Assembly: GCF_000834655.1 (NCBI RefSeq) | Contig: NZ_JXQQ01000028.1 | Location: 248,001-312,000, forward strand | From: Variovorax paradoxus | GTDB lineage: Bacteria > Pseudomonadota > Gammaproteobacteria > Burkholderiales > Burkholderiaceae_C | Length of the DNA stretch: 64,000 bases | Direction: 5' to 3' | In this document: one piece after another, positions 1-64,000 of the stretch | Layout: each line of letters opens with the position of its first letter | Numbering within the stretch: position 1 is the stretch's first letter | Program-made: the position numbers and the translations under genes | The notes under the pieces: generated by a model | What the model saw: only the letters and a program-made list of their open reading frames with translations | What the model was told of the DNA's origin: nothing | Database searches by the model: none

Positions 1-2208
1 CTCGGGCGTGTCGGCGAATTCCAGCGCGTTCTCGACCGCCTGGCTGAAGAGCTTGAACTGCGCGCCGAACTCCGCGCGCGCCTCGGTCGCGCCCAGCGAC
101 TTGCGCCGCACGCGCGCATCGGCGCGCATGCGGTTGATGTCGGCATAGATCAGCGAGATGCGGTCCAGGATCGAGGTGCGTATCACGGCATCGCCGCCCG
201 GCAGGCTCCCCAGCTGCTCGGTCAGCAGATCGAGGCCTGCGGCCTGCTCGTCGAGCGTCGCGAGCATCTGCCCGAGCGCGGGCGAGGTAGCCAAGTTGGG
301 CAGCTCGAGCGCAAGCTTGTCCAGCGCCTGGCGCTGGCCGTTGAATGCGGTGTCGGCCGCCAGGAACTGCATCGCGCGCTCGCCGATGCGTTGCTGCTCC
401 ACCTCGAGCGCAGCGTCCATCGCGGCGATGCGCGGCAGGTCGGCGTAGCGCAGCTCCTTGAGCATCTGCAGCGCGCCGCGCCGCTCGCGCAGGCGCCCGA
501 GCGCCTTCACGAAATCGTCGGGCGCACGCCAGATGGTGCTGGCGATGTCGACCAGCAGCGCATGCTGCGCGTCTTCGGCGCGGGCCAGTGCGCGCGCGGT
601 TTCGCGCCGGATGGTGTCGACCTTCTCGAACTCGGCCAGCGTGCTGCGCGCCACGTCGGCAATGCTGCGCAGCTCGCCCATGAGGCCGGCGGCTTCGGGC
701 GCGTCGAGCCAGAAGTAGGCGTCGCTCACCCGGGTGCACTGGCGGATCAGGTCTTCGTAGGCGGCGCGCGTGGGTGCCTGCTCCCGCACCGCGCGGGCGA
801 TGCCCATGAGGTCGCTCACGCCGCGCACCAGTTCGGCGTTGCCGATCTTTCCGAAGAAGCCGGTGGCCGGCGGCTGCGCACTCACATGCTCGTCGCTGGC
901 GAACGGCGTTTGCCACAGCTGCATCGGGTGCACGCGCGACGGCTCGCCGTCGTTGTCGTGGAACACGAGGATGCGGCCGTCGGCAAAGCGCGCGTAGCCG
1001 TTGGCGATGATCGGCGTGGCGAGCTTCTTGTCGATCAGGTTGTAGTTGAAGAGCGCGTAGCGCCCCGGCTTCGGGTCGTAGAAGACATAGGCCACGTCCT
1101 CGCCATTGGGCGAGCGAAGCATGCGCTTGAAGCGCAGGTGCTCCACCACCTCGGCTGGCAGGTCGAAGCGCTTGTACTCGCCCGACTGCAGGTAATAGCC
1201 GCCCGGGAAAATGATGCCGTGGTCTTCGGGCAGCTGCACGCAGGAGCCGCCGACGGCATCGATGCGCTCGACCTGCTGCGTGCGGATGTTGAACACCAGG
1301 TAGCGCGTGACCTGCTCGCGGTAGGGCTTCACGCGCAAGAGGATCAGCATGCCGAGCTTGGCCCAGGCGATTTCGGCGTCGGTGAGCGACTGGCTCTTGT
1401 CCTCCACCGGTTCGCTGTAGATCCCGAGGCCCGTCTCGGTGTTGTTCTCGATCTTGATCGTGAGGTCGCCGCCCAGCGTTTCGACGAACACCGTATCGAG
1501 CACGTTCACGTGCGGGTGCTTGCCGCCCACATGGTCTTCGCGCGTGGCGACGGTCCATTCGAAATCGTGGCTCGCGGGCAAGGCGATGTCGCGCTCGCCG
1601 CGGTTGTCGATGTAGTGGATGCTGCCGTCGCGCTCGATGGCCCAGCGGAACACGCGCACGTCATGCAGTTGCTGGCCGATCTGGAACGCGGCCAGCAGCT
1701 TGTCCTGCGTCACGCGCAGCTGCAGCAGCGTGGCCTGCTTGTAGTAGGCGTAGAGCTCGCGGAAGTCGGAGACGAAGCGCGTGTCCTCCAGGAAGCTACC
1801 GGCCAGCGGCACGGGCTGCAGCTCGTCGTTTTCCGTGGCGGCTTCGCCCGGCGTCGCGAGCCGGTAGAGGCCGAACACGTCGCCCACGGCCGTTTCCTTG
1901 CGAAGGCCGATGAACACGTTGTAGCCGAACAGCAGCAGGTCGCCGATGCGCACGATGTCGCGCGCCACGGCGTTGTTCTCGGTGCGCGCGCGCGTGCGCA
2001 GGATCAGCGTCTGGTCGGAGCGGCCGAACTCGGCCAGGCGCTGCTCGTTGAGCGCCTGAGTCTTCTTGAGCAGGCCCTCGCCCTGGGTCTCGAGCCGCTT
2101 TTTCAGCAGGTCGTAGCTGCCGCTGCCGGACACCAGGGCTTCGGTCTGGTCGGCGGGGGTCTGCGCCTGGGCGCCGGGCGGCGCTCCCGTTTCGTCAGTG
2201 GATTGCAT
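1..2208 (-). CDS. DUF3686-type 'DNA repair ATPase', N-terminal part (runs off window)
   Basis: Only the first 736 residues are present; the reading frame is open through the left edge, so the C-terminus is missing. The start is the ATG at 2208, 12 nt after the stop of the zinc-ribbon gene upstream. The N-terminal ~500 residues are a non-repetitive soluble region that fits the long proteins annotated as DNA repair ATPases (DUF3686) found beside flotillin/PspA genes. Residues ~540-736 are Ala/Arg/Glu-rich and probably coiled coil. No Walker A or B motif is in the visible part; in this family the AAA ATPase module lies toward the C-terminus, outside the window. There is no signal peptide, so a cytoplasmic location is expected. 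It is the last visible gene of the envelope-stress cassette. 'DNA repair' is an inherited annotation, and a role with the flotillin/PspA partners is inferred from context. Confidence 0.75.
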   Translation of the reverse strand, partial: MQSTDETGAPPGAQAQTPADQTEALVSGSGSYDLLKKRLETQGEGLLKKTQALNEQRLAEFGRSDQTLILRTRARTENNAVARDIVRIGDLLLFGYNVFIGLRKETAVGDVFGLYRLATPGEAATENDELQPVPLAGSFLEDTRFVSDFRELYAYYKQATLLQLRVTQDKLLAAFQIGQQLHDVRVFRWAIERDGSIHYIDNRGERDIALPASHDFEWTVATREDHVGGKHPHVNVLDTVFVETLGGDLTIKIENNTETGLGIYSEPVEDKSQSLTDAEIAWAKLGMLILLRVKPYREQVTRYLVFNIRTQQVERIDAVGGSCVQLPEDHGIIFPGGYYLQSGEYKRFDLPAEVVEHLRFKRMLRSPNGEDVAYVFYDPKPGRYALFNYNLIDKKLATPIIANGYARFADGRILVFHDNDGEPSRVHPMQLWQTPFASDEHVSAQPPATGFFGKIGNAELVRGVSDLMGIARAVREQAPTRAAYEDLIRQCTRVSDAYFWLDAPEAAGLMGELRSIADVARSTLAEFEKVDTIRRETARALARAEDAQHALLVDIASTIWRAPDDFVKALGRLRERRGALQMLKELRYADLPRIAAMDAALEVEQQRIGERAMQFLAADTAFNGQRQALDKLALELPNLATSPALGQMLATLDEQAAGLDLLTEQLGSLPGGDAVIRTSILDRISLIYADINRMRADARVRRKSLGATEARAEFGAQFKLFSQAVENALEFADTPE

Positions 2209-2220
2209 GGATCGGCGCGA

Positions 2221-2766
2221 TCAGTCCGCGCGCAACAGTGCGAGCAGTTCGTCGCGGTGAGGCTGGGTGTCGAGCCAGGCGCGGATGCGGTCCAGCTCGT
2301 CGATGCAGTCGTCGCCATAGCGGCGGCGCAGCGCGGCCAGGCGCGCTTCGCGCACCTCCTCGGTCTGCAGGCGCCGCTGCCATCCGTCGGACAGCAACTC
2401 GTCGAGCCGGCCGGCAAGGCCGCGGCTCACGATGGCGCGCCACTCGCCCGCGTCGAACCACAGGTTCTGGCACGACACGCAGCGGTCGATGCGGAAGTCG
2501 GGCCCGGCGCTCACGCGCAGGCGCTGCATCAGCCGGTCGCATTCGGGGCAATGCCGCACGGCCGCGATGTCGAACACCTCGATGACTTCGTCGTCGACCG
2601 CATGCGGCACGCGGCTCGGGTCGGCGGCCTTCCAGGCGCGCCAGTCGTCCATGGCCATCACCATGCCGCTGCAGTCGACGCACTGCACGCCCAGCAGGGC
2701 CTCGGCCAGCGCCACCGGCTGCATCGATGCGTGCCCGGTGCAGCTGCACTTCAGGCTCGGGTTCAT
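2221..2766 (-). CDS. TFIIB-type zinc-ribbon protein of the flotillin cassette
   Basis: This 181-residue protein has paired cysteines at C7/C9, C29/C32, C73/C76 and C96/C99. The second set, CPEC then CVSC followed by an NLWFDAGEW stretch, matches the zf-TFIIB (PF13453) ribbon, and the first set looks like a more diverged ribbon, giving a likely double zinc-binding protein. The C-terminal ~70 residues are helical and charged. It has no signal or membrane segment. The start overlaps the flotillin stop by 4 nt (ATGA, 2763-2766), so translational coupling is likely. Its product may be a zinc-dependent adaptor between the membrane flotillin and the downstream ATPase; that function is inferred from the neighbourhood only. 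Confidence 0.8.
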   Translation of the reverse strand: MNPSLKCSCTGHASMQPVALAEALLGVQCVDCSGMVMAMDDWRAWKAADPSRVPHAVDDEVIEVFDIAAVRHCPECDRLMQRLRVSAGPDFRIDRCVSCQNLWFDAGEWRAIVSRGLAGRLDELLSDGWQRRLQTEEVREARLAALRRRYGDDCIDELDRIRAWLDTQPHRDELLALLRAD

Positions 2767-4949
2767 TGCGCGCTTCCGTTCAACGGGCGAAAGGTGGAGA
2801 TCAGGTTCTGCAGCGCCGACTTCTGGCTCTCGGTGCCGTCTGCGGCAATGCGGCTCATCAGCGAGGCCACGCTGAGGTTCTGGATCTCGCCCGACGAATT
2901 GCCGAGGGCGCCGACGATGTCGCGCAGGTCCTTCACCACGTCGCGTTCGCCCGAGAGCTGGTCCTTGAAGGCGACCTGCACCGCCTGGCTCTTGGAGATG
3001 ACGCCGTCGATCCCCTTGCCCACCGAGAGCGAGCGCACGAAGCTGTCGAAGTAGTCGCCCGAGCCGCCCACGATGTCGATCTTGGCGTTCGCGAGCGCGG
3101 TGCCCAGCACATCGGCCTGTTCCTTGGCGATGGAGGTTTGCGCATCGATGCCCTTCAGGGTCTCGATGTGCGACTTTTCCAGGCGCATGCGGAACTCTTC
3201 GTGGTCGCGGGTTTCGGGGCTCATCGACTTCATGGCTTCGAACTTCTCGTGCAGGCCCTTGGCCTCGGCGTTGAAGCGGGCTTCGATCACCTGCGCATCG
3301 GCCTGGCCGGACTTCAGCGTGGCTTCGGCATCGGCCGTGCGCACGCTCACGTCGGCGAGGCCGAGCTTTTCCTTGCCCGAGGCTTCGGCATCGAACTTGG
3401 CGCGCATGCCGGCGGCTTCGGCCTGCGAGCGCGCCTCGATCACCTGCGCGTCGGCCTGGCCGGCCTTGAGGATCGCGTCGGCATCGGCCTGGCGCACGTG
3501 CACGTCGGCCAGGCCCAGCTTTTCCTTGCCCGAGGCTTCGGCCTCGAAGGTGGCCAGGCGCGCCTGCGCGGTGGCGATCTCGACCTTGGCAGCCGCCAGG
3601 CCCGGCGCGGCGGACAGGGCTTCCATGCCCTCGGCCTCGCGCTTCTTCGACTCGGCATCGCGCTCGGCGACCTTCAGCTTGGCATCGGCCAGCGTCAGCT
3701 CTTCGGCCGCCTTGTGGCGTGCGCGCTTTTCCTGGGTTTCGGCCGCCTTCACGTCGATCACCATCTTCTCGTCGGCCTGGCCCTCGGCCATGATCACGAC
3801 CGACTTCTTCGTGCGCTCGGCCTCGGCCACCACGCGCAGTTCCTTGATGGCTTCTTCCTGCTCGGCCACCGTGCGCTCGACCACGATGCGCTCGCGGATC
3901 ACGTCGGCAATGGCCTTCTTCTGCACTTCGACGGCCTTGTCCTTCTCGATGCGCTGCAGCGTCACTTCCTTCTCGCGGTCGACGATTTCCAGGTCGCGGG
4001 CGCGCGTGACCTTTTCTTCCTCGACGGCCACCGCACGCTTGCGATTGTTTTCGGCCACTTCCTTCTCGCGCTGCACGTTCTCCTGCTGCACGGCCACGGT
4101 CTGCTCCGAGAGCAGGCGCGCGGTCTCGGACTTCGTGCGCTCCTCGGACTGGATCTTGGCGGTCTCGGCCTCCTCGCGGGCACGCACGCTGGCGATCTCG
4201 CGGTGCTGGCGCGAGGTGGCGTCGGCCTGCTGGCGTTCGAGTTCGAGCAGCGCTTCCTGCGTCTCGACGTTCTTCTTCTTGATCTGCATTTCCTCGTTGC
4301 GGCGCAGTTCGTTGGTGCGCACATGCTCGACCGCCGTGAGTTCGGTGATCTTCTTGATGCCCTGTGCATCGAGGATGTTGTTGGCGTCCAGCTCCGACAG
4401 CGGCGTCTGCTCGAGGTAGTCGATGGCCGCGTCTTCCAGCACGTAGCCCGAGAGGTCGTTGCCGATCTGGCTGATGATCTGGTCGCGGAAGCCGTCGCGC
4501 GCCTGGTAGAGGTCCACGAAGTCCATCGACTTGCCGACCGTCTTGAGCGCCTCGGAGAACTTGGCGGAGAACAATTCCTCGAGCGTCTCGTGGTTGGAAG
4601 CCCGCGCACAGCCGATGCCCTGCGCCACCTTCAGCACGTCGTCGGCGGTCTTGTTCACGCGCACGAAGAACTTCACCTTGATGTCCGCGCGGATGTTGTC
4701 GCGGCAGATGAGGCCTTCGTTGCCCGAGCGGTCGATCTCGATGGTCTTGACCGAGATGTCCATCAGCTCGGCCTTGTGGATGATCGGGTAGACCATCCGC
4801 CCGGTGAAGGTCACCTCGGGCTCGGCGCGCAGCGTGTTCACGATGAGCGCGTGGCCCTGTTCGATCTTGCGATAGAACTTGGCGAACATCGCGAACAGGC
4901 CGAGGATGACGACGGCCAGTATGACCACGGCAAAGATGATGGGCTCCAT
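2763..4949 (-). CDS. Flotillin-like SPFH-domain protein (YqiK type)
   Basis: The 728-residue product begins with one hydrophobic segment (about residues 3-25), followed by an SPFH/PHB domain (about 30-230) and a long Glu/Ala/Lys-rich coiled coil (about 240-590), the flotillin architecture. E. coli YqiK is about 550 residues, so this protein is long. Part of the extra length is a tandem duplication: residues ~466-516 and ~517-567 are near copies that both contain ASGKEKLGLADV and GQADAQVIEAR. Flotillins scaffold membrane microdomains and are usually coupled to a YqiJ/NfeD-like OB-fold membrane partner, which here is the adjacent upstream gene. The protein should be anchored in the inner membrane with its bulk in the cytoplasm. 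The C-terminus overlaps the zinc-ribbon gene by 4 nt. Confidence 0.92.
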   Translation of the reverse strand: MEPIIFAVVILAVVILGLFAMFAKFYRKIEQGHALIVNTLRAEPEVTFTGRMVYPIIHKAELMDISVKTIEIDRSGNEGLICRDNIRADIKVKFFVRVNKTADDVLKVAQGIGCARASNHETLEELFSAKFSEALKTVGKSMDFVDLYQARDGFRDQIISQIGNDLSGYVLEDAAIDYLEQTPLSELDANNILDAQGIKKITELTAVEHVRTNELRRNEEMQIKKKNVETQEALLELERQQADATSRQHREIASVRAREEAETAKIQSEERTKSETARLLSEQTVAVQQENVQREKEVAENNRKRAVAVEEEKVTRARDLEIVDREKEVTLQRIEKDKAVEVQKKAIADVIRERIVVERTVAEQEEAIKELRVVAEAERTKKSVVIMAEGQADEKMVIDVKAAETQEKRARHKAAEELTLADAKLKVAERDAESKKREAEGMEALSAAPGLAAAKVEIATAQARLATFEAEASGKEKLGLADVHVRQADADAILKAGQADAQVIEARSQAEAAGMRAKFDAEASGKEKLGLADVSVRTADAEATLKSGQADAQVIEARFNAEAKGLHEKFEAMKSMSPETRDHEEFRMRLEKSHIETLKGIDAQTSIAKEQADVLGTALANAKIDIVGGSGDYFDSFVRSLSVGKGIDGVISKSQAVQVAFKDQLSGERDVVKDLRDIVGALGNSSGEIQNLSVASLMSRIAADGTESQKSALQNLISTFRPLNGSAQ

Positions 4950-5001
4950 TTTTTCTCCAGATTTGCTTTGAGAGCGGACGAACAGTAAGGGGTGCGCGTG
5001 A

Positions 5002-5646
5002 TCAGACGATGTCTTCGTGCGCCGCGATGAGGTAGCGCCCCGCCACCTCGTCGTATTCGAGGATGAGCGCGTGCGAGCCGCGCTTGAGCGTGTTGGGCGT
5101 GGGAGCCCAGACGCGGATGTTCAGGCTCGCGCCGCGGCGGGAAATTTCGGCGCGGCCGTCCTTCTCGTTCACCACGCCGGTGACCACGCGGCAGGCCTGG
5201 CCGACCAGCCCGGCATTGCTCACGGCCGTGTGGCTCACGAAAAGGCCGCGCAGCGGCCGGATGGCGACGGCCGTGACGGGAATGGCGATGGCCGCGCTGG
5301 CCACCAGCAGCACCGTGCCGGCCACAAGCTTGAGCAGCATCGTGGGCACCAGCGGCATGAGCCACTCGCCGCCCAGGCACGAGACCGTCCACGCCACCAG
5401 CACCAGCAGGCTCACGGCCACCGAGAACGGCACGCCGTTCAGGCCGAAGGCCACGACGTAGCTTGCGAGCTGGCCTACGTCGCTGGAGTCGCCGTCGGCA
5501 TGCGTATGCAGGTCGACGTCGATGCCGCTGTGTTCGATGTCGACCATGCCGAGCACCGCGAGCACCCAATAGATCACCACGACGCCCAGCAGCACCGTGT
5601 AGATCGCGGTGGGGTACCCCGTCACCGCATCCATGAAATTGCCCAT
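5002..5646 (-). CDS. YqiJ-like OB-fold membrane protein, flotillin partner
   Basis: The 214-residue protein starts at the ATG at 5646 (MGNFMDAV); the longer open frame upstream overlaps the preceding gene and adds no plausible sequence. It has about three membrane segments (roughly residues 14-36, 66-90 and 97-125) and a soluble C-terminal domain (about 145-214) of short beta strands matching the OB-fold of YqiJ/NfeD-like proteins. These partner flotillins, and the flotillin gene follows after about 50 nt. The OB domain probably faces the cytoplasm. Upstream spacing to the 119-residue gene is about 35 nt, consistent with one operon. Confidence 0.85.
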   Translation of the reverse strand: MGNFMDAVTGYPTAIYTVLLGVVVIYWVLAVLGMVDIEHSGIDVDLHTHADGDSSDVGQLASYVVAFGLNGVPFSVAVSLLVLVAWTVSCLGGEWLMPLVPTMLLKLVAGTVLLVASAAIAIPVTAVAIRPLRGLFVSHTAVSNAGLVGQACRVVTGVVNEKDGRAEISRRGASLNIRVWAPTPNTLKRGSHALILEYDEVAGRYLIAAHEDIV

Positions 5647-5680
5647 TGATCCTCCCGCGTGCGGGTTGTTGTTCGTTGTT

Positions 5681-6040
5681 CTACTTGCGGCCCGGCTTCC
5701 CCGCGCCGGCGCCCTTCTTTCCACCACTTGCAAATGCAATCAGGTCGCGCGTGGCCCTCTCCTTGATGGCCAGCCGATCGTCGGCGGCCAGGCCGTAGCG
5801 CCTGGCCAGAAATTCGTAGTCTGCCCCACTGAGCGACACCGTCAGGCGCGGCCGCTTGGGCTTGGACGTGGTCGCCAGGCCCAGCAGCTGGCGGATTTGG
5901 TCGGAGGTGGACACGTGCTGCTCGAACGCCGCCGTGCGCACCGCCTCCAGCACGGCCTCCTCCACGTCGAACGCCACCTGGACGGCGCGTATCGCCTCGT
6001 CCGAGCCCTGCCAGCGAACCGGCTTGACCCGCACGTTCAT
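5681..6040 (-). CDS. Uncharacterised 119-residue protein of the PspA/flotillin cassette
   Basis: I do not recognise a characterised family. The protein has no signal or membrane segment. Residues ~25-55 are helical and end in a segment (TSDQIRQLLGL) typical of small DNA-binding or ribbon-helix-helix-like proteins, and residues ~65-100 contain LTVSLSGADYEFLARRYGL, again like an antitoxin or RHH fold. The tail is Gly/Lys-rich and basic (GGKKGAGAGKPGRK). Its start overlaps the end of the PspA gene by 4 nt (ATGA, 6037-6040), so it is translated with PspA. A DNA-binding regulator of the cassette or a PspA-binding adaptor are both possible; the sequence does not decide. Confidence 0.75.
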   Translation of the reverse strand: MNVRVKPVRWQGSDEAIRAVQVAFDVEEAVLEAVRTAAFEQHVSTSDQIRQLLGLATTSKPKRPRLTVSLSGADYEFLARRYGLAADDRLAIKERATRDLIAFASGGKKGAGAGKPGRK

Positions 6041-6750
6041 TCCGAAGCGGTCCCGCCCGGGTTGGCCTGGCGGGCGCGGATGCGCTCCATCACCTTGCCG
6101 GTGCGGTCTGCGTCGTTGCCGATGCCCGCGGCGGCCAGCTTCTTCTCGAGCGCCTGGTGGCCCAGTTCGTTCTCGAGCGCCTGGCTGGCGGTCATGCGGT
6201 CGGCCAGGTCTTCGTGGCGGGCGCGGATGCGTTCGAGCGATTCGCGCGCATTGGCCAGGCGCGAGCCGCCGCTGCCGATGTTCTCGGAGATCGACTGCGT
6301 GGCGCGGTAGACGCTCTCGGTGGTCTTGGCGATGCCGATCTCGCGCTCGTGCTCGCGGATGCGCGCCTCGGCCGACTTGATCAGCTCCTTGAGCCTGGAG
6401 ACCTGCAGCGCATACGAAGCGTGGGCCTTGGCCTGCTCCTCGAGTTCCTGCTCGATGGTGCCGACCTTGGCGGCCACGTCGAGCGCAAGGCCCTCTTGCG
6501 TCTTGTTGAGCGCCTCCACCGCGAGGCCTTCGTAGCGCGCGATCTCGTTCTTCAGCCGCTCGATCTGGCGGGCCGACTGCATCTCCTTGGCCATCACGCC
6601 GGTGAGGTCGCCCTTGGCCTTCTCGATGCTGTGCTTGGCGTCGATGATTTCCTGCTCGTAGATGCGCGTGGCGTTGCTGTCGACCACGCTCTCGCCGATT
6701 TCGCGCGCGCTGCCGCGCAGCAGGGTGACAAGCTTCTTGATGACGGTCAT
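6037..6750 (-). CDS. PspA/IM30 family protein (YjfJ-like)
   Basis: The 237-residue product is almost entirely alpha-helical with heptad-like charged repeats, typical of PspA/IM30/Vipp1 proteins, which share the ESCRT-III fold and assemble on stressed membranes. The N-terminus (MTVIKKLVTLLRG) is short and weakly amphipathic, and ARIREHEREIGIAK and QALEKKLAAAGI near the C-terminus agree with the YjfJ subgroup. Unlike classical psp loci, no PspF, PspB or PspC gene is present; the neighbours are YjfI-like and flotillin genes instead. It is the second gene of the cassette, 12 nt after the YjfI-like stop, and overlaps the next gene by 4 nt. The role in membrane-integrity maintenance is inferred from the family. 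Confidence 0.9.
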   Translation of the reverse strand: MTVIKKLVTLLRGSAREIGESVVDSNATRIYEQEIIDAKHSIEKAKGDLTGVMAKEMQSARQIERLKNEIARYEGLAVEALNKTQEGLALDVAAKVGTIEQELEEQAKAHASYALQVSRLKELIKSAEARIREHEREIGIAKTTESVYRATQSISENIGSGGSRLANARESLERIRARHEDLADRMTASQALENELGHQALEKKLAAAGIGNDADRTGKVMERIRARQANPGGTASE

Positions 6751-6762
6751 GTGGATCTCCGC

Positions 6763-7179
6763 TTAATTCAGGAATTCGGACAGGGCGTCGAGCGCATCGA
6801 GCGCGTTGTCGCTGAGCACGGCCACTTCGCGTGCGACGTCTTCCACGCTCGCATTGCGCCCCAGTGCACCGGTGAGCACGTAGCGGCCATCGACGCGGCC
6901 GAACGACGACAGCGGCACGGACGGGTTCAGGTCGAGCAGCGATTCGAGCAGCTCGGTGCGCCGCTCCGGCTTCACTTCATCCTCGGTCCAGAGGTAGCAG
7001 ATGCAGATGATCTGCATGTCGGAACTGGTAATGAAGATAGGCAGCTCGTCGCGCCCCTCGATGCTCACCTGGACCACGGGCGTGCTGCCCGGAATGGGCT
7101 GCAGCTGCACCGGCAGCCCACCCATTGCGGCGCCCGCCAGCGCATCGAGGCCCTTGAGTTGATCGAGCAGTGATTGCAT
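6763..7179 (-). CDS. YjfI family protein (DUF2170)
   Basis: The 138-residue soluble protein matches the DUF2170/YjfI pattern: an N-terminal QLLDQLKGLDAL-like helix, a central PIFITSSDMQIICICYLW beta segment and a C-terminal helix rich in Asp/Ala/Leu. YjfI genes sit immediately upstream of the PspA-like yjfJ in many proteobacteria, as here, and the product is thought to work with it, though the biochemical role is unknown. It is the first gene of the minus-strand cassette, so the promoter should lie in the 140 bp between 7180 and the divergent acetyltransferase gene. Recognition is good; function is unassigned. Confidence 0.85.
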   Translation of the reverse strand: MQSLLDQLKGLDALAGAAMGGLPVQLQPIPGSTPVVQVSIEGRDELPIFITSSDMQIICICYLWTEDEVKPERRTELLESLLDLNPSVPLSSFGRVDGRYVLTGALGRNASVEDVAREVAVLSDNALDALDALSEFLN

Positions 7180-7318
7180 ACCTCTCCTTGTGGTTGCGTA
7201 CCGTTGGAAGCGAGCGGTGCTTCGATGGGATCACTATATGTGTGCCGACATAACATGTCAAAAATTTTCTTTTCGCCGACCCATGACTTTCGGCACTGGT
7301 GCGATTCATGATCCGGCG

Positions 7319-7750
7319 ATGACCAGGCAGACACCGGCGACCATCTCGACCGCCACCGAAGAAGAAGTCCGGAGCGGCGTGCTCGGCCGGCACCTGCGGC
7401 AGTTCAACTACGGCTTCGTCGGCGAATACCCGCAGGCACAGCCGGTGTGCCTCAACGCATGGGACGCGAATGGAGAACTCGTGGGCGGACTGCGCGCCTA
7501 CGTCTTCCTCAACTGGCTGCGCATCGACGTGCTCTGGGTGGCCGAGGCCTCACGCGGCCAGCGACTGGGCACGCGCCTCCTCGCAGAAGCCGAGCGGCGC
7601 GCCACGGAGCTCGGTGCGCACGGCGCGGCTCTCGAAACCTTCGAGTGGCAGGCCCGCGGCTTCTATCTCAAGCAGGGCTACGAGGAGTACGGCCGCATCG
7701 ATGATTACGTCAAAGGCTTCTATCTCGCCTCGATGAAAAAGAAACTCTGA
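7319..7750 (+). CDS. GNAT family N-acetyltransferase
   Basis: From the ATG at 7319 the protein is 143 residues, a typical single-domain GNAT. The core strand WLRIDVLWVAEASRGQRLG contains the R/Q-x-x-G-x-G/A-like acetyl-CoA pyrophosphate loop (RGQRLG), followed by a helix (LLAEAERRATELG) and the C-terminal strand and helix ending in FYLKQGYEEYGRI, all classic GNAT motifs. An in-frame ATG at 7283 is a possible alternative; no clear Shine-Dalgarno sequence decides between them. The gene is divergent from the stress cassette and convergent with the following LysR gene. The substrate is unknown. Confidence 0.85.
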   Translation: MTRQTPATISTATEEEVRSGVLGRHLRQFNYGFVGEYPQAQPVCLNAWDANGELVGGLRAYVFLNWLRIDVLWVAEASRGQRLGTRLLAEAERRATELGAHGAALETFEWQARGFYLKQGYEEYGRIDDYVKGFYLASMKKKL

Positions 7751-7759
7751 GCCGTACGC

Positions 7760-8701
7760 TCACACCTCGAACCCCGCCTTCAGCGCCTCGCGCAGGTGTT
7801 CGACGAACAGGGTCACGGCCCGCGGTATGTGCAGCGAATACGGGCGGATGGCGTAGATCTCATCCGCGAAAGCCCCGGTGGGCCGCCATTCGGGCAGCAC
7901 TTCCACCAGCTTGCCTGCCTGCAGGCCCGCTTGCGCGCTGAAGTCCGGCAGCAGCGCGATGCCCAGGCCCGCCTGGGCGGCATCACGAAGCGCCTCGCTG
8001 TTGTTCGCTGCCAGCGGCCCGTCGATGGGCACGGTCATGCGCTCGGCCTGGCGTGCGCGGCCGCCGCGCCGCTCGAAGGACCACACGTTCGTCTCCTGCC
8101 CGCGCGGATAGTGAAGGCAGTCGTGCGCGGCCAACATGTGCGGCGTGAGCGGCGTTCCCTTGCGGCGCAGGTACGCGCGGCTGGCCACCAGCACCGAGCG
8201 CGTGGCGCACAGCCGCCAGGCCACGTGCGTGTCGGGCGGCGCGGCCGCATGCCGGATCGCGAGATCGAAGCCCTCCATTGCCAGCGAACTGAGCCGGTCC
8301 GAGAACTCCATCTCGATGCGGATCGACGGATGGGCCAGGAGAAAGTCGGTCAGCCTCGGCACCAGTTGCTGCCGCCCCAGGGCCACCGGCACCGTGACCC
8401 GGATCAGCCCGCGCGGCTCGCCCGCCAGGTCTCGCGCGTTGAGGAAACTATGCGCGATCTGCTCGAAGGGCTCGCGGGTCTGGTCCACCAGGCGCTGACC
8501 GGCCTCGGTGAGCCGCATGCTGCGCGTGGTCCGGCGCACCAGCGTCACGCCCACCGCCCGCTCCAGCTCGGTGATGCGCTGGCTCATCGCCGCCTTGCTC
8601 ACGCCCAGCCGTGCAGCCGCGGCGGTGTAGCTGCCCTGCTGGCCGAGCACGATCAGCCAGTGCAGATGGGCCCAGAGCGACTCGGCTTTTTTGGTATCCA
8701 T
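7760..8701 (-). CDS. LysR family transcriptional regulator
   Basis: The 313-residue product starts at the ATG at 8701. It has an N-terminal winged helix-turn-helix (about residues 8-66, with [20 protein letters not shown]) and a LysR substrate-binding domain. Upstream in-frame codons belong to the divergent promoter region. It faces the mmsA-type dehydrogenase gene across about 107 bp that holds a TTGTTC-N8-GAACAA inverted repeat directly before its start, so control of itself and the dehydrogenase is likely. The effector cannot be read from sequence. Confidence 0.92.
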
Positions 8702-8708
8702 GGTTCCA

Positions 8709-8728
8709 TTGTTCAGTTTGGCGAACAA
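8709..8728. promoter_or_regulatory. Inverted repeat, candidate LysR operator
   Basis: TTGTTC (8709-8714) and GAACAA (8723-8728) form a perfect 6-bp inverted repeat with an 8-bp spacer in the divergent LysR/mmsA intergenic region, 7 bp from the LysR start codon. Its position and dyad form fit a LysR-type site. Binding is inferred. Confidence 0.5.
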
Positions 8729-8808
8729 ACAATTCAGCGCTGGAGTATAGGCAGGCACCCCTCGCCTTCCTAGACTTGGCGCCTTCCTCACCACTTCTTG
8801 GCCCTCCC

Positions 8809-10335
8809 ATGACCTCTGCATCCTCAAAGCCCGGATCGATCGCCCACTTCATCGCAGGCCAGCACGCGCCCGGCCAGTCGGGCCGCACGCAGGCAGTGAC
8901 GAATCCGGCGACCGGCGTGGTCACCGGCAACGTCCACCTGGCCGCCAGTGCCGAGGTCGATGCCGCGGTCGCCGCTGCACAGGCCGCGTTCCCGGCCTGG
9001 GCCGACACCCCGCCGATCCGCCGCGCGCGCGTGATGTTCAAGTTCCTGCAGCTGCTCAACGAGCACAAGGACGAGCTCGCCCACCTCATCACCGCCGAGC
9101 ACGGCAAGGTCTTCACCGATGCGCAAGGCGAGGTCTCGCGCGGCATCGACATCGTCGAGTTCGCCTGCGGCATCCCGCAACTGCTCAAGGGCGACTTCAC
9201 CGACCAGGTGAGCACCGGCATCGACAACTGGACGCTGCGCCAGCCCCTGGGCGTGGTCGCCGGCATCACGCCCTTCAACTTTCCGGTGATGGTGCCGATG
9301 TGGATGTTCCCGGTGGCCATTGCCGCGGGCAACACCTTCGTGCTCAAGCCCAGCCCGACCGACCCGACCCCGTCGCTGCGCATCGCCGAGCTGTTCAAGG
9401 AAGCGGGCCTTCCCGACGGCGTGTTCAACGTCGTGCAGGGCGACAAGGTCGCGGTCGATGCCCTGATCGAGCACCCCGACGTCAAGGCCGTGAGCTTCGT
9501 CGGCTCCACACCCATCGCCAACTACATCTACGAAACCGGCGCGCGACACGGCAAGCGCGTGCAAGCCCTGGGCGGCGCGAAGAACCACATGGTGGTCATG
9601 CCCGACGCCGACATCGACCAGACCGTCGACGCACTGATCGGCGCGGGCTACGGCTCGGCCGGCGAGCGCTGCATGGCGATCAGCGTGGCGGTGCTGGTGG
9701 GCGACGTGGCCGACAAGATCATTCCGAAGCTCATCGAGCGCACCAAGACGCTGAAGGTGCTCAACGGCACCAACCTCGCGGCCGAGATGGGCCCGATCGT
9801 CACGCGCGCGGCGCACGAGCGCATCACCGGCTACATCGCACAGGGCGAGAAGGAAGGCGCGAAGCTCTTGGTCGACGGCCGTTCATTCGACGGCAGCAAG
9901 GCCGGCGAGGGTTGCGGCGACGGTTTCTGGATGGGCGGCACGCTGTTCGACCACGTCACGCCCGAGATGCGCATCTACAAGGAAGAAATCTTCGGCCCGG
10001 TGCTCAGCTGCGTGCGCGTGGCCAACTTCAAGGACGCGGTGGACCTCATCAACGACCACGAGTTCGGCAACGGCGTGAGCTGCTTCACCCGCGACGGCAA
10101 CGTGGCGCGCGAGTTCAGCCGCCGCATCCAGGTGGGCATGGTGGGCATCAACGTGCCGATCCCGGTGCCGATGGCCTGGCACGGCTTCGGCGGCTGGAAG
10201 AAGAGCCTGTTCGGCGACATGCATGCCTACGGCGAAGAAGGCGTGCGCTTCTACACCAAGCAGAAGTCGATCATGCAGCGCTGGCCCGAGAGCACGCCCA
10301 AGGGTGCCGAGTTCGTGATGCCGACCGCCAAGTAA
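8809..10335 (+). CDS. mmsA: CoA-acylating methylmalonate-semialdehyde dehydrogenase
   Basis: The 508-residue protein belongs to the aldehyde dehydrogenase superfamily. The catalytic cysteine is about residue 288 in the GERCMAIS motif. The region around residue 254 reads LGGAKNH, where ordinary aldehyde dehydrogenases carry the general-base Glu, a hallmark of methylmalonate-semialdehyde dehydrogenase (MmsA/IolA). These enzymes convert methylmalonate or malonate semialdehyde plus CoA and NAD to propionyl- or acetyl-CoA and CO2, in valine, pyrimidine or inositol breakdown. The N-terminus is chosen at the ATG at 8809; longer frames run into the divergent LysR gene. No mmsB-type dehydrogenase is adjacent. 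Control by the divergent LysR protein is likely. Confidence 0.9.
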
Positions 10336-10439
10336 GGCGAAGAGGTAACCGCCCCCGGCCGGCAAGGCGGTACGAAAGACTGACTTGCCCGGGCGCGCAG
10401 GAGCCGTGAGACTTCGCGCATGACTCCGCTCCTGCATTC

Positions 10440-11291
10440 ATGACGACCAGCAAGCTCGCTCGGCGCCTGTCGGCTGTTCCCTCCACCTTGCGGATTCCCC
10501 TGGCGGCGCGTGCGTCGGGCGACGCCATCTTTCCTCAGGTGGCCGTGCGCGACGCCTATGCCGCGGCCATCCTCGAGAAGATCCGCGACGACGGGCAGGC
10601 CCTGCCCGAAGACCGGGCGACCATCTACGGCATCCTGGCGCGCACGCGGCGCTTTCGCAGCCTCGCGCAGGATTTTCTGAAACGCCATCCCGGTGCGCGC
10701 GTGGTGAACATGGGCTGCGGCCTGAGCCACTACTTCCAGTGGCTGGACGACGACAAGTCGCGCATGACCGATGCCGACCTGCCCGAGGTGCTCGCGCTGC
10801 GCCGCGAACTCATTCCCGAGACCCATCCGCGCCACGACCTGCGCGAGCTCGACCTGACCTCTCCCAACTGGTGGGAGCAGCTGGGCCTGCCGAAGAAGCG
10901 CAATGCGCAGCCGGTCTTCCTCTTCACTGAGGGCGTGTTCATGTATCTCAAGCCCGAGACCGTGCAAGCGGTGCTCGCGGCCTTCGGCGAGCGGGCACCC
11001 GCGGGCTCTGTGCTGGCGTTCGACGCCATGTGCTGGATCGCCACGGGGCGCGCGCGCAACCATCCGTCGGTGCGGCCGACGGGCGCCGAGTTTCTCTGGG
11101 GCCTGCGCCGCCCCGCGGACCTGACCGAGCCGCACCCGCGCCTGCGTCTGACCGGCACTTACCGCGTGATGGAGGGCCTGGGCCTGGCCTACACGCTGCT
11201 CGGCCCGGTGTTCCGGATGGTCTTCGGCGTGCCGCTCTATGCGGTGTACGCGCTGAGCGCCGTGGACATCCTGAAGGTCGCCGATACATAA
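10440..11291 (+). CDS. Class I SAM-dependent methyltransferase (leucine carboxyl methyltransferase-like)
   Basis: The 283-residue protein shows the SAM-binding motif VVNMGCGLSHYFQWLD and the downstream DADLPEVLALRREL segment typical of the LCM/PPM1-like family (PF04072), followed by FLFTEGVFMYLKPETV. It has no signal peptide, though the last ~40 residues are fairly hydrophobic. Bacterial members often methylate small molecules such as polyketide or tetracenomycin intermediates; no target can be assigned here. It lies about 100 nt downstream of mmsA and 170 nt upstream of opgD and may be transcribed alone. Confidence 0.8.
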   Translation: MTTSKLARRLSAVPSTLRIPLAARASGDAIFPQVAVRDAYAAAILEKIRDDGQALPEDRATIYGILARTRRFRSLAQDFLKRHPGARVVNMGCGLSHYFQWLDDDKSRMTDADLPEVLALRRELIPETHPRHDLRELDLTSPNWWEQLGLPKKRNAQPVFLFTEGVFMYLKPETVQAVLAAFGERAPAGSVLAFDAMCWIATGRARNHPSVRPTGAEFLWGLRRPADLTEPHPRLRLTGTYRVMEGLGLAYTLLGPVFRMVFGVPLYAVYALSAVDILKVADT

Positions 11292-11462
11292 ACGCACAAT
11301 TTTTCGAATCGGCGGCTTTGTCCGGCCTGCGTTGCGCGGAATGGCTGACGCGGGGCGACCTGCAAATGCGGCATGCTGGCGGCTGTCCCATCGCGGAAAA
11401 TAAATTCCGCGCCTCGCTTCGTTTTTCCTTCCCCCCAAAGAACCGAAACCCTCAAGAAACAC

Positions 11463-13061
11463 ATGCTTGATCGCCGCTCCTTCCTTGCCGCAGGTGGTGC
11501 CGCCGCCGCACTCGCCGCCCTTGGACTGCCCGAAGAGGCGCTGGCCGCCAACGGCCTGCAACTGAGCCAGCCGTCGCCCTTCTCGTTCGATCGGCTTGTC
11601 GCACAGGCCAAGCGGCTGGCCGCGCAGCCCTACGTCGCCGCCACGCCGCTCGCCCCCGACGTGCTAGAGAAGATCGACTACGACGCGCACGGCAAGATCA
11701 AGTTCGATCCGGCCAACGCCCTCTTCCGCGAAGGCCCCGGCGCGTTCCCCGTCACTTTCTTCCACCTGGGCCGCTTCTTCCAGACGCCGGTGCGCATGCA
11801 CGTTCTGGAAAACACCGACGGCGACGCCTTCGCCCGCGAGGTGCTCTACAGCCCCGACTACTTCTCGATGCCGCCCGACAGCCCCGCGCGCGCGCTGCCG
11901 CCAGGCGCGGGCTTCGCGGGCTTTCGCCTGCAGGAAAGCCGCCTGGGCGACCAAGGCAAGCTCGACTGGCAGAAGAACGACTGGGTCGCCTTCCTCGGCG
12001 CTTCGTATTTCCGCGCGATCGGCGAGCTCTACCAGTACGGCCTTTCGGCGCGCGGCCTCGCGCTCGACGTCGCGGTGCCCGACAAGCCCGAGGAATTCCC
12101 CACCTTCACCCGCTTCTACTTCGAGACGCCGGCCGCGAACAACACCACTTCGATGACGGTCTACGCCCTCCTCGAAGGGCCGAGCGTGACGGGCGTCTTC
12201 AAGTTCGTGATGCAGCGCGGCAAGGCGGTGATCATGGACATCGATTCGCGCCTGTTCCTGCGCCGCGATGTGGCGCGCCTGGGGCTCGTTCCGCTGACCT
12301 CGATGTACTGGTACTCCGAGACCATCAAGCCCACCGCCATCGACTGGCGACCCGAGGTGCACGATTCCGACGGCCTCGCGATCTGGAACGGCGCGGGCGA
12401 GCGCATCTGGCGCCCGCTCAACAACCCGACGCAAACGCGCGCCTCCGCCTTCGCCGACACCAGGCCGCGCGGCTTCGGGCTCTTGCAACGCGACCGCTCG
12501 TTCGACCACTACCAGGACGGCGTGAACTACGAAAAGCGCCCCAGCCTCTGGATCGAGCCGCTGGGCGACTGGGGCGAAGGCTCGGTGCAGCTCATCGAGA
12601 TTCCGACCGACGACGAGATTCACGACAACGTCGTCGCCTTCTGGGTGCCCAAGGCCGATGCGAAGGCGGGCGCGAGCTACAGCCTGCAGTACCGGCTGCA
12701 CTGGACCGACCAGGAGCCCTTTCCTTCGCCGCTCGCGCGCTGCGTGGCCACGCGCATCGGACGCGGCGGCCAGCCCGGCCAGCCGCGTCCGCAGGGCGTG
12801 CGCAAGTTCATGGTCGAGTTCATCGGCCAGCCGCTCACCACCGTGCCCTTCGGCGTCAAGCCCGAGCTGGTGCTCACGGCGGCGCGCGGCAAGTTCTCGT
12901 ACGTCTTCGCCGAGGCCGTGCCCAACGGCGTGCCCGGCCACTGGCGGGCGCAGTTCGACTTCACGCCCGAAGGCAACGAGCCCATCGACATGCGGCTCTA
13001 CCTGAAGAACGGCGACCAGACGTTGACGGAGACCTGGCTGTACCAATACCAGCCGGGATGA
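11463..13061 (+). CDS. opgD: Periplasmic glucan biosynthesis protein OpgD (MdoD)
   Basis: The 532-residue protein starts at the ATG at 11463, giving an N-terminus with a twin-arginine motif (DRRSFLAAGG) and an Ala-rich hydrophobic stretch up to about residue 28, so Tat export is expected. The mature protein has the OpgG/OpgD signature: FSFDRLVAQAKRLAAQPY, RAIGELYQYGLSARGLALD, and the C-terminal Ig-like domain (PTDDEIHDNVVAFWVPK, PEGNEPIDMRLYL). The family modifies or shapes osmoregulated periplasmic glucans. No opgH or opgG lies in the window, so it acts with genes elsewhere or is an accessory paralog. It ends 22 nt from the convergent LysR gene. Confidence 0.93.
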   Translation: MLDRRSFLAAGGAAAALAALGLPEEALAANGLQLSQPSPFSFDRLVAQAKRLAAQPYVAATPLAPDVLEKIDYDAHGKIKFDPANALFREGPGAFPVTFFHLGRFFQTPVRMHVLENTDGDAFAREVLYSPDYFSMPPDSPARALPPGAGFAGFRLQESRLGDQGKLDWQKNDWVAFLGASYFRAIGELYQYGLSARGLALDVAVPDKPEEFPTFTRFYFETPAANNTTSMTVYALLEGPSVTGVFKFVMQRGKAVIMDIDSRLFLRRDVARLGLVPLTSMYWYSETIKPTAIDWRPEVHDSDGLAIWNGAGERIWRPLNNPTQTRASAFADTRPRGFGLLQRDRSFDHYQDGVNYEKRPSLWIEPLGDWGEGSVQLIEIPTDDEIHDNVVAFWVPKADAKAGASYSLQYRLHWTDQEPFPSPLARCVATRIGRGGQPGQPRPQGVRKFMVEFIGQPLTTVPFGVKPELVLTAARGKFSYVFAEAVPNGVPGHWRAQFDFTPEGNEPIDMRLYLKNGDQTLTETWLYQYQPG

Positions 13062-13083
13062 AGACGTTGAAGCCGCAGGCGCT

Positions 13084-14001
13084 TCAGCGCCTGCTGGCGT
13101 CGTTATAGGGAGCGAAGAGCTCCACCGCCCAATCGACGAACACCCGCAGCTTCGCGCTCAGGTGGCGGTTGGTCGGGTACACCACATGCAGCGGATAGGT
13201 CGGCGGCGCCCAGGCCTGCAGCACCTCGACCAGCGCGCCGCTCGCGAGGTGCGGCTCCGCCATCACGTCGAAGGTCTGCGCCACGCCCATCCCGGTGAGC
13301 ACCGCCGTGAGGTGAGCGGTGCTCTCGTTCACGCCCACCACGGTGCGGCCGTGGATCTCGATGCGCTCCTCGCCATGCGCATAGCGCAGCGGAATCGGGC
13401 GGTTGCTCAGCGACGAGAAATAGCCCACCACCCGATGCGTGCCGTCGCCCAGGTCCGCAGGCGTCGTCGGAATGCCGTGGCGCGCGAGGTAGGCGGGCGT
13501 GGCGCAGGTCACGAAGCGCAGGTTCGCGATGCGGCGCGCCACCAGCGACTGGTCCACCAATTCGCCGGCACGGATGACGCAGTCCACCGCATCGCCGACG
13601 AGGTTCACCGGCCGATCGCTCACGCCGATCTCCAGCTCGATCTCCGGATAGCGCGCGTAGAACGCAGGCAGCTGCGGAATCAGGATCATGTTCGCGAACG
13701 ACGAGCCCACGTCCACCCGCAGCCGTCCGCGCGGATTGGCCTGCGCGTTGGTGAGGTCCGACTCGATGTCTTCGAGCTCGGCCAGCACGCGCGCCGTGCG
13801 TTCGTAGTAGGCCGCGCCTTCGGGCGTGACGGTCACGCGCCGGGTCGTGCGCTGCAAGAGCTTCACGCGCAGGTGCGTCTCGAGCTGCTGAACCATCTTC
13901 GTCACGGTGGGCTTGGGCAACTGCAGCGAGTCGGCCGCGCGGGTGAAGGTGCCGGCCTCTACCACCCGGGCGAAGACGCGCATGGCGGCGATCTGGTCCA
14001 T
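13084..14001 (-). CDS. LysR family transcriptional regulator (CrgA-like group)
   Basis: The 305-residue protein starts with MDQIAAMRVFARVVEAGTF, the typical N-terminus of the large CrgA/AaeR-like LysR group. The HTH covers about residues 1-60 (FTRAADSLQLPKPTVTKMVQ) and the effector domain about 90-300. It is divergent from the SDR gene at 14126, with 124 bp between starts, so the SDR gene is its most likely target. The ligand is unknown. Confidence 0.92.
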   Translation of the reverse strand: MDQIAAMRVFARVVEAGTFTRAADSLQLPKPTVTKMVQQLETHLRVKLLQRTTRRVTVTPEGAAYYERTARVLAELEDIESDLTNAQANPRGRLRVDVGSSFANMILIPQLPAFYARYPEIELEIGVSDRPVNLVGDAVDCVIRAGELVDQSLVARRIANLRFVTCATPAYLARHGIPTTPADLGDGTHRVVGYFSSLSNRPIPLRYAHGEERIEIHGRTVVGVNESTAHLTAVLTGMGVAQTFDVMAEPHLASGALVEVLQAWAPPTYPLHVVYPTNRHLSAKLRVFVDWAVELFAPYNDASRR

Positions 14002-14125
14002 CGCCGGATTATTAGTGATTCGGAAATAAACATGTACCGGGCGGCCTCTTGGTCTTGGACGGGGGCGCGCCCAAACTTCGCTTCATCGTCAACGCTGCAT
14101 TGCAGCAACTCCCAAGGAAGAAGTC

Positions 14126-14881
14126 ATGTCCCAACTCAAGCTCAACGACAAAGTCGCCCTCGTCACCGGCGGCACCAGCGGCATCGGCCTGGCCACCGCG
14201 CAACGCTTCGTGGCCGAAGGCGCCCACGTGTTCATCACGGGCCGCCGCCAGGCGGAACTCGATGCGGCGGTGACGACCATCGGCCGCAACGTGACCGGCG
14301 TGCTCGGCGATGTCTCGAAGCTCGCCGACCTCGACCGCCTCTACGCCACGATCAAGGAACAGAAAGGCCGGCTCGATGTACTGTTCGCCAACGCCGGCGG
14401 CGGCAGCCTCGTGCCGCTGGGCCAGATCACCGAGGAGCATTTCGACAAGACCTTCGGCACCAACGTGCGCGGCCTGCTCTTCACCGTGCAGAAGGCGCTG
14501 CCGCTGATGCCCAAGGGTGCATCGATCGTGCTCAACGCATCGATCACCAGCATCAAGGGCACGCCGGCCTTCAGCGTCTACAGCGCGACCAAGGCGGCGG
14601 TGCGCAGCTTCGCGCGCAGCTGGGCGGTGGACCTGAAGGATGTCGGCATCCGTGTCAATGCGGTCAGTCCCGGCGTGGTGCCGACCCCGGCCTATGAACT
14701 GCTGGGGCTTACGCCGGAACAGGTCAAGGGCTTCATCGAAATGCAGGCACAGACGATCCCGCTGGGCCGGGTCGGCACACCCGACGAGATCGCGAAGGCC
14801 GTTGTGTTTCTTGCTTCCGACGACAGCAGCTTCGTGAACGGCACGGAACTCTTCGTCGACGGCGGCTCTGCGCAGATATAA
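14126..14881 (+). CDS. Short-chain dehydrogenase/reductase
   Basis: The 251-residue protein is a classical SDR. The cofactor motif TGGTSGIG is at residues 14-21, NAGGG at about 89-93, a catalytic Ser around 139-142 and the YxxxK pair Y152/K156 (VYSATKAA). The end ([14 protein letters not shown]) is typical of the family. The residues after strand beta-2 (TGRR at 38-41) suggest NADPH preference. The substrate is unknown; control by the divergent LysR gene is likely. An AAGGAAG Shine-Dalgarno sequence lies just before the ATG. Confidence 0.92.
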
Positions 14882-14916
14882 GCAAGCCGCCAGGCTTGGC
14901 GCACTTCGTGTCGCTT

Positions 14917-14977
14917 TGCCCTCCCCCTCGCCGGGGGCGACACCAGCGGCCCGGCAAGGCCGGTTCCGCGGTGTCTC
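14917..14977. repeat. GC-rich palindromic element between convergent genes
   Basis: The sequence between the SDR stop and the FKBP stop contains nested GC-rich dyads (CCCTCGCCGGGGG and GGCCCGGCAAGGCCGG). The layout resembles dispersed intergenic palindromes of Comamonadaceae and may also act as a bidirectional terminator. No second copy was found in this window. Confidence 0.35.
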
Positions 14978-14996
14978 ACGATCAAGACCCTCGAAC

Positions 14997-15407
14997 TCAG
15001 CGCTTGGTGACCGACACCAGCTCGACTTCGAAATTCAGCGTGGCGTTCGGCGGAATCACGCCGCCTGCGCCGCGCGAACCGTAGGCGATCGAGGGCGGGC
15101 AGGTGAGCTTGGCCTTGCCGCCCGGCTTCATCTTCTGCACGCCTTCGGTCCAGCACGGGATCACGCCGTTGAGCGGGAACTCGGTCGGTTCACCGCGCTT
15201 GTAGGAGCTGTCGAATTCCTTGCCGGTGTCGGGGAAGGTGCCGCGGTAGTGGACCTTCACGGTGTCGGTGGCGGCGGGCGATGCGCCGGTGCCTTCCTTG
15301 AGCGATTGGTAGACGAGCCCGCTGGGCGTGGTCACCGGCGCGGATTGCGCGAACGCTGCGGGGATGGCGAAGACGGACACGAGTGCGGCACAGAAAAGAG
15401 ACTTCAC
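14997..15407 (-). CDS. FKBP-type peptidyl-prolyl isomerase, periplasmic
   Basis: Translated from the GTG at 15407, preceded by a GAGG Shine-Dalgarno sequence, the 136-residue protein starts with a clean signal peptide (residues 1-21, ending AAFAQ). Upstream in-frame ATG codons would bury this signal behind a non-signal sequence, so the GTG is preferred. The mature part is one FKBP domain with VKVHYRGTFPDTGKEFDSSY, GVIPCWTEGVQKM and ACPPSIAYGSRG-like segments. It should catalyse prolyl isomerisation or chaperone folding in the periplasm. It converges on the SDR gene and diverges from the ethanolamine operon. Confidence 0.9.
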   Translation of the reverse strand: MKSLFCAALVSVFAIPAAFAQSAPVTTPSGLVYQSLKEGTGASPAATDTVKVHYRGTFPDTGKEFDSSYKRGEPTEFPLNGVIPCWTEGVQKMKPGGKAKLTCPPSIAYGSRGAGGVIPPNATLNFEVELVSVTKR

Positions 15408-15541
15408 GAAACACCTCGGGGATTGAAAGACCTCGATTATGGCCAGCGCCTGCGCACCGTCATGTAGGGCGATGTATGTAGTGGAACGGCCCTTGCTTTG
15501 CTGAATGCGCACTGTCAACATTCACGCAGAGAGGAAGCCCC

Positions 15542-16966
15542 ATGCATTCCACCGAAGCCTCGCCGGCCGGAGCCGCTGTTCACTCCGGCACGGGCCACCT
15601 GAAGAAGGTGCTCGGCCCCATCCAGCTCTGGGGCATCGCGGTGGGTCTCGTCATCTCCGGTGAGTACTTTGGTTGGAGCTACGGCTGGAACACCGCCGGC
15701 ACGCTCGGCTTCCTGGTCGCCACGGTGCTGGTGGCCACGATGTACACCACCTTCATCTTCAGCTTCACCGAACTCTCCACCGCCATTCCGCATGCGGGCG
15801 GTCCCTTCGCCTATGCGCGGCGCGCGTTCGGGCCGACCGGCGGCTTCGTTGCGGGCTTTGCGACGCTGATCGAATTCGTCTTCGCGCCGCCGGCCATCGC
15901 ACTGGCCATCGGCGCATACCTCAACGTGCAGTTCCCCGGCATCAACCCGAAGTGGTTCGCGCTCGGGGCGTACGTGATCTTCATCGGCCTCAACTGGATC
16001 GGCATCGGTATCGCGGCGGCCTTCGAACTCTTCGTGACCGTGCTCGCCATCTTCGAGCTGCTGGTGTTCATGGGCGTGGTCACGCCGGGCTGGACAATGG
16101 CCAACTTCGTCGCCAACGGCTGGGCCGGCGGCGATGTGCTCAACGGCGCGGCGATCTCGGGCATCTTCGCGTCGATTCCGTTCGCGATCTGGTTCTTCCT
16201 GGCCATCGAGGGCGCGGCCATGGCGGCCGAAGAAGCGCGCGATCCGCACCGCACCATTCCCATCGCCTACACCACGGGCATCGTCACGCTGGTGGTGCTG
16301 GCCTTCGGCGTGATGATCTTCGCGGGCGGGGTGGGTGACTGGCGCAAGCTCGCCAACATCAACGACCCGCTGCCGCAGGCGATGAAAGCAGTGGTGGGCG
16401 ACAACAGCGGCTGGCTGCACATGCTGGTGTGGATCGGGCTCTTCGGGCTCATCGCCTCGTTCCACGGAATCATCATGGGCTACTCGCGGCAGATCTTCGC
16501 GCTGGCGCGCGCCGGCTACCTGCCGGCCTACTTCGCGGGCCTGAGCCCGCGCTTCGACACGCCGCACCGCGCGCTGCTGGCCGGCGGCGTGGTGGGCGTC
16601 GTCGCGATCTTCAGCGACGAGTGGGTGCAGTTCGGCGGGCAAACGCTCACCGCCAACATCGTGACCATGGCGGTGCTCGGCGCGATCGTGATGTACCTCA
16701 TCTCGATGGCCGCGCTCTTCAAGCTGCGCAGGAGCGAGCCCGACCTGCTGCGCACCTACCGCGCGCCCTTCTATCCGGTCTTCCCTGCGATCGCGCTCGG
16801 CCTCGGCGTGGTGTGCCTCGGCGCGATGGTGTGGTTCAACTTCATGCTCACGGTGCTGTTCCTGGTGCTGATGGCTGCGGCCTACGGCTACTTTCTGCTC
16901 ACCTCTTCACAGCGGAAGGCGGCCGCGCCCGACGAGATGCTTTCTTCCACGGCCACCAACGCCTGA
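15542..16966 (+). CDS. eat: Ethanolamine permease (APC superfamily)
   Basis: The 474-residue protein has about 12 membrane segments and APC-family features, including IQLWGIAVGLVISGEYFGW near the N-terminus and AMAAEEARDPHRTIP in the middle, which fit the ethanolamine permease group. It imports ethanolamine across the inner membrane for the lyase encoded by the next two genes. The start is at 15542, preceded by a GAGAGGAAG Shine-Dalgarno sequence. EutB starts 20 nt downstream, so the three genes form one operon. Confidence 0.92.
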   Translation: MHSTEASPAGAAVHSGTGHLKKVLGPIQLWGIAVGLVISGEYFGWSYGWNTAGTLGFLVATVLVATMYTTFIFSFTELSTAIPHAGGPFAYARRAFGPTGGFVAGFATLIEFVFAPPAIALAIGAYLNVQFPGINPKWFALGAYVIFIGLNWIGIGIAAAFELFVTVLAIFELLVFMGVVTPGWTMANFVANGWAGGDVLNGAAISGIFASIPFAIWFFLAIEGAAMAAEEARDPHRTIPIAYTTGIVTLVVLAFGVMIFAGGVGDWRKLANINDPLPQAMKAVVGDNSGWLHMLVWIGLFGLIASFHGIIMGYSRQIFALARAGYLPAYFAGLSPRFDTPHRALLAGGVVGVVAIFSDEWVQFGGQTLTANIVTMAVLGAIVMYLISMAALFKLRRSEPDLLRTYRAPFYPVFPAIALGLGVVCLGAMVWFNFMLTVLFLVLMAAAYGYFLLTSSQRKAAAPDEMLSSTATNA

Positions 16967-16985
16967 ACCCCCACGCTGAAAGACG

Positions 16986-18380
16986 ATGCGCTACCGCACC
17001 ACCATCGCAGAACAGGTCTTCGCCTTCGACGACCTCAAGCAAGTCATGGCCTTCGCCAGCCCCGCGCGCTCCGGCGACTACCTCGCGGGCGTCGGCGCCG
17101 CCACGGCGCAGCAGCGCATGGCCGCGCGCCATGTGCTGGCCGACACGCCGCTCAAGCAGTTCCTCAACGAAGCGCTCATACCCTACGAGAGCGACAACAT
17201 CACGCGGCTCATCATCGACGGGCATGACGCAGAGGCCTTCGCGCCGGTGTCGCACCTCACGGTCGGCGACTTCCGCAACTGGCTGCTGTCGGACGAAGCC
17301 ACGACCGCCACGCTCACTGCGCTCGCGCCCGGCCTCACACCCGAGATGGTCGCGGCTGTGTCCAAGCTCATGCGCAACCAGGACCTCGTCTCGGTCGCGA
17401 AGAAGTGCAGCGTGGTCACCCGCTTTCGCAACACCATCGGCCTGCCGGGCCATCTGTCGGTGCGGCTTCAACCCAACCACCCGACCGACGACCTGCGCGG
17501 CGTGGCCGCGTCCACGCTGGATGGCCTGCTCTACGGCGCGGGCGATGCGGTGATCGGCCTGAACCCCGCCTCCGACAGCATGCCGGTGCTGGGCCAACTG
17601 CTGCACATGCTCGACGAGGTGATCCAGCGCTTCGGGATTCCCACGCAGAGCTGCGTGCTCACGCACGTGACCAACACGCTCAAGCTCGCGGAAGCCGGCG
17701 CGCCGGTGGACCTGGTCTTCCAGTCGATCGCGGGCACCGAGAAGGCGAACCTCTCGTTCGGCGTCACGCCTGAGCTGCTCGACGAGGCCCATGCCGCCGC
17801 GCTCGCATTGAAGCGCGGCACCGTCGGCGACAACGTCATGTACTTCGAGACGGGCCAGGGCAGCGCGCTCTCGGCCAATGCCAACTTCGGCGTCGACCAG
17901 CAGACCTGCGAGGTGCGCGCCTATGCGCTGGCGCGGCGCTACAAGCCGCTGCTCATCAACACGGTGGTCGGCTTCATCGGGCCGGAGTACCTCTACGACG
18001 GCAAGCAGATCATCCGCGCGGGCCTGGAAGACCACTTCAGCGGCAAGCTGCTCGGCCTGCCCATAGGCTGCGACATCTGCTACACGAACCACGCCGAAGC
18101 CGACCAGGACGACATGGACACCCTGCTCGTGCTGCTGGGCACCGCAGGCATCAACTTCATCATGGGCATCCCGGGTGCGGACGACGTCATGCTCAACTAC
18201 CAGAGCACCTCGTTCCACGACGCCCTGTTCCTGCGCCAGACGCTGGGCCTGAAGCGCGCGCCCGAATTCGAGGCGTGGCTGCAGCGCATGCAGATCACCG
18301 ATGCCGCGGGGCAGCTTGCGCCCCCCTCTTCCAACCGCCTGCTGGCCGACATGGGCGGGCTCAAGGCTCTCGGATCATGA
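16986..18380 (+). CDS. eutB: Ethanolamine ammonia-lyase large (alpha) subunit
   Basis: The 464-residue protein is full length for EutB and shows family segments such as NTIGLPGHLSVRLQPNHPTDD, EKANLSFGVTPELLDEA and PIGCDICYTNHAEADQDDM. With EutC it forms the adenosylcobalamin-dependent enzyme that splits ethanolamine into acetaldehyde and ammonia in the cytoplasm. It overlaps eutC by 4 nt (ATGA at 18377-18380), consistent with coupled translation of a stoichiometric complex. No reactivase (EutA), no shell protein and no aldehyde dehydrogenase gene follows. Confidence 0.97.
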   Translation: MRYRTTIAEQVFAFDDLKQVMAFASPARSGDYLAGVGAATAQQRMAARHVLADTPLKQFLNEALIPYESDNITRLIIDGHDAEAFAPVSHLTVGDFRNWLLSDEATTATLTALAPGLTPEMVAAVSKLMRNQDLVSVAKKCSVVTRFRNTIGLPGHLSVRLQPNHPTDDLRGVAASTLDGLLYGAGDAVIGLNPASDSMPVLGQLLHMLDEVIQRFGIPTQSCVLTHVTNTLKLAEAGAPVDLVFQSIAGTEKANLSFGVTPELLDEAHAAALALKRGTVGDNVMYFETGQGSALSANANFGVDQQTCEVRAYALARRYKPLLINTVVGFIGPEYLYDGKQIIRAGLEDHFSGKLLGLPIGCDICYTNHAEADQDDMDTLLVLLGTAGINFIMGIPGADDVMLNYQSTSFHDALFLRQTLGLKRAPEFEAWLQRMQITDAAGQLAPPSSNRLLADMGGLKALGS

Positions 18381-19162
18381 GCGACGCCGTCACACCCAAT
18401 CCCTGGTCGCAATGGCGCTCGGCCACACCGGCGCGCCTGGCACTCGGCCGTGCCGGTGCCGGCATGCCCACCGACGAGACGCTGCGCTTCGGCTGGGCGC
18501 ATGCGATGGCGCGCGATGCGATCCATTCGGCGCTCGATGTCGATGCGCTCGAAAGCACGCTGACCTCGCAGCACTGGGAAGTCGCCCGCGCCCGCAGCCG
18601 CGCCGCAGACCGCACCACCTACCTGCGCCGCCCCGACCTGGGCCGCCAGCTCGACGACAAGGACGACGGGCGCCTGCGCGGCATCGGGCGCTACGGCTGC
18701 GATGTCTGCGTGGTCATCGGCGACGGACTCTCCTCGCTTGCCGTCGCACGTCACGCCGCACCGCTGCTCGCCGCCCTGCGCTCGCAGTTGCCGGCGGACA
18801 CGCGCTTCTCGCCCGTGGTCATCGCCACGCAGGCGCGCGTGGCGCTCGCCGACGAGGTGGGCGAGCTGTTCGGCGCGATGCTCTCGGTGATGCTGATCGG
18901 CGAGCGCCCGGGCCTGAGCTCGCCGGACAGCCTGGGCATCTACCTGACCCACTCGCCCAAGCGCGGGCTGAACGATGCGGCGCGCAACTGCATCTCCAAC
19001 GTGCGCCCAGAGGGCCTGCCGTATGAAGCCGCGGCGTTCAAGCTGGCGTGGCTGATGCGCGAATCCCTCAAGCGCGGGCTGACCGGCGTGGGGCTCAAGG
19101 ACGAGAGCGATCTTGCGGTGCTGGCGCAGCGCGATGTGCGCAGGACGGGGCTACCTGGATAG
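18377..19162 (+). CDS. eutC: Ethanolamine ammonia-lyase small (beta) subunit
   Basis: The 261-residue protein begins at the ATG that overlaps the eutB stop. EutC family segments are clear: ARLALGRAGAGMPTDETLRF near the N-terminus, VVIGDGLSSLAVARHAAPLL in the middle and LIGERPGLSSPDSLGIYLT toward the end. It binds adenosylcobalamin together with EutB. It is the last gene of the eat-eutB-eutC operon; about 280 bp without a gene follow and contain a long palindrome. Confidence 0.96.
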   Translation: MSDAVTPNPWSQWRSATPARLALGRAGAGMPTDETLRFGWAHAMARDAIHSALDVDALESTLTSQHWEVARARSRAADRTTYLRRPDLGRQLDDKDDGRLRGIGRYGCDVCVVIGDGLSSLAVARHAAPLLAALRSQLPADTRFSPVVIATQARVALADEVGELFGAMLSVMLIGERPGLSSPDSLGIYLTHSPKRGLNDAARNCISNVRPEGLPYEAAAFKLAWLMRESLKRGLTGVGLKDESDLAVLAQRDVRRTGLPG

Positions 19163-19188
19163 GCGCTCTCGCCACATCTGAAATACGC

Positions 19189-19227
19189 AATAAAGTGACT
19201 CTTAAGCCGCTTAACGGTCATTTTATT
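19189..19227. promoter_or_regulatory. 39-bp nested palindrome upstream of the carotenoid oxygenase gene
   Basis: AATAAAGTGAC (19189-19199) is mirrored by GTCATTTTATT (19217-19227) with one mismatch, and TTAAG (19202-19206) by CTTAA (19210-19214); both dyads share the centre at 19208. There is no T-run typical of a terminator. The element lies 27 bp after the eutC stop and about 215 bp before the next start, in a locally AT-rich patch. A multimeric operator is the best guess. Confidence 0.5.
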
Positions 19228-19442
19228 GACGTCGGAAAGCAGCCATCGCCCCTCGGCTCTGCCCTCGCAAGCGAGGATCAGTTTGGCATCTGCTGGCGGC
19301 GATTCGGTGCCCGTGCGCCGCGTCGCACCTTCATCGCGCAACAAGCCGAACGCATCGGCGCCTGACGGCGCAGAATCGAAACCGTGTCGGGCAGCAAAGA
19401 ACGGACACTCCACACTGAGCCAACAAGAAGTGAGGCGGAACA

Positions 19443-20873
19443 ATGAGCTGGCAAGACGGTGACATCAGGAAGGCGTTTCAGGCCCGGCGGCACAAGCCCT
19501 GGACGGTGGGCTATGAAACACCCGTCAGCGCCGACATGCAGACCGGACCGCTCGAGGTCACCGGCAAGTTGCCGAAGGACCTGCATGGCGTGCTGTACCG
19601 AAACGGCCCCGCCATGCACGACCGCGGCGCGGGCCGCTATGCCCACAAATGGGACGGCGACGGCATGATCCAGGCCTTTCGCTTTGCGGATGGCACCGTG
19701 ACCCACACCGGCCGCTTCGTGCGCACGAAGAAGTTCCAGGCCGAGGAAGCTGCCGGCGAATACCTGCTCAGCGCATTCGGTTCGGCAGTGCCCGGAAAAA
19801 CCGAGCTCAATACCGACATCGACGAGATGAACTCCGCCAACCTGAGCGCGGTCTATCACGCGGGCCGGCTGCTGGCGCTGTGGGAACCCGGGTCGCCCCA
19901 CGAGCTGGACCCCGAGACGCTCGAGACGAAGGGCATCTATCGCGCGGACAGCGCCGAACTGCTCAGGCCTTTTTCGGCGCACCCGAAGGTCGGCACCAAT
20001 GGCGATGGCGACCTGTGGAATTTTGGATCGGACCCCATCGCATCGGAGTTGAGCGTCTACAAGCTGTCGGCCACGGGAGCGGTGGAGGTATGCCGCCGGT
20101 TCGCGGTGAAGGACTTGCCGCCGATGCACGACTTTGCGGTCACCCAGAACCATCTGATCTTTCTGCTTCCTCCCGCATTGTTCGACAGGGAAAAGCTGAT
20201 CGCCGGAAAGGCGTTCGGGCTCTCGGTGAACTGGGCGCCGGAACTCGGCACCCGCGTGCTGGTGATCGACAAGCGAAGCTGGAGCCAGACCTGGTACCAG
20301 CTTCCGCCATGGATCATTCACCACGTGGGCAACGCCTGGGAAGACGCCGACGAGGTGATTCGCTTCGACGTCTTTGCCAACGCGGAGCCGCAGGCGATGG
20401 CCACTGGCTGGAACGTCATGCGCGGGAAGTACGTGCATGTGCAGGGGCCGGTGATGACGCTGGTCGAGCTGCGCGCGGGCAAGTTGCCGCAGGTCACCCG
20501 ATTCGATGCGTTGGAAGGCGAATATCCGGTCATCGACCCCGCGCTTTCCGGGCGCGACTACGAGCAGGTGCTTTGCGTGGCTCGCAACCGCACGCGATCG
20601 AGCGGAATGCCCGACTGGGGAGACCTGGCAAGCTTCAACGTGAAGCAAGGAACCATCCAGTCCTACGGTTTCGGCGACGACTGGATTGCCGAGGAGCATG
20701 TGTACGCGGGCAGGAATTCGCAATGGGCCGTCGGCACTGCGCTGGATACCGTGGCCAGGCAGACGGTGCTCTCCGTGTTCAATGTGCATCACGTCGGTGA
20801 TGGGCCGGTTGCGCAAGTCCGGCTTCCTTATGCCCTTCCGCTGGGCGTGCACGGAACGTTCAGGGCGCTTTAG
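19443..20873 (+). CDS. Carotenoid oxygenase family protein (lignostilbene/apocarotenoid dioxygenase-like)
   Basis: The 476-residue protein has the seven-bladed propeller iron oxygenase pattern. All four iron-ligand histidines are present in family contexts: H180 (FSAHPK), H229 (PMHDF), H293 (IIHHVGNAWE) and H470 (GVHGTF). Such enzymes cleave a conjugated C=C bond with O2; bacterial members act on apocarotenoids or on stilbenes such as lignostilbene. It has no signal peptide. With no carotenoid genes nearby, a lignin-derived stilbene substrate is plausible in a soil bacterium, but this is inference. The gene stands alone between the eut operon and a convergent hydrolase. Confidence 0.92.
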   Translation: MSWQDGDIRKAFQARRHKPWTVGYETPVSADMQTGPLEVTGKLPKDLHGVLYRNGPAMHDRGAGRYAHKWDGDGMIQAFRFADGTVTHTGRFVRTKKFQAEEAAGEYLLSAFGSAVPGKTELNTDIDEMNSANLSAVYHAGRLLALWEPGSPHELDPETLETKGIYRADSAELLRPFSAHPKVGTNGDGDLWNFGSDPIASELSVYKLSATGAVEVCRRFAVKDLPPMHDFAVTQNHLIFLLPPALFDREKLIAGKAFGLSVNWAPELGTRVLVIDKRSWSQTWYQLPPWIIHHVGNAWEDADEVIRFDVFANAEPQAMATGWNVMRGKYVHVQGPVMTLVELRAGKLPQVTRFDALEGEYPVIDPALSGRDYEQVLCVARNRTRSSGMPDWGDLASFNVKQGTIQSYGFGDDWIAEEHVYAGRNSQWAVGTALDTVARQTVLSVFNVHHVGDGPVAQVRLPYALPLGVHGTFRAL

Positions 20874-20962
20874 TCCGTTGATCAGCTCTGAGCCGGCGGA
20901 TGCGCCAATACAGGAGCGTTAAAGGCCGCTCGAAGAAATGGCCTCGAGCGGCCTCTCACGCA

Positions 20963-21613
20963 TCACGCCTTGGCGGGCACCGGGGTGTTGAGCAGTTGCT
21001 GCTCCCACAGGAACGCGATGCCGCTGCCGCCAGCGTGTTGCACGACCACCTTCGTTATCTCGGCAGCGCTGTCGGCCCGGGCCCAGTCGCGCTGCCATTC
21101 GGAAGCCACCGCGAGCCAGGTCATGACGTTCGCGCCGGCCGCGACCATCCGCTGGATGGCCACCTGATGCGACTCCACGGAAACGCCGCCGGACGCATCG
21201 GTGACGACGGTCACGTCCCAGCCCTCGCCGAGCGCCTGAATCGTCGGCATCGCAACGCACACCTCGGTCCACAGGCCGGCGATGATCAGCTGCTTGCGGC
21301 CTGTCGCCTTCACCGCGTCCACTGTCTTCTTGTCCTGCCAGGTGTTGATGAAGGTCCGGTCGATGACCTCCTGGCCGGGGAACACGTCGGTTATCTGGGG
21401 AAAGAGGAGCCCTCCCCGTTCGGCGATCACGCTGGTCAGGATGGTCGGAACGCCGAAGGCCTTGGCGGCCTTTGCCAGTCCCACCACGTTGTTGATGACC
21501 ATCTGCGGTTCGTGGCTGTTCAGATTCGCGAGCTGGTAAGGCTGATGGTCGATCAAGACCAGTACCGAATCTTCGGGCCGGAGTAGTGAGGAAAGACCGT
21601 TGCGTAAAGTCAT
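20963..21613 (-). CDS. Isochorismatase-family cysteine hydrolase (YcaC-like)
   Basis: The 216-residue protein starts at the ATG at 21613. It has the catalytic triad layout of the YcaC subgroup: Asp22 (VLIDHQPYQ), Lys95 or Lys96 (TWQDKK) and the nucleophile Cys119 (GLWTEVCVAMP). The family hydrolyses amides or related bonds; YcaC itself has no firm physiological substrate. It is divergent from a LysR gene starting about 150 bp away, which probably controls it. Confidence 0.9.
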   Translation of the reverse strand: MTLRNGLSSLLRPEDSVLVLIDHQPYQLANLNSHEPQMVINNVVGLAKAAKAFGVPTILTSVIAERGGLLFPQITDVFPGQEVIDRTFINTWQDKKTVDAVKATGRKQLIIAGLWTEVCVAMPTIQALGEGWDVTVVTDASGGVSVESHQVAIQRMVAAGANVMTWLAVASEWQRDWARADSAAEITKVVVQHAGGSGIAFLWEQQLLNTPVPAKA

Positions 21614-21762
21614 TGCTGATTCCTGTATTGCCGCTCTCGCGGGATGGTTGCTTGCGAAGATTCGCCTCTGGCGCTGGCGCCTCGCAGGAGTATTCCGATC
21701 GCGCGCGTTACCCGGTAGTACCATCCTCGGGCGAGCTCTGTCGCACTACGAGGAACACCTGT

Positions 21763-22686
21763 TTGGACATCGAAGACCTGCGCACTTTTGTGGAAGTCGC
21801 TCATGCGGGAGGTGTCTCGGCTGCTGCCGTCCGGCTGGGCATTTCCAAGTCGATGGTGAGCCGACGCCTGCTGCGGCTCGAAACGGAACTGGGTGTCCAG
21901 CTCCTTGCGCGATCCACGCGCGGCGCCGCACTGACTGAAGCGGGCACCACGTACCGTGACTTCGCAGCCAGGGCGTGCGCCGAGCTCGACGTGGGCAGCG
22001 AAACGATCCTGCCCGATGGGGACCTTCGCGGCCGCCTGAGAATCGCCGCGCCGCTGACGTTCGGCCCGACGCACTTCGCTCCCATGCTCGCTGAGTTGGC
22101 GCGGCGCCATCCTCAGCTTCAGGTCCAGACCTGCTACAGCGATCGCTTTGTCGATCTCATTGCGGAGGGATTCGACTGTGCGATACGGGTTGGCTATCTG
22201 GAGGACTCCAACCTGATTGCCAGACGTGTCGGTGCGATCAACGGAAAGCTCGTTGCGAGCCCCGGCTATGTCGCCGTGCATGGCGCGCCAGAGACACCGG
22301 ATGAACTGGGTGCCCACGAAGCCTTGATGCAGGGCACCGAAGCCTGGCAACTGACCGATGGCGGCCGGGTCATCACTGTGCGACCGCAAGGGCGGTTCAA
22401 GGCCGACAACGGCACGGCGTTGGTCGCCGCCGCAGTCGCGGGGCTCGGCATCGCGTACGTGCCCGACTGGCTCACCAAGGACTACATCGCCGCGGGCGCA
22501 CTCGTGCCGGTCATGGAACGCCATCCACCGCCGCCCGCTGGCGCTTATGTCATCCGGCCGCCGGGACAGCATCCTGCCAAGAAGATCCGCGTCCTGATCG
22601 AACTCCTGGTCGAGTATTGCGATCAGTCGCCGGCTGCCAACGAGTTGGCCTTGCCTCAAGGACTGATCGGCGATCTCGCCCGGTGA
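21763..22686 (+). CDS. LysR family transcriptional regulator
   Basis: The reading frame is open far upstream, but the family N-terminus (DIEDLRTFVEVAHAGGVSAA) starts right after a TTG at 21763 that is preceded by an ACGAGGA Shine-Dalgarno sequence, giving 307 residues. The HTH is at about residues 2-60 and the LysR substrate domain follows. It is divergent from the YcaC-like hydrolase gene and is its likely regulator. A 10-bp-arm hairpin at 22739 follows the stop. Confidence 0.88.
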   Translation: MDIEDLRTFVEVAHAGGVSAAAVRLGISKSMVSRRLLRLETELGVQLLARSTRGAALTEAGTTYRDFAARACAELDVGSETILPDGDLRGRLRIAAPLTFGPTHFAPMLAELARRHPQLQVQTCYSDRFVDLIAEGFDCAIRVGYLEDSNLIARRVGAINGKLVASPGYVAVHGAPETPDELGAHEALMQGTEAWQLTDGGRVITVRPQGRFKADNGTALVAAAVAGLGIAYVPDWLTKDYIAAGALVPVMERHPPPPAGAYVIRPPGQHPAKKIRVLIELLVEYCDQSPAANELALPQGLIGDLAR

Positions 22687-22738
22687 ACACCAGCCGGAGT
22701 TGACGACGAAACAGGTGGGCTCCCAACCTTGTTCAAGA

Positions 22739-22762
22739 TGAGCCCCGGCAATCCGGGGCTCA
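22739..22762. terminator. Hairpin between convergent LysR and pirin genes
   Basis: TGAGCCCCGG (22739-22748) pairs perfectly with CCGGGGCTCA (22753-22762) around a CAAT loop. It sits between the LysR stop at 22686 and the pirin stop at 22773, so it can serve both strands. There is no strong U-tract, so it is a candidate rather than a textbook intrinsic terminator. Confidence 0.6.
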
Positions 22763-22772
22763 CCGTGCCAGG

Positions 22773-23666
22773 TCAGCGAAACACCGGCACGTTCCCGGTG
22801 CTGGTGCGTCGGTTTCCTGCGGCGACCAGGCGCTGGCGAAGCTCTTCGATGCGACGCTCACCGGTCTCCAGCGCCTGTGCGGAGGTATGGACCGAGTAGT
22901 TGCCCAGATGCAGTTCATGCGGATGCGGAACAGCCGATGCCAGCACGAATACCGCATCGCCATCCGGTCCCGCCTGCACGGTGATCGCATCTTCCGAGTC
23001 TTCGAAGATCACCATGTCGCCGGCGTGCACGGACGTCTCGGTTTGCAGGGTTCCCTTTGCCACCGCCAGCCAGCCGACCGTGTGGCCGGTCGGCGGCTGG
23101 TAGGTCCATGACTCGCCGGCCTGCAAGGTCGCTAGCAGGTAGTTCATGCCTGCGGGCGCAGGCGTCGGGCTGCGCACACCCGCGTGCTCTCCCAGAATGA
23201 CCCGGGCAGGCCCCGCGGATGGCACGTCTTTCGACTCGATGTAGCGGCTTTCGGGCTCGCCGTTCTCCAGTTCAGGAGGCAGTGCGACCCACAGCTGGAA
23301 ACCCTGCACGAACGACTCGCTCTGCGGCGTGAGCTCCTTGCCATGCCACACGCCGCTGCCTGCACGCAGCCATTCGACACCCCCGTACGCCAGCGTCCCG
23401 GTGCCCGCGGCCGGGTCGTCGAACTTCATCTGGCCTTCGGTCAGCACGGTCACCGTCGCGATGCCCGAGTGCGGATGGATCGACATGCCGGCGCCGGCGC
23501 GCATCGCATCGAGCAGCGGCTTTTCCATGTTGAAGATGTCCAGGAAGACGAATGGCTTCAGGCTCTCGCCGAGGTCGGACGGGCTCATCAGGCGCGTGAT
23601 CCCGCCATGGCCTTGTCCACGGGTGCGATAGACGATGCTTCTGTTCCGGGTATCGATGGCTTGCAT
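22773..23666 (-). CDS. Pirin family protein
   Basis: The 297-residue bicupin protein has the pirin N-terminal domain with the metal-binding segment SIHPHSGIATVTVLTEGQ, GTLAYGGVEWLRAGSGVWH and the C-terminal pirin_C domain. Bacterial pirins such as YhhW can act as quercetin dioxygenases or as redox-sensing partners. It has no signal peptide. The start is the ATG at 23666. It is preceded at about 110 nt by the stop of the amidohydrolase gene on the same strand, so a shared transcript is possible. Confidence 0.9.
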   Translation of the reverse strand: MQAIDTRNRSIVYRTRGQGHGGITRLMSPSDLGESLKPFVFLDIFNMEKPLLDAMRAGAGMSIHPHSGIATVTVLTEGQMKFDDPAAGTGTLAYGGVEWLRAGSGVWHGKELTPQSESFVQGFQLWVALPPELENGEPESRYIESKDVPSAGPARVILGEHAGVRSPTPAPAGMNYLLATLQAGESWTYQPPTGHTVGWLAVAKGTLQTETSVHAGDMVIFEDSEDAITVQAGPDGDAVFVLASAVPHPHELHLGNYSVHTSAQALETGERRIEELRQRLVAAGNRRTSTGNVPVFR

Positions 23667-23773
23667 GGTTCACTCCTTGTATTGGTCGATCGTAGGTTCG
23701 CTGCCTCCGGTCCGCTAGCGCCACAAGGAGGGAAGCAGAGTTGCAGGACAAGGAACACCGTTGGAGGCTGACC

Positions 23774-25573
23774 TCATCGGGGCTGGAAGTAGCCACCGTA
23801 GTGCTTGATCGGTGACCAGGTGGGCAGGATCTCGGGCAATGAGGGCGAGAGCGAGCGATAGTCCTGCGCGCCGTAGACCACCCGGCCATCCATGACGGTC
23901 AACATCGAGGAGATGGACCTGATCTCGGATTCCGGAACCGCGAAATAGTCCCTGTCCAGCAACACGAAGTCGGCAAGGTGGCCCGGCGCGATCATGCCCA
24001 GCTCCGATTCGGCATTCATGAACCACGCTGCGTTGCGAGTGAAGAGCTTCAGCGCCTCGGCGCGTGAAAGACGGTTGTCCTTGGCGAGCACTTCGGTTCC
24101 GGCGACCGACTTGCCCGACACCATCCAGCTGATGCCGACCCACGGGTTGAACGAGGCCGCGCGGAAGGCGTCGGTGGTCATGGCCAGGGGGATACCGCTG
24201 TCGACGAGCTGGCGCAGGCGCGGTGTCAGCAATGCCTTGTCGCGGCCGTGGGTCCTGACGAAGGCGTCGCCGTGCAGCGCCATCTTGGTGTCAAGTGCGA
24301 TGCCGCCGCCCAGCGCCTTGACCCGGGCGATGTTCGCGGGACTGATGGTCTCGGCGTGTTCGATGCTCCAGCGCAGGCCATCGAGCGGCATCTTCTGATT
24401 GAGCTTCTCGAGCGCATCGAGGAAAGGCGTGATGTTCTCGTCGTAGCTGATGTGCTCGCGGAAAGGAATTCGCCGCGCAACCAGCTTGGCGACATCCCGC
24501 TCCACGAGTTCGCGCATCTTTTCCGGCGGGACGATGACCGCCGGACGATCGAAGTTCTCGTGATCGTGGACATCCACCGAAAGCAACTCGCCGGCGCCCC
24601 GGTAGACATGGCCGTGTGCCAATTGCGGGTGCAGGTTGTGCCCGGGGCTGATCGGCGCAGTCCGCGTGATTGCTTCGAGCTGCGCATCCACCACGCCGCT
24701 TTCTGCGAACTGGATGTCCACGAACGGCATGCGGATGTTGAGGCGGTTGTCCCGGGCCAGTGCGTTCACGGTGGGCAGTGCCTTGGGATACCCGCGAAAG
24801 CCCGTGCCGGCATCGACGATGGACGTGACCCCGAAGCGGTTCACGCTGTGGATCGTCTGCACCAGCGAGCTCACCTCTTCGTCGAAGGAAAGCTGGGGAA
24901 CCATGGTCTCCAGCGCGATGAACAGGAAGGTGTAGCCATGAACGAGGCCGGTGTACCTGCCCTGCTCGTCCTTCTCCAACTCGGTGCCCGGCACCTTGGG
25001 AAACTTGTCGGTTCCCACGCCCAGGGCATCCATCGCCTTCTGGTTCATGAATGCGCGGTTGTAGGCGTACTGCACGATAAGCGGGCGATGTGGGACGGCC
25101 TGGCGCAGTTCGTCCAGGGTGGGGAAGCGCTTCTCTTCGAACTGGTAAGGAGACCAGCCCCCGATCACCTTGACCCAGTGGCCCTCCGGTGTTCGTCCGG
25201 CCTGCTCGCTCAGCATTGCCAGCGCCCGACGCAGCGTCGGCACGCCTTCCCACCGCAAGGTGTAGTTGTAGCCGCCCTCGTTGAGCACATGGGTGTGCGC
25301 ATCGATGATGCCCGGTATGAGCCGCCGGCCGCGGGAGTCGATCACCCGGGTGTCGGCCTTCTTCAAGGCCAGCACTTCTGCATCCGTGCCCACCGAGTAG
25401 ATGCGCCCGCTTTTGACCGCCAGCGCGGATGCCTCGGGCTGTGCAAGATTGCCGGTGAAGATCCTGGCGTTGTGCACGATGAGGTCCGCGCCCGGTGCCT
25501 CCGGCCTGGCTTGCGCATGCGCGTTGGCCAAGCCGTTCGCCACCATGAATCCGATCAGGAATATCAACTTCAC
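23774..25573 (-). CDS. YtcJ-like metal-dependent amidohydrolase, exported
   Basis: Read from a GTG at 25573, the 599-residue protein starts with a short hydrophobic signal peptide (about residues 1-20, ending NAHAQA), which longer in-frame starts would mask. The amidohydrolase_3 features are visible: LIVHNARIFTGN, GRRLIPGIIDAHTHVL with the HxH metal ligands, WSIEHAETI and AMTTDAF toward the C-terminus, then the ADFVLLDRDYF strand. These enzymes hydrolyse N-acyl or amide bonds of small molecules; the substrate is unknown. Export to the periplasm is somewhat unusual for the fold but known in this family. Confidence 0.88.
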   Translation of the reverse strand: MKLIFLIGFMVANGLANAHAQARPEAPGADLIVHNARIFTGNLAQPEASALAVKSGRIYSVGTDAEVLALKKADTRVIDSRGRRLIPGIIDAHTHVLNEGGYNYTLRWEGVPTLRRALAMLSEQAGRTPEGHWVKVIGGWSPYQFEEKRFPTLDELRQAVPHRPLIVQYAYNRAFMNQKAMDALGVGTDKFPKVPGTELEKDEQGRYTGLVHGYTFLFIALETMVPQLSFDEEVSSLVQTIHSVNRFGVTSIVDAGTGFRGYPKALPTVNALARDNRLNIRMPFVDIQFAESGVVDAQLEAITRTAPISPGHNLHPQLAHGHVYRGAGELLSVDVHDHENFDRPAVIVPPEKMRELVERDVAKLVARRIPFREHISYDENITPFLDALEKLNQKMPLDGLRWSIEHAETISPANIARVKALGGGIALDTKMALHGDAFVRTHGRDKALLTPRLRQLVDSGIPLAMTTDAFRAASFNPWVGISWMVSGKSVAGTEVLAKDNRLSRAEALKLFTRNAAWFMNAESELGMIAPGHLADFVLLDRDYFAVPESEIRSISSMLTVMDGRVVYGAQDYRSLSPSLPEILPTWSPIKHYGGYFQPR

Positions 25574-26093
25574 TGCCACTCTCCGTTCGATAGATTTGTA
25601 GAACACCACTTGTGTCGGTCTTGCGCAGCGCGCCGAACTCCGCAGCAGCGTGTGCCGAATGCGCAGGGCGCAGCCCTCTCGATCCGGCGCAGTCACCGAT
25701 CGTTTTTGCGGGTGGCTGAGCAGGCTGGCCACGACGAGGGCGGCTCTCACGAGACCGCTCGCCACCGAGATCGCCGTTGGGCCCCTCCCAAGCCATCTCT
25801 TTGTTGGTTCGATTGACGGCGCCGTTGGACTCTATGTGGCTTGTGGGTTGCGGAGTAGTACGAGGTTCTGCGAAGCTGTGTCGCCGTTCCCGGAACGCCG
25901 TTGTCGTCCGCGCGGAGGCTGCGTTCAGCAGTTCCGGATGAGCCCCTCTAAAGCTATCCTCCACACCGATGTCGACGTCTGCCCTTCGTTTTGCATTGGA
26001 ATGCGGCGCCCGTGCCGCCTCAGATGCCGGGGCACGTAAATCCTCGAAAAGCGCCAACGGTCGTTGGCGCAACCAACGCAAGGAAGTGAGCCT
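25574..26093. other. Divergent intergenic region, 520 bp
   Basis: No credible gene lies between the amidohydrolase and the binding-protein-fold gene; open frames here are shadows without a ribosome binding site or family match. Apart from the palindrome at 26051-26070 I see no clear regulatory repeat. Promoters for both flanking genes are expected here. Confidence 0.6.
26051..26070. promoter_or_regulatory. 20-bp palindrome in the leader of the binding-protein-fold gene
   Basis: GCGCCAACG and CGTTGGCGC form a perfect 9-bp inverted repeat with a 2-nt spacer, ending 23 nt before the GTG start at 26094 and 10 nt before its AAGGAAG ribosome binding site. It could be an operator or, as RNA, a hairpin beside the ribosome binding site. 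Confidence 0.5.
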
Positions 26094-27245
26094 GTGACAA
26101 CCCTTCTTGATATCGAGCCCGCAGATTCGTCTGCAGTCCGGATAGGTGCGCTGGTGCCCCTGACACGGCCCGGTTGGGTTGAAGCCGGCCAGCACCTGCT
26201 GGCCGGGCTCGAGCTGGCGGTCGCCGATGTCAATGACGCCGGCGGCATCGATGGCAGGCGTCTCGAATTGATCGTTCGCGACACTGCGGCCGATCCCCAG
26301 AAGGCTTCCGGCGCCGTGGACGAGCTGGCTGCCCTGGGCGTGGTGGCCTTGGCAGGGGAATACCACAGCGTGGTTGCCCGAACTGCGGCTGCCCGCGCCG
26401 AAGCGATCGGCCTTCCGTTTCTCTGTTCTTCCGCAGTACTTGATGCGCTGACCGAACAGCCCAGCCGATGGGTTGCGCGCCTTGCCCCTCCGCAATCCCG
26501 CGGCTGGCGGATCTACGCGGACCATCTGCTCGAAGCGGGTCACCAGCGGATTGCCGTTGCGAGCCAGCCGAGCGTCTACTGGGCAGCGGGCATCGGCATC
26601 CTGCACGATCACTTGAGCCAGCGAGGTGCCACCCTCGTGGAATTGGGAAGTCTGGAGCCCCTGAGCGCCTGCAACGAACTCGCTGGCAGCGAGGCCACTG
26701 CCCTTCTTCTCTTGGTCGGGTATCCCGAACCGGCCGTGTCGCTCGTCCAGGCGGTCCGACAGGACGCACGACTGGCTGGGCTGTGGATGGGCGCGCCGGC
26801 GGGGCAGCCCGAGCTTGCGCAGTGGGCGGAGTTGCTGGGAGACCAAGGCGCTGCCGTACCGTTCTTGCGCTACCTCCCCGAGCGGCTGAGCCCGCTCGGC
26901 CAACGGACGGAAGTGGCACTGCAGGAACGCCTTGGCGGACCTCCCTCCTTCGTGGCATTCGAGGGCTACGACACCGTCGCGGTCCTCGCCCGCATGATTC
27001 AGACCTGCGGCGAAGATCGGGCGCGAATTGCAGACGCGTGGCCGCTGGTCGTCGTCGAAGGTACCCGCGGAACCATCCGGTTTTCTCGTGTGCCAGGGAT
27101 CAGCGTCTGGCAATGGGCATCGGCCCCGGTGCAGGTCGCCGACCGCGATCCTGCCGATGCCGGACGCTTCCGGGTCCTCCGATCCGATCCAGGCGCGCAA
27201 GGGGATGCTCCGAGCGCCCTCGCGGCACCCCGGCAAGCATCCTGA
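26094..27245 (+). CDS. Periplasmic-binding-protein-fold sensor without signal peptide (Leu/amide-binding type)
   Basis: The GTG at 26094 follows an AAGGAAG Shine-Dalgarno sequence and gives 383 residues. The fold is clear: VRIGALVPLTRPG, LLAGLELAVADVNDAGGIDGR and LELIVRDTAADPQKA match the type I binding domain (Peripla_BP_6) of LivJ/AmiC proteins, and AGEYHSVVARTAAARAEAIGLPFL matches the ligand region. There is no signal peptide or lipobox, and no ABC permease or ATPase gene nearby. This is the situation of AmiC, a cytoplasmic amide sensor, so a ligand-sensing role is a reasonable alternative to transport. The starting TTG at 26064 is possible but has a poorer leader and lies inside the palindrome. 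Confidence 0.78.
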   Translation: MTTLLDIEPADSSAVRIGALVPLTRPGWVEAGQHLLAGLELAVADVNDAGGIDGRRLELIVRDTAADPQKASGAVDELAALGVVALAGEYHSVVARTAAARAEAIGLPFLCSSAVLDALTEQPSRWVARLAPPQSRGWRIYADHLLEAGHQRIAVASQPSVYWAAGIGILHDHLSQRGATLVELGSLEPLSACNELAGSEATALLLLVGYPEPAVSLVQAVRQDARLAGLWMGAPAGQPELAQWAELLGDQGAAVPFLRYLPERLSPLGQRTEVALQERLGGPPSFVAFEGYDTVAVLARMIQTCGEDRARIADAWPLVVVEGTRGTIRFSRVPGISVWQWASAPVQVADRDPADAGRFRVLRSDPGAQGDAPSALAAPRQAS

Positions 27246-27298
27246 TGCAGCGAGGCGTCAGGCGAAGCATTGCTCGTCGCGTCTTTGCAGGTCACGTA

Positions 27299-27814
27299 TC
27301 AAAGGATGCAGTACATCCGATGGTCGATCCGGCCAGGCCCGTATTCGCCGTAGCCGACAGTGACCATTCCGGAGAGCCATGCGTAGCGCTCGTCGGACGT
27401 CTCGAACCGGGGCGTGGGACGGATGTATGTTTCATCGAACGACAGACGCTCGCCCTTGGCCAGACGCGCACGGCCATCTGCCGGGTACCTGAGGAGGCCT
27501 TGCGAGTCATAGTGAATGAGCACGCCGTCGTGGGTGCGCAATGTCGCGCGAACATCCATGCGGCTGATCCCGTCGGCACCGACGTGGACCCAATCGCCGC
27601 CTCCCGGCAGCATCTCGCCGCGGAAGCGCGGACCTTCGAAGCGTCCTCCCGTGACCACGAAGGTCAGGCGGGTCCCGAGGTGGGTCTTGATCACCTGGCC
27701 CACTTCGAGGTCGATGCTGAGGTCGCACAGATGTTCGACCGGCAACGCGCCGACCAAGGGCCGCGCGAAGAGCGGCGTCACGGGTGCGGCGACGGAGATC
27801 GTCGGGTTCGTCAT
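27299..27814 (-). CDS. DUF3237 domain-containing protein
   Basis: The 171-residue soluble protein matches the DUF3237 beta-barrel family, with EHLCDLSIDLEVGQVIKTHLG near residue 30 and the segments GGRFEGPRFRGEMLPGGGDW and VHVGADGISRMDVRATLRT typical of it. Function is unknown; family members often neighbour small-molecule catabolism genes. Its start is 10 nt downstream of the NTF2-like gene stop on the same strand, so the two are probably co-transcribed. Confidence 0.85.
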   Translation of the reverse strand: MTNPTISVAAPVTPLFARPLVGALPVEHLCDLSIDLEVGQVIKTHLGTRLTFVVTGGRFEGPRFRGEMLPGGGDWVHVGADGISRMDVRATLRTHDGVLIHYDSQGLLRYPADGRARLAKGERLSFDETYIRPTPRFETSDERYAWLSGMVTVGYGEYGPGRIDHRMYCIL

Positions 27815-27824
27815 GCTCTGTTCC

Positions 27825-28223
27825 TCACTTCGCTTCGAGCGCCGCTTTGACTTGCGCGAAATCGAAGAAGGTGTCCTTTCTTGTGACGAGACCGGCGTCG
27901 TCTACTTCCACGACGTCGAGCGCGTGGAACTTTCTGGGCTCCTTGCCGGGCGGTTGGAATGTCAGGTCCCAATCGAGGGTCCAGTGCCTGTCGCCAAGAA
28001 GAAGCCGGCGTATCTCGACGCCGAAATTGGGATAGAGCTCGAACACCCCCGCGAACTCCTTGAGCAGCGCAGCCTCGCCCTTGACCTGCCCGCTGCGGCC
28101 ATGCGCCTGGAAGGTGGAGTCAGGTGCATGGAGCGCGACAATCGCTTGCGGATCGTGAGAGAGCCACGCCGCAGCGTAGCGGTCGGCGACTGCGGCAAGA
28201 TTCAGCTTTGTAGCTTCAGACAT
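27825..28223 (-). CDS. NTF2-like/SnoaL-like protein
   Basis: From the ATG at 28223 the protein is 132 residues with the NTF2/SnoaL pattern: an N-terminal helix (LAAVADRYAAAWLSHDPQAI), ALHAPDSTFQAHG, a helix (ALLKEFAGVFELYP) and four strands ending WDLTFQPPGKEPRKFHALDV. The cavity of this fold hosts small-molecule isomerases, cyclases or hydratases; no activity can be assigned. It is the first gene of a two-gene unit with the DUF3237 gene and is divergent from the HxlR regulator, with a palindrome between them. Confidence 0.85.
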   Translation of the reverse strand: MSEATKLNLAAVADRYAAAWLSHDPQAIVALHAPDSTFQAHGRSGQVKGEAALLKEFAGVFELYPNFGVEIRRLLLGDRHWTLDWDLTFQPPGKEPRKFHALDVVEVDDAGLVTRKDTFFDFAQVKAALEAK

Positions 28224-28322
28224 TTCGAAAACCTTTCTGCATAGCTTCCATTCGCGGTGCATCGGCTGATTCCGCGGTTCGCGACCGGTTGCGAGGCCCT
28301 GTCGCGAACACGGCGACTATAC

Positions 28323-28337
28323 CTATGATTATCATAG
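28323..28337. promoter_or_regulatory. 15-bp palindrome, candidate HxlR operator
   Basis: CTATGAT and ATCATAG flank a single T, making a perfect dyad in the 137-bp divergent region between the NTF2-like gene and the HxlR gene, 24 nt before the HxlR ATG. HxlR proteins bind AT-rich dyads as dimers and commonly repress divergent genes. The assignment is by position. Confidence 0.6.
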
Positions 28338-28360
28338 TCACGTGATATTTGAGGAAAACA

Positions 28361-28873
28361 ATGGCTGAAAGTGCGTTGCCGTCGGGGGCACAGGACACCG
28401 TCTGCCCTGTGGCGTTGGCCCAAAAGATCGTCGGTGATCGCTGGACCGTTCTGGTCCTGCGCGAGTTGTTTCTCGGGAGCCATCGCTTCGAGGAGATTCA
28501 GGCGCAGATACAGGCCACGCCGCAGATGCTGGCGGGTCGGCTCAAGAAGCTTGAGTCGGACGGGATGATCGAACGCCGGCCGTACAGCACAAGGCCGCTG
28601 CGGAACGAGTACTACCTCACCGAGATGGGCAACGGGTTCTACCCCGTCTTCCTGGCATTTCGCGCCTGGGGCGAGACTTGGTGCAAGTCCGAAAAGCAGG
28701 AGGTGGCCATACGCTACAGGCACGCTCCGTGCGGAAAGGATCCGGGATTGGGTCCGATGTGCAAGGAATGCGGCAAGGAGATGCGACGGGAAGACCTCAG
28801 CGCAACGCTGAGCGATTCGTTCAACGCGGAGCGTCAGGAGCGGAAAGAGTCGTTCAAGCGCGGCCCGGCCTGA
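28361..28873 (+). CDS. HxlR family transcriptional regulator with C-terminal cysteine motif
   Basis: The ATG at 28361 with a GAGGA Shine-Dalgarno sequence gives 170 residues. The winged helix shows the HxlR hallmark Cys in CPVALAQKIVGDRWTVLVLREL and QMLAGRLKKLESDGMIERRPY. Beyond the usual ~110-residue domain it carries about 50 extra residues with HAPCGKDPGLGPMCKECGKEM, three cysteines spaced like part of a metal-binding or redox site. It probably controls the divergent NTF2-like/DUF3237 pair through the palindrome at 28323. Cysteine-based sensing is inferred. Confidence 0.9.
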   Translation: MAESALPSGAQDTVCPVALAQKIVGDRWTVLVLRELFLGSHRFEEIQAQIQATPQMLAGRLKKLESDGMIERRPYSTRPLRNEYYLTEMGNGFYPVFLAFRAWGETWCKSEKQEVAIRYRHAPCGKDPGLGPMCKECGKEMRREDLSATLSDSFNAERQERKESFKRGPA

Positions 28874-29036
28874 TCGTTGGCTCACTTCGACTGCGCCGCG
28901 CCTCGAGACGTCGATGCGCGGTGCCAGGTAGCATGCGGTGATTCATGCGGAACGCAATCGGTCCGATGCCCCGAAATTCCCAGGTGGCCAGGACCGATTC
29001 AGCGCAAGCCGAACCGCAGCGTCTGCCCAATCGCGA

Positions 29037-29942
29037 TCACCTCGCCCCGTCACAACTCGCTGCAATCCACTCCCTCACCCACCGATGCGCCGCATCCCGA
29101 TGCCTCCGCTCATGCCACAGCATCGCCATCTCGTACCCCGGCACCTCCAGCGGAGCCTCCACCACCCGTAACCCCGACGCGCCGCGCGCCAGCCGCTCGG
29201 GCAGCATCGCGACCATGTCGGTCTGCGCCAGCACCGACATCATGAAAAGAAAGTGCGGCACCGACAGCGCCACGCGCCGCGTCAGACCCATCTGCGCCAG
29301 CGCATCGTCCGTTGGCCCGGCGAAGCCGCCGCCGGCCAGCGACACCACCACATGCTCCATCGCGCAGAACTGCGCGAGCGTCGGCCGGCGCTTGAGCCGC
29401 GGATGCTCCGCCCTCCCCGCCAGCACATAGCGCTCGTTGAACAACACCCGCCGATGCAGCCCCTGCGGCGCCCCCACGCTCGTGTGAAAGAAGAGGTCGA
29501 TCTCCCCGTGCTCCAGCTGCCGCGCCATGCGCGAGGGCACGGCCTCCACCACGGCCAGCCGCGTGTTCGGCGCGGCCTTGCGCAGCCCCGCGAGCGCCGG
29601 CAGCAGGATCGCCGACTCGGCATAGTCGGCCGCGGCCACGCGCCAGGTGGTGGTCGCCTCGGCGGGGTCGAAGGGCTTGGTGGGCGCCACCGCGCGGCCC
29701 AGCGACTCCAGCGCTTCGCGCAGCGGCTCGCGCAGTTCGTCGGCGCGCGCCGTCGGCCGCATGCCGCGTTGCGCGGGCACCAGCAGCGGATCGGCGAAGG
29801 CCTCGCGCAGCTTGGCAAGCTGCACGCTCACCGACGGCTGCGATAGGTTCAGGCGCTCGGCGGCGCGGGTGACGTTGCGCTCGGCGAGCAACACGTCGAG
29901 CGTGAGGAGCAGGTTGAGGTCGAGACGGCTGAAATTGTTCAT
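29037..29942 (-). CDS. LysR family transcriptional regulator
   Basis: The 301-residue protein has a standard LysR N-terminus (FSRLDLNLLLTLDVLLAERN, then TRAAERLNLSQPSVSVQLAK) of the NodD/SyrM-like group and a C-terminal effector domain. It is divergent from the NAD(P)H oxidoreductase gene at 30035 with 92 bp between starts, so it is the probable regulator of that gene. Confidence 0.92.
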   Translation of the reverse strand: MNNFSRLDLNLLLTLDVLLAERNVTRAAERLNLSQPSVSVQLAKLREAFADPLLVPAQRGMRPTARADELREPLREALESLGRAVAPTKPFDPAEATTTWRVAAADYAESAILLPALAGLRKAAPNTRLAVVEAVPSRMARQLEHGEIDLFFHTSVGAPQGLHRRVLFNERYVLAGRAEHPRLKRRPTLAQFCAMEHVVVSLAGGGFAGPTDDALAQMGLTRRVALSVPHFLFMMSVLAQTDMVAMLPERLARGASGLRVVEAPLEVPGYEMAMLWHERRHRDAAHRWVREWIAASCDGAR

Positions 29943-30034
29943 GGCAATGGCTGGAATTCGAACTATTCATTTCCAATATATCGCCACCGCTTCTAACCTG
30001 CGCGCATGTCCTTCATTCAACAGGCAATTCAATC

Positions 30035-30814
30035 GTGAAAGTCCTCCTCGTCCACGCCCACCCCGAAGCCCGTTCGCTCAACGGCTCGCTCAAAAGCTTC
30101 ATGGTCGATCGCCTCACGCAAGCCGGGCACGAGGTGCGCGTGTCCGATCTCTACGCCATGCAATGGAAGGCGCCGCTCGATGCGGCGGACTTCGCGCATG
30201 TCGAGCCCGGGGCGCACTTCGATCCGGTGCTCGATTCGCAGCGCGCCTACGAGGCCGGCACGCAGCCCGCCGACATCGCCGGCGAGCAGGCCAAGCTGCT
30301 GTGGGCCGATGCGGTGATCTTTCAGTTTCCGCTCTGGTGGTATTCGATGCCCGCCATCCTCAAGGGCTGGGTCGAGCGGGTGTACGCCTATGGCTTTGCC
30401 TACGGCGTGGGCGAGCACTCCGACACGCACTGGGGCGACCGCTTCGGCCAGGGCGTGATGGCGGGCAAGCGCGCGATGCTGGTGGTCACCACCGGCGGCT
30501 GGGCGCCGCACTACAGCCCGCGCGGCATCAACGGGCCGATGGACGAGCTGCTCTTTCCCATCCACCACGGCATCCTCTACTACCCGGGCTTCGACGTGCT
30601 GCCGCCTTTCGTGGTGCACCGCACGGGGAAGGTCGATGGCGCGGCCTATGCGCGGATCATCGAAGACCTCGGCGATCGGCTCGATGCGCTGTGGACGACG
30701 GCGCCCATCGCGTTCCGGCCGCAGAACGCGGGCGACTACGAGATCCCTGCCCTCACGCTGCGGCCCGAGGTTGCGCCGGGCCGCACCGGGTTCGCGGCGC
30801 ACATTGCAGATTGA
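30035..30814 (+). CDS. NAD(P)H-dependent oxidoreductase (flavodoxin-2/NQO1-like)
   Basis: Read from a GTG at 30035, the 259-residue protein begins KVLLVHAHPEARSLNGSL, the FMN/FAD phosphate-binding signature of the NQO1/KefF/MdaB family, followed by DAVIFQFPLWWYSMPAILKGW and VTTGGWAPHY. The family performs two-electron reduction of quinones using NAD(P)H, which protects against redox cycling. It is cytoplasmic. The adjacent divergent LysR gene probably controls it. Confidence 0.9.
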   Translation: MKVLLVHAHPEARSLNGSLKSFMVDRLTQAGHEVRVSDLYAMQWKAPLDAADFAHVEPGAHFDPVLDSQRAYEAGTQPADIAGEQAKLLWADAVIFQFPLWWYSMPAILKGWVERVYAYGFAYGVGEHSDTHWGDRFGQGVMAGKRAMLVVTTGGWAPHYSPRGINGPMDELLFPIHHGILYYPGFDVLPPFVVHRTGKVDGAAYARIIEDLGDRLDALWTTAPIAFRPQNAGDYEIPALTLRPEVAPGRTGFAAHIAD

Positions 30815-32911
30815 CTAGGGCAGCACGGGGTTGGCGGCTGCGTTCGCAATCGCCGCGTCGGCATCGACGCGCAGCATGAAGCGCCTGGCCACGAGGTCGT
30901 TGGCCGCGCTGGTCACCGCGGCGAGGTAGCCAGCCTGGTCCGTGTAGCGCTCCTGCAGCGAGAGCCTCGGGTCGGCGGTGCCGGCGCGCAACGCGGCCGT
31001 CTTCACGAACGGGAAGTACGCGCCGAAGAGACCGGCCTGGTCGACGGTGGCCGGCTTGTTCGTGTAGTTCCAGCCGGTGTTGGTGCCCACGGGCACAGCC
31101 ACGTCGAGGCTGCGGATGCCGGCGATGTCGTTGCCGTCCGCATCGACCTGCGGCACGAGGATCGCGTAGTCGCGGCCCAGGTACGCGGGCGGTACCTGGG
31201 TGGCAATGCCGGTCTCGTCCTGCGGGCGGTAGCCAGGACCCCAGTCGAGCAACGAGAAGGTGTTGACCAGGCCGGTGTAGCTCGCGCCCGGAATGGCCGG
31301 GAACTTGACCTGCGCCGGGCGCACGAGCGTGGCGTCGGCGAGCCTGGGCACCTGGCTGTCGGGCGGCGTCGTTCCCTTCACGACCCATTCCTCGAGGTTC
31401 TGGTACAGCGCGCGCACGACGGGTATGACGCCCGTGTTTGCGTTGGTCGTGTAGAGCGCGCCCGCGTTGGCGCCCGGCATTGACGCAAGGCCCAGCAGGT
31501 GATGCGTGCTCGCGTAGTAGTAGATGCGCGCATTGCCCGGCTGTACGAGGTCGGCGGTGCCCCACGCATCGGTGAGCAGCGGCGAACCCTGCAGCACATA
31601 GAACTCCGTGCCGCTGAAACCGATGAAGAGCTTGGGGCAGGTGCCGCTCGCCTCGCAGCGCGAGAGGATGCCGCCGCGGCGCTGGGCCACGTCGTCCACG
31701 TAGTCCTTCGAGAGGCCGCGCGTGCCGGCCTGGCCGAAGGCCGTGTGGTCGCTGCGCACACCGCCGCCGCCACCGGGGATCGAGAAGCGCATGTTGATGT
31801 TGGTCTGCCGCGCCGCGATCTGCGCGAACACGCCGTCGAACACCTTCTGCCCCGCACGGTCCTCGTTGAAGCCCAGGTGCACGAAGGTCTTCATGAAGTT
31901 GCCGCACTGCGAGACACCGGAGGCGATGGTGTTCTTGACGGCCGCGGCCACAGGGTTGGCCGTGCCCGCGGCATCGCTCGCATCGCGATGGAAGAAGGTG
32001 ATCATGTCGCGCAGCGCGGCGAGGCCGAGGCCCATCACCTTCGGGTCCTTCGCGATGTAGACCAGCTCGTACATGTAGGCCGGGTCCCATTTGTCCTTCA
32101 GGCACACGCTGGTTTCGTCGGGCGTGCCGGGGAACGGTGCACCCGCGCCGCATTTGGCGAACTTCCACTCGCTTGCGGGAATGAGCTGGCGCGCATCGCC
32201 CTCGTTGATGCGGCGGGTGAGCACGTAGCCGGGCCGAGTGTTGTCCAGGCTGGCGGTCGCGTAGGCCTGCATCGCGGCGTTGAAGGGGCCACCGGGCAGC
32301 GGCAGCGAATCGTTCGTCGCCACCGTGGGCAGCAGCTCGGCGCGGTAGGTGCCGGTGATGCTGCTGCCATCGGCGTTCTTCGCGACCGGCACATTGAGCG
32401 TGAGCTTGCCGGCGGCCGCGGGCACGTCGCCCTGCCATGCGGCCGTGAGGAACACGTAGCCGCGCGAGGCGAAGTACGGATCGAGGTTCACGATGTTGCC
32501 GCGGTTGGGCGCGTCGTAGCGCAGCACGCCGCTGGCCTTGGTCATGTCCTTGGGCTTGAAGAGCACGAAATCCGACGTGTATTCGACCTTGCCGTTGGCA
32601 TTGAGCGGCGCGAGCGAAAGGTCTTGAATGATCGCGTTGCGCGCGTCCTTCGGGTCGACCTCGCCGGTGAAGGTCCCGCTGATCTTCTCGTAGGCGCCCA
32701 CGCTGCCGAAGGTGCCGGGCACGTCTTCGGTCTTGGCGATCGCGAGCCTGAACTTCGGCGCGGTGGCGGCCGGTGGTTGGGTCACGGGTGGCGGTGTGCC
32801 ACCGGTCGGCGGCAGCACGAAACCCCCGCCTCCGCCGCCGCTTCCGCCGCAGGCACTCAGAAAAAGGGCGGCTGAAGCCACCGTGGCAGCCGCAAGGCTC
32901 CAGCGTTTCAT
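30815..32911 (-). CDS. Lipoprotein-like alpha/beta hydrolase (PF20091-type)
   Basis: The 698-residue protein starts with a lipoprotein signal (LFLSACGGSG, lipobox Cys at about residue 21) followed by a Gly-rich and Pro-rich linker. The body resembles the large secreted alpha/beta hydrolase domain family (PF20091), with NLDPYFASRGYVFLTAAWQG and a nucleophile elbow GVSQCGNFMKTF, followed by LGFNEDRAG. The elbow's second Gly position is Cys-Gly rather than the more usual Ser-Gly. Substrates in this family are mostly unknown; esters or 3-hydroxybutyrate oligomers are possible. It is probably anchored to the outer membrane or periplasmic. It stands alone and its stop abuts the oxidoreductase stop. 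Confidence 0.75.
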   Translation of the reverse strand: MKRWSLAAATVASAALFLSACGGSGGGGGGFVLPPTGGTPPPVTQPPAATAPKFRLAIAKTEDVPGTFGSVGAYEKISGTFTGEVDPKDARNAIIQDLSLAPLNANGKVEYTSDFVLFKPKDMTKASGVLRYDAPNRGNIVNLDPYFASRGYVFLTAAWQGDVPAAAGKLTLNVPVAKNADGSSITGTYRAELLPTVATNDSLPLPGGPFNAAMQAYATASLDNTRPGYVLTRRINEGDARQLIPASEWKFAKCGAGAPFPGTPDETSVCLKDKWDPAYMYELVYIAKDPKVMGLGLAALRDMITFFHRDASDAAGTANPVAAAVKNTIASGVSQCGNFMKTFVHLGFNEDRAGQKVFDGVFAQIAARQTNINMRFSIPGGGGGVRSDHTAFGQAGTRGLSKDYVDDVAQRRGGILSRCEASGTCPKLFIGFSGTEFYVLQGSPLLTDAWGTADLVQPGNARIYYYASTHHLLGLASMPGANAGALYTTNANTGVIPVVRALYQNLEEWVVKGTTPPDSQVPRLADATLVRPAQVKFPAIPGASYTGLVNTFSLLDWGPGYRPQDETGIATQVPPAYLGRDYAILVPQVDADGNDIAGIRSLDVAVPVGTNTGWNYTNKPATVDQAGLFGAYFPFVKTAALRAGTADPRLSLQERYTDQAGYLAAVTSAANDLVARRFMLRVDADAAIANAAANPVLP

Positions 32912-32951
32912 GGTTTGTCTCCTGTGTTTTTAGGGGTCGATCAAATCAGCA

Positions 32952-33011
32952 CCGTTCGGGCTGAGCTTCTCGAAGCTTTGCGCAGCGCTTCGACAAGCTC
33001 AGCGTGAACGG
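32952..33011. repeat. REP-like long inverted repeat
   Basis: CCGTTCGGGCTGAGCTTCTC... on the left arm is mirrored imperfectly by GCTTCGACAAGCTCAGCGTGAACGG on the right, with about 25-bp arms and a 10-nt loop. The arm sequence resembles a dispersed intergenic palindrome known widely from beta- and gammaproteobacteria. It lies between the hydrolase promoter region and the Bug gene stop. Only one copy is seen in this window. Confidence 0.6.
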
Positions 33012-33068
33012 ATGTGCTTTTTCAGAAGCAGTTGTCTGTCATGGGACTGGGCGCGCAGGCCGCGCGGG

Positions 33069-34034
33069 TCACTCGGCTTCGATGCCGGCGGCCTTCACGA
33101 TGCGGCCCCACTTCTGCGACTCACCGGCCTGGAACTTCGCCAGCTCCTCGGGCGAGGTGGTGAACACCTCGGTGCCGGTCGGTTCGTAGAACGCAGTCTT
33201 GGCCGACTCGCTCTTCGCGGCCTTCACGAGCAGTTCGTTCAGGCGCTTGACGACGGCGGGCGGCGTCTTGGCGGGCGCGTAGGCGGCGAACCAGTAGCCC
33301 ATCTCGTAGCCTTTCACGCCTGCCTCGGCGATGGTTGGCACGTCGGGCGCGAGCGGCGAGCGGCTGGCGCTGGACATGCCCAGCGCGCGCAGCTTGCCGC
33401 CCTTGACCTGCGGCAGGCCCGTGGCGGTGTCGGTGATCATCATTTGGATCTGCCCGCCGAGCAGGTCGGTCACGGCCAGCGTGTTGCTCTTGTAGGGCAC
33501 GTGCAGGAGCTTGATGTCGGCCATCTGCTGCAGCAACTCGCCCGCCATCCGGCTGGACGAACTGCCGCTGCCGAAGCTGTACTTGCCCGGCTCCTTCTTC
33601 GCCAGCGCGACGAACTCCGCCACGGTCTTGGCGGGGAACGACGGATTCACCACCATGATCTGCCCGCCCTTGCCGAGCGCGGCGACCGGGGCGAAGTCTT
33701 TCACCGGGTCGTAGGGCAACTTCTTGAACAGGTGCTCGTTGGCGGCGTGCGTGGTGTTGGTGGTGATGAGCACCGTGTAGCCATCGGCCGGCGCCTTGGC
33801 CACGTTCTGCGAGGCGATGAAGCCGCTCGCGCCTGCCTTGTTGTCGATGATGACGGGCTGCCTGGTCTCGGCCGTGATGCTGTTGCCCAGCGCTCGCGCG
33901 ATCTGGTCGGTGGCCGTGCCGGCCGCAAAGGGCACGACGAAGGTGATCGACTTCTCGGGAAAGGCCTGCGCGTGGCCCAGCAGAGGGGCCAGCGCGAGTG
34001 CCGTGGCTGCGACGGCGAGGGGAAGTCGTTTCAT
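33069..34034 (-). CDS. Bug/TctC-type tripartite tricarboxylate transporter solute receptor
   Basis: The 321-residue protein starts at the ATG at 34034 with a signal peptide (residues 1-22, ending GHAQA). The mature N-terminus FPEKSITFVVPFAAGTATDQIAR is the Bug family signature, and GTVVPDVPT-like and KGYEMGYWFAAYAPAKTP segments follow. These periplasmic receptors bind carboxylates for TctAB transport or act as sensors. No tctA or tctB is nearby, as is usual for the many orphan Bug genes in Burkholderiales. The two AtuA-type genes lie just upstream on the same strand, so a shared carboxylate pathway is suggested. Confidence 0.92.
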   Translation of the reverse strand: MKRLPLAVAATALALAPLLGHAQAFPEKSITFVVPFAAGTATDQIARALGNSITAETRQPVIIDNKAGASGFIASQNVAKAPADGYTVLITTNTTHAANEHLFKKLPYDPVKDFAPVAALGKGGQIMVVNPSFPAKTVAEFVALAKKEPGKYSFGSGSSSSRMAGELLQQMADIKLLHVPYKSNTLAVTDLLGGQIQMMITDTATGLPQVKGGKLRALGMSSASRSPLAPDVPTIAEAGVKGYEMGYWFAAYAPAKTPPAVVKRLNELLVKAAKSESAKTAFYEPTGTEVFTTSPEELAKFQAGESQKWGRIVKAAGIEAE

Positions 34035-34080
34035 TGTTTTGTCTCCGGATGGATGGGTAAGGAAAAGGAGGACGCCGCCG

Positions 34081-34443
34081 CTACGGCCCTGCAAGCAGTG
34101 GCTCGAGCGCGCGCGGTATCAGGATCGGCATGTCGAGCAGCAGGAACGAGAGCGCCTTTCCGTGCGCATCGAGGTTCAGCGCATCGTTCACGCCGCCATC
34201 GAGCACCGCATCGAGCACGAAGTTCATCGCGTGCAATCTCGGCAGCTCGAAGCGCTCCACGTGCGACGGCGCGCGGTGGCGAAACTGCGCGGCCACGCGC
34301 GCGGGCGTGAATTGTTCGAGCAGCAGCGGGTAGAACTCGGCGCGCCAGGCGATCACGCTGATGTTGGAGCGGTCGCCCTTGTCGCCGGTGCGGCCGTGGG
34401 CCGCGCGGTAGAGGGGGACTTCGATCATGTCGGCCGTGTTCAT
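34081..34443 (-). CDS. AtuA-associated ferredoxin-fold small protein
   Basis: The 120-residue protein starts at the ATG at 34443 and has the motif AHGRTGDKGDRSNISVIAWRAEFYPLL, typical of the small domain that is either fused to or encoded next to AtuA (PF07287) proteins. Its start overlaps the stop of the AtuA gene (34440-34443, ATGA), so the two are translated together. The exact activity is unknown. Confidence 0.85.
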   Translation of the reverse strand: MNTADMIEVPLYRAAHGRTGDKGDRSNISVIAWRAEFYPLLLEQFTPARVAAQFRHRAPSHVERFELPRLHAMNFVLDAVLDGGVNDALNLDAHGKALSFLLLDMPILIPRALEPLLAGP

Positions 34444-35831
34444 GCGAGCACCTTTGCGTCGAGCAGTTCGAATCGCACCGGCACCGCCTCGCGCGGCAGC
34501 AGGCACGAGAGCGTGTTGAGACGCGGCGTGAGCGCCGTCCGAACGCCGCCGCCGCCCGCGGGGCCGCAGGTGTAGAGCGCCGTCACTTCGCGCGCCAGGC
34601 GCTCGGCCTGGGCGCGGTCTTCGTGCGTGGCGGCGACACGCAATCGCACATCGCGCAGGCCGGCGTCAGGCGTGTCTGCGAGTGCGCGGCCTGCGTCGTC
34701 GCCGAAGATGCTCAGCACGCCGACCAGGTCGACGCGCAACGCGAGGCCGTCGAGCCGCTTGCGAAGCACGTCGGCCGCGAGCCGGGCGCGGGCTTCGGCG
34801 CGCGGGCCGGCATAGGAGATTTCGCCTTCGGCCAGCCAGCCGCCTTCGTGGCAGACGTTCACCTTGTAGTGGCTCGGCCGCGCATGGCCGCGCACGCCCG
34901 AAAGCTCCACGCGGTCCTTGCCGGGCAGCGCGCGCACCTCGGCCTCGGCGATGTCGGCGATCACGTCGGGCGTGAGGTAGGCGCTCGGGTCGTGCACTTC
35001 GTAGAGCAGTTGCTCTTTCACCGTGGCTTCGCTGACGAGGCCGCCGGTGTGGTCTGCCTTGCCGATGGTGCAGTGGCCATCGGCATCGATCTCGGCAATG
35101 GGGAAGCCCACGGCCTCGAGCCCCGGCACGTCCTTGTAGCCGGGGTCGGCGAAATAGCCGCCGCAGACCTGCGCGCCGCATTCGAGCAGATGGCCCGCCA
35201 TCGTCGCGCGGCCGAGGCGATGCCAGTCGTCGGCGCGCCAGCCGAAGTGCGACAGGGCCGGGCCGACGGTGAGCGACGGGTCTGCGACGCGGCCGCACAC
35301 CACGATCTGCGCGCCCGCATCCAGCGCGGCGGCGATCGGCTCGGCGCCGATGTATGCGTTGGCGCTGACGATGCGCAGGCCTTCGACCTGCACGCCAAGG
35401 GCATCCCTGAGCAGCGCGCGGTGTTCTTCACCGGAGAGGTCATCGCCCTCCACCACCGCGACGCGCGGCGCATCGGCACCGAGCTCGCGCGCCATGCGGG
35501 CGATGTGGCGTGCCGCGGCGCGCGGATTGGCCGCGCCGAAGTTGCTCACGATGCGAATGCCGTGCGCCAGGCACCGCGCCAGCACCGGCCGCAGCATCGC
35601 ATCGAGCAGCGGCTCGTAGCCGGCCTCGGGGTTGTCGCGGCGGCGCAGTTGCGCCAGCGCCAGCGTGCGCTCGGCCAGCGTCTCGAAGATCAGGAAACCG
35701 CGCTGCCCCGTGGGTCCATCGGCGAGCCGCGCGATCAGCGTGTCGACCACCGGCCCGGCCGCATCGGTGCGGTCGCCGGAGAAACCAGCTGCGCAGCCGA
35801 TCAGCAAAGGAGGCAGTGATTGGGCATTCAT
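34440..35831 (-). CDS. AtuA-like acyclic terpene utilisation family protein (DUF1446)
   Basis: The 463-residue protein matches PF07287, with LLIGCAAGFSGDRTDAAGPVV near the start, GIRIVSNFGAANPRAAARHI, GADAPRVAVVEGDDL and QIVVCGRVADPSLTVGPALSHFGW. AtuA is required for citronellol/geraniol breakdown in Pseudomonas, but the enzyme reaction is not defined, and most homologues, as here, lie outside an atu cluster and act on unknown acids. The ATG at 35831 is chosen because the upstream frame crosses the divergent promoter. The LysR gene at 35921 probably regulates this AtuA-small protein-Bug unit. Confidence 0.88.
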   Translation of the reverse strand: MNAQSLPPLLIGCAAGFSGDRTDAAGPVVDTLIARLADGPTGQRGFLIFETLAERTLALAQLRRRDNPEAGYEPLLDAMLRPVLARCLAHGIRIVSNFGAANPRAAARHIARMARELGADAPRVAVVEGDDLSGEEHRALLRDALGVQVEGLRIVSANAYIGAEPIAAALDAGAQIVVCGRVADPSLTVGPALSHFGWRADDWHRLGRATMAGHLLECGAQVCGGYFADPGYKDVPGLEAVGFPIAEIDADGHCTIGKADHTGGLVSEATVKEQLLYEVHDPSAYLTPDVIADIAEAEVRALPGKDRVELSGVRGHARPSHYKVNVCHEGGWLAEGEISYAGPRAEARARLAADVLRKRLDGLALRVDLVGVLSIFGDDAGRALADTPDAGLRDVRLRVAATHEDRAQAERLAREVTALYTCGPAGGGGVRTALTPRLNTLSCLLPREAVPVRFELLDAKVLA

Positions 35832-35850
35832 CGAGGTGCAATGTAGGCAA

Positions 35851-35865
35851 ACGGATGTGATCCGT
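35851..35865. promoter_or_regulatory. 15-bp palindrome in divergent AtuA/LysR promoter
   Basis: ACGGAT-GTG-ATCCGT (35851-35865) is a perfect 6-bp-arm dyad, and a related CGGAT half-site recurs about 15 bp further. It lies in the 89-bp gap between the two divergent starts and is a good candidate LysR site. Confidence 0.5.
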
Positions 35866-35920
35866 AAAATCGGAAATTCGGATCGATTGATCTGCTTTTC
35901 AAATAACAAGGCCAAGAGAC

Positions 35921-36832
35921 ATGAGAAAGATGCCGGACCTCTCCACGCGGCAACTGCGCGCCTTTCTCGCGCTGGCCGAGCACCGCAACTTCACGCGCGC
36001 GGCGCAGACCAGCCACCTGTCGCAGCCCGCATTCAGTGCGCTGATCCGCACGCTCGAAGACGCCATCGGCACGCGCCTGTTCGACCGCGACACGCGCAGC
36101 GTGCAGCTCACGCCCGAAGGCCGGCTCTTCGAGAGTTCGGCGCGCCGCCTGCTCGACGACATGGGCAGCGCCATGGGCGATCTGGCCGACCATGTGGAGC
36201 GCCGAAAGGGTCGCGTGCGCGTCGCGGCCCTGCCCTCGCTCGCGGCGGGGTGGCTGCCCACGGTGTTCGCGGAGTTCATGCAGGCCTGGCCCGGCATCCG
36301 CATCGACCTGGACGATGCGCTCTCCGACGCCTGCGTGGCGCTGGTGCGCAGCGGCCAGGCCGACTTCGCGCTCGCGGCTTCAGGTGCGGCGGCCGACAGC
36401 GACCTGCGCGCGCGCAAGCTGTGCACCGATCGCTTTCACCTGGTGTGCCGCGCCGACCACCCGCTCGCGCACGAGGCGCGCTTGTCGGTCAAGAAGATCG
36501 CGCCGTGGCCCTTCATCCAGATGGCACGCAACAGCAGCGTGCGGCAGGCGCTCGATGCAGCGCTGCATCCGCTTCGGCTGAACGCGGTGTTCGAGGTGGA
36601 ACACCTGGCCACGGTGATGGGGCTGGTGGAGGCGGGCCTCGGCATCAGCGTGGTGCCGGCGCTCACGCTCTTTCACTTCCGGCGAGAGACGCTGGTGACG
36701 CGGCCGCTGCCGCTGCCGGCGCTCACGCGGACGCTGTATCTCGTGCAGCGGCGCGAGGGGAGCCTGTCGGTGGCAGCGCAGACGCTGCATGACCTGGTCG
36801 TCGCGCGGCTGGGCGCGCTGAAGTTCGACTGA
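35921..36832 (+). CDS. LysR family transcriptional regulator
   Basis: The 303-residue protein has the HTH in LSTRQLRAFLALAEHRNFTR and AAQTSHLSQPAFSALIRTLE and a normal substrate domain. It is divergent from the AtuA gene, the layout of many Burkholderiales LysR/AtuA/Bug loci. A short second ATG three codons in (MPDLSTRQ) is an equally good start. Confidence 0.92.
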   Translation: MRKMPDLSTRQLRAFLALAEHRNFTRAAQTSHLSQPAFSALIRTLEDAIGTRLFDRDTRSVQLTPEGRLFESSARRLLDDMGSAMGDLADHVERRKGRVRVAALPSLAAGWLPTVFAEFMQAWPGIRIDLDDALSDACVALVRSGQADFALAASGAAADSDLRARKLCTDRFHLVCRADHPLAHEARLSVKKIAPWPFIQMARNSSVRQALDAALHPLRLNAVFEVEHLATVMGLVEAGLGISVVPALTLFHFRRETLVTRPLPLPALTRTLYLVQRREGSLSVAAQTLHDLVVARLGALKFD

Positions 36833-36918
36833 GGCAGGCTCGCCGCAACGATGTCTGCGGGCCCCACGATGGCCCGCCCCGCTCTACTTCGGCCCCGGCA
36901 GGGAGGCCCGGCGACGTC

Positions 36919-37584
36919 TCACGCGGACGTGGAAGCAGCGACCAACTGGGCCAGCGCGGCGCGCGCGGTCGGGTTGGGCGTGGGCTCGCCGATCTTGTGC
37001 AGCGTGTTGCGGTCGGTGTGGCGGAAAGGCTCGGGCTTGCCGAGCACCTCGAGCAGCGTGACCTGTTCGTACGACCAGCTGGCGTTGTCGTGGATGGTGA
37101 CCGAAACGTCGTAGCGCAGCGTCTTGAACGCATGCTCCAGGAACGGGTTGGAGAGGATGCCGTTGGTCGCCGCGCCGCGCACCGCCTCGAGCTTGAACGA
37201 CTTCGCATCGGGCGCCGCATGCCCCATGGCCATGACGGCCTGCCCGCGCGGGATCGTCAGCGTCTGGATCACTGTGCCCGTGGCGGCCTCCCAGAGCCAG
37301 TAGCCGACCTGGTCGTGAAAGCTCTCCACCTCGTCGGGCTTGACGATGCGCACGTGATAGCGCAGCCCGTAGAGGATCTGCGGCCCGTTGGTCTGCGCGT
37401 CGATGGGCTGGAATTCGGCGTGCTCGATGTAGGCCTCGGCCTCGGGACCGTCTTCCTTCGGTGCGACGTCGTGGCCCGCCGCGCTGGTCCAGATGCCTGC
37501 GAGGCCGGTGAGCGGGCCGAGGTTGGAGAGCGTGTGCGGATCGGGTTCGGGTTCTGAGTAGATGTCGTGGGGGTAGTCGGCCAT
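36919..37584 (-). CDS. Nitrobindin-like heme-binding beta-barrel protein (FABP-like)
   Basis: From the ATG at 37584 the protein has 221 residues; longer frames run into a GC-rich repeat. LGPLTGLAGIWTS near the N-terminus, FQPIDAQTNGPQILYGLRYH and VGYWLWEAATGTVIQTLTIPRG fit the DUF1794/THAP4 nitrobindin-type barrel (heme-binding beta-barrel domain family). Whether it binds heme is not shown by sequence. It is cytoplasmic. The gene is convergent with a LysR gene and divergent from the LacI gene. Confidence 0.8.
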   Translation of the reverse strand: MADYPHDIYSEPEPDPHTLSNLGPLTGLAGIWTSAAGHDVAPKEDGPEAEAYIEHAEFQPIDAQTNGPQILYGLRYHVRIVKPDEVESFHDQVGYWLWEAATGTVIQTLTIPRGQAVMAMGHAAPDAKSFKLEAVRGAATNGILSNPFLEHAFKTLRYDVSVTIHDNASWSYEQVTLLEVLGKPEPFRHTDRNTLHKIGEPTPNPTARAALAQLVAASTSA

Positions 37585-37657
37585 TTCTTGTCCTGCGTCT
37601 GGGTGTGACGGGCCGAAGTATCGCCAAAAGTCGGCTCCGTCCGCCGTCTGACTTCCT

Positions 37658-37770
37658 GCTCCCTCCCCCTCTGGGGGAGGGTTGGGGGTGGGGGCACGCG
37701 GCGCTACCACCGGGCACGCCCTGCCCGCCCCCGTCCCAGCCTTCCGCGAGAGGGGGAAGGGGCAAAGCGT
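37658..37770. repeat. GC-rich dispersed-type repeat upstream of LacI gene
   Basis: The stretch starts with a CCCTCCCCCTCTGGGGGAGGG dyad followed by G-runs and ends with another polypurine/polypyrimidine block (GAGAGGGGGAAGGGG). This C/G-tract layout is a common intergenic repeat in Proteobacteria. It separates the nitrobindin-like and LacI genes; copies elsewhere in the genome are expected but not visible here. Confidence 0.4.
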
Positions 37771-37811
37771 CACCCCTCGAAATCCCTCCCGGGTTTCCCC
37801 CCACATCAAAA

Positions 37812-37827
37812 TGAGGTACGCACCTCA
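37812..37827. promoter_or_regulatory. Palindrome with central CG, candidate LacI-family operator
   Basis: TGAGGT-ACGC-ACCTCA (37812-37827) lies 10 bp before the ATG at 37838. LacI-family operators are dyads centred on a CG step, as here (A-CG-C), so this is a likely autoregulatory site. It overlaps an in-frame ATG at 37811, which argues for the downstream start. Confidence 0.55.
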
Positions 37828-37837
37828 GAATCCGCCC

Positions 37838-38905
37838 ATGCCCTCCACTCCGCAGCGAAACGCCGGACAGATCGGCCGTGCCACGCTCAGCGACGTGGCG
37901 CGCGAAGCCGATGTGAGCCTGGCCACCGTGGACCGGGTGCTCAACAAGCGCCCCGGCGTGCACGCCCGCTCAATCGCGCAGGTGCAAGAGGCGGTCAATC
38001 GGCTGAACTACCGGCCCGACCCGTCGGCCGCCCGCCTCGCGCGGCCGCACCCGCACCGCGTGAGCTTTCTGCTGCCCGCCGGCACCAACACCTTCGTGGA
38101 AATGCTGCGCGAGCAGATCGCCGGCAGCGACGGCTGGATGGAAGACCACCGCGTGACCGCGCAGACGCATGCGGTCGACGTGTTCGAGCCGCAGCGCCTT
38201 GCGCGCCGCGTCCTCTCGCTGCGCGGCCAGTGCGACACGGCCGTGGTGATGGCGCTCGACCACCCGCTGGTGCAGGCGGCCATCGACGAACTCGTCGAAC
38301 ACGGCATCGGCGTCATCACGCTGGTGTCGGACGTGCCTAAATCGCGGCGCCAGCATTTCGTGGGCATCGACAACGTGGCAGCGGGCCGCACTGCAGGCAC
38401 GCTGGTCGGCCGCTTCTCGGGAGGCCCGAAGGGTGCGAAAGGCGAGGTCGGCGTGATCGTCGGCAGCCTCTCGCTGCGCGACCATGCGGAGCGCAGCCTG
38501 GGCTTCGGCCAGGTGATGTCCGCCGAGTACCCCGGCCTCAAGGTGCTGCCGCCGATGGAGGGCAAGGACGATCCGGAGCTCACCAAGGAGCTCTCGGCGC
38601 GCCTTCTTGCCGCGCACCCGAAGCTCGTGGCGCTCTACAGCGTGGGCGCGGGCAACCGCGGCATTTCGGCCACGCTCAAGGCGAGCGGGCGCGCCGGCAA
38701 GATCGTCTTCGTCGGCCACGAACTCACGCCGGCCGCGCGCGCCGACCTGCTCGACGGCACGATGGCCGCGGTCATCAACCAGGACGCGGGCCACGAGATC
38801 CGCTCTGCCCTGCGCCTGGCCATCGCGCGCCTCACGCGCGAAGCGGTGCATGCGGACCAGGAGCGCATCCGCATCGATATCTACCTCAAGGACAACCTGC
38901 CGTGA
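37838..38905 (+). CDS. LacI family transcriptional regulator (sugar-responsive)
   Basis: The 355-residue protein starts at the ATG at 37838. The HTH reads ATLSDVAREADVSLATVDRVLN (about residues 16-37), followed by the hinge and a periplasmic-binding-type effector domain with GIDNVAAGRTAGTLVGRF and AHPKLVALYSVGAGNRGISA. The SVDRVLN-type recognition helix is the AraR/IolR-like CytR style. The next genes are a sugar isomerase-like enzyme and a sugar-binding protein, so it likely controls their sugar pathway. The palindrome at 37812 is a candidate operator. Confidence 0.92.
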   Translation: MPSTPQRNAGQIGRATLSDVAREADVSLATVDRVLNKRPGVHARSIAQVQEAVNRLNYRPDPSAARLARPHPHRVSFLLPAGTNTFVEMLREQIAGSDGWMEDHRVTAQTHAVDVFEPQRLARRVLSLRGQCDTAVVMALDHPLVQAAIDELVEHGIGVITLVSDVPKSRRQHFVGIDNVAAGRTAGTLVGRFSGGPKGAKGEVGVIVGSLSLRDHAERSLGFGQVMSAEYPGLKVLPPMEGKDDPELTKELSARLLAAHPKLVALYSVGAGNRGISATLKASGRAGKIVFVGHELTPAARADLLDGTMAAVINQDAGHEIRSALRLAIARLTREAVHADQERIRIDIYLKDNLP

Positions 38906-38958
38906 ATGCGGCGGTGCGGTCCCTCTTTCTTTGAACTTTTCTGCAGGAGCGTCGGCAC

Positions 38959-40035
38959 ATGGCAACCAACATCAAGGGCCCGGGCATCTACCTCGCGCAA
39001 TTCGCGAGCGACACGGCGCCGTTCGATTCGTGGGACGCGATCACGCGCTGGGCCGGCGGGCTCGGCTTCAAGGGCGTGCAGATTCCCTCGTGGGACGCGC
39101 GCATCTTCGACCTGAAGAAGGCCGCCGAATCGAAGACCTACTGCGACGAAGTGGCCGGCGTGGCGCGCGAGAACGGCGTGGAGATCACCGAACTCGGCAC
39201 GCACCTGCAGGGGCAGCTCGTGGCGGTGCACCCGGCCTACGGCGAGGCCTTCGACGGCTTCGCGCCCGAGGCCTACCGGCGCAACCCGGTCGCGCGGCAG
39301 GCGTGGGCGGTGGAGCAGATGCTGTTCGCCGCGAAGGCCTCGCGCAACCTGGGCTTGAAGAGCACTGTGAGTTTTCCGGGGGCGCTCGCGTGGCCGTATC
39401 TCTATCCGTGGCCGCCGCGGCCGGCGGGTCTGATCGAGGCCGCTTTCGACGAACTCGCCAAGCGCTGGCACCCGATCTTCGATGCATTCGAAGACGCCGA
39501 CTGCCACGTCTGCTTCGAGCTGCATCCGGGCGAGGACCTGTTCGACGGCGTGACCTTCGAGATGTTCCTGGAGCGCGTGAAGAACCATCCGCGCTGCTGC
39601 ATCAACTACGACCCGTCGCACTTTCTGCTGCAGCAGCTGGACTACCTGGAGTTCATCGACATCTATCACTCACGCATCAAGGCGCTGCACATCAAGGATG
39701 CGGAGTTCCGCCCCACGGGCCGCCAGGGCGTGTACTCGGGCTTCCAGCCGTGGGTGAACCGTGCGGGGCGCTTCCGGTCGCTCGGGGACGGGCAGATCGA
39801 CTTCGGCGCCATCTTCTCGAAGATGGCGCAATACAACTACGACAGCTGGGCCGTGCTCGAGTGGGAGTGCTGCCTCAAGCACCCCGAGGACGGCGCGGCC
39901 GAGGGCGCGGAATTCATCCGCCGCCACATCATCCGGACGACCGAGAAAGCCTTCGACGACTTCGCAGGCGCCCAGACCGATACCCAGCAACTTCGCCGGA
40001 TGCTGGGTTTGCAGACGAGCACCACGGCGAAATAA
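38959..40035 (+). CDS. Sugar phosphate isomerase/epimerase family protein (xylose isomerase-like TIM barrel)
   Basis: The 358-residue protein is an AP endonuclease 2/xylose isomerase-like TIM barrel (PF01261). Metal-ligand positions typical of the family are visible: Glu in VCFELHPGED, Asp/His in INYDPSHFLLQQLDYL, His in RIKALHIKDAEF and Glu in WAVLEWECCLK. Full length for the 350-residue subgroup found beside inositol- or sugar-ABC genes. It is likely the catabolic enzyme for the sugar bound by the next gene product. It follows the LacI gene by about 50 nt and precedes the binding-protein gene by about 40 nt. Confidence 0.9.
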   Translation: MATNIKGPGIYLAQFASDTAPFDSWDAITRWAGGLGFKGVQIPSWDARIFDLKKAAESKTYCDEVAGVARENGVEITELGTHLQGQLVAVHPAYGEAFDGFAPEAYRRNPVARQAWAVEQMLFAAKASRNLGLKSTVSFPGALAWPYLYPWPPRPAGLIEAAFDELAKRWHPIFDAFEDADCHVCFELHPGEDLFDGVTFEMFLERVKNHPRCCINYDPSHFLLQQLDYLEFIDIYHSRIKALHIKDAEFRPTGRQGVYSGFQPWVNRAGRFRSLGDGQIDFGAIFSKMAQYNYDSWAVLEWECCLKHPEDGAAEGAEFIRRHIIRTTEKAFDDFAGAQTDTQQLRRMLGLQTSTTAK

Positions 40036-40078
40036 CCCATCGAGCTAGCTTTATCTACAACGAAGGAGACAAGAGACC

Positions 40079-41038
40079 ATGACGAACCGAAGAATCTTTT
40101 CCTGCATCGCACTGGCGGTGTGCGCGCTCGCGAGCCTGCCCGCGCTGGCCCAGAACAAGGCGACGGTGATGGGCGTCTCGGTGCCCGCCGCCACACACGG
40201 CTGGACCGGCGGCGTCGTCTACTGGGCCAACCGCACCAAGGCCGAACTGGAGAAGCAATATCCCGGCATGAAGGTCTTCGTGAAGACCGCGGGCTCGGCC
40301 ACCGAGCAGGCCAACCAGGTGCAGGACCTGCAGACGGTCAACAAGATCGACACGCTGGTCATCCTGCCCTTCGAATCGGCGCCGCTCACCAAGCCGGTGG
40401 CGCAGGTCAAGTCCAAGGGCGTGTTCGTGACGGTGGTCGACCGCGGCCTCACCGACCCGAACGCGCAGAGCGCCTACGTGGCCGGCGACAACCCGGGCTT
40501 CGGCAAGGTGGCGGGCGAGTACATGGCCAAGGCCATGGGCGGCAAGGGCAACGTGGTCATCCTGCGCGGCATTCCGACGGTGATCGACAACCAGCGCGTG
40601 GATGCCTTCAACGAAGTGATGAAGGCCAACCCCGGCATCAAGGTGCTCGATGCCAAGCACGGCAACTGGAACCGCGACGACGCGTTCAAGGTCATGCAGG
40701 ACTACCTCACGCGCTTCAAGCAGATCGATGCGGTGTGGGCCTCCGACGACGACATGGCCGTGGGCGTGCAGAAGGCCATCGAGCAGGCCAAGCGCGACGA
40801 CGTGAAGCTGGTGGTGGGCGGCGCCGGCGCCAAGGGTTACATCAAGAAGGTGATGGACGGCGACAAGATCGTCTCGGCCGACGTGACCTATGCGCCCAGC
40901 ATGATCGCCGACGCGATGAACCTCACGGCGAAGGCGCGCGTGGAAGGCGGCACGATGCCGGCGACGACGATCATTCCATCGGTGCTGGTCACCAAGGAGA
41001 ACGCGGCGAAATACTACTTCCCCGACTCGCCGTTCTGA
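40079..41038 (+). CDS. Sugar ABC transporter substrate-binding protein (ribose-type), without transporter genes
   Basis: The 319-residue protein has a signal peptide (about residues 1-24, ending ALAQ) and a type I binding fold (Peripla_BP_4): [41 protein letters not shown]-like segment, [19 protein letters not shown] and [20 protein letters not shown]. It should bind a monosaccharide or polyol in the periplasm. Unusually, no permease or ATPase gene follows; the next gene is an HD-domain protein with its own leader. Either the transporter is encoded elsewhere or the operon has lost it. Confidence 0.9.
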
Positions 41039-41192
41039 AAGTGCGCGCGCCGGAGCAAGCCCGAACCACGGCAGGTCGAGGCCCACGGCGCGCGGCCCCT
41101 TGAACGGCCTGCATTGTGGAATTGCAGAGACATCAATTCCATTCGGTTTGGCGTTCGCCCATGATCGTGTCCAGGCAACCCATAGGTTCACG

Positions 41193-41930
41193 ATGCGCAC
41201 GGACATCCCAGGCATACGCATTCCCGACAGCCAGCTCGCGCGCGAGATGACGCAGTTCATTCGCGACACCGAAAGCGACCTGCTCTTTCACCACTCCCTG
41301 CGCGTCTACTGCTGGAGCGCCTTGACAGGGAACCGGAGCGGCTTGAAGTTCGATACCGAGCTGCTGTACGCAGCCTGCATGTTCCACGACATCGGCCTCA
41401 CCCCGCGCTATGAAGCAAGCCAGCTTCGCTTCGAGGTCGATGGCGCGAACGCCGCGCGCGATTTCCTGCAGGGGCACGGCATCGGCGAGCGCGACATCGA
41501 AACGGTCTGGAACGCCGTCGCGCTGCACACGACGCCCGGCATCCCGCAGTTCATGCGCGCGGAGGTCGCGCTGGTGCAGGCGGGCGCCGGCATGGATGTG
41601 GCGGGCCGCGGCTACGACCAGTTCACCGATGCGCAGCGCGAAGCCGTCGTGGCCGTCTTTCCGCGGGAAGCGGACTTTGCGCATGGAATCATCGATGCCT
41701 TCCACCAGGGCATGAAGCACCGGCCCGACAGCACCTTCGGCACCTTCAATGACGACGTGTTGGCGTTCAAGGAGCCGGGCTTCAAGCGCATCGACATGTG
41801 CACCATCATCCTGGCGTCGCAATGGAACTGCCGGGTCGGGTGCGATGTTGCGGGCTGTGCGCGCCATGCGCACCATGCGCACCATGCGCATTCCACGCCC
41901 GCTGTTCCGGGCCCGGAGAACGCCCCCTAG
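41193..41930 (+). CDS. HD-domain phosphohydrolase-like protein with His-rich tail
   Basis: From the ATG at 41193 the protein is 245 residues. The HD signature is visible: H33/H34 (LLFHHSLRVY), H65-D66 (CMFHDIGLTPR) and a conserved later His (WNAVALHTTPGIPQ). This resembles cyanamide hydratase-like HD proteins (Ddi2/YfbR type), so a small-molecule hydratase is possible. The C-terminus ends in RHAHHAHHAHSTP, created by a 9-bp tandem repeat in the DNA. The stop overlaps the convergent HxlR stop by a few bases. Confidence 0.85.
   Translation: MRTDIPGIRIPDSQLAREMTQFIRDTESDLLFHHSLRVYCWSALTGNRSGLKFDTELLYAACMFHDIGLTPRYEASQLRFEVDGANAARDFLQGHGIGERDIETVWNAVALHTTPGIPQFMRAEVALVQAGAGMDVAGRGYDQFTDAQREAVVAVFPREADFAHGIIDAFHQGMKHRPDSTFGTFNDDVLAFKEPGFKRIDMCTIILASQWNCRVGCDVAGCARHAHHAHHAHSTPAVPGPENAP
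41864..41892. repeat. 9-bp tandem repeat in HD gene 3' end
   Basis: About three copies of the CATGCGCAC unit encode the His-Ala-His tail of the HD protein. In-frame 9-bp units can expand or contract without frameshift, so length may vary between strains. Confidence 0.7.
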
Positions 41931-42340
41931 AACCTGGCGCGCGCCACCTTCTGCGCCCTGTCGATCTCCGCGTGGTTCGACTCGGCCCAGCGGTCCACGG
42001 CCAGCAGCGTCTTGCTCAGCGACAGGCCGAGCGCGCTGAGCCGGTACTCCACATGCGGCGGCACCGTCTGGCGGTCGTCGCGCAGCACGAGCCCGTTGAG
42101 CTCCAGCTCGCGCAGGGTCTGCGTGAGCATCTTCTGCGAGATGCCACCAACCCGGCGCAGCAGTTCGTTGTTGCGCTGCGGCTTGCCGCGCAGCAGCGGA
42201 ATGACCAGCAGTGCCCACTTGTTGGCGACCAGCTCGAGCACGCGGCGCGACGGGCAGCCGGCGCTCCACACATCGGCCGGTGCATCGGCCTCGCCTGCCA
42301 CAGGCGCGGGGGTGGTGGACGGCGGCTTTTCGATTCCCAT
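41927..42340 (-). CDS. HxlR family transcriptional regulator
   Basis: The 137-residue protein starts at the ATG at 42340 and shows the HxlR signature Cys in SAGCPSRRVLELVANKWALLVIPLL, then GGISQKMLTQTLRELELNGLVLR and VEYRLSALGLSL. It is divergent from the SMR (Gdx-like) and azoreductase genes and probably represses them, a common arrangement for HxlR proteins that sense quinones, aldehydes or other electrophiles. Confidence 0.92.
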   Translation of the reverse strand: MGIEKPPSTTPAPVAGEADAPADVWSAGCPSRRVLELVANKWALLVIPLLRGKPQRNNELLRRVGGISQKMLTQTLRELELNGLVLRDDRQTVPPHVEYRLSALGLSLSKTLLAVDRWAESNHAEIDRAQKVARARF

Positions 42341-42427
42341 GGTTACCAGAAGGTGCGTACTTGTTGAAGAGAGCGGCGGCGGGAAGTATCGGGTCTCGCT
42401 CTTTTCCCCCGCAACAAGGAGTCTTTC

Positions 42428-42745
42428 ATGGGATGGGTTTTTCTTCTGGCCGCAGGCCTCGTCGAGATCGCGATGGCCGCGGCGCTCAAGCAATCGGAGG
42501 ACTGGACGCGGCTCGTGCCATCGGTGCTCGGCGTGCTGACGGCGCTCGTGAGCATCTTCCTCCTGGCCAAGGCGCTCGGCTACCTTCCGCTCGGCCCGGC
42601 CTACGCGATCTGGACCGGCATCGGATCGGTCGGCGTGGTGCTGATGGGCGTGCTGTGGTTCGGCGAGGCGCTCTCGGCGGCGCGGCTGGGTTGCATCGTG
42701 CTGGTGGTCGCCGGTTCGGTCGGGCTGCGGCTCACCGAAGCCTGA
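42428..42745 (+). CDS. SMR family transporter, Gdx/SugE-like
   Basis: The 105-residue protein has four membrane segments and the essential membrane Glu at position 13 (AAGLVEIAMAAAL). The LPLGPAYAIWTGIGSVGVVL segment identifies the Gdx/SugE branch, which exports guanidinium or small quaternary amines rather than the EmrE branch. No guanidine riboswitch motif was seen upstream; control by the divergent HxlR gene is more likely. The stop overlaps an in-frame upstream ATG of the azoreductase gene. Confidence 0.9.
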   Translation: MGWVFLLAAGLVEIAMAAALKQSEDWTRLVPSVLGVLTALVSIFLLAKALGYLPLGPAYAIWTGIGSVGVVLMGVLWFGEALSAARLGCIVLVVAGSVGLRLTEA

Positions 42746-42762
42746 TGCGGGAGCCGCCACGC

Positions 42763-43401
42763 ATGACCGCCACCACACGCATCCTGCACATCGAGGCGTC
42801 GCCCACCGGCGCCCGTTCGCGCTCCAGGGACACGGCACTTCACTTTCTCGCGCAGCACCGGGCGCACCACCCCGAAGTCGAGATCGAGACGCTGGACCTC
42901 TGGAAGACCGACCTTCCCGCCTTCGACGCCACGATGATCGACGCCAAGTTCGCGGTGCTGCGTTCGCAGACCGCCACCGCCGAGCAGCAGCGCCGCTGGC
43001 AAGGCGCGGTGCATCTCGCGCGCGCCTTCAATGCGGCCGACAAATACGTCTTCAACCTGCCGATGTGGAACTTCGGTATTCCTTATCAACTGAAGCACTA
43101 CATCGACATCGTCACGCTGCCCGGCGAGAACTGGACGTGGTCGCCGCAGGCGGGCTATGCGGGTCTGCTGCACGGCAAGCGCGCCGCGCTCGTGTATTCG
43201 AGCGCCGGCGACTATCCGGTGGGCCTGCCCTCGCACGAGAAGGACTTCCAGAAGCCGTACATGCGCACATGGCTGCGGTTTCTGGGCATCGACGACGTGG
43301 TGGAGATTGCCGCCGCTCCCACGCTCGCGCCGCCCGAGACCGTGGCCGCCGCGCTGGCGCGGGCGCGGGTGGAAGCCGAGCGCCTGTCATTGAGCTTCTA
43401 G
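42763..43401 (+). CDS. FMN-dependent NADH-azoreductase (AzoR-like)
   Basis: The 212-residue flavodoxin-fold protein starts at the ATG at 42763, preceded by GGGAG; an alternative ATG at 42745 overlaps the SMR stop (TGATG). Segments ILHIEASPTGARSRS, NLPMWNFGIPYQLKHYID, and VYSSAGDYP match the AzoR/flavodoxin-2 family. These enzymes reduce quinones and azo compounds with NADH. Co-location with an exporter gene under an HxlR gene suggests a small detoxification operon. Confidence 0.88.
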   Translation: MTATTRILHIEASPTGARSRSRDTALHFLAQHRAHHPEVEIETLDLWKTDLPAFDATMIDAKFAVLRSQTATAEQQRRWQGAVHLARAFNAADKYVFNLPMWNFGIPYQLKHYIDIVTLPGENWTWSPQAGYAGLLHGKRAALVYSSAGDYPVGLPSHEKDFQKPYMRTWLRFLGIDDVVEIAAAPTLAPPETVAAALARARVEAERLSLSF

Positions 43402-43534
43402 CCATATCGCCGACCTTTAACCATTCTGGGAATGGGTCGATTGACGGGGGGCTTCAAACCGTCATGACATGGGGGCAAGATGCGCATCCGCCGATTTCTT
43501 GCCTTCATCCCGATCTGACCGAAGGAGCCTGCTC

Positions 43535-43924
43535 ATGTTCGCCACTGCAGAACGAACCATCAAGATCCCCGGCCCCGACCATGCCATCACCATCGCGCGC
43601 AATCCGCACCGCGTGGTGGTATCGGTCGATGGTTGCGTCGTCGCCGACACACGCGAGGCGCTCACGCTGCGCGAGTCGCACTTCGGCACGGTGCACTACA
43701 TCCCGCGCAAGGACGTGAAGATGTCGCTGCTCGAGCGCACGCAGCACGCCACCTACTGCCCCTACAAGGGCGAAGCCAACTACTACAGCATTCCGGCCGG
43801 CGGCGAGCGTTCGGTGAATGCGGTGTGGACCTACGAGGCGCCCTACGACTCGGTCGCGCAGATCAAGGACCACGTGGCCTTCTATCCGGACCGCGTGGGG
43901 CCGATCGAAGAGCGGATCGTCTAG
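43535..43924 (+). CDS. DUF427 domain-containing protein
   Basis: The 129-residue protein matches DUF427: HAITIARNPHRVVVSVDGCVVADTR, YIPRKDVKMSLLERT and the cysteine-containing YCPYKGEANYYSI segment. It is a small beta-barrel of unknown function, cytoplasmic. The ATG at 43535 follows an AAGGAG Shine-Dalgarno sequence. A strong bidirectional terminator lies 20 nt after the stop. Confidence 0.92.
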   Translation: MFATAERTIKIPGPDHAITIARNPHRVVVSVDGCVVADTREALTLRESHFGTVHYIPRKDVKMSLLERTQHATYCPYKGEANYYSIPAGGERSVNAVWTYEAPYDSVAQIKDHVAFYPDRVGPIEERIV

Positions 43925-43944
43925 CCGCGCTTGCACATCGACAC

Positions 43945-43985
43945 AAAAAAAGCCGGGCCCCGCTTTCGCGGGGCCCGGCTTTTTT
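43945..43985. terminator. Strong bidirectional intrinsic terminator
   Basis: AGCCGGGCCCCGC (43951-43963) pairs perfectly with GCGGGGCCCGGCT (43968-43980) around a TTTC loop, with an A-run on the left and a T-run on the right, so it works for both the DUF427 gene and the convergent small secreted protein gene. Confidence 0.93.
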
Positions 43986-44020
43986 ACGTCTGCTCGCCAG
44001 CGAAGGCGAGGTGGACCCGA

Positions 44021-44401
44021 TTACAGCGGCAGTGCATCGCCACGAGCGGCGGCGCGGGCTGCGGCACGCACCGTGGCGCGGTCTACACCGCTGGCCAGCA
44101 CCGGTGCGACACGCGAGGTGGCGCCTTCGGCATACGGGTTCTCGCTGCGTGCGGCAACTGCGGCTTCAGCGCGAACGGCAGAGCGGCTGGTCGAGGAGAC
44201 GAACACTTGCGCAGGGCCTGCATTGGCGCCGGTGGCATACGGGTTGGCGGTGCGTGCGGCAACCACGGCCTGGCCTGCGACGTCGGCGCGGCTCACGGTG
44301 GAGTTCACTTGCTGCACGCCTTCGTAGGTTTCAGCATGGGCGGCACCGGCAACGGCCATCAGGGCAACAGCGACGGCGGAGAGGATCTTCGAGGCGGTCA
44401 T
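44021..44401 (-). CDS. Small exported protein with internal repeat
   Basis: The 126-residue protein has a clear signal peptide (residues 1-22, ending GAAHA). The mature part is Ala/Arg-rich with two near copies of the pattern R-x-x-V-...-AAR-x-x-NPYA-x-GA and a third partial copy, resembling the small Ala-rich exported helical proteins common in Comamonadaceae. No catalytic motif is present. Probably periplasmic; function unknown. It is upstream-isolated, with about 236 bp before it. Confidence 0.8.
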   Translation of the reverse strand: MTASKILSAVAVALMAVAGAAHAETYEGVQQVNSTVSRADVAGQAVVAARTANPYATGANAGPAQVFVSSTSRSAVRAEAAVAARSENPYAEGATSRVAPVLASGVDRATVRAAARAAARGDALPL

Positions 44402-44637
44402 TTGGATTTCCTTCAGTTCAGTTCAAGTTCTTGCTTGGTTGATTACGAACCGGTCTTGGGTGGGTCACCGTCCCTCCGGGGGCGGCCACCTCGCTCGGGG
44501 CCCTGTTCACTCGGATCAGTTGAGTGCTGGTCCGTGAGATGAATTGTGCGCCGCGATCTAAGTAAAAACCCTTGGCAAAAGGAACCGCGGTGTTCACCGT
44601 TAGGAAACAATCGTGGCCGCTGCGGCCACCACGACGC

Positions 44638-45444
44638 TCATCCCCAGGTCAGCGGATCCAGGCGCAGGTAGAAGGCGAGGCGCTCGTCGTCGGGGGCGGC
44701 AATGCCGTGGGCCTCGAAGAGCGACTCGCGCGCCGAGATCGGCTGCCCGGCGTCGGTCCACGTCTCTCGCGCATTGGCGAGCAGCAGCGACAGGTCGACG
44801 TACCGGTCCGCCGCACCTAGCCGTCCCAGGTCGACAAGGCCGGTGCAGCGCAGCGTCTGCGGATCGACCATGAAGTTCGGCAGGCACGCATCGCCGTGGC
44901 AGACCACGAGGTCGCGTGTTTCCTGCGCGAGCCGTGCAGGCAACTCCGCGCGCAGACGGTCGAGCAGCACCTGTGGCGCAATGGCCTGGTCCTCGGGGTC
45001 GAGGAAATCCGGGTTCACCGCATTGCGTGCGACGACATCGGTGGCGCGATCGAACATCGCCGAGAGGCGGCGCGCGAACGGGCAATCGCTCGCCGGAATG
45101 GCGTGCAGCGCCCTTACCCGCTCGGCGATCGATGGCCATGCCGCCAGCAGCTCGACCGCCGTGAGATCGCTGGCCGGCACACCCGGCGCGGCGCGCGTGA
45201 CGAGGCATGCACCGTCGCTCGACGCATGCCAGTCCAGCACGGCCGCCGACCCCAGGCCGAACGGCGCGAGCCACTCGGTGCGAAGGCGCTCCTCGTCGAG
45301 TTTCGCAGCACCCTTGCCGAGCGAAACCTTCGCGAACGCGGCACCATCGCTGCGCCGGTACACCGCATCGCCGGACTCGCCTTCGCTGGCGCGGACCCAG
45401 GTCTTTCCAAGCGGGAGCCCGGGCAACAGCTTCGCGGCGTCCAT
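44638..45444 (-). CDS. Chromosomal APH(3'')-like (StrA-like) aminoglycoside phosphotransferase
   Basis: The 268-residue protein is full length and aligns by eye along its length with APH(3'')-Ib (StrA): GESGDAVYRRSDGAAFAKVS at the N-terminus, FARRLSAMFDRATDVVARNA in the middle, the kinase catalytic loop CHGDACLPNFMVDP, the DFG-like GLVDLGRLGAADRYVD, and the identical end RLAFYLRLDPLTWG. APH(3'') phosphorylates the 3''-OH of streptomycin. It differs at many positions, so this is a relative, not the mobile strA gene, and there is no strB or transposon nearby. Its ATG directly abuts the stop of the EmrE-like gene (TGAATG). Streptomycin resistance is inferred, not shown. Confidence 0.88.
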   Translation of the reverse strand: MDAAKLLPGLPLGKTWVRASEGESGDAVYRRSDGAAFAKVSLGKGAAKLDEERLRTEWLAPFGLGSAAVLDWHASSDGACLVTRAAPGVPASDLTAVELLAAWPSIAERVRALHAIPASDCPFARRLSAMFDRATDVVARNAVNPDFLDPEDQAIAPQVLLDRLRAELPARLAQETRDLVVCHGDACLPNFMVDPQTLRCTGLVDLGRLGAADRYVDLSLLLANARETWTDAGQPISARESLFEAHGIAAPDDERLAFYLRLDPLTWG

Positions 45445-45780
45445 TCAGTGGCCCACCGATTTCGAGAACACGTTGACCACCACGACGCCCGCGATGATCA
45501 GCCCCAGCCCGGCGATCGCCGGCCCGTCCAGCGACTGGCCGAACCACAGCCAGCTCACCACCGAGATGAGCACGATGCCCACGCCCGACCAGATCGCATA
45601 CGCGATGCCGGTGGGCAGTACGCGCAGTGCGAGCGAAAGAAAGTAGAACGACACCGCATAGCCCACCACCGTGGCCACGCTGGGCCACAGGCGGGTGAAA
45701 CTGTCGGAGGCCTTGAGGAAGCTGGTCGCGAGCACTTCGACCACGATCGCGACCGCGAGATAGACGTAGGTAAGAGCCAT
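45445..45780 (-). CDS. SMR multidrug exporter, EmrE-like
   Basis: The 111-residue protein matches EmrE closely: membrane Glu at position 15 (AIVVEVLATSFLK), FTRLWPS, LPTGIAYAIWSGVGIVLIS and the GQSLDGPAIAGLGLIIAGV end. It is expected to work as an antiparallel dimer exporting quaternary ammonium dyes and drugs by proton antiport. It is transcribed ahead of the APH gene with zero spacing, so the two are a single transcription and translation unit. Confidence 0.95.
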   Translation of the reverse strand: MALTYVYLAVAIVVEVLATSFLKASDSFTRLWPSVATVVGYAVSFYFLSLALRVLPTGIAYAIWSGVGIVLISVVSWLWFGQSLDGPAIAGLGLIIAGVVVVNVFSKSVGH

Positions 45781-45810
45781 CGAAGGACTCTAAACGCCCA
45801 TCGCACGACC

Positions 45811-46605
45811 TCAGCGCAGAAACCCCAGCACCGCCTGCATGAACTCCACCGGGTACTCGATGTTCGACAGGTGCACCGCGGGCAGCACCACCAGCCTGGC
45901 GCCTGGCACGGTCGCGGCGATCTGCTCGCCATGGCTCGCGGCCGTCACGGTGTCGTGCTGGCCGGCGATCACCAGCGTGGGCCGCTCGATCAGCGCGATG
46001 GTGCGGCGCAGGTCCGCATCGCGAACCGCCGCCCAGGCGCCGGCCAGGCCCTGCTGGTCGGTGGCAAGCAGCATCGCGCGGAACGTATCGACCACGGGCT
46101 CCCTGGCCGCGAGCATGCGTGCGGGGAACCAGTTGGCAAGGAACACCTCGGCCGTCTCCGACAGGTCCGGCGCCTGCAGCACGGCGGCGATGCGCTCGTC
46201 CCATTGCTTTCCAGGCCCGAGGTAGGGCGACGTGTTGCTCAGGATCAGCCGGTCGATCCGCTCGGGCGCATGCACGCCGAGCCACTGCCCGACGAAACCG
46301 CCCAGCGAGAGGCCGAGGAAGTGCGCGCGCTCGATGCCCAGTGCATCGAGCAGCTCGATCGCATCGCGCCCGAGCCTGTCGAGCGAATAGGCACCGACGG
46401 GGACGCCCGAAGCGCCATGGCCGCGCAGGTCGTAGCGCAGCACGCGGAAGTGCTTCGAGAGTTCTTCGATCTGCGCGTCCCACATCCGCAGCGTGGTGCC
46501 GATGGAGTTGGACAGCACCAGCACAGGCTTGCCGGCTTCGCCGTCGATCCGGTACGCGATGCGTGCGCCGTCGCCGGCGTTCACGAAATTCAGTGGGTCG
46601 GTCAT
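45811..46605 (-). CDS. 3-oxoadipate enol-lactonase-like alpha/beta hydrolase
   Basis: The 264-residue protein starts at the ATG at 46605. It has PcaD features: VLVLSNSIGTTLRMWDAQI, VLRYDLRGHGASGVP, the nucleophile elbow GLSLGGFVGQW with Ser about 101, and a His near the end (AVHLSNIEYP). PcaD opens the 3-oxoadipate enol-lactone in the beta-ketoadipate pathway. No pcaB, pcaC or pcaIJ is adjacent, so the enzyme may serve another lactone or ester. A divergent LysR regulator starts 105 bp away. Confidence 0.85.
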   Translation of the reverse strand: MTDPLNFVNAGDGARIAYRIDGEAGKPVLVLSNSIGTTLRMWDAQIEELSKHFRVLRYDLRGHGASGVPVGAYSLDRLGRDAIELLDALGIERAHFLGLSLGGFVGQWLGVHAPERIDRLILSNTSPYLGPGKQWDERIAAVLQAPDLSETAEVFLANWFPARMLAAREPVVDTFRAMLLATDQQGLAGAWAAVRDADLRRTIALIERPTLVIAGQHDTVTAASHGEQIAATVPGARLVVLPAVHLSNIEYPVEFMQAVLGFLR

Positions 46606-46709
46606 GGAGAGCTCGCTTTCAGTTCGATGGGTCGATGAAGCAAATCGTAGTTGCGGCTCTTCCTCAAAGATATTACAAAGATCGGTCAATCTCTGTAGCC
46701 AATACTGAC

Positions 46710-47660
46710 ATGACCGAATTTACCCTGCACGACCTGCAATGCTTCGATGCGATGATCCGCGCAGGCGGCTTCCAGGCCGCCGCTACGGCGCTGCATCGCT
46801 CGCACCCCGCCGTGTTCGCCGCCGTGGCCAAGCTGGAGCGGCAACTCGATCTGGTGCTGCTCGATCGCAGCGGCTACCGCGTGCGTGCCACCGAGGCGGG
46901 GCTCTCGTTCCATCGCCGGGCGCAGTCGCTGCTGCGCGAACTGGAGGGCCTGCGCACGCATGCCGCGCAGCTCGCGATGGGCGAGGAGAGCGAGCTGCAC
47001 GTGGTCATCGGCGACCTGTGCCCGCGCCCGCAGGTGCTGGGCATGCTCGGCCGGTTCTTCTCGCAATGCGCGGGCACGCGGCTGCACCTGCATTTCGAGG
47101 CGGTCGAAGGGCCCCGGGAACGGCTCTTCGATGGCGAGGCCGATGTGATCCTGCACCGCATCGACAAGAGCGACGCGCGCGTGGAATGGGTGGACCTGTG
47201 CAAGGTGCCGTTCATTCCCGTGGTGGCGCCGGGCCTGCTGCCGGAGCCGATGCCGCGCGCCATCACGCCGGAGCGGATGCGCGAGTTCACGCAATGCGTG
47301 ATGCGCGACACCGCGCGCCATTCACCGCAGCAGGACTACTTCATGGTCGAGGGCGCGCCGCAGTGCACGGTGGCCGACCAGTCGATGAAGAAGGAAATCA
47401 TCCTGCAGGGACTCGGCTGGGGCCACATGCCGCGCTTCCTGATCGAGGACGAGCTGCAGAGTGGCCTGCTGCAATCCATCGCCGGGCGCCACCTGCCCGG
47501 CCGCGTCGAAGAGCTGGTGGCGGCGCGGCGCCGAGACCGGCCGCAGGGGCCGGTCGCGAATCGCCTGTGGGACCACATCCAGCACGAGGTGCCGGCGCTG
47601 CGTCGCGCGCTCGGTCCCCGGAAGACTGCGCCGCCTGCAAGGCCGCGCAAGCGCCGCTGA
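46710..47660 (+). CDS. LysR family transcriptional regulator
   Basis: The ATG at 46710 gives 316 residues with the HTH in FTLHDLQCFDAMIRAGGFQA and ALHRSHPAVFAAVAKLE and a substrate domain. The tail after residue 290 is basic and Pro-rich (ALGPRKTAPPARPRKRR). It is divergent from the PcaD-like gene and probably controls it. Confidence 0.92.
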   Translation: MTEFTLHDLQCFDAMIRAGGFQAAATALHRSHPAVFAAVAKLERQLDLVLLDRSGYRVRATEAGLSFHRRAQSLLRELEGLRTHAAQLAMGEESELHVVIGDLCPRPQVLGMLGRFFSQCAGTRLHLHFEAVEGPRERLFDGEADVILHRIDKSDARVEWVDLCKVPFIPVVAPGLLPEPMPRAITPERMREFTQCVMRDTARHSPQQDYFMVEGAPQCTVADQSMKKEIILQGLGWGHMPRFLIEDELQSGLLQSIAGRHLPGRVEELVAARRRDRPQGPVANRLWDHIQHEVPALRRALGPRKTAPPARPRKRR

Positions 47661-47666
47661 GCCGGC

Positions 47667-48200
47667 TCAGTCGGGCGGCAGCACCAGCGGCCCGCAGTTC
47701 GCGTCGGCCACGAACACCGCCACCAGCCTGGCGGGCTCCGCAGGATCGGGGTTCTCCGCAAACAGATGCAGCGTGCCCGGCGGCTCGAAGAAGGTCTCGC
47801 CGGTCTTGTACGTGCCCACCGGCCCGCCGCCCAGCTGCGAACGGATCGTGCCTTCGAGAATAATCGCGGTCACCGAGCCCGGGTGCCGGTGCGCCGGCGA
47901 ATAGGCGAGCGGCGGAAAGTCGACGATGACCGTGGTCACCGACTTGCCTGGCACATGCGGCAGCGGCTCGCACGAGATCACCTTTGACAACGTTGCGGGC
48001 CGTGCGGCCTCGCCCGACCCCGCGGGCGCCGGCGCGGAAGAAAACATCGGCCGACTCACGGCGCTGCATACGTCGTCGAGCCATTGCGCGGCCTCCTGCT
48101 TGCCGCCATGCGGCATCAGCGCCCAGCCGGCCGCAAGCACGAGCGACAGCGTCGCTACGCCGGCCCCCACTTGGCTGCGATGAAGCCGAATCGCCTTCAC
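47667..48200 (-). CDS. Exported or membrane-anchored cupin protein
   Basis: The 177-residue protein has one hydrophobic segment near the N-terminus (about residues 12-30), possibly a signal anchor, and a cupin domain from about residue 75 with AHRHPGSVTAIILEGTIRS and GETFFEPPGTLH carrying the metal-binding His/Glu/His pattern. Function is unknown. Its start overlaps the end of the epimerase-like gene by 4 nt (48197-48200), so they form one unit. Confidence 0.82.
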   Translation of the reverse strand: MKAIRLHRSQVGAGVATLSLVLAAGWALMPHGGKQEAAQWLDDVCSAVSRPMFSSAPAPAGSGEAARPATLSKVISCEPLPHVPGKSVTTVIVDFPPLAYSPAHRHPGSVTAIILEGTIRSQLGGGPVGTYKTGETFFEPPGTLHLFAENPDPAEPARLVAVFVADANCGPLVLPPD

Positions 48201-48940
48201 GATGCCGAGCCTCGCGGCAGCCGCAGCGACGCGTACCAGCCCAGCTCGCGCCTGGCCTTCTCGCTGCTGACTTCGGCATTGTCCTCGGCGATGTTGAAGA
48301 CGCCGCCCTGCGCATGCCGCAACGCCATCACCGCGGCCCAGGCCGCGGCCTCCACGTGGACCGGGCTCGCTCCCTTGGGCACGGCCGTCGACGTGCCTGG
48401 CCCGTAGATCTGCCCGTAGCGCAGCACCGTGGCCTTGATGCCGACGGCACCCAGCACGCTGCGCTCCAGCGCCGCCACGCCACCCACGCTCACACGTCGG
48501 ATGCCCTCGGCTTGCAGATCGAGCGGATCGTCTTCGACGTGGGGCGTGCGCCCCGGCGCGTAGGCCCAGGCGATGCTCTGGGCAACCAGCCGGCGGCTGC
48601 CCGCCGCCAGTGCCGCGGCCACGAGGTTGCGGGTGCCTTCGGTGCGCACGCGGGCATTGCGATGGGCCGCTTCGGCCATGAGCTTGGGATCGAGGTCGGC
48701 CGGCAGGTCGGTGAGCTGGTGCACCACGACCTCGGGCCGGATGCGAAGCAGCGCCGCGCGAAGCGCCTCTGCGTCGAACACATCGACGACGACCGGCGCC
48801 ACGCCCCGGGTCTGCAGCGCATGCGCGCGGTCGGCGCGGCGCGTACTGCCGTACACGTCGTAGCCCGCCTCCGTCAACAGCGGCACCAGCGCGGCGCCGA
48901 TGGCACCGGCCGCACCCGCCACGAAAATCTTCTCGCGCAT
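48197..48940 (-). CDS. NAD-dependent epimerase/dehydratase-like (atypical SDR)
   Basis: The 247-residue protein has an extended-SDR Rossmann start (IFVAGAAGAIGAALVPLL, a GxxGxxG motif), a strand with VAPVVVDVFDAEALR and a segment RLVAQSIAWAYAPG in place of the usual active-site region; a canonical YxxxK pair is not obvious. It is shorter than sugar epimerases. It could be an NmrA-like redox-sensing protein or a small-molecule reductase. It is divergent from the MocR-type regulator, which may control it and the cupin gene. Confidence 0.8.
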   Translation of the reverse strand: MREKIFVAGAAGAIGAALVPLLTEAGYDVYGSTRRADRAHALQTRGVAPVVVDVFDAEALRAALLRIRPEVVVHQLTDLPADLDPKLMAEAAHRNARVRTEGTRNLVAAALAAGSRRLVAQSIAWAYAPGRTPHVEDDPLDLQAEGIRRVSVGGVAALERSVLGAVGIKATVLRYGQIYGPGTSTAVPKGASPVHVEAAAWAAVMALRHAQGGVFNIAEDNAEVSSEKARRELGWYASLRLPRGSAS

Positions 48941-49031
48941 CGCATGTCCTTCCTGCTGCTGTTCGATGGGGTCATGCTAGGTTTTCGATGTCCTGCCGAA
49001 AAGTGGCAAGATTGACCGGAACGACAAGGCC

Positions 49032-50474
49032 ATGATCCAAGAGAAAAAGTCCGCCACCGCCCTTCTGGCGATCGACCGCGCCACGTCCACGCCGCTGTAC
49101 CGGCAGATCTATGCGCGCTTCAGGGCGGCCATCGAGCAAGGCGTGCTCCATCCGGGCGACCGCGTCGCCTCGGCACGCGACCTTGCCAGCGAACTGGGCG
49201 TCTCGCGGGGAACCATCGAGACGGCCTACAACCTGCTCATGGGCGAGGGCTATTTCTCGTCGCAGGGACAGGCGGGCACCGTGGTCTCCCCTTCGCTGCC
49301 CGCGCAGCGGTCGGCGCGGCGGGAGCGCCGGCGTGCCGATGCGCCCACCGACCGCCAGGCGCTTGCCGATGCCCGGCCGCCACCGCCTTTGCAGCTGGGC
49401 ATTCCGGCGCTCGACGCCTTCCCGCGCAAGTTGTGGGCACGCCTGACCGCCCGGCGCGCCAGGGCGGCAACCCCAGCGGACATGTTCTACGGCGACCCTT
49501 CCGGCTACGCGCCGCTGCGCGCAGCCATCGCGGCGTATCTGGCGGTGTCGCGCGGCGTGTCGTGCCACCCTTCGCAGGTCTTCGTGACGGGCGGGTACCG
49601 CGCATCGCTCGCGCTCATCGCGCACACGCTGCTCGACAAGGGCGATGCCGTGTGGGTCGAGGACCCGGGCTATCCGCCCACGCAGGAGGTGCTGCGCAGC
49701 GGAGGCCTGCGCGCGGTGCCCGTGCCGGTGGACGACGAAGGCATGGTGGTCGCGCGCGGCGTGCGCAAGGCGGCCGGGGCACGCATGGCCGTCGTCACGC
49801 CCTCGCACCAGGCGCCGCTCGGCGTGTCGATGTCGCTCGCGCGGCGGCTGCAGTTGCTCGAATGGGCTTCGCGCTCGAAGGCGTGGATCGTGGAAGACGA
49901 CTACGACGGCGAATACCGCTACGCCGGCCCGCCGCTGCCCGCGCTCAAGAGCCTCGATGGCAACGACCGCGTGCTGTACGCCGGCAGCTTCTCGAAGGTG
50001 CTGTATCCGGGCCTCGCGCTGGGCTACGTCGTGGCACCGGAATCGCTTTGCGCCGCTTTCGCCACGGCCGCGCAGACCGGCTCCAACGGCAGCCCGCAGA
50101 TCACGCAGGCCGTGGTCGCCGATTTCATGCGGGGCGGCTATTTCCCGCGCCACCTGAAAAAGATGCGGCTGCTCTACGCGCGTCGGCGCGGGATACTTGT
50201 GGCCGCTTTGCTCAAGACGTTCGGCGACGAGGTGCGCATCGACTTGAAGAGCGGCGGCATGCACCTGATCGCACGCTTCGACGAGCGCACCGAGCGCGAC
50301 ACCGAACTGGCCCGCCGCGCGCAGCTCGCCGGGTTGAATTGCCAGCCGCTTTCGGAGCGAGGCTCAGCGGGTTTTCGCGATGAAGGGTTGCTGATGGGTT
50401 TCACCAACGTGGCCTCGTCCGCGCAGGCGCAGCAGTTGGCTGTGAAGCTGCGCAAGGCGCTGGGCCTCCGCTGA
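49032..50474 (+). CDS. MocR/PdxR-type GntR regulator with aminotransferase domain
   Basis: The 480-residue protein has a GntR winged helix (about residues 20-85, with PLYRQIYARFRAAIEQGVL and LASELGVSRGTIETAYNLL), a linker and a fold-type I aminotransferase domain with the PLP lysine about residue 322 (YAGSFSKVLYPGLALGY). This is the MocR/PdxR architecture; these regulators respond to PLP, GABA or amino acids. No pdxST or gab genes are adjacent. The divergent epimerase-like/cupin pair is the nearest candidate target. Confidence 0.93.
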   Translation: MIQEKKSATALLAIDRATSTPLYRQIYARFRAAIEQGVLHPGDRVASARDLASELGVSRGTIETAYNLLMGEGYFSSQGQAGTVVSPSLPAQRSARRERRRADAPTDRQALADARPPPPLQLGIPALDAFPRKLWARLTARRARAATPADMFYGDPSGYAPLRAAIAAYLAVSRGVSCHPSQVFVTGGYRASLALIAHTLLDKGDAVWVEDPGYPPTQEVLRSGGLRAVPVPVDDEGMVVARGVRKAAGARMAVVTPSHQAPLGVSMSLARRLQLLEWASRSKAWIVEDDYDGEYRYAGPPLPALKSLDGNDRVLYAGSFSKVLYPGLALGYVVAPESLCAAFATAAQTGSNGSPQITQAVVADFMRGGYFPRHLKKMRLLYARRRGILVAALLKTFGDEVRIDLKSGGMHLIARFDERTERDTELARRAQLAGLNCQPLSERGSAGFRDEGLLMGFTNVASSAQAQQLAVKLRKALGLR

Positions 50475-50936
50475 TATCTTGAATTTCACGCCAACCTGCA
50501 TTCGGCGCGGCGAGAGGTTGCTTGCGGCCTCGTGGTATGAGCGTGGTCTTGACGGGGCTGTGGCTCTCAGCAGCCTGTTGCTTGGTTCAAAAAGGTGGAT
50601 CAGGCTCGTTGCCTAAAAGCTCTGCAACACCCCATAGAAAAAAGCGCAATTAACTATCACAAAATAAACCATAACTTTGACATGGTTGATGCCCTCAATC
50701 GCAACCTGTTCACGAATAGGACCTAAGTTTTCAATTCACCGATTTATGGGAGGTCAACCAGAGACATTGTGTTTACAGTCTGCACGAATAGTTAACTTGT
50801 AACTACATATAGCTACAAACTCTGAGCGTACCTGCGCCAGGCGACATGTCGATGACAGCCGCATCCAGGTCCGGCGCTCACGACTGTTCTGTGTCGCGTG
50901 CTTCGCGCGACAGGCGATCGCTTGCGGAACAACTCA
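50475..50936. other. AT-richer leader of the glycan cluster, 460 bp without genes
   Basis: No credible gene lies here. From about 50610 the base composition is clearly more A/T-rich than the rest of the window. It contains the dyad at 50797-50818 and a weaker AACCAT/ATGGTT dyad at 50667-50687. The AT content fits a promoter region or a junction of acquired DNA. Confidence 0.6.
50797..50818. promoter_or_regulatory. 22-bp near-perfect palindrome upstream of glycan operon
   Basis: TTGTAACTA and TAGCTACAA flank a CATA centre with one mismatch, about 118 bp before the first gene of the glycan cluster. AT-rich dyad without a T-run, so an operator is more likely than a terminator. Confidence 0.5.
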
Positions 50937-51893
50937 ATGAACATTGCTGGCTCGAAAGTTTTGGTGCTTGGTGGAAAAGGCTTCCTCGGTCGGCACTTGA
51001 GCGAGCTGCTTCTGGCCGAAGGTGCTTCGGTTCGAATATTCGATCGCGCAAGAAGCCATCCGGCCGACCAGGAAAGTGCCTGCAAGCACTTGGAGGTCAT
51101 CCAAGGTGATTTTGTAGAGGGCCACGGACTCTCCCAGGCGCTCGACGGCGTGGACCTTGTTTATCACCTTGTAAGCAGCACTGTTCCAAGCGGCTCGAAC
51201 GCAAACCCGATCGAAGACGTCAGCAGCAACCTGATCGGGACGCTTCGGCTCTTGGACATGATGCGTTACTCGGGAGTCAAGAGAATCGTCTACGCGTCCT
51301 CGGGCGGCACGGTCTACGGCAATCCGCGATCGCTGCCGGTGCCCGAAGCGCACCCTCTTCAACCGATCAGCTCATACGGCGTCGTCAAGGTCGCGGTCGA
51401 GAACTATCTGCACCTTCAGTCCGAACTGAACGGACTCACCGCGAACATCTTGCGCATTTCCAATCCGTACGGGATGCACCAGAACCGAATCGGTGCCCAG
51501 GGCGTGATTGCGACGTTCGTGCGCAAGCTTATGAACAACGAGCCCATTGAGATCTGGGGCGACGGCTCGGTTGTGCGCGACTATGTTTACGCCACCGATG
51601 TCGCCCGCGCACTTGTCCTTGCCGGACAGCGTTCGCAATCGGGCGTGTTCAACATCGGCAGCGGCATGGGGCACAGCATCAACGAGGTGCTCAGGCTCAT
51701 CCGTGAACAGACGGGGCTCGATGGCGAGGTCCGATACCTGCCCCACCGCCGCTTTGATGTTCAGCGCACGTATCTCGACATCGAACGCGCTCGCGTCGAA
51801 CTGGGCTGGCAACCCAGATACTCGCTTGAGGAGGGTTGCGCCCGCTACTGGCATTTGCTCCTTAACAGCGCGCGGGCGCCGGCACTGTCGTGA
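50937..51893 (+). CDS. NAD-dependent sugar-nucleotide epimerase/dehydratase
   Basis: From the ATG at 50937 the protein is 318 residues. It is an extended SDR with KVLVLGGKGFLGRHL at the N-terminus (NAD motif), VYASSGGTVYGNP, the catalytic YxxxK in SSYGVVKVAVENYL, and WGDGSVVRDYVYATDVARAL, the signature of UDP-glucose 4-epimerase-like enzymes. It probably converts a nucleotide sugar such as UDP-GlcNAc or a dTDP sugar for the following genes. It is the first gene of the cluster. Confidence 0.93.
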   Translation: MNIAGSKVLVLGGKGFLGRHLSELLLAEGASVRIFDRARSHPADQESACKHLEVIQGDFVEGHGLSQALDGVDLVYHLVSSTVPSGSNANPIEDVSSNLIGTLRLLDMMRYSGVKRIVYASSGGTVYGNPRSLPVPEAHPLQPISSYGVVKVAVENYLHLQSELNGLTANILRISNPYGMHQNRIGAQGVIATFVRKLMNNEPIEIWGDGSVVRDYVYATDVARALVLAGQRSQSGVFNIGSGMGHSINEVLRLIREQTGLDGEVRYLPHRRFDVQRTYLDIERARVELGWQPRYSLEEGCARYWHLLLNSARAPALS

Positions 51894-51992
51894 ACTCCGC
51901 AAGGTCGCCCGCGTCGACGGCACGCCTGCGATGCAGGTGCTGTCGTCTTTTGAACACAGCATAAGTTGCCAACTTACCGTCTTAGGCCCCAG

Positions 51993-53096
51993 ATGCTCCC
52001 CGATGCAGAAAATGCCGGCGCCTTTCATTCGCTGGCAGCCGCCCTCGAAAGCCCGGCCACCGATGAATCGCCGGCCCAGGCGATACGTCGCATGGCGGGC
52101 GGCTTCGCGATGACCCAGGTGCTGCATGCTGCCGCACGAGCAGGCATCGCCGACGCGCTGGGCGACGACGCTCAAGGCGCGGCCGAATTGGCCAGCGTGC
52201 TGGAACTGCACCCGCACGCCCTCGAACGCTTCCTGCGCATGATGGTCGTGTTGGGACTGCTGGAGCAGGAGAACGCCACCGACTTCAGGCTCTCTGCGAC
52301 CGGTCAGCTTCTGCGCGCCGATCATCCCTTGTCGATGCGCAATCGCATCTTGTACATCGGCGCCATCAACTATCCGGCGGCGAGCGCCGCGCTGCACGCG
52401 GTGCGAACGGGTCAGCCCGCGTTCGATCACGTGTTCGGCAAGCCGTTCTTCGACCACCTCGCCGAGCAACCGGAACTGGGCGGCTTCTTCAACGAGCTGA
52501 TGAAGCGCGGTGTAGACGGTCGGGTTGCAGGCATCGTGCAAGCGCGCGACTTTTCGCGCGCGAACCACATCGTCGACATCGGAGGGGGCAACGGCGCGCT
52601 CCTGTCGGCGATCCTGACCCAAGCGTCGCAGTCGCGCGGCGCCATATTCGACACCGCCGCAGTGATCGCAGAGGCGCGCGAGCGCCTCGAGGGCACCGCG
52701 GCGGGCGGGCGCATCGACCTGATCGAGGGAGACCTCTTTCACGGCGACTATCCGCAAGGCGCGGACCTCTACCTGCTCTCCAACATCATCCATGACTGGA
52801 ACGACGCGCAGGCCGCAACGATCCTGCGCCACTGCGTGTCCGCCATGCCTCGGGGCGCCACGCTGGTTCTGATCGAAGAGCTCATGCCCGAGCAGGCTGC
52901 AGATTCGCCGGCCACCATCGCGAACGACTACTCGATGCTGCTCCTGACCGGTGGACAGGAGCGCACCGAGGCCCAGTACGGCGCGCTGCTCGAGCGTTCG
53001 GGACTCACGCTCGCAACGGTGACACCGTTTGCCATTGAGACGTGCGACGACAGGCGCAAGGGCAACTGGGCCTTGCTCGAATGCCATGCAAGATAG
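51993..53096 (+). CDS. O-methyltransferase (acetylserotonin/COMT-like)
   Basis: The ATG at 51993 gives 367 residues. The N-terminal part is a dimerisation winged helix (AAARAGIADALGD and HPHALERFLRMMVVLGLLEQ) and the C-terminal part is the SAM domain with VDIGGGNGALLSAIL, and NIIHDWNDAQAATILRHC carrying the His-Asp base pair of the plant-type O-methyltransferase 2 family. Such enzymes methylate hydroxyl groups of aromatic or polyketide compounds and some sugars. Its place inside a glycan operon suggests sugar O-methylation. It overlaps the next gene by 11 nt. Confidence 0.9.
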   Translation: MLPDAENAGAFHSLAAALESPATDESPAQAIRRMAGGFAMTQVLHAAARAGIADALGDDAQGAAELASVLELHPHALERFLRMMVVLGLLEQENATDFRLSATGQLLRADHPLSMRNRILYIGAINYPAASAALHAVRTGQPAFDHVFGKPFFDHLAEQPELGGFFNELMKRGVDGRVAGIVQARDFSRANHIVDIGGGNGALLSAILTQASQSRGAIFDTAAVIAEARERLEGTAAGGRIDLIEGDLFHGDYPQGADLYLLSNIIHDWNDAQAATILRHCVSAMPRGATLVLIEELMPEQAADSPATIANDYSMLLLTGGQERTEAQYGALLERSGLTLATVTPFAIETCDDRRKGNWALLECHAR

Positions 53097-54273
53097 TCCG
53101 TTCGATCTTCGCGACCTCGCCCCTTCCGAACGCAGCGACGAGGACGGGACCTTGACTCGACGCCCCCCCGTCTATGTTACCCAGCCAGTGCTGCCACCTC
53201 TTGAGGATTTCCTGCCTTCATTGCGCGAAATCTGGGAGAGCAAGGTGCTCACAAACGGTGGGCCCTTTCACGACCGGCTCGAAGCAGCGTTGTGCGAATA
53301 CCTCGGGGTCGAACACATCTCGCTGTTCACCAATTGCACGATCGGCCTGGTCACCGCCTTGCAGGCGCTGCGCGTGTCGGGCGAGGTGATCACCACGCCC
53401 TATTCCTTCACCGCTACAGCGCATTCCCTCTTATGGAACCGCATCAAGCCGGTGTTCGTCGACATCGATCCTCATACGCTCAATCTAGATCCTGCGCGAA
53501 TCGAAGCGGCAATCACCCCGGCTACGACGGCCATCATGCCGGTGCACTGCTATGGACATCCGTGCGATGTCGCGGCCATCGAGAAGATCGCCCGCTCGCA
53601 TGGGCTGAAAGTCATCTACGACGCGGCTCACGCCTTCGGCGTGCAACTGCACGGCAGCAGCCTCCTGAAGCACGGCGACCTTTCGGTGCTGAGCTTTCAC
53701 GCGACGAAGGTTTTCAACACCTTCGAGGGCGGGGCCATCGTTTCGCCCGATGCGCAGACCAAGAACTACATCGACCAGCTGAAGAACTTCGGCTTTGTCG
53801 ATGACGTGACGGTGGTCACGCCGGGCATCAACGGCAAGATGAGCGAGTTCAATGCCGCGCTCGGCTTGCTTCAGTTGGGCGGCGTGGACCAGGCGATCGC
53901 CAGGCGACGCGAGATCGACAAGAGATACCGCCAGGGGCTTCGCGCGACCAGAGGAATCCACTGCGTCGGCGATGCTGGCGAGCGCGTTGCCAACCACGCC
54001 TACTTCCCTATCCTCGTGCGGCCTGAGTACCCACTCTCGCGCGATCAACTCTATAAACTGCTGCACGCGCACGACATTCACACGCGGCGCTACTTCTACC
54101 CGCTCGTCAGCAGCTTCGAGATGTATCGCGACCTGCCATCCTCCGACCCCGAGGGGCTGCCAGTGGCACACCGGGCGGCCGAGCAGGTGATCTGCCTTCC
54201 GATCTATCCAGCACTCTCCAACGAGGACGTCGACCGCATCATCGCCATCCTTCAGGAGGCTGGCGCACCGTGA
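53086..54273 (+). CDS. DegT/DnrJ/EryC1/StrS sugar aminotransferase
   Basis: The 395-residue protein starts at the ATG at 53086, inside the end of the methyltransferase gene. PLP-enzyme features of the family are visible: GGPFHDRLEAALCEYLG, EVITTPYSFTATAHSLLWN, IYDAAHAFGVQLHG and the PLP lysine about residue 208 (LSFHATKVFNTFEGGAI). It transfers an amino group to a keto sugar nucleotide, as in WecE or perosamine synthase. It has four nt overlap with the WbqC gene. Confidence 0.95.
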   Translation: MQDSPFDLRDLAPSERSDEDGTLTRRPPVYVTQPVLPPLEDFLPSLREIWESKVLTNGGPFHDRLEAALCEYLGVEHISLFTNCTIGLVTALQALRVSGEVITTPYSFTATAHSLLWNRIKPVFVDIDPHTLNLDPARIEAAITPATTAIMPVHCYGHPCDVAAIEKIARSHGLKVIYDAAHAFGVQLHGSSLLKHGDLSVLSFHATKVFNTFEGGAIVSPDAQTKNYIDQLKNFGFVDDVTVVTPGINGKMSEFNAALGLLQLGGVDQAIARRREIDKRYRQGLRATRGIHCVGDAGERVANHAYFPILVRPEYPLSRDQLYKLLHAHDIHTRRYFYPLVSSFEMYRDLPSSDPEGLPVAHRAAEQVICLPIYPALSNEDVDRIIAILQEAGAP

Positions 54274-55007
54274 AAAAGATAGCGGGCATGCAGCCCTACT
54301 TCTTCCCGTACATCGGCTATTGGCAGTTGATCGACGCGGTCGACTGCTTTGTCCTGTTCGACGAAGCCCAGTACATCAAGCAGGGCTGGGTCAATCGCAA
54401 CCGCATCCTGAAGGTGGGCGGCGGCTGGCAGTATATCCAGGTCCCCGTTGCGAAGCATCCGATGTCCGCGTCGATTCGGGAGGTACAGATCGCGGCCAAC
54501 GCCAAATGGCAATCGCGGATCCTGAACCAGCTCGCGCAATACGGCAGCAGGGCGCCGTTTTACGAAGACACGTTCGGTGCGATCGAAGCAGCCCTTGTTC
54601 GAGCCAGCGCGCAAAGCATCGGCACCCTCAACTCCCGCCTCATCCGGGAGATCTGCGCGCTCTTGTCGATCGACACCGAACTTGTGGTTTCCTCCGACCA
54701 CGGATTCGATTACTCGGAAGTGAAGGAAACCGGCGATTGGGCACTCGCCCATGCAGCCCAACTCGGCGCAACCGAACTCATCAACCCCATCGGTGGGTTC
54801 GATCTGCTGGATGCGGAGAAATTCAAGGCACGCGGCATCGGCCTGTCGTCCCTCGAGACGCCTGCCACCACCTATTCGCAGTCCGCGGCGCCATTCGAAC
54901 CATCGCTGTCCATCATCGACGTGCTGATGCACAACGGCATTGCCGGCACGAAAGAACTGCTAGCCAAGCGACGGATCGTCTGCCGTGTCGAGTCGGCGCA
55001 GCACTGA
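54270..55007 (+). CDS. WbqC family protein
   Basis: Read from a GTG that overlaps the previous stop (GTGA at 54270), the 245-residue protein has the WbqC N-terminus KIAGMQPYFFPYIGYWQL followed by FVLFDEAQYIKQGWVNRNRI and INPIGGFDLL. WbqC proteins sit in O-antigen and surface-glycan clusters next to DegT aminotransferases; the reaction, possibly an N-acyl or amino-sugar transfer, is not fully established. It is 1 nt from the next gene. Confidence 0.93.
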   Translation: MKKIAGMQPYFFPYIGYWQLIDAVDCFVLFDEAQYIKQGWVNRNRILKVGGGWQYIQVPVAKHPMSASIREVQIAANAKWQSRILNQLAQYGSRAPFYEDTFGAIEAALVRASAQSIGTLNSRLIREICALLSIDTELVVSSDHGFDYSEVKETGDWALAHAAQLGATELINPIGGFDLLDAEKFKARGIGLSSLETPATTYSQSAAPFEPSLSIIDVLMHNGIAGTKELLAKRRIVCRVESAQH

Positions 55008-55008
55008 C

Positions 55009-56076
55009 ATGACCGACCGGTCGAGCGACCCGCCTTGCAGCCCCGGAGAAATGGAGATCGGGGGCTTCTTCGAGCTGGCATTGCCCGATTTCGGCGAGCC
55101 ATTTCCGAGCCACTTTCTCAAGTTCCAGTCGGCGCGGTCGGCCTTGCGAAGCGCATTGGAAAACAGTCGCTTCAGGCGAGTCCTGCTGCCAGCCTACATT
55201 TGCGACTCCGTGGTCCAGGCCGTATCGGATGCCGGCCTGGTGCCCGAGTTCTATCGACTCGACAACCGTCTCGCACCGCTTGTCCCCGCGGCCATTTCGG
55301 TTGATACCGCGATGCTCTGCGTCAACTATTTCGGCCTGTGCGATGACGTCATCGCACAAATGCGGGACAGGGTCTCCCCGGCTCAGTTGATCGTCGACAA
55401 CACGCAGGCGTTGTTCTCCGCACCCGCTGGAGCATGGGCGACGATCTACTCGCCCCGCAAGTTCTCTGGACTCCCGGACGGAGGGTTGCTCGTTAGCGAG
55501 AACACTGCGATCGTCATGCCGGCAGAACAGGACAACGCTTCGCTGGCGCGGATGGAGCATTTGCTCGTGCGCATGGCAGCAACCGCACGCGAGGGCTATG
55601 CGAGCTTCCTGGCCTCCGGGCATTCGCTGGACAACACACGACCGCTGCGAATGTCGCGCCTGACGGACCGGCTGCTGCGAAGCATTGACATGCACGCCAT
55701 GAAAAGCCAGCGACGCAGCAATTTCGAACGCCTCGCCGCAGCCTTCGACACCACCAACACGCGCCGATGGATACTCGGGACCTCATCTGTGCCGATGTGC
55801 TACCCGCTGGTGATCGGCGAAGACGTCCGGGGCATTCGCAAGGCACTGGCAGATGACAGCGACATCTACATTGCCGCCTATTGGGAAGAGGCCCGGCGCC
55901 GGATCGAGGACGGCGGCGTCGAGCACACCATGCTGGACAAATGCCTGGCGCTCCCCTGCGATCAACGATATACACCGGCGGTCATCGATCGCCTGATTGC
56001 CTGTGTGCGCCGCGTCTTGAACGCCGGTCCCAGCCGCAGAAGCTCTTCCACCATTTCACCGATTGCAACGCAATGA
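55009..56076 (+). CDS. Second DegT-fold PLP-dependent protein
   Basis: The ATG at 55009 gives 355 residues. The fold matches DegT aminotransferases, with KFQSARSALRSALENSRFRRV and LLPAYICDSVVQAV early, and the likely PLP lysine at about residue 151 in IYSPRKFSGLPDGGLLV. It is diverged from and shorter than the first DegT copy, so it may use another keto sugar or have another function. Genes on both sides overlap or abut it, so it is part of the same operon. Confidence 0.82.
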   Translation: MTDRSSDPPCSPGEMEIGGFFELALPDFGEPFPSHFLKFQSARSALRSALENSRFRRVLLPAYICDSVVQAVSDAGLVPEFYRLDNRLAPLVPAAISVDTAMLCVNYFGLCDDVIAQMRDRVSPAQLIVDNTQALFSAPAGAWATIYSPRKFSGLPDGGLLVSENTAIVMPAEQDNASLARMEHLLVRMAATAREGYASFLASGHSLDNTRPLRMSRLTDRLLRSIDMHAMKSQRRSNFERLAAAFDTTNTRRWILGTSSVPMCYPLVIGEDVRGIRKALADDSDIYIAAYWEEARRRIEDGGVEHTMLDKCLALPCDQRYTPAVIDRLIACVRRVLNAGPSRRSSSTISPIATQ

Positions 56077-56792
56077 GCGACTACTGGAAAAATCACTACG
56101 ACGCCAATGCCGAGAAGTTTGCGGACTCGCCCCTGAAGCAGGTCGACAGAACCATCAATGGGGAGGAAATGAGCCAGGCGCAGCTCGACCTGACCATCGA
56201 CGCCGTAGTTCAGGCGTTGGATCTGCAGCGTGGTGATCGTCTTGTGGACCTGTGCTGCGGCAACGGCCTCATCACCGAGGCCATCGCTCGCCAGGTCGAG
56301 AAAATAGTCGGCGTCGATTTTTCCGAAAAGCTGGTGGAGTTCGCGCGGCAGTCCAATAGCGCGCCGAATATCGAGTACGTGGTCTCGGATGTATCCAAGC
56401 TTCCCAGCGACTTCTTCGGCGAAGCCAACAAGGTCTACATGCGCGACTCCGTCTCATGCCTGAACTCCGAAGGGCTCTCCAGGCTCTTTCGACTGATCGG
56501 TGGCGCGGCGCATTTCGAAAAGCTCTACATCGCCGGTGTGCCCGATGCCGACAAGCTCGCCGTCTACTACGACGACGACGAAAAGATGGCTTTCTATCGC
56601 CAAAGAGAGGCCATGGGCAAGCCGCATATCGGCACATGGTGGACCGAAGAGGAGATTAGGAAACTGATCGAAGCAGCCGGATTGCAAGTCTCTTTCTACG
56701 CGCAACACCGGGAGCTCGCGAGCGCGTACTACCGCTTCGACTGCGTCATCGAGAGGGCTCGCCCCGCCTCTCAGCCCGATTCCGGAGCGTGA
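56073..56792 (+). CDS. Class I SAM-dependent methyltransferase
   Basis: Starting at the ATG at 56073 (4-nt overlap with the previous gene), the 239-residue protein has the SAM motif I in RLVDLCCGNGLITEAIARQV, followed by IVGVDFSEKLVEFARQ, and NKVYMRDSVSC. It has no membrane segment. Within this cluster it probably methylates a sugar or glycan precursor. The next gene starts at the GTG overlapping its TGA. Confidence 0.92.
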   Translation: MSDYWKNHYDANAEKFADSPLKQVDRTINGEEMSQAQLDLTIDAVVQALDLQRGDRLVDLCCGNGLITEAIARQVEKIVGVDFSEKLVEFARQSNSAPNIEYVVSDVSKLPSDFFGEANKVYMRDSVSCLNSEGLSRLFRLIGGAAHFEKLYIAGVPDADKLAVYYDDDEKMAFYRQREAMGKPHIGTWWTEEEIRKLIEAAGLQVSFYAQHRELASAYYRFDCVIERARPASQPDSGA

Positions 56793-59700
56793 CCATGCCT
56801 AGAGTTCTGGTTGTCCTCACATCCTTCAACCACGCGGCGCATCTGGGCGAATCCATCGACAGTGTGCTGGGCCAGACTTTCTCGGACTTCGAACTGGTCG
56901 TCCTGGACGACGCGTCTCGAGACCATTCCTGGAAGTTGATCTCCGAATACACCGACCCGCGTCTTCGAGCGTTCTCGAGCCGGGCTCCCGGCGAGGTCGT
57001 GCACCGAACGAACGATGCTTTCTCGCGCACGAACAGCGAATACATCGCACTCCAGCATTCGGATGATGTGTGGAAGCCGGAAAAGCTTCAACGCCAGGTG
57101 GCTTACCTCGACGCGCACCCGGAGATCGGCGCGGTCTTTACTTGGGTACAAGTCATCGACGAGACAGGCGCCCGAGTCGACAACGACTGGTTCGATCGGC
57201 ACAACCAACCGCGTTGGGCATGGCTGAATGAGCTGTTCAATCAGAAGAACACGCTCAACCACCCCAGCGCTCTTATTCGAAAGCGCTGCTACGACGAAGT
57301 CGGAGGCTATCGCTACGGACTTGCGCAAACAGACGACGCCGACTTCTGGAGCCGGATCCTGGTGCGGCATCCGATTCACGTGCTCCAGGAAAAGCTGACG
57401 ATGCACAGGATCTTCACCGACAAGTCGAATGTCAGTGGAGACCGTCCCGAGGTGGCGGTGCGCAGCGCACACGAATGGAATTTCTTGCGCGAGAACCTTC
57501 TCGCATTGCGCGACTTCGACGAGATCGTCCGCGTGTTTCCCGATCTCGAACCCTTTCGCCGTGAGGCCGGTTTCAACGTCAAATTCCTGCTGGCCATGGC
57601 ATGCGTGCGATCGCCGAATCGCAGCGCCTGGCCCCTTGGGCTTGACTGGATGTTCGAGCTGCTGAATGACAAGGCGCAAAGAGATCAGCTCGCCGAGCTC
57701 TATGCATTCACCGATCTGAGCTTTGTAAAGCTGTCCGCTTCGCTCGATAGCTACCTGCTGGAATCCAGCAAGCAGCTCGACCAGACGGTTGCCGATTACG
57801 AGGCCAAAGTCAGCGGCGTGCTGTCCGAATACGCGACCTTGCAGGGTGTGCTCTCCCAACGCGACATCATGCTGAAGGATGCGACGAGCGAGTACGCGCG
57901 CAACATGCAACGCCTGCAAGATGAATACATCGAGGCAGCGAAGATCGTTCAGGCGCGGCACGCCCAAGCCCTGGCGGATTCAGAGAGAGAGCTTGAAGAC
58001 CTGCGCCTTGCGAAGTTGAAGACAGACCAGAAGGCTGCCGAGGCCGAAGACCTTGTCGAAACGGAGCGCAAGAGAGCCGATGCTGCGCGTCAAGAGGCGG
58101 AAGCGCAGAGCGCCAGGGCCGATGCGGCGCGCTCGGAGGCGCAAGCGCAGAGCGCCAGAGCCGATTCGGCAAGAGCGGCAGCCGAAGCAGAAGGCGCCAG
58201 GGCCCACGCGTCGTTGGCGAAGGCTCAAGCGCACAGCGCGAGGGCCGACGCCGCCGAGCGTGAAGCAACTCAACAGCGGGAGCGAGCGCTGAACATCGAG
58301 AATCAGCGGGAGGCCATTGCGGTGCGCCTTGCTGCGTTGGAGTCCAGCTCAAGCTGGCGCGCTACAGCTCCCCTGCGACGCTTGCTGGTCGACAAGCCGC
58401 GCACCGCGCAAACAATCCGTCGCGCGGCAAAGCTGGTCTGGTGGACCGCCAGGTTCCAACTCTTGCAAAAGTCGCGTGAATGGCGAGCGCGGCGGCAAGC
58501 AGCGCGCCTGCCCGCCACAGTCGAGGTCGTGCAACCGGTCCCAGATACGCCGGTGACGGCACCAGTCTTCGTGGACGACGTGAGTCAAGTGCCCGAGCAC
58601 TGCGCAGATGCGCTGTCGTTCGAGAAGGCCCAGCTCTCGGAATGGCTGCAGGCGGCGAAGACCTGTCTTGCAAGCAGCGACCGCCCCGCGCTGTCGCATG
58701 CGCTCCTGCTTCGCTACTTCAATTGCCTCGAACTCTCCACGACGACTGCGAACGCGTGGATAGATTTGCTCGAAGCGCCGGCAACGCAATTGCCCGAAAA
58801 ATCGGAAGAGTTCGCATCGTTGGCTGCGAGCTTCAAGTCGTACTCGCGAGTGGGCGACTTTGCAGCTTATCTGCGGGACAGCCCGCTCTTCGATCCCGAT
58901 TTCTACCGCGCCCAACTCCTCCTCGAGATGAGCGACACCGACGCCGTCTGGCACTATCTTCTCGTGGGCGAGCCGCTCGGTATTTATCCCTCTCAGGCAT
59001 TCGATCCGAGCTACTACGGCAAGAAATATCCGGATGTGACGGAAGCCGGCATGAACTGCCTCTTTCACTACATCATCGGCGGGCAGCGCGAAGGTCGCCG
59101 CGCTACCATGCCGCTGATTGCGCACAGGACGGGCGCCACACCGATCGATCCGCAAAAGGAAAATGTGGTTCTGGTGGTTCACGAGACCTCACGGACCGGA
59201 GCCCCCATCCTCGGCTGGAACATCGCCGTGATCCTCGCAAAGAAGTACAACGTTTTCAGCGTGCTTCTGGGAGACGGTGCGCTGACGCCCGACTTCGAGG
59301 CCATCAGCTGCGAGACCGTCGGACCGCTGGACGGCGTGCACACAGCGCCGCTAGAAGCCGAATTTGGGCTCGCGCCGTTGTTTGCTGGCCGTGCGTTCAA
59401 GTACGCGATAGTCAACAGCGTTGAATCGCGCGTAACGGTCGAGGTCTGTGCCAAGCATTCCGTCCCGACAGTGCTGCTCGTGCATGAATACGGCTCCTAT
59501 GTCTGGCCGGCGTCGGCGCTGGGCAAGGCACTCGACATGGCCACGGAGGTGGTCTTTCCAGCCGCATCCGTCGCAAGGTCATCGATGCAAACGCACCCGC
59601 CGCTGCGCAGTCGCAGCATGCATATAGAGGCGCAGGGCATGTCTCTGCTGCCCTCCAGCCGCAATGAGACTGTCCGACAGAATCAGGACGAACGCATTCG

Positions 59701-60349
59701 TGCTCTGATGCAGATTCGAGCGGGCGGGGCGATGATCGTTACCGGCGCCGGCTCTGTGAACATCCGCAAGGGAGTGGATGCATTCATCGGCGTGGCCGCC
59801 GACGTCAAGCGCATCGGCGGAGCCCAGCCGATCCACTTTCTGTGGGTGGGCGGTGGCTACCGTCCGAACGACGATATGGGCTACTCGGTCTACCTGAAAG
59901 AACAGATGGCGCGTTCCGATGTCGAGGACTTCATCACCTTCATCGACGAAGTCCAGGACCTTGAGCCTATCTACGCGATGAGCGATTTCTTCATGCTGGC
60001 ATCGCGCCTCGATCCCCTGCCAAACGTATCGATCGACGCGGCACAGCGCGGAATACCGACCATCTGTTTCAAGGAGGCCAGCGGGATGGCCGATCTATTG
60101 CTTGCTGACCCCGACACGTCCATTGGCGTTGTACCTTACATGGATACTCGCGCGGCCGCGGAGGTCATCTTGCAGCTGGCGACAGATGATCCTGCCCGTG
60201 CTCGACTGAGCGAAGCGACACGCCGCCTGGCCGAGGCAGCTTTCAACATGGAGCGGTATGTGCAGCGGCTCGATCGCATTGGCAGTGCGCACTCGCCAAG
60301 CGGCATTCAACGCCGGCAGATCGATGAACGTACGATGGTGTCCGCCTAG
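56789..60349 (+). CDS. Giant two-domain glycosyltransferase (GT2 + coiled coil + GT4-like)
   Basis: The 1186-residue protein reads from a GTG overlapping the previous stop; an ATG two codons later (56795, MPRVLVV) is an equally likely start. Residues ~3-260 are a GT2 domain (VLVVLTSFNHAAHLGESIDS, LDDASRDHSW, QHSDDVWKPEKL). Residues ~325-515 are a long coiled coil with degenerate QSARADAAR repeats. Residues ~690-800 carry two FDPDFYRAQ/FDPSYYGKKYPDV repeats found in large bacterial glycosyltransferases. Residues ~790-1150 are a GT4-like domain with VVHETSRTGAPILGW and the acceptor-site region ASRLDPLPNVSIDAAQRGIP. It probably adds two different sugars to one acceptor. Confidence 0.92.
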   Translation: MTMPRVLVVLTSFNHAAHLGESIDSVLGQTFSDFELVVLDDASRDHSWKLISEYTDPRLRAFSSRAPGEVVHRTNDAFSRTNSEYIALQHSDDVWKPEKLQRQVAYLDAHPEIGAVFTWVQVIDETGARVDNDWFDRHNQPRWAWLNELFNQKNTLNHPSALIRKRCYDEVGGYRYGLAQTDDADFWSRILVRHPIHVLQEKLTMHRIFTDKSNVSGDRPEVAVRSAHEWNFLRENLLALRDFDEIVRVFPDLEPFRREAGFNVKFLLAMACVRSPNRSAWPLGLDWMFELLNDKAQRDQLAELYAFTDLSFVKLSASLDSYLLESSKQLDQTVADYEAKVSGVLSEYATLQGVLSQRDIMLKDATSEYARNMQRLQDEYIEAAKIVQARHAQALADSERELEDLRLAKLKTDQKAAEAEDLVETERKRADAARQEAEAQSARADAARSEAQAQSARADSARAAAEAEGARAHASLAKAQAHSARADAAEREATQQRERALNIENQREAIAVRLAALESSSSWRATAPLRRLLVDKPRTAQTIRRAAKLVWWTARFQLLQKSREWRARRQAARLPATVEVVQPVPDTPVTAPVFVDDVSQVPEHCADALSFEKAQLSEWLQAAKTCLASSDRPALSHALLLRYFNCLELSTTTANAWIDLLEAPATQLPEKSEEFASLAASFKSYSRVGDFAAYLRDSPLFDPDFYRAQLLLEMSDTDAVWHYLLVGEPLGIYPSQAFDPSYYGKKYPDVTEAGMNCLFHYIIGGQREGRRATMPLIAHRTGATPIDPQKENVVLVVHETSRTGAPILGWNIAVILAKKYNVFSVLLGDGALTPDFEAISCETVGPLDGVHTAPLEAEFGLAPLFAGRAFKYAIVNSVESRVTVEVCAKHSVPTVLLVHEYGSYVWPASALGKALDMATEVVFPAASVARSSMQTHPPLRSRSMHIEAQGMSLLPSSRNETVRQNQDERIRALMQIRAGGAMIVTGAGSVNIRKGVDAFIGVAADVKRIGGAQPIHFLWVGGGYRPNDDMGYSVYLKEQMARSDVEDFITFIDEVQDLEPIYAMSDFFMLASRLDPLPNVSIDAAQRGIPTICFKEASGMADLLLADPDTSIGVVPYMDTRAAAEVILQLATDDPARARLSEATRRLAEAAFNMERYVQRLDRIGSAHSPSGIQRRQIDERTMVSA

Positions 60350-61557
60350 GGTCCCGAGGTACGCGCACGCGAGCTCAGGGCATCCTGGGGCGGCAAGGCA
60401 GAACGTGTCCAGCTTCGAGTGAGGAGGCTTTGCGCGGGCTTCTCGACCAGCAGGTAGCTGAAGGAAGCAAGGACGAAGAGCAGGCTGAAATAGACCGCCT
60501 CTGGCACCTGCGGCCACTCGAGAGTTGCGATGAAAAACTTCATCAGGATCTGATGAAGCATGTAGATCGAGAAGCTGATCTCCCCCAGGTAGACCAGCGG
60601 GCGCAGTGCCAGCACTCGGCCCACGCGCCCCCGGCCCATGGCGAATACGGCGATCAGGATCGCGAACACCCAACATGAGCCAGCTGGCATCAAGAACATG
60701 CGGACAGGATCGGTGCTCAGTCCATAGATAAGAGAAAAAACATGGAACAGCCAAGTCGCGCAGAGCGAGGCCGCCAGCAACTCGATCAAAGTCCACGCAT
60801 TCACCGAGAGCTTCAGATCGGCAATGTATTTTTTCCACAGGCACCAGGTCGCCATTCCGAGGCAGAACTCGAAGCCTCGCACAAGAGGGTTTGGGTACGT
60901 CGCATAAACCGAGGTCAGATCCTGGATGCCGCCATTGGCGGGGACCTTCAAGAGCACCAGGGCGGCGATCACCAAAACAGCCAGCAAGGCCGAGCCTAGA
61001 AGCTTCCAATGCCAAGTGCGCTCGATCTTCACGAGCAGCAAGGGAAAGGCCAGATAGAAAAACATCTCGGTCGAGATGCTCCAGGACACCGAATTCCACG
61101 AATAAACATATGCGGCGAACGGGAGCGCCGAGTGCACAAGGCTCAGATTGAATGCGAGCGCGATCCACTTGTTGAAAAGCCCTGTGCCTTCGAAGGTGAC
61201 CCATGCAGGGGGAATCGCCAAACAAAGCACCAGGATCGAGAACACGTGGACAGGCCACAGCCGCGCAAAGCGCGCTCGCATGAAAACTCCGTATGACAGC
61301 TGAGGACGGCCGCTATAAACGTGAGCGAGGATGAAACCCGAAAGCACGAAAAAGAAGCTGACACCGTGCACCAGCGGAAGATTTCCCAGCGACCAGGGCC
61401 ACTTGAACATCTGGGACGAATGCTGAGTGACGATCATCATTGCCGCGATGAATCTCAGCGTGGTGAGTGCCGGGAGATTTTGGGACTTTGGGTGTGGGTT
61501 CAAAGCGCTTTCTGCTTTCGAGATCCGAGAAACGTCACTGAAGATAGAGCGAGCCAC
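60346..61557 (-). CDS. Acyltransferase-3 family membrane protein (OafA-like)
   Basis: The 403-residue protein has about ten membrane segments and the acyltransferase-3 motifs: catalytic-site region LTTLRFIAAMMIVTQHSSQM with the His, FFFVLSGFILAHVYSG, FMRARFARLWPVH and SWSISTEMFFYLAFP. These integral membrane enzymes O-acetylate surface glycans. It is on the opposite strand and converges on the glycosyltransferase gene (stops overlap by 4 nt), so it probably modifies the same glycan. Confidence 0.95.
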   Translation of the reverse strand: MARSIFSDVSRISKAESALNPHPKSQNLPALTTLRFIAAMMIVTQHSSQMFKWPWSLGNLPLVHGVSFFFVLSGFILAHVYSGRPQLSYGVFMRARFARLWPVHVFSILVLCLAIPPAWVTFEGTGLFNKWIALAFNLSLVHSALPFAAYVYSWNSVSWSISTEMFFYLAFPLLLVKIERTWHWKLLGSALLAVLVIAALVLLKVPANGGIQDLTSVYATYPNPLVRGFEFCLGMATWCLWKKYIADLKLSVNAWTLIELLAASLCATWLFHVFSLIYGLSTDPVRMFLMPAGSCWVFAILIAVFAMGRGRVGRVLALRPLVYLGEISFSIYMLHQILMKFFIATLEWPQVPEAVYFSLLFVLASFSYLLVEKPAQSLLTRSWTRSALPPQDALSSRARTSGP

Positions 61558-62292
61558 CCTTCAACGGGATCGCAAACCGATCGCCTTGACGCGCAGTCCG
61601 CCCTGCTTTTTGCAGTTCGCCCTCTCCAACCTTTCGCGCAAGCCATCCGGGGCCGGTCCCATTCGCCATGAAACCTGCGTTTCGATCCTACCAGCGAAGC
61701 TGGCGCACTCCCTAAGCAACATCGCGGCGCCGTCAGCACCGTGTTCTTCAGCCCATCAGGGAAAATACGGGGGCGTACGCGACCTCCAATTGCACCGAGC
61801 ACGCACCTTCTCAGTGCATGTTGAGCGGCTTTTCAACTTTGAGTGCGGCAAGCGCAGCGCGCATCTCGTCCTTGGTTCCTCCCACGCACCCGTCCCAGAA
61901 TGCACCATCGGGCCAGCACAACCTGAACGCCACGCAATCGCTCTCAGTGGCGCCAATGCGTTCCAAAAGATCCGTCAGTTCTGCAAGCTCTATATCAAAC
62001 CCCAGATGCAGGAGGAAAGTGGTCAATGCAGATGGCCCCGGTGAGAACTTGCGATTGGTGGTGCCGATCTTGCCAGTACACCTCGTACGCCTCCAACTTT
62101 TTTTCGGGGATGAGACGGGGAGCTCAGATCGCGTTTGACCTCACGAGATGGCAACCACCAACAGCTGGTTAATGTCAGGCCCATGTGAGCTTCTGGCATC
62201 GGTGCTACTGGCTTCATCATTCCAACTTTGCGCGGACTGTTAGCCCACATACTCTCTTGCCGTGCCAGTAAACCGATTGCACAGCCAACGGT
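61558..62292. other. Poorly coding 735-bp region between acyltransferase and WGR/ligase genes
   Basis: The region has no confident gene. It is lower in G+C than its surroundings and contains the doubtful small frame at 61811-62026. No repeat, IS end or tRNA was recognised. The acyltransferase promoter should lie at its left end. Confidence 0.6.
61811..62026 (-). CDS. Small hypothetical protein or gene remnant
   Basis: A 71-residue frame with a TTG start has protein-like composition (LLERIGATESDCVAFRLCWP, then GGTKDEMRAALAALKVE), quite unlike random high-GC shadows here. The frame continues open upstream without a good start codon or ribosome binding site, so it may be the 3' end of a decayed gene. 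I do not recognise a family. Low confidence that it is expressed. Confidence 0.3.
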   Translation of the reverse strand: MTTFLLHLGFDIELAELTDLLERIGATESDCVAFRLCWPDGAFWDGCVGGTKDEMRAALAALKVEKPLNMH

Positions 62293-64000
62293 TCAATCAG
62301 CCTCTTGGTCCACCGCCGCGCCACGGTCCTTGATCCGCGTGACCTGCGACAGCACCGCATCCTCCGACGTCATGTCCGGCCGCGGCCCCTTGTAGACCGG
62401 TTGCTCGAACTTGCCGCCCGCGTAGCGATAGAGATAGCGCACCTCCACCAGCGTGCCCGCCGCGGGCAGCGCCTCGTTGGGCGGCACGGTCACGTTGCCC
62501 ATGTCGACCATCGCGCCCGTCTCGTCGCGCAGCCCCACGGCCACCGAGCGCTGCGCGTTCACGCGGATCACCTCGCACGTCGCGCTCTGGTTGAACTTGA
62601 ACTTCAGGCTCGCGGTGCTGCGACCCGCAGCGAACGGCGCGGCGAGCGCCTTGAGCACATAGCCTTCGCCATGCGCGGCCAGTAGTTCAGCCGCGCGGCG
62701 GCGCTTGCCTTCGGCGGTGGTCTCCAGGTCGAGCACCACCATCCACGGCAGGTGCGCAACGGTCTTGTGCAGATGGCCGAAGCGTTCGATGAAAGGCGCG
62801 CCACGCAGATCCTGGCCATCGAGCTCCAGCAAGTCGAAGGCCTTGAAGCCATCGCCGACATGCTCGCCCGCGATGACGGTGCGGCCCGCCGATGCAACAG
62901 AACCGCCGGTCCAGGCCTGCGGAATGTCGACGAAGAGCCCGCGGCGGTTCGTGCCGCGTACCGTTTCTCCCTCGATCAGCAGGATGCGGTTCTCGCCATC
63001 GGCCTTTTCCTGCAGGCCCCAGCCCGCGTCGTCGAAGTAGCGCGCCACCTGCGCTTCGAGAATCAGCGTGGGCAGTTGCGGCAGCTCGCCGCTGATGCGG
63101 CCGGCGAGGTCGGTCGAGGTGTAGAGCGCGCCCGACTGGTCGGGCGTGTAGCCCTTGGAGGTCTTCTCCTTCACGACCTTCTCGTAGATCTTCAGCGCGG
63201 CCTCGAAGGCGATCGGGCTGCTGGTCTTGGTGCCGGTGGCGAGCGTGCCGCCGCGGCGCCCATTGCCGTAGTCGACCACCCAGCCATCGTCCTTGGGGCG
63301 CAGGTGGACCTGGTAGACCTTGTCGGAGCCCTGGCCCGTGAAATAGAGAAAACTCGATTGCGATCCCTGTCCGCCAGCCGCTTGCGCGACGGGCACGGCC
63401 GAAGGCGTCGGGTTGCCCGGAGGCTTCGCAGGCGGGCTCGCTTCACGCAAATCGACCTCCGGCCGCATCGACGCGGCTCCGTTCCACCGCACCTCGAGGC
63501 CCGCCTTTCGGAAGTGTTCGACGATGAGTTCGCCGACGCGCAGCATGTCGGCATCGGCGCCCTCCGGCGCGCCCCAGTACGCGAGCGACAGCTGGCTGGT
63601 GCTCTTCGCGCGGTTCAGGTCCTGCCGTGTGTAGAAACAGAAGCCATGCACGCCGGCCGACTCGCCGCCTCGCTCGTGGAATGCCTCGGAGCAGTCGGAG
63701 AAACCATCGGACTGCGTTTGCCCCGCGTCTTGCAGCGCGACGAGGCCAGCCTTCGTCAACGCCTCGAAGACGGCATCGATCTTCGTCTTGGCGGCACGCC
63801 ATTGCGCGGTCGTCATCTTCACCGGATCGGGCTCGGGCGGTGGTGGTTCCGGAATGGGTTTGCCCGTGACGCGCGCGAGGAGCGCGACCACCTCTTCCAT
63901 CATCGCGTTCACCGTGATGTGGTTGCCGTGCCCGTCGCTGATGTCGGCCTTGGCGCCGGCATCCAGGAGCAGTTGCACCGCATCGGTCGTGGGCGCGAAC
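62293..64000 (-). CDS. Ankyrin-DUF6891-WGR-ATP-dependent ligase fusion, C-terminal part
   Basis: The frame is open to the right edge, so only the C-terminal 569 residues are visible; the true start lies outside. The visible start (VQLLLDAGAKADISDGHGN) reads as an ankyrin repeat. About 60-165 residues in, a segment with GVHGFCFYTRQDL and LSLAYWGAPEG resembles DUF6891. A WGR domain follows (SDKVYQVHLRPKDDGWVVDYGNGRRG). Then comes a full nucleotidyltransferase: motif I EKADGENRILLI, with the probable nucleophile Lys, FKAFDLLELDGQDLRG (motif IIIa-like), GEGYVLKAL (motif IV), SLKFKFNQSATCEVI (motif V) and a C-terminal OB fold (VGNVTVP-like, then VEVRYLYRYAGGKFEQPVY). It should be an adenylating ligase; nucleic-acid ends or another substrate are both possible. 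The fusion is inferred from one uninterrupted frame. Confidence 0.85.
   Translation of the reverse strand, partial: FAPTTDAVQLLLDAGAKADISDGHGNHITVNAMMEEVVALLARVTGKPIPEPPPPEPDPVKMTTAQWRAAKTKIDAVFEALTKAGLVALQDAGQTQSDGFSDCSEAFHERGGESAGVHGFCFYTRQDLNRAKSTSQLSLAYWGAPEGADADMLRVGELIVEHFRKAGLEVRWNGAASMRPEVDLREASPPAKPPGNPTPSAVPVAQAAGGQGSQSSFLYFTGQGSDKVYQVHLRPKDDGWVVDYGNGRRGGTLATGTKTSSPIAFEAALKIYEKVVKEKTSKGYTPDQSGALYTSTDLAGRISGELPQLPTLILEAQVARYFDDAGWGLQEKADGENRILLIEGETVRGTNRRGLFVDIPQAWTGGSVASAGRTVIAGEHVGDGFKAFDLLELDGQDLRGAPFIERFGHLHKTVAHLPWMVVLDLETTAEGKRRRAAELLAAHGEGYVLKALAAPFAAGRSTASLKFKFNQSATCEVIRVNAQRSVAVGLRDETGAMVDMGNVTVPPNEALPAAGTLVEVRYLYRYAGGKFEQPVYKGPRPDMTSEDAVLSQVTRIKDRGAAVDQEAD

Follow-up and report, generated by a model that had tools for sequence, protein, structure and literature searches.

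LigD- and LigC-type NHEJ ligases have a ligase core like that of the protein described here. The accessible part of a review of bacterial ligases names LigB, LigC, LigD and LigE, and the word WGR does not occur in that part (PMC5052709). The WGR domain is known from PARP1, PARP2 and PARP3, and that of PARP2 bridges 5'-phosphorylated DNA ends (PMC8190142). Type XIII retrons have a WGR protein of their own; one such retron, detected by PADLOC, is mentioned in a Variovorax paper (PMC11953036). Among the matches listed in the open-access literature that we searched, none described a WGR-ligase and none described a ligase partner of retrons; no mention of DUF6891 was found in that literature. WGR-ligases are a poorly described family.

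We analysed a stretch of 64,000 nucleotides from a Variovorax genome (the window, G000:C60:248001-312000), at the end of which a gene on the minus strand of contig C60 encodes ankyrin, DUF6891, WGR and ATP-dependent ligase parts in one chain. The window edge truncates the N-terminus, and the open frame passes position 64000. With flanking DNA added, the gene occupies C60:310293-312251 and encodes 652 amino acids from an ATG start with no internal stop, so that the single unbroken frame described in the initial annotation holds; the adjacent DNA, where that annotation had suggested looking for the true N-terminus, supplies 84 more residues. The features of the gene are collected in the table below, in which the ligase motifs carry the names customary for the covalent nucleotidyltransferase superfamily. 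A long plus-strand open reading frame across the fused gene is probably a mirror frame of the kind common in high-GC DNA. Near the gene, at window positions 56789-60349 on the plus strand, lies an open reading frame of 1186 amino acids that looks, by eye, glycosyltransferase-like with a long coiled coil.

Table. Features of the fused gene, in window positions; fractions give conservation among aligned members.
Feature	Position	Strand	Details
Ank-DUF6891-WGR-ligase gene, part within the window	62293..64000	-	residues 85-652 of 652; N-terminal 84 residues fall outside it, up to C60:312251
Ankyrin region, C-terminal part	63862..63999	-	Pfam ankyrin matches cover residues 6-106, mostly outside the window
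DUF6891	63454..63786	-	residues 156-266; Pfam E 4.8e-26
Variable in-frame linker (fusion joint)	63364..63441	-	residues 271-296; pN/pS 0.61; length changes
WGR domain	63127..63363	-	residues 297-375; Pfam, PADLOC; pN/pS 0.05
ATP-dependent ligase, nucleotidyltransferase and OB fold (predicted)	62317..63111	-	residues 381-645; structure model and fold alignment
Motif I lysine K416 (in KADGENR)	63004..63006	-	K in 27/27
Motif III glutamate E463	62863..62865	-	27/27
Motif IIIa F472-D473	62833..62838	-	27/27
Motif IV EGYVLK, E529-K534	62650..62667	-	E and G 27/27; K 26/27 (R in 1)
Motif V KFK, K550-K552	62596..62604	-	first K 27/27; second K 24/27
Motif VI-like RxD, R624-D626, end of OB fold	62374..62382	-	27/27

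The four parts are recognized with different strength. Pfam ankyrin models match the N-terminal region (best E 1.2e-11) and DUF6891 exceeds its cut-off, whereas the WGR match (residues 307-373, E 0.0016, 18.9 bits against a PF05406 cut-off of 22) and the DNA_ligase_A_M match (residues 464-552, E 3.6e-5, 24.0 bits against 26.2) are both sub-threshold. At the family level both become firm: a Pfam WGR match at E<=0.01 is present in 22 of 27 aligned relatives (best 1e-13), and DNA_ligase_A_M matches all 27, as do the PHROG model of ATP-dependent DNA ligases and the PADLOC model WGR_XIII of type XIII retrons. WGR_XIII is also the best-scoring of the WGR models scanned for the fused protein, matching its WGR part with an E of 3.2e-26, and a profile built from the 27 members finds the PARP3 WGR in the PDB (E 0.0034). 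By Pfam, the annotated ankyrin and DUF6891 parts are borne out directly, and the WGR and ligase parts at the level of their relatives. DUF6891 itself has a weak predicted structure (mean pLDDT 64.7), and no relatives of it were found in our search of viral contigs. Judging by ankyrin repeats in general, the Ank-DUF6891 part is probably an added protein-binding or regulatory adaptor.

The ligase part is complete, as had been proposed. The motif residues are kept across the 27 relatives, and the catalytic lysine, whose loss in homologues had been named as a reason for doubt, is retained in every one of them. The aspartate of motif I (KxDG) is replaced by asparagine in a single member. When the 27-member profile was compared with the PDB, the best match was the ligase domain of Mycobacterium tuberculosis LigD (E 1.8e-15), with a main matching stretch that runs from motif I to motif V; an additional match at the motif VI end lacks significance when taken alone. 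The predicted structure of the WGR-ligase shows a nucleotidyltransferase domain followed by an OB fold (mean pLDDT 89.3). In the suggested comparison with known ligases, in which model residues 89-355, and mainly 89-353, are aligned, it matched DNA ligases with Z scores of about 20: DNA-bound human LIG1 (8vdn) at Z 19.7 and 3.3 A over 265 residues, and LigD (6nhx) at Z 19.8 over 241 residues, with an rmsd of 10.8 A that reflects a different setting of the two domains. The LigD fold score is thus tied with those of other DNA ligases.

We propose, with a probability of roughly 0.6, that the fused gene encodes a LigD-like DNA ligase that depends on ATP, in which the WGR domain would serve as a break-binding module and to which Ank-DUF6891 would have been joined later, a reading drawn from sequence comparison and structure prediction. 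It is favoured because the motifs are kept in 27 members, among them copies from plasmids and phages that are only 31-41% identical, because the PDB profile, the fold matches, the PHROG assignment and repair-type neighbours (see below) agree, and because every domain is under purifying selection. Counting against a ligase of DNA breaks are the Pfam WGR and ligase scores below their cut-offs, the form KxDGxN of motif I, the RNA ligase matches in 13 of 27 members, the replaced tryptophan of the WGR domain, the other ATP-dependent ligases of the same genome and the uninformative neighbours of several plasmid copies. Of the new repair or nucleotide-tagging system suggested initially, repair is the best-supported reading, and for tagging we found nothing beyond the common nucleotidyltransferase fold.

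Motif I is where the substrate comes into question. In the fused protein it reads KADGENR, with N where KxDGxR has R and an R one residue later, and across the 27 members this position is R in 22, N in 4 and H in 1. KxDGxN occurs in 10 of the 11 Variovorax rows of alignment A1, the exception being a divergent plasmid copy of G008, and a Rhodoferax plasmid copy has KxNGxN. The motif I of Rnl2-type RNA ligases is KxxGxN, a pattern that KADGEN fits and that the KxDGxN of the Variovorax/Rhodoferax clade presumably resembles. With motif I changed from R to N, an altered substrate is possible in this clade; because the arginine of KxDGxR is absent, our claim is that the enzyme works like a DNA ligase, and not one of settled membership. 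It is conceivable that the enzyme of this clade is instead a ligase of RNA, RNA/DNA hybrids or another polynucleotide, as suggested by these motif I forms, by the PF09414 RNA_ligase model, which matches 13 of the 27 members (the fused protein itself not among them), and by the annotation of two plasmid copies as RNA ligase family. However, DNA_ligase_A_M matches the whole set, DNA ligases head both the PDB profile and the fold matches, and repair genes are neighbours of the WGR-ligase on two viral contigs; we regard a substrate other than DNA as improbable.

The resemblance to LigD is confined to the ligase core. Unlike LigD, the fused protein has a WGR domain, carries neither a polymerase nor a phosphoesterase domain by Pfam, and is not linked to Ku. 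A LigD-like multi-domain enzyme is ruled out by the absence of polymerase and 3'-phosphoesterase domains in the Pfam search. The host genome contains six DNA_ligase_A_M places, including the fused gene, and two Ku places, which lie on C137 and C41, with none on C60. The presence of these other ATP-dependent ligases and of Ku points to an accessory role for the WGR-ligase.

The comparison with PARPs is likewise partial. The WGR domain is shared, but a PARP catalytic domain was not found in the fused protein by Pfam, which rules out a PARP-like enzyme, and the tryptophan of 'WGR' is replaced by N; W is present in only 2 of the 27 members. PARP-style break recognition can therefore not be assumed. 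On the preferred reading as a DNA ligase, the WGR domain would, by analogy with PARP2, grip nicks or ends that carry a 5' phosphate and would bring the ligase core there. The catalytic lysine would then take AMP from ATP and hand it to the 5' phosphate, after which the joint would be closed; both the use of ATP and the DNA substrate are presumed in this scheme. The WGR-ligase would act as an accessory repair gene on plasmids and phages, residing in Variovorax mostly in one chromosomal slot. A single clade of the genus has an Ank-DUF6891 gene joined to the front of the WGR-ligase, probably as an adaptor.

The initial annotation had read the sensor-ligase fusion as a possible functional unit. 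This view has to be given up: a stand-alone two-domain WGR-ligase of about 360-380 amino acids is present at 14 of 19 named Variovorax loci and the fused form at only five, and the WGR-ligase also stands alone on plasmids and in phages, so that the WGR-ligase, and not the fusion, is the functional unit. The stand-alone plasmid and phage proteins have the same two domains end to end as the ligase part of the fused protein, but they lack Ank-DUF6891 and their motif I is mostly KxDGxR. Plasmid matches amount to 21 records, 17 of them with a query coverage of 80% or more, in Rhodoferax, Mycolicibacterium, Mycobacterium, Tsukamurella, Acidisarcina, Acidiphilium, Azospira, Dyella, Rhodanobacter, Pseudomonas and Variovorax, and thus in Actinomycetota, Acidobacteriota and Proteobacteria. 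One phage record (Tunturi_5, 309 kb) and 16 IMG/VR loci, one of them partial, carry the gene as well. Among the subset of IMG/VR contigs checked for phage genes, terminase was seen on L059, L065 and L068, a portal protein on L068 and a DNA polymerase on L069. Among genomes of the phylum, the WGR-ligase was found at E<=1e-20 in at least 1 of 398 (a lower bound), the one being the host genome itself.

Alignment A2 draws on 12 of the 16 IMG/VR loci (L057 and L061, whose proteins are identical to those of L056 and L060, L063 and the partial L070 were omitted) and on 10 of the 21 plasmid records, leaving out the Variovorax plasmids, one Rhodanobacter record, a Halopseudomonas copy that is split, and three records from Paracoccus, at least two of which are LigD. 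The ligase of the fused gene is 31-41% identical to the 24 A2 rows outside its own Variovorax clade. Plasmid and phage copies are annotated variously as 'WGR domain-containing protein', 'RNA ligase family protein' or 'ATP-dependent DNA ligase'. Two further proteins were noted near copies of the WGR-ligase. A Variovorax plasmid protein (L032:6441-7313, minus strand), which has an intact WGR-ligase some 15 kb away, matches the WGR-ligase profile at positions 3-187 only, with motif I absent by eye; and an IMG/VR contig of 478,840 bases (L067:5038-9128) has a second WGR protein, of 365 amino acids, near its WGR-ligase.

Several of the copies outside Variovorax have neighbours that fit DNA-end handling on mobile elements, namely SbcC, Ku, PRTRC and ParB/ArdC genes. 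On the terminase-bearing, phage-like contig L065, the WGR-ligase gene shares 4 bases with an SbcC-like gene, which is itself preceded at a distance of about 1.1 kb by an SbcD-like gene. The three genes (L065:3486-9080) are on one strand, with a helicase after them and the terminase before. A Ku gene lies about 6 kb from the WGR-ligase on another IMG/VR contig (L066:7992-16416), the WGR-ligase stands ahead of PRTRC genes and ssb on three Dyella and Rhodanobacter plasmids, and the gene order on the Acidisarcina plasmid is ArdC-ParB-ligase. The neighbours of several other plasmid copies are uninformative on repair.

The full-length fusion is present in frame in seven Variovorax genomes: the host of the window, G033 and five named ones (IB41, ZS18.2.2, two V. 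boronicumulans strains and 770b2). Named Variovorax loci that match the fused gene region are 91-94% identical to it. Mean pN/pS among the seven fused genes is 0.16 for the ankyrin part, 0.19 for DUF6891 (computed across residues 141-270) and 0.14 for the ligase, with the linker and WGR values in the table; purifying selection acts on all domains of the fused protein, most strongly on WGR. An assembly error joining two genes, which had been named as a possible source of the fusion, is spoken against by its full length in seven genomes, and these together with the selection rule out both such an error and a chance frame.

It could still be argued that the fusion is a functionally meaningless read-through that joins two unrelated genes, each working alone. 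Ank-DUF6891 does stand alone at the same locus in one genome (G032) and the ligase stands alone elsewhere, the linker is poorly conserved, and an ATG codon at the end of DUF6891, upstream of the linker (M262), is present in all seven fused genes and would permit internal translation; from the sequence, a separate WGR-ligase made in this way is possible. But the linker varies in length and sequence among the seven genes and the joint frame is intact throughout, with purifying selection on the domains at both sides. Between M262 and the WGR domain, ATG is absent in six of the seven genes, and ATG, GTG and TTG are all absent in two of them. The stand-alone Ank-DUF6891 of G032 may itself be a later loss, since this genome falls among the fused ones in a tree of two flanking genes (support values 54 and 90). 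We therefore consider a meaningless read-through very improbable.

The history of the gene can be read in part from trees. In the ligase tree, all seven fused sequences group together (ultrafast bootstrap 82) within a background of stand-alone ligases. This pattern fits a single fusion event, and by this sequence evidence Ank-DUF6891 appears as a recent, clade-specific addition to the WGR-ligase. It is possible that G032 lost the ligase half of a fused gene; its place within the fused group allows more than one sequence of gain, fusion and loss. In Variovorax paradoxus 2u118 (L151:6001-6840, on a record of 1.3 Mb), an Ank-DUF6891 match of 78% covers residues 1-278 only, and the ligase part of the query is unmatched at that locus.

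In Variovorax the gene resides in a recurrent chromosomal slot. The fused gene is flanked by MocR/epimerase genes on one side and by a GNAT-RIO-BtuF-SET block on the other, of which only the GNAT side falls within the 20 kb fetched for the host genome. Across the genus the slot is occupied by a retron and a divergent WGR-ligase, by the retron without the ligase (G009, G473), by a lone ligase (G017), by a lone Ank-DUF6891 gene (G032) or by the fusion. The initial suggestion to look for adjacent genes conserved in other genomes was thus borne out for the slot flanks common to Variovorax, but 4 of the 19 named ligase loci have neither these flanking genes nor a retron.

The retron in this slot, an anti-phage element, is of type XIII. 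WGR_XIII was identified by PADLOC on the retron protein of three Variovorax genomes (best E 4.6e-273), RT_XIII on one RT (E 1.2e-192) and SWIM_XIII on one SWIM protein (E 2e-223), and the remaining retron loci were assigned by tblastn to these PADLOC-identified proteins. A complete, three-part retron lies divergently beside the ligase at 8 of the 14 stand-alone named loci, with 146-208 bp between matched ends. RT_XIII, SWIM_XIII and WGR_XIII were found at none of the five named fused loci, and no relative of WGR_XIII was found in the host genome (E<=1e-10). Of 61 Variovorax genomes, a WGR_XIII protein is present in 8, a WGR-ligase in 17 and the two together in 6. Each of the 8 also has an RT no more than about 5 kb from its WGR_XIII gene, the ligase adjoins the retron in 6 of these 8 (about 1 kb off in G014), and WGR_XIII is absent from the five fused genomes of the set (G000, G033, G458, G472 and G474).

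The type XIII retrons showed further features. In L025:1-6861, L117 and six more Variovorax loci, the SWIM and RT genes are separated by roughly 290-340 bp between matched ends, which is likely the place of the retron RNA. One of the eight ligase-adjoining retrons, that of Variovorax sp. E3 (L034:7405-12288), has its WGR and SWIM genes each in two pieces, and may be broken or lie on a contig with sequencing errors. The N-terminal WGR of the Variovorax retron proteins and of those of other Burkholderiales (L143-L146) is, by eye, eroded (GSDKVY and YGRRG absent); in L148 and L149, which represent a different family, the retron protein retains it.

This linkage raises the possibility that the Variovorax WGR-ligase is a working accessory of the adjoining retron, which seals or shields DNA (reverse-transcribed by the retron or the cell's own) or sets the retron trigger, and that the clade of the window lost the retron and re-wired the ligase to an Ank-DUF6891 sensor. 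Besides the adjacency at the stand-alone loci and among the 61 genomes, this would explain why both occupy the same slot between MocR/epimerase and GNAT/RIO genes, why the WGR of the ligase strongly matches the retron WGR model, and why they co-occur by genome (6 of 8 against 11 of 53, Fisher p 0.004 with relatedness ignored). The retron WGR protein, whose model is the WGR model that scores strongest on the ligase part of the fused protein and which is a genomic neighbour in many Variovorax, is nevertheless a different protein of about 1050 amino acids, with HEAT repeats and no ligase.

Outside Variovorax the association disappears. WGR-ligase was found in none of five retron-bearing Burkholderiales genomes (E<=1e-5; partial matches to other proteins in two of them), nor was it seen in the 20 kb surrounding two additional retrons from a different family. 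The retron-bearing genomes outside Variovorax were drawn from 300 genomes of the order, with 5 matches, and from 398 of the phylum, with 3 matches, 2 of them new. Within the genus, the retrons of G009 and G473 lack the ligase, and a tblastn search with Variovorax proteins found no retron parts at 34 viral, plasmid, phage and Variovorax ligase loci (L051-L084). The ligase as a general part of type XIII retrons is rejected on the five retron genomes outside Variovorax; it is a local companion of the Variovorax retron and not a core retron part. Common slot and common ancestry could account for the linkage, and we consider a working role in the retron unlikely.

A bolder reading, which we regard as unlikely, is that WGR-ligases form a new class of ATP-dependent ligases, borne by mobile elements and islands, that would both sense and seal 5'-phosphorylated breaks with a single polypeptide. 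In Variovorax they would act as the sealing or self-protection arm of a type XIII retron island, and in the clade of the window an Ank-DUF6891 sensor, fused directly to the ligase, would have taken the place of the retron. If this were true, the swap from retron to Ank-DUF6891 would give a defence or repair switch within one protein. Break binding and sealing combined in one polypeptide would make a minimal, Ku-free end-joining enzyme, and the WGR-ligase could possibly serve as a nick-targeted ligase tool. The Variovorax slot, with retron and ligase in some genomes and the fusion in others, offers a natural comparison on whether retrons recruit repair enzymes.
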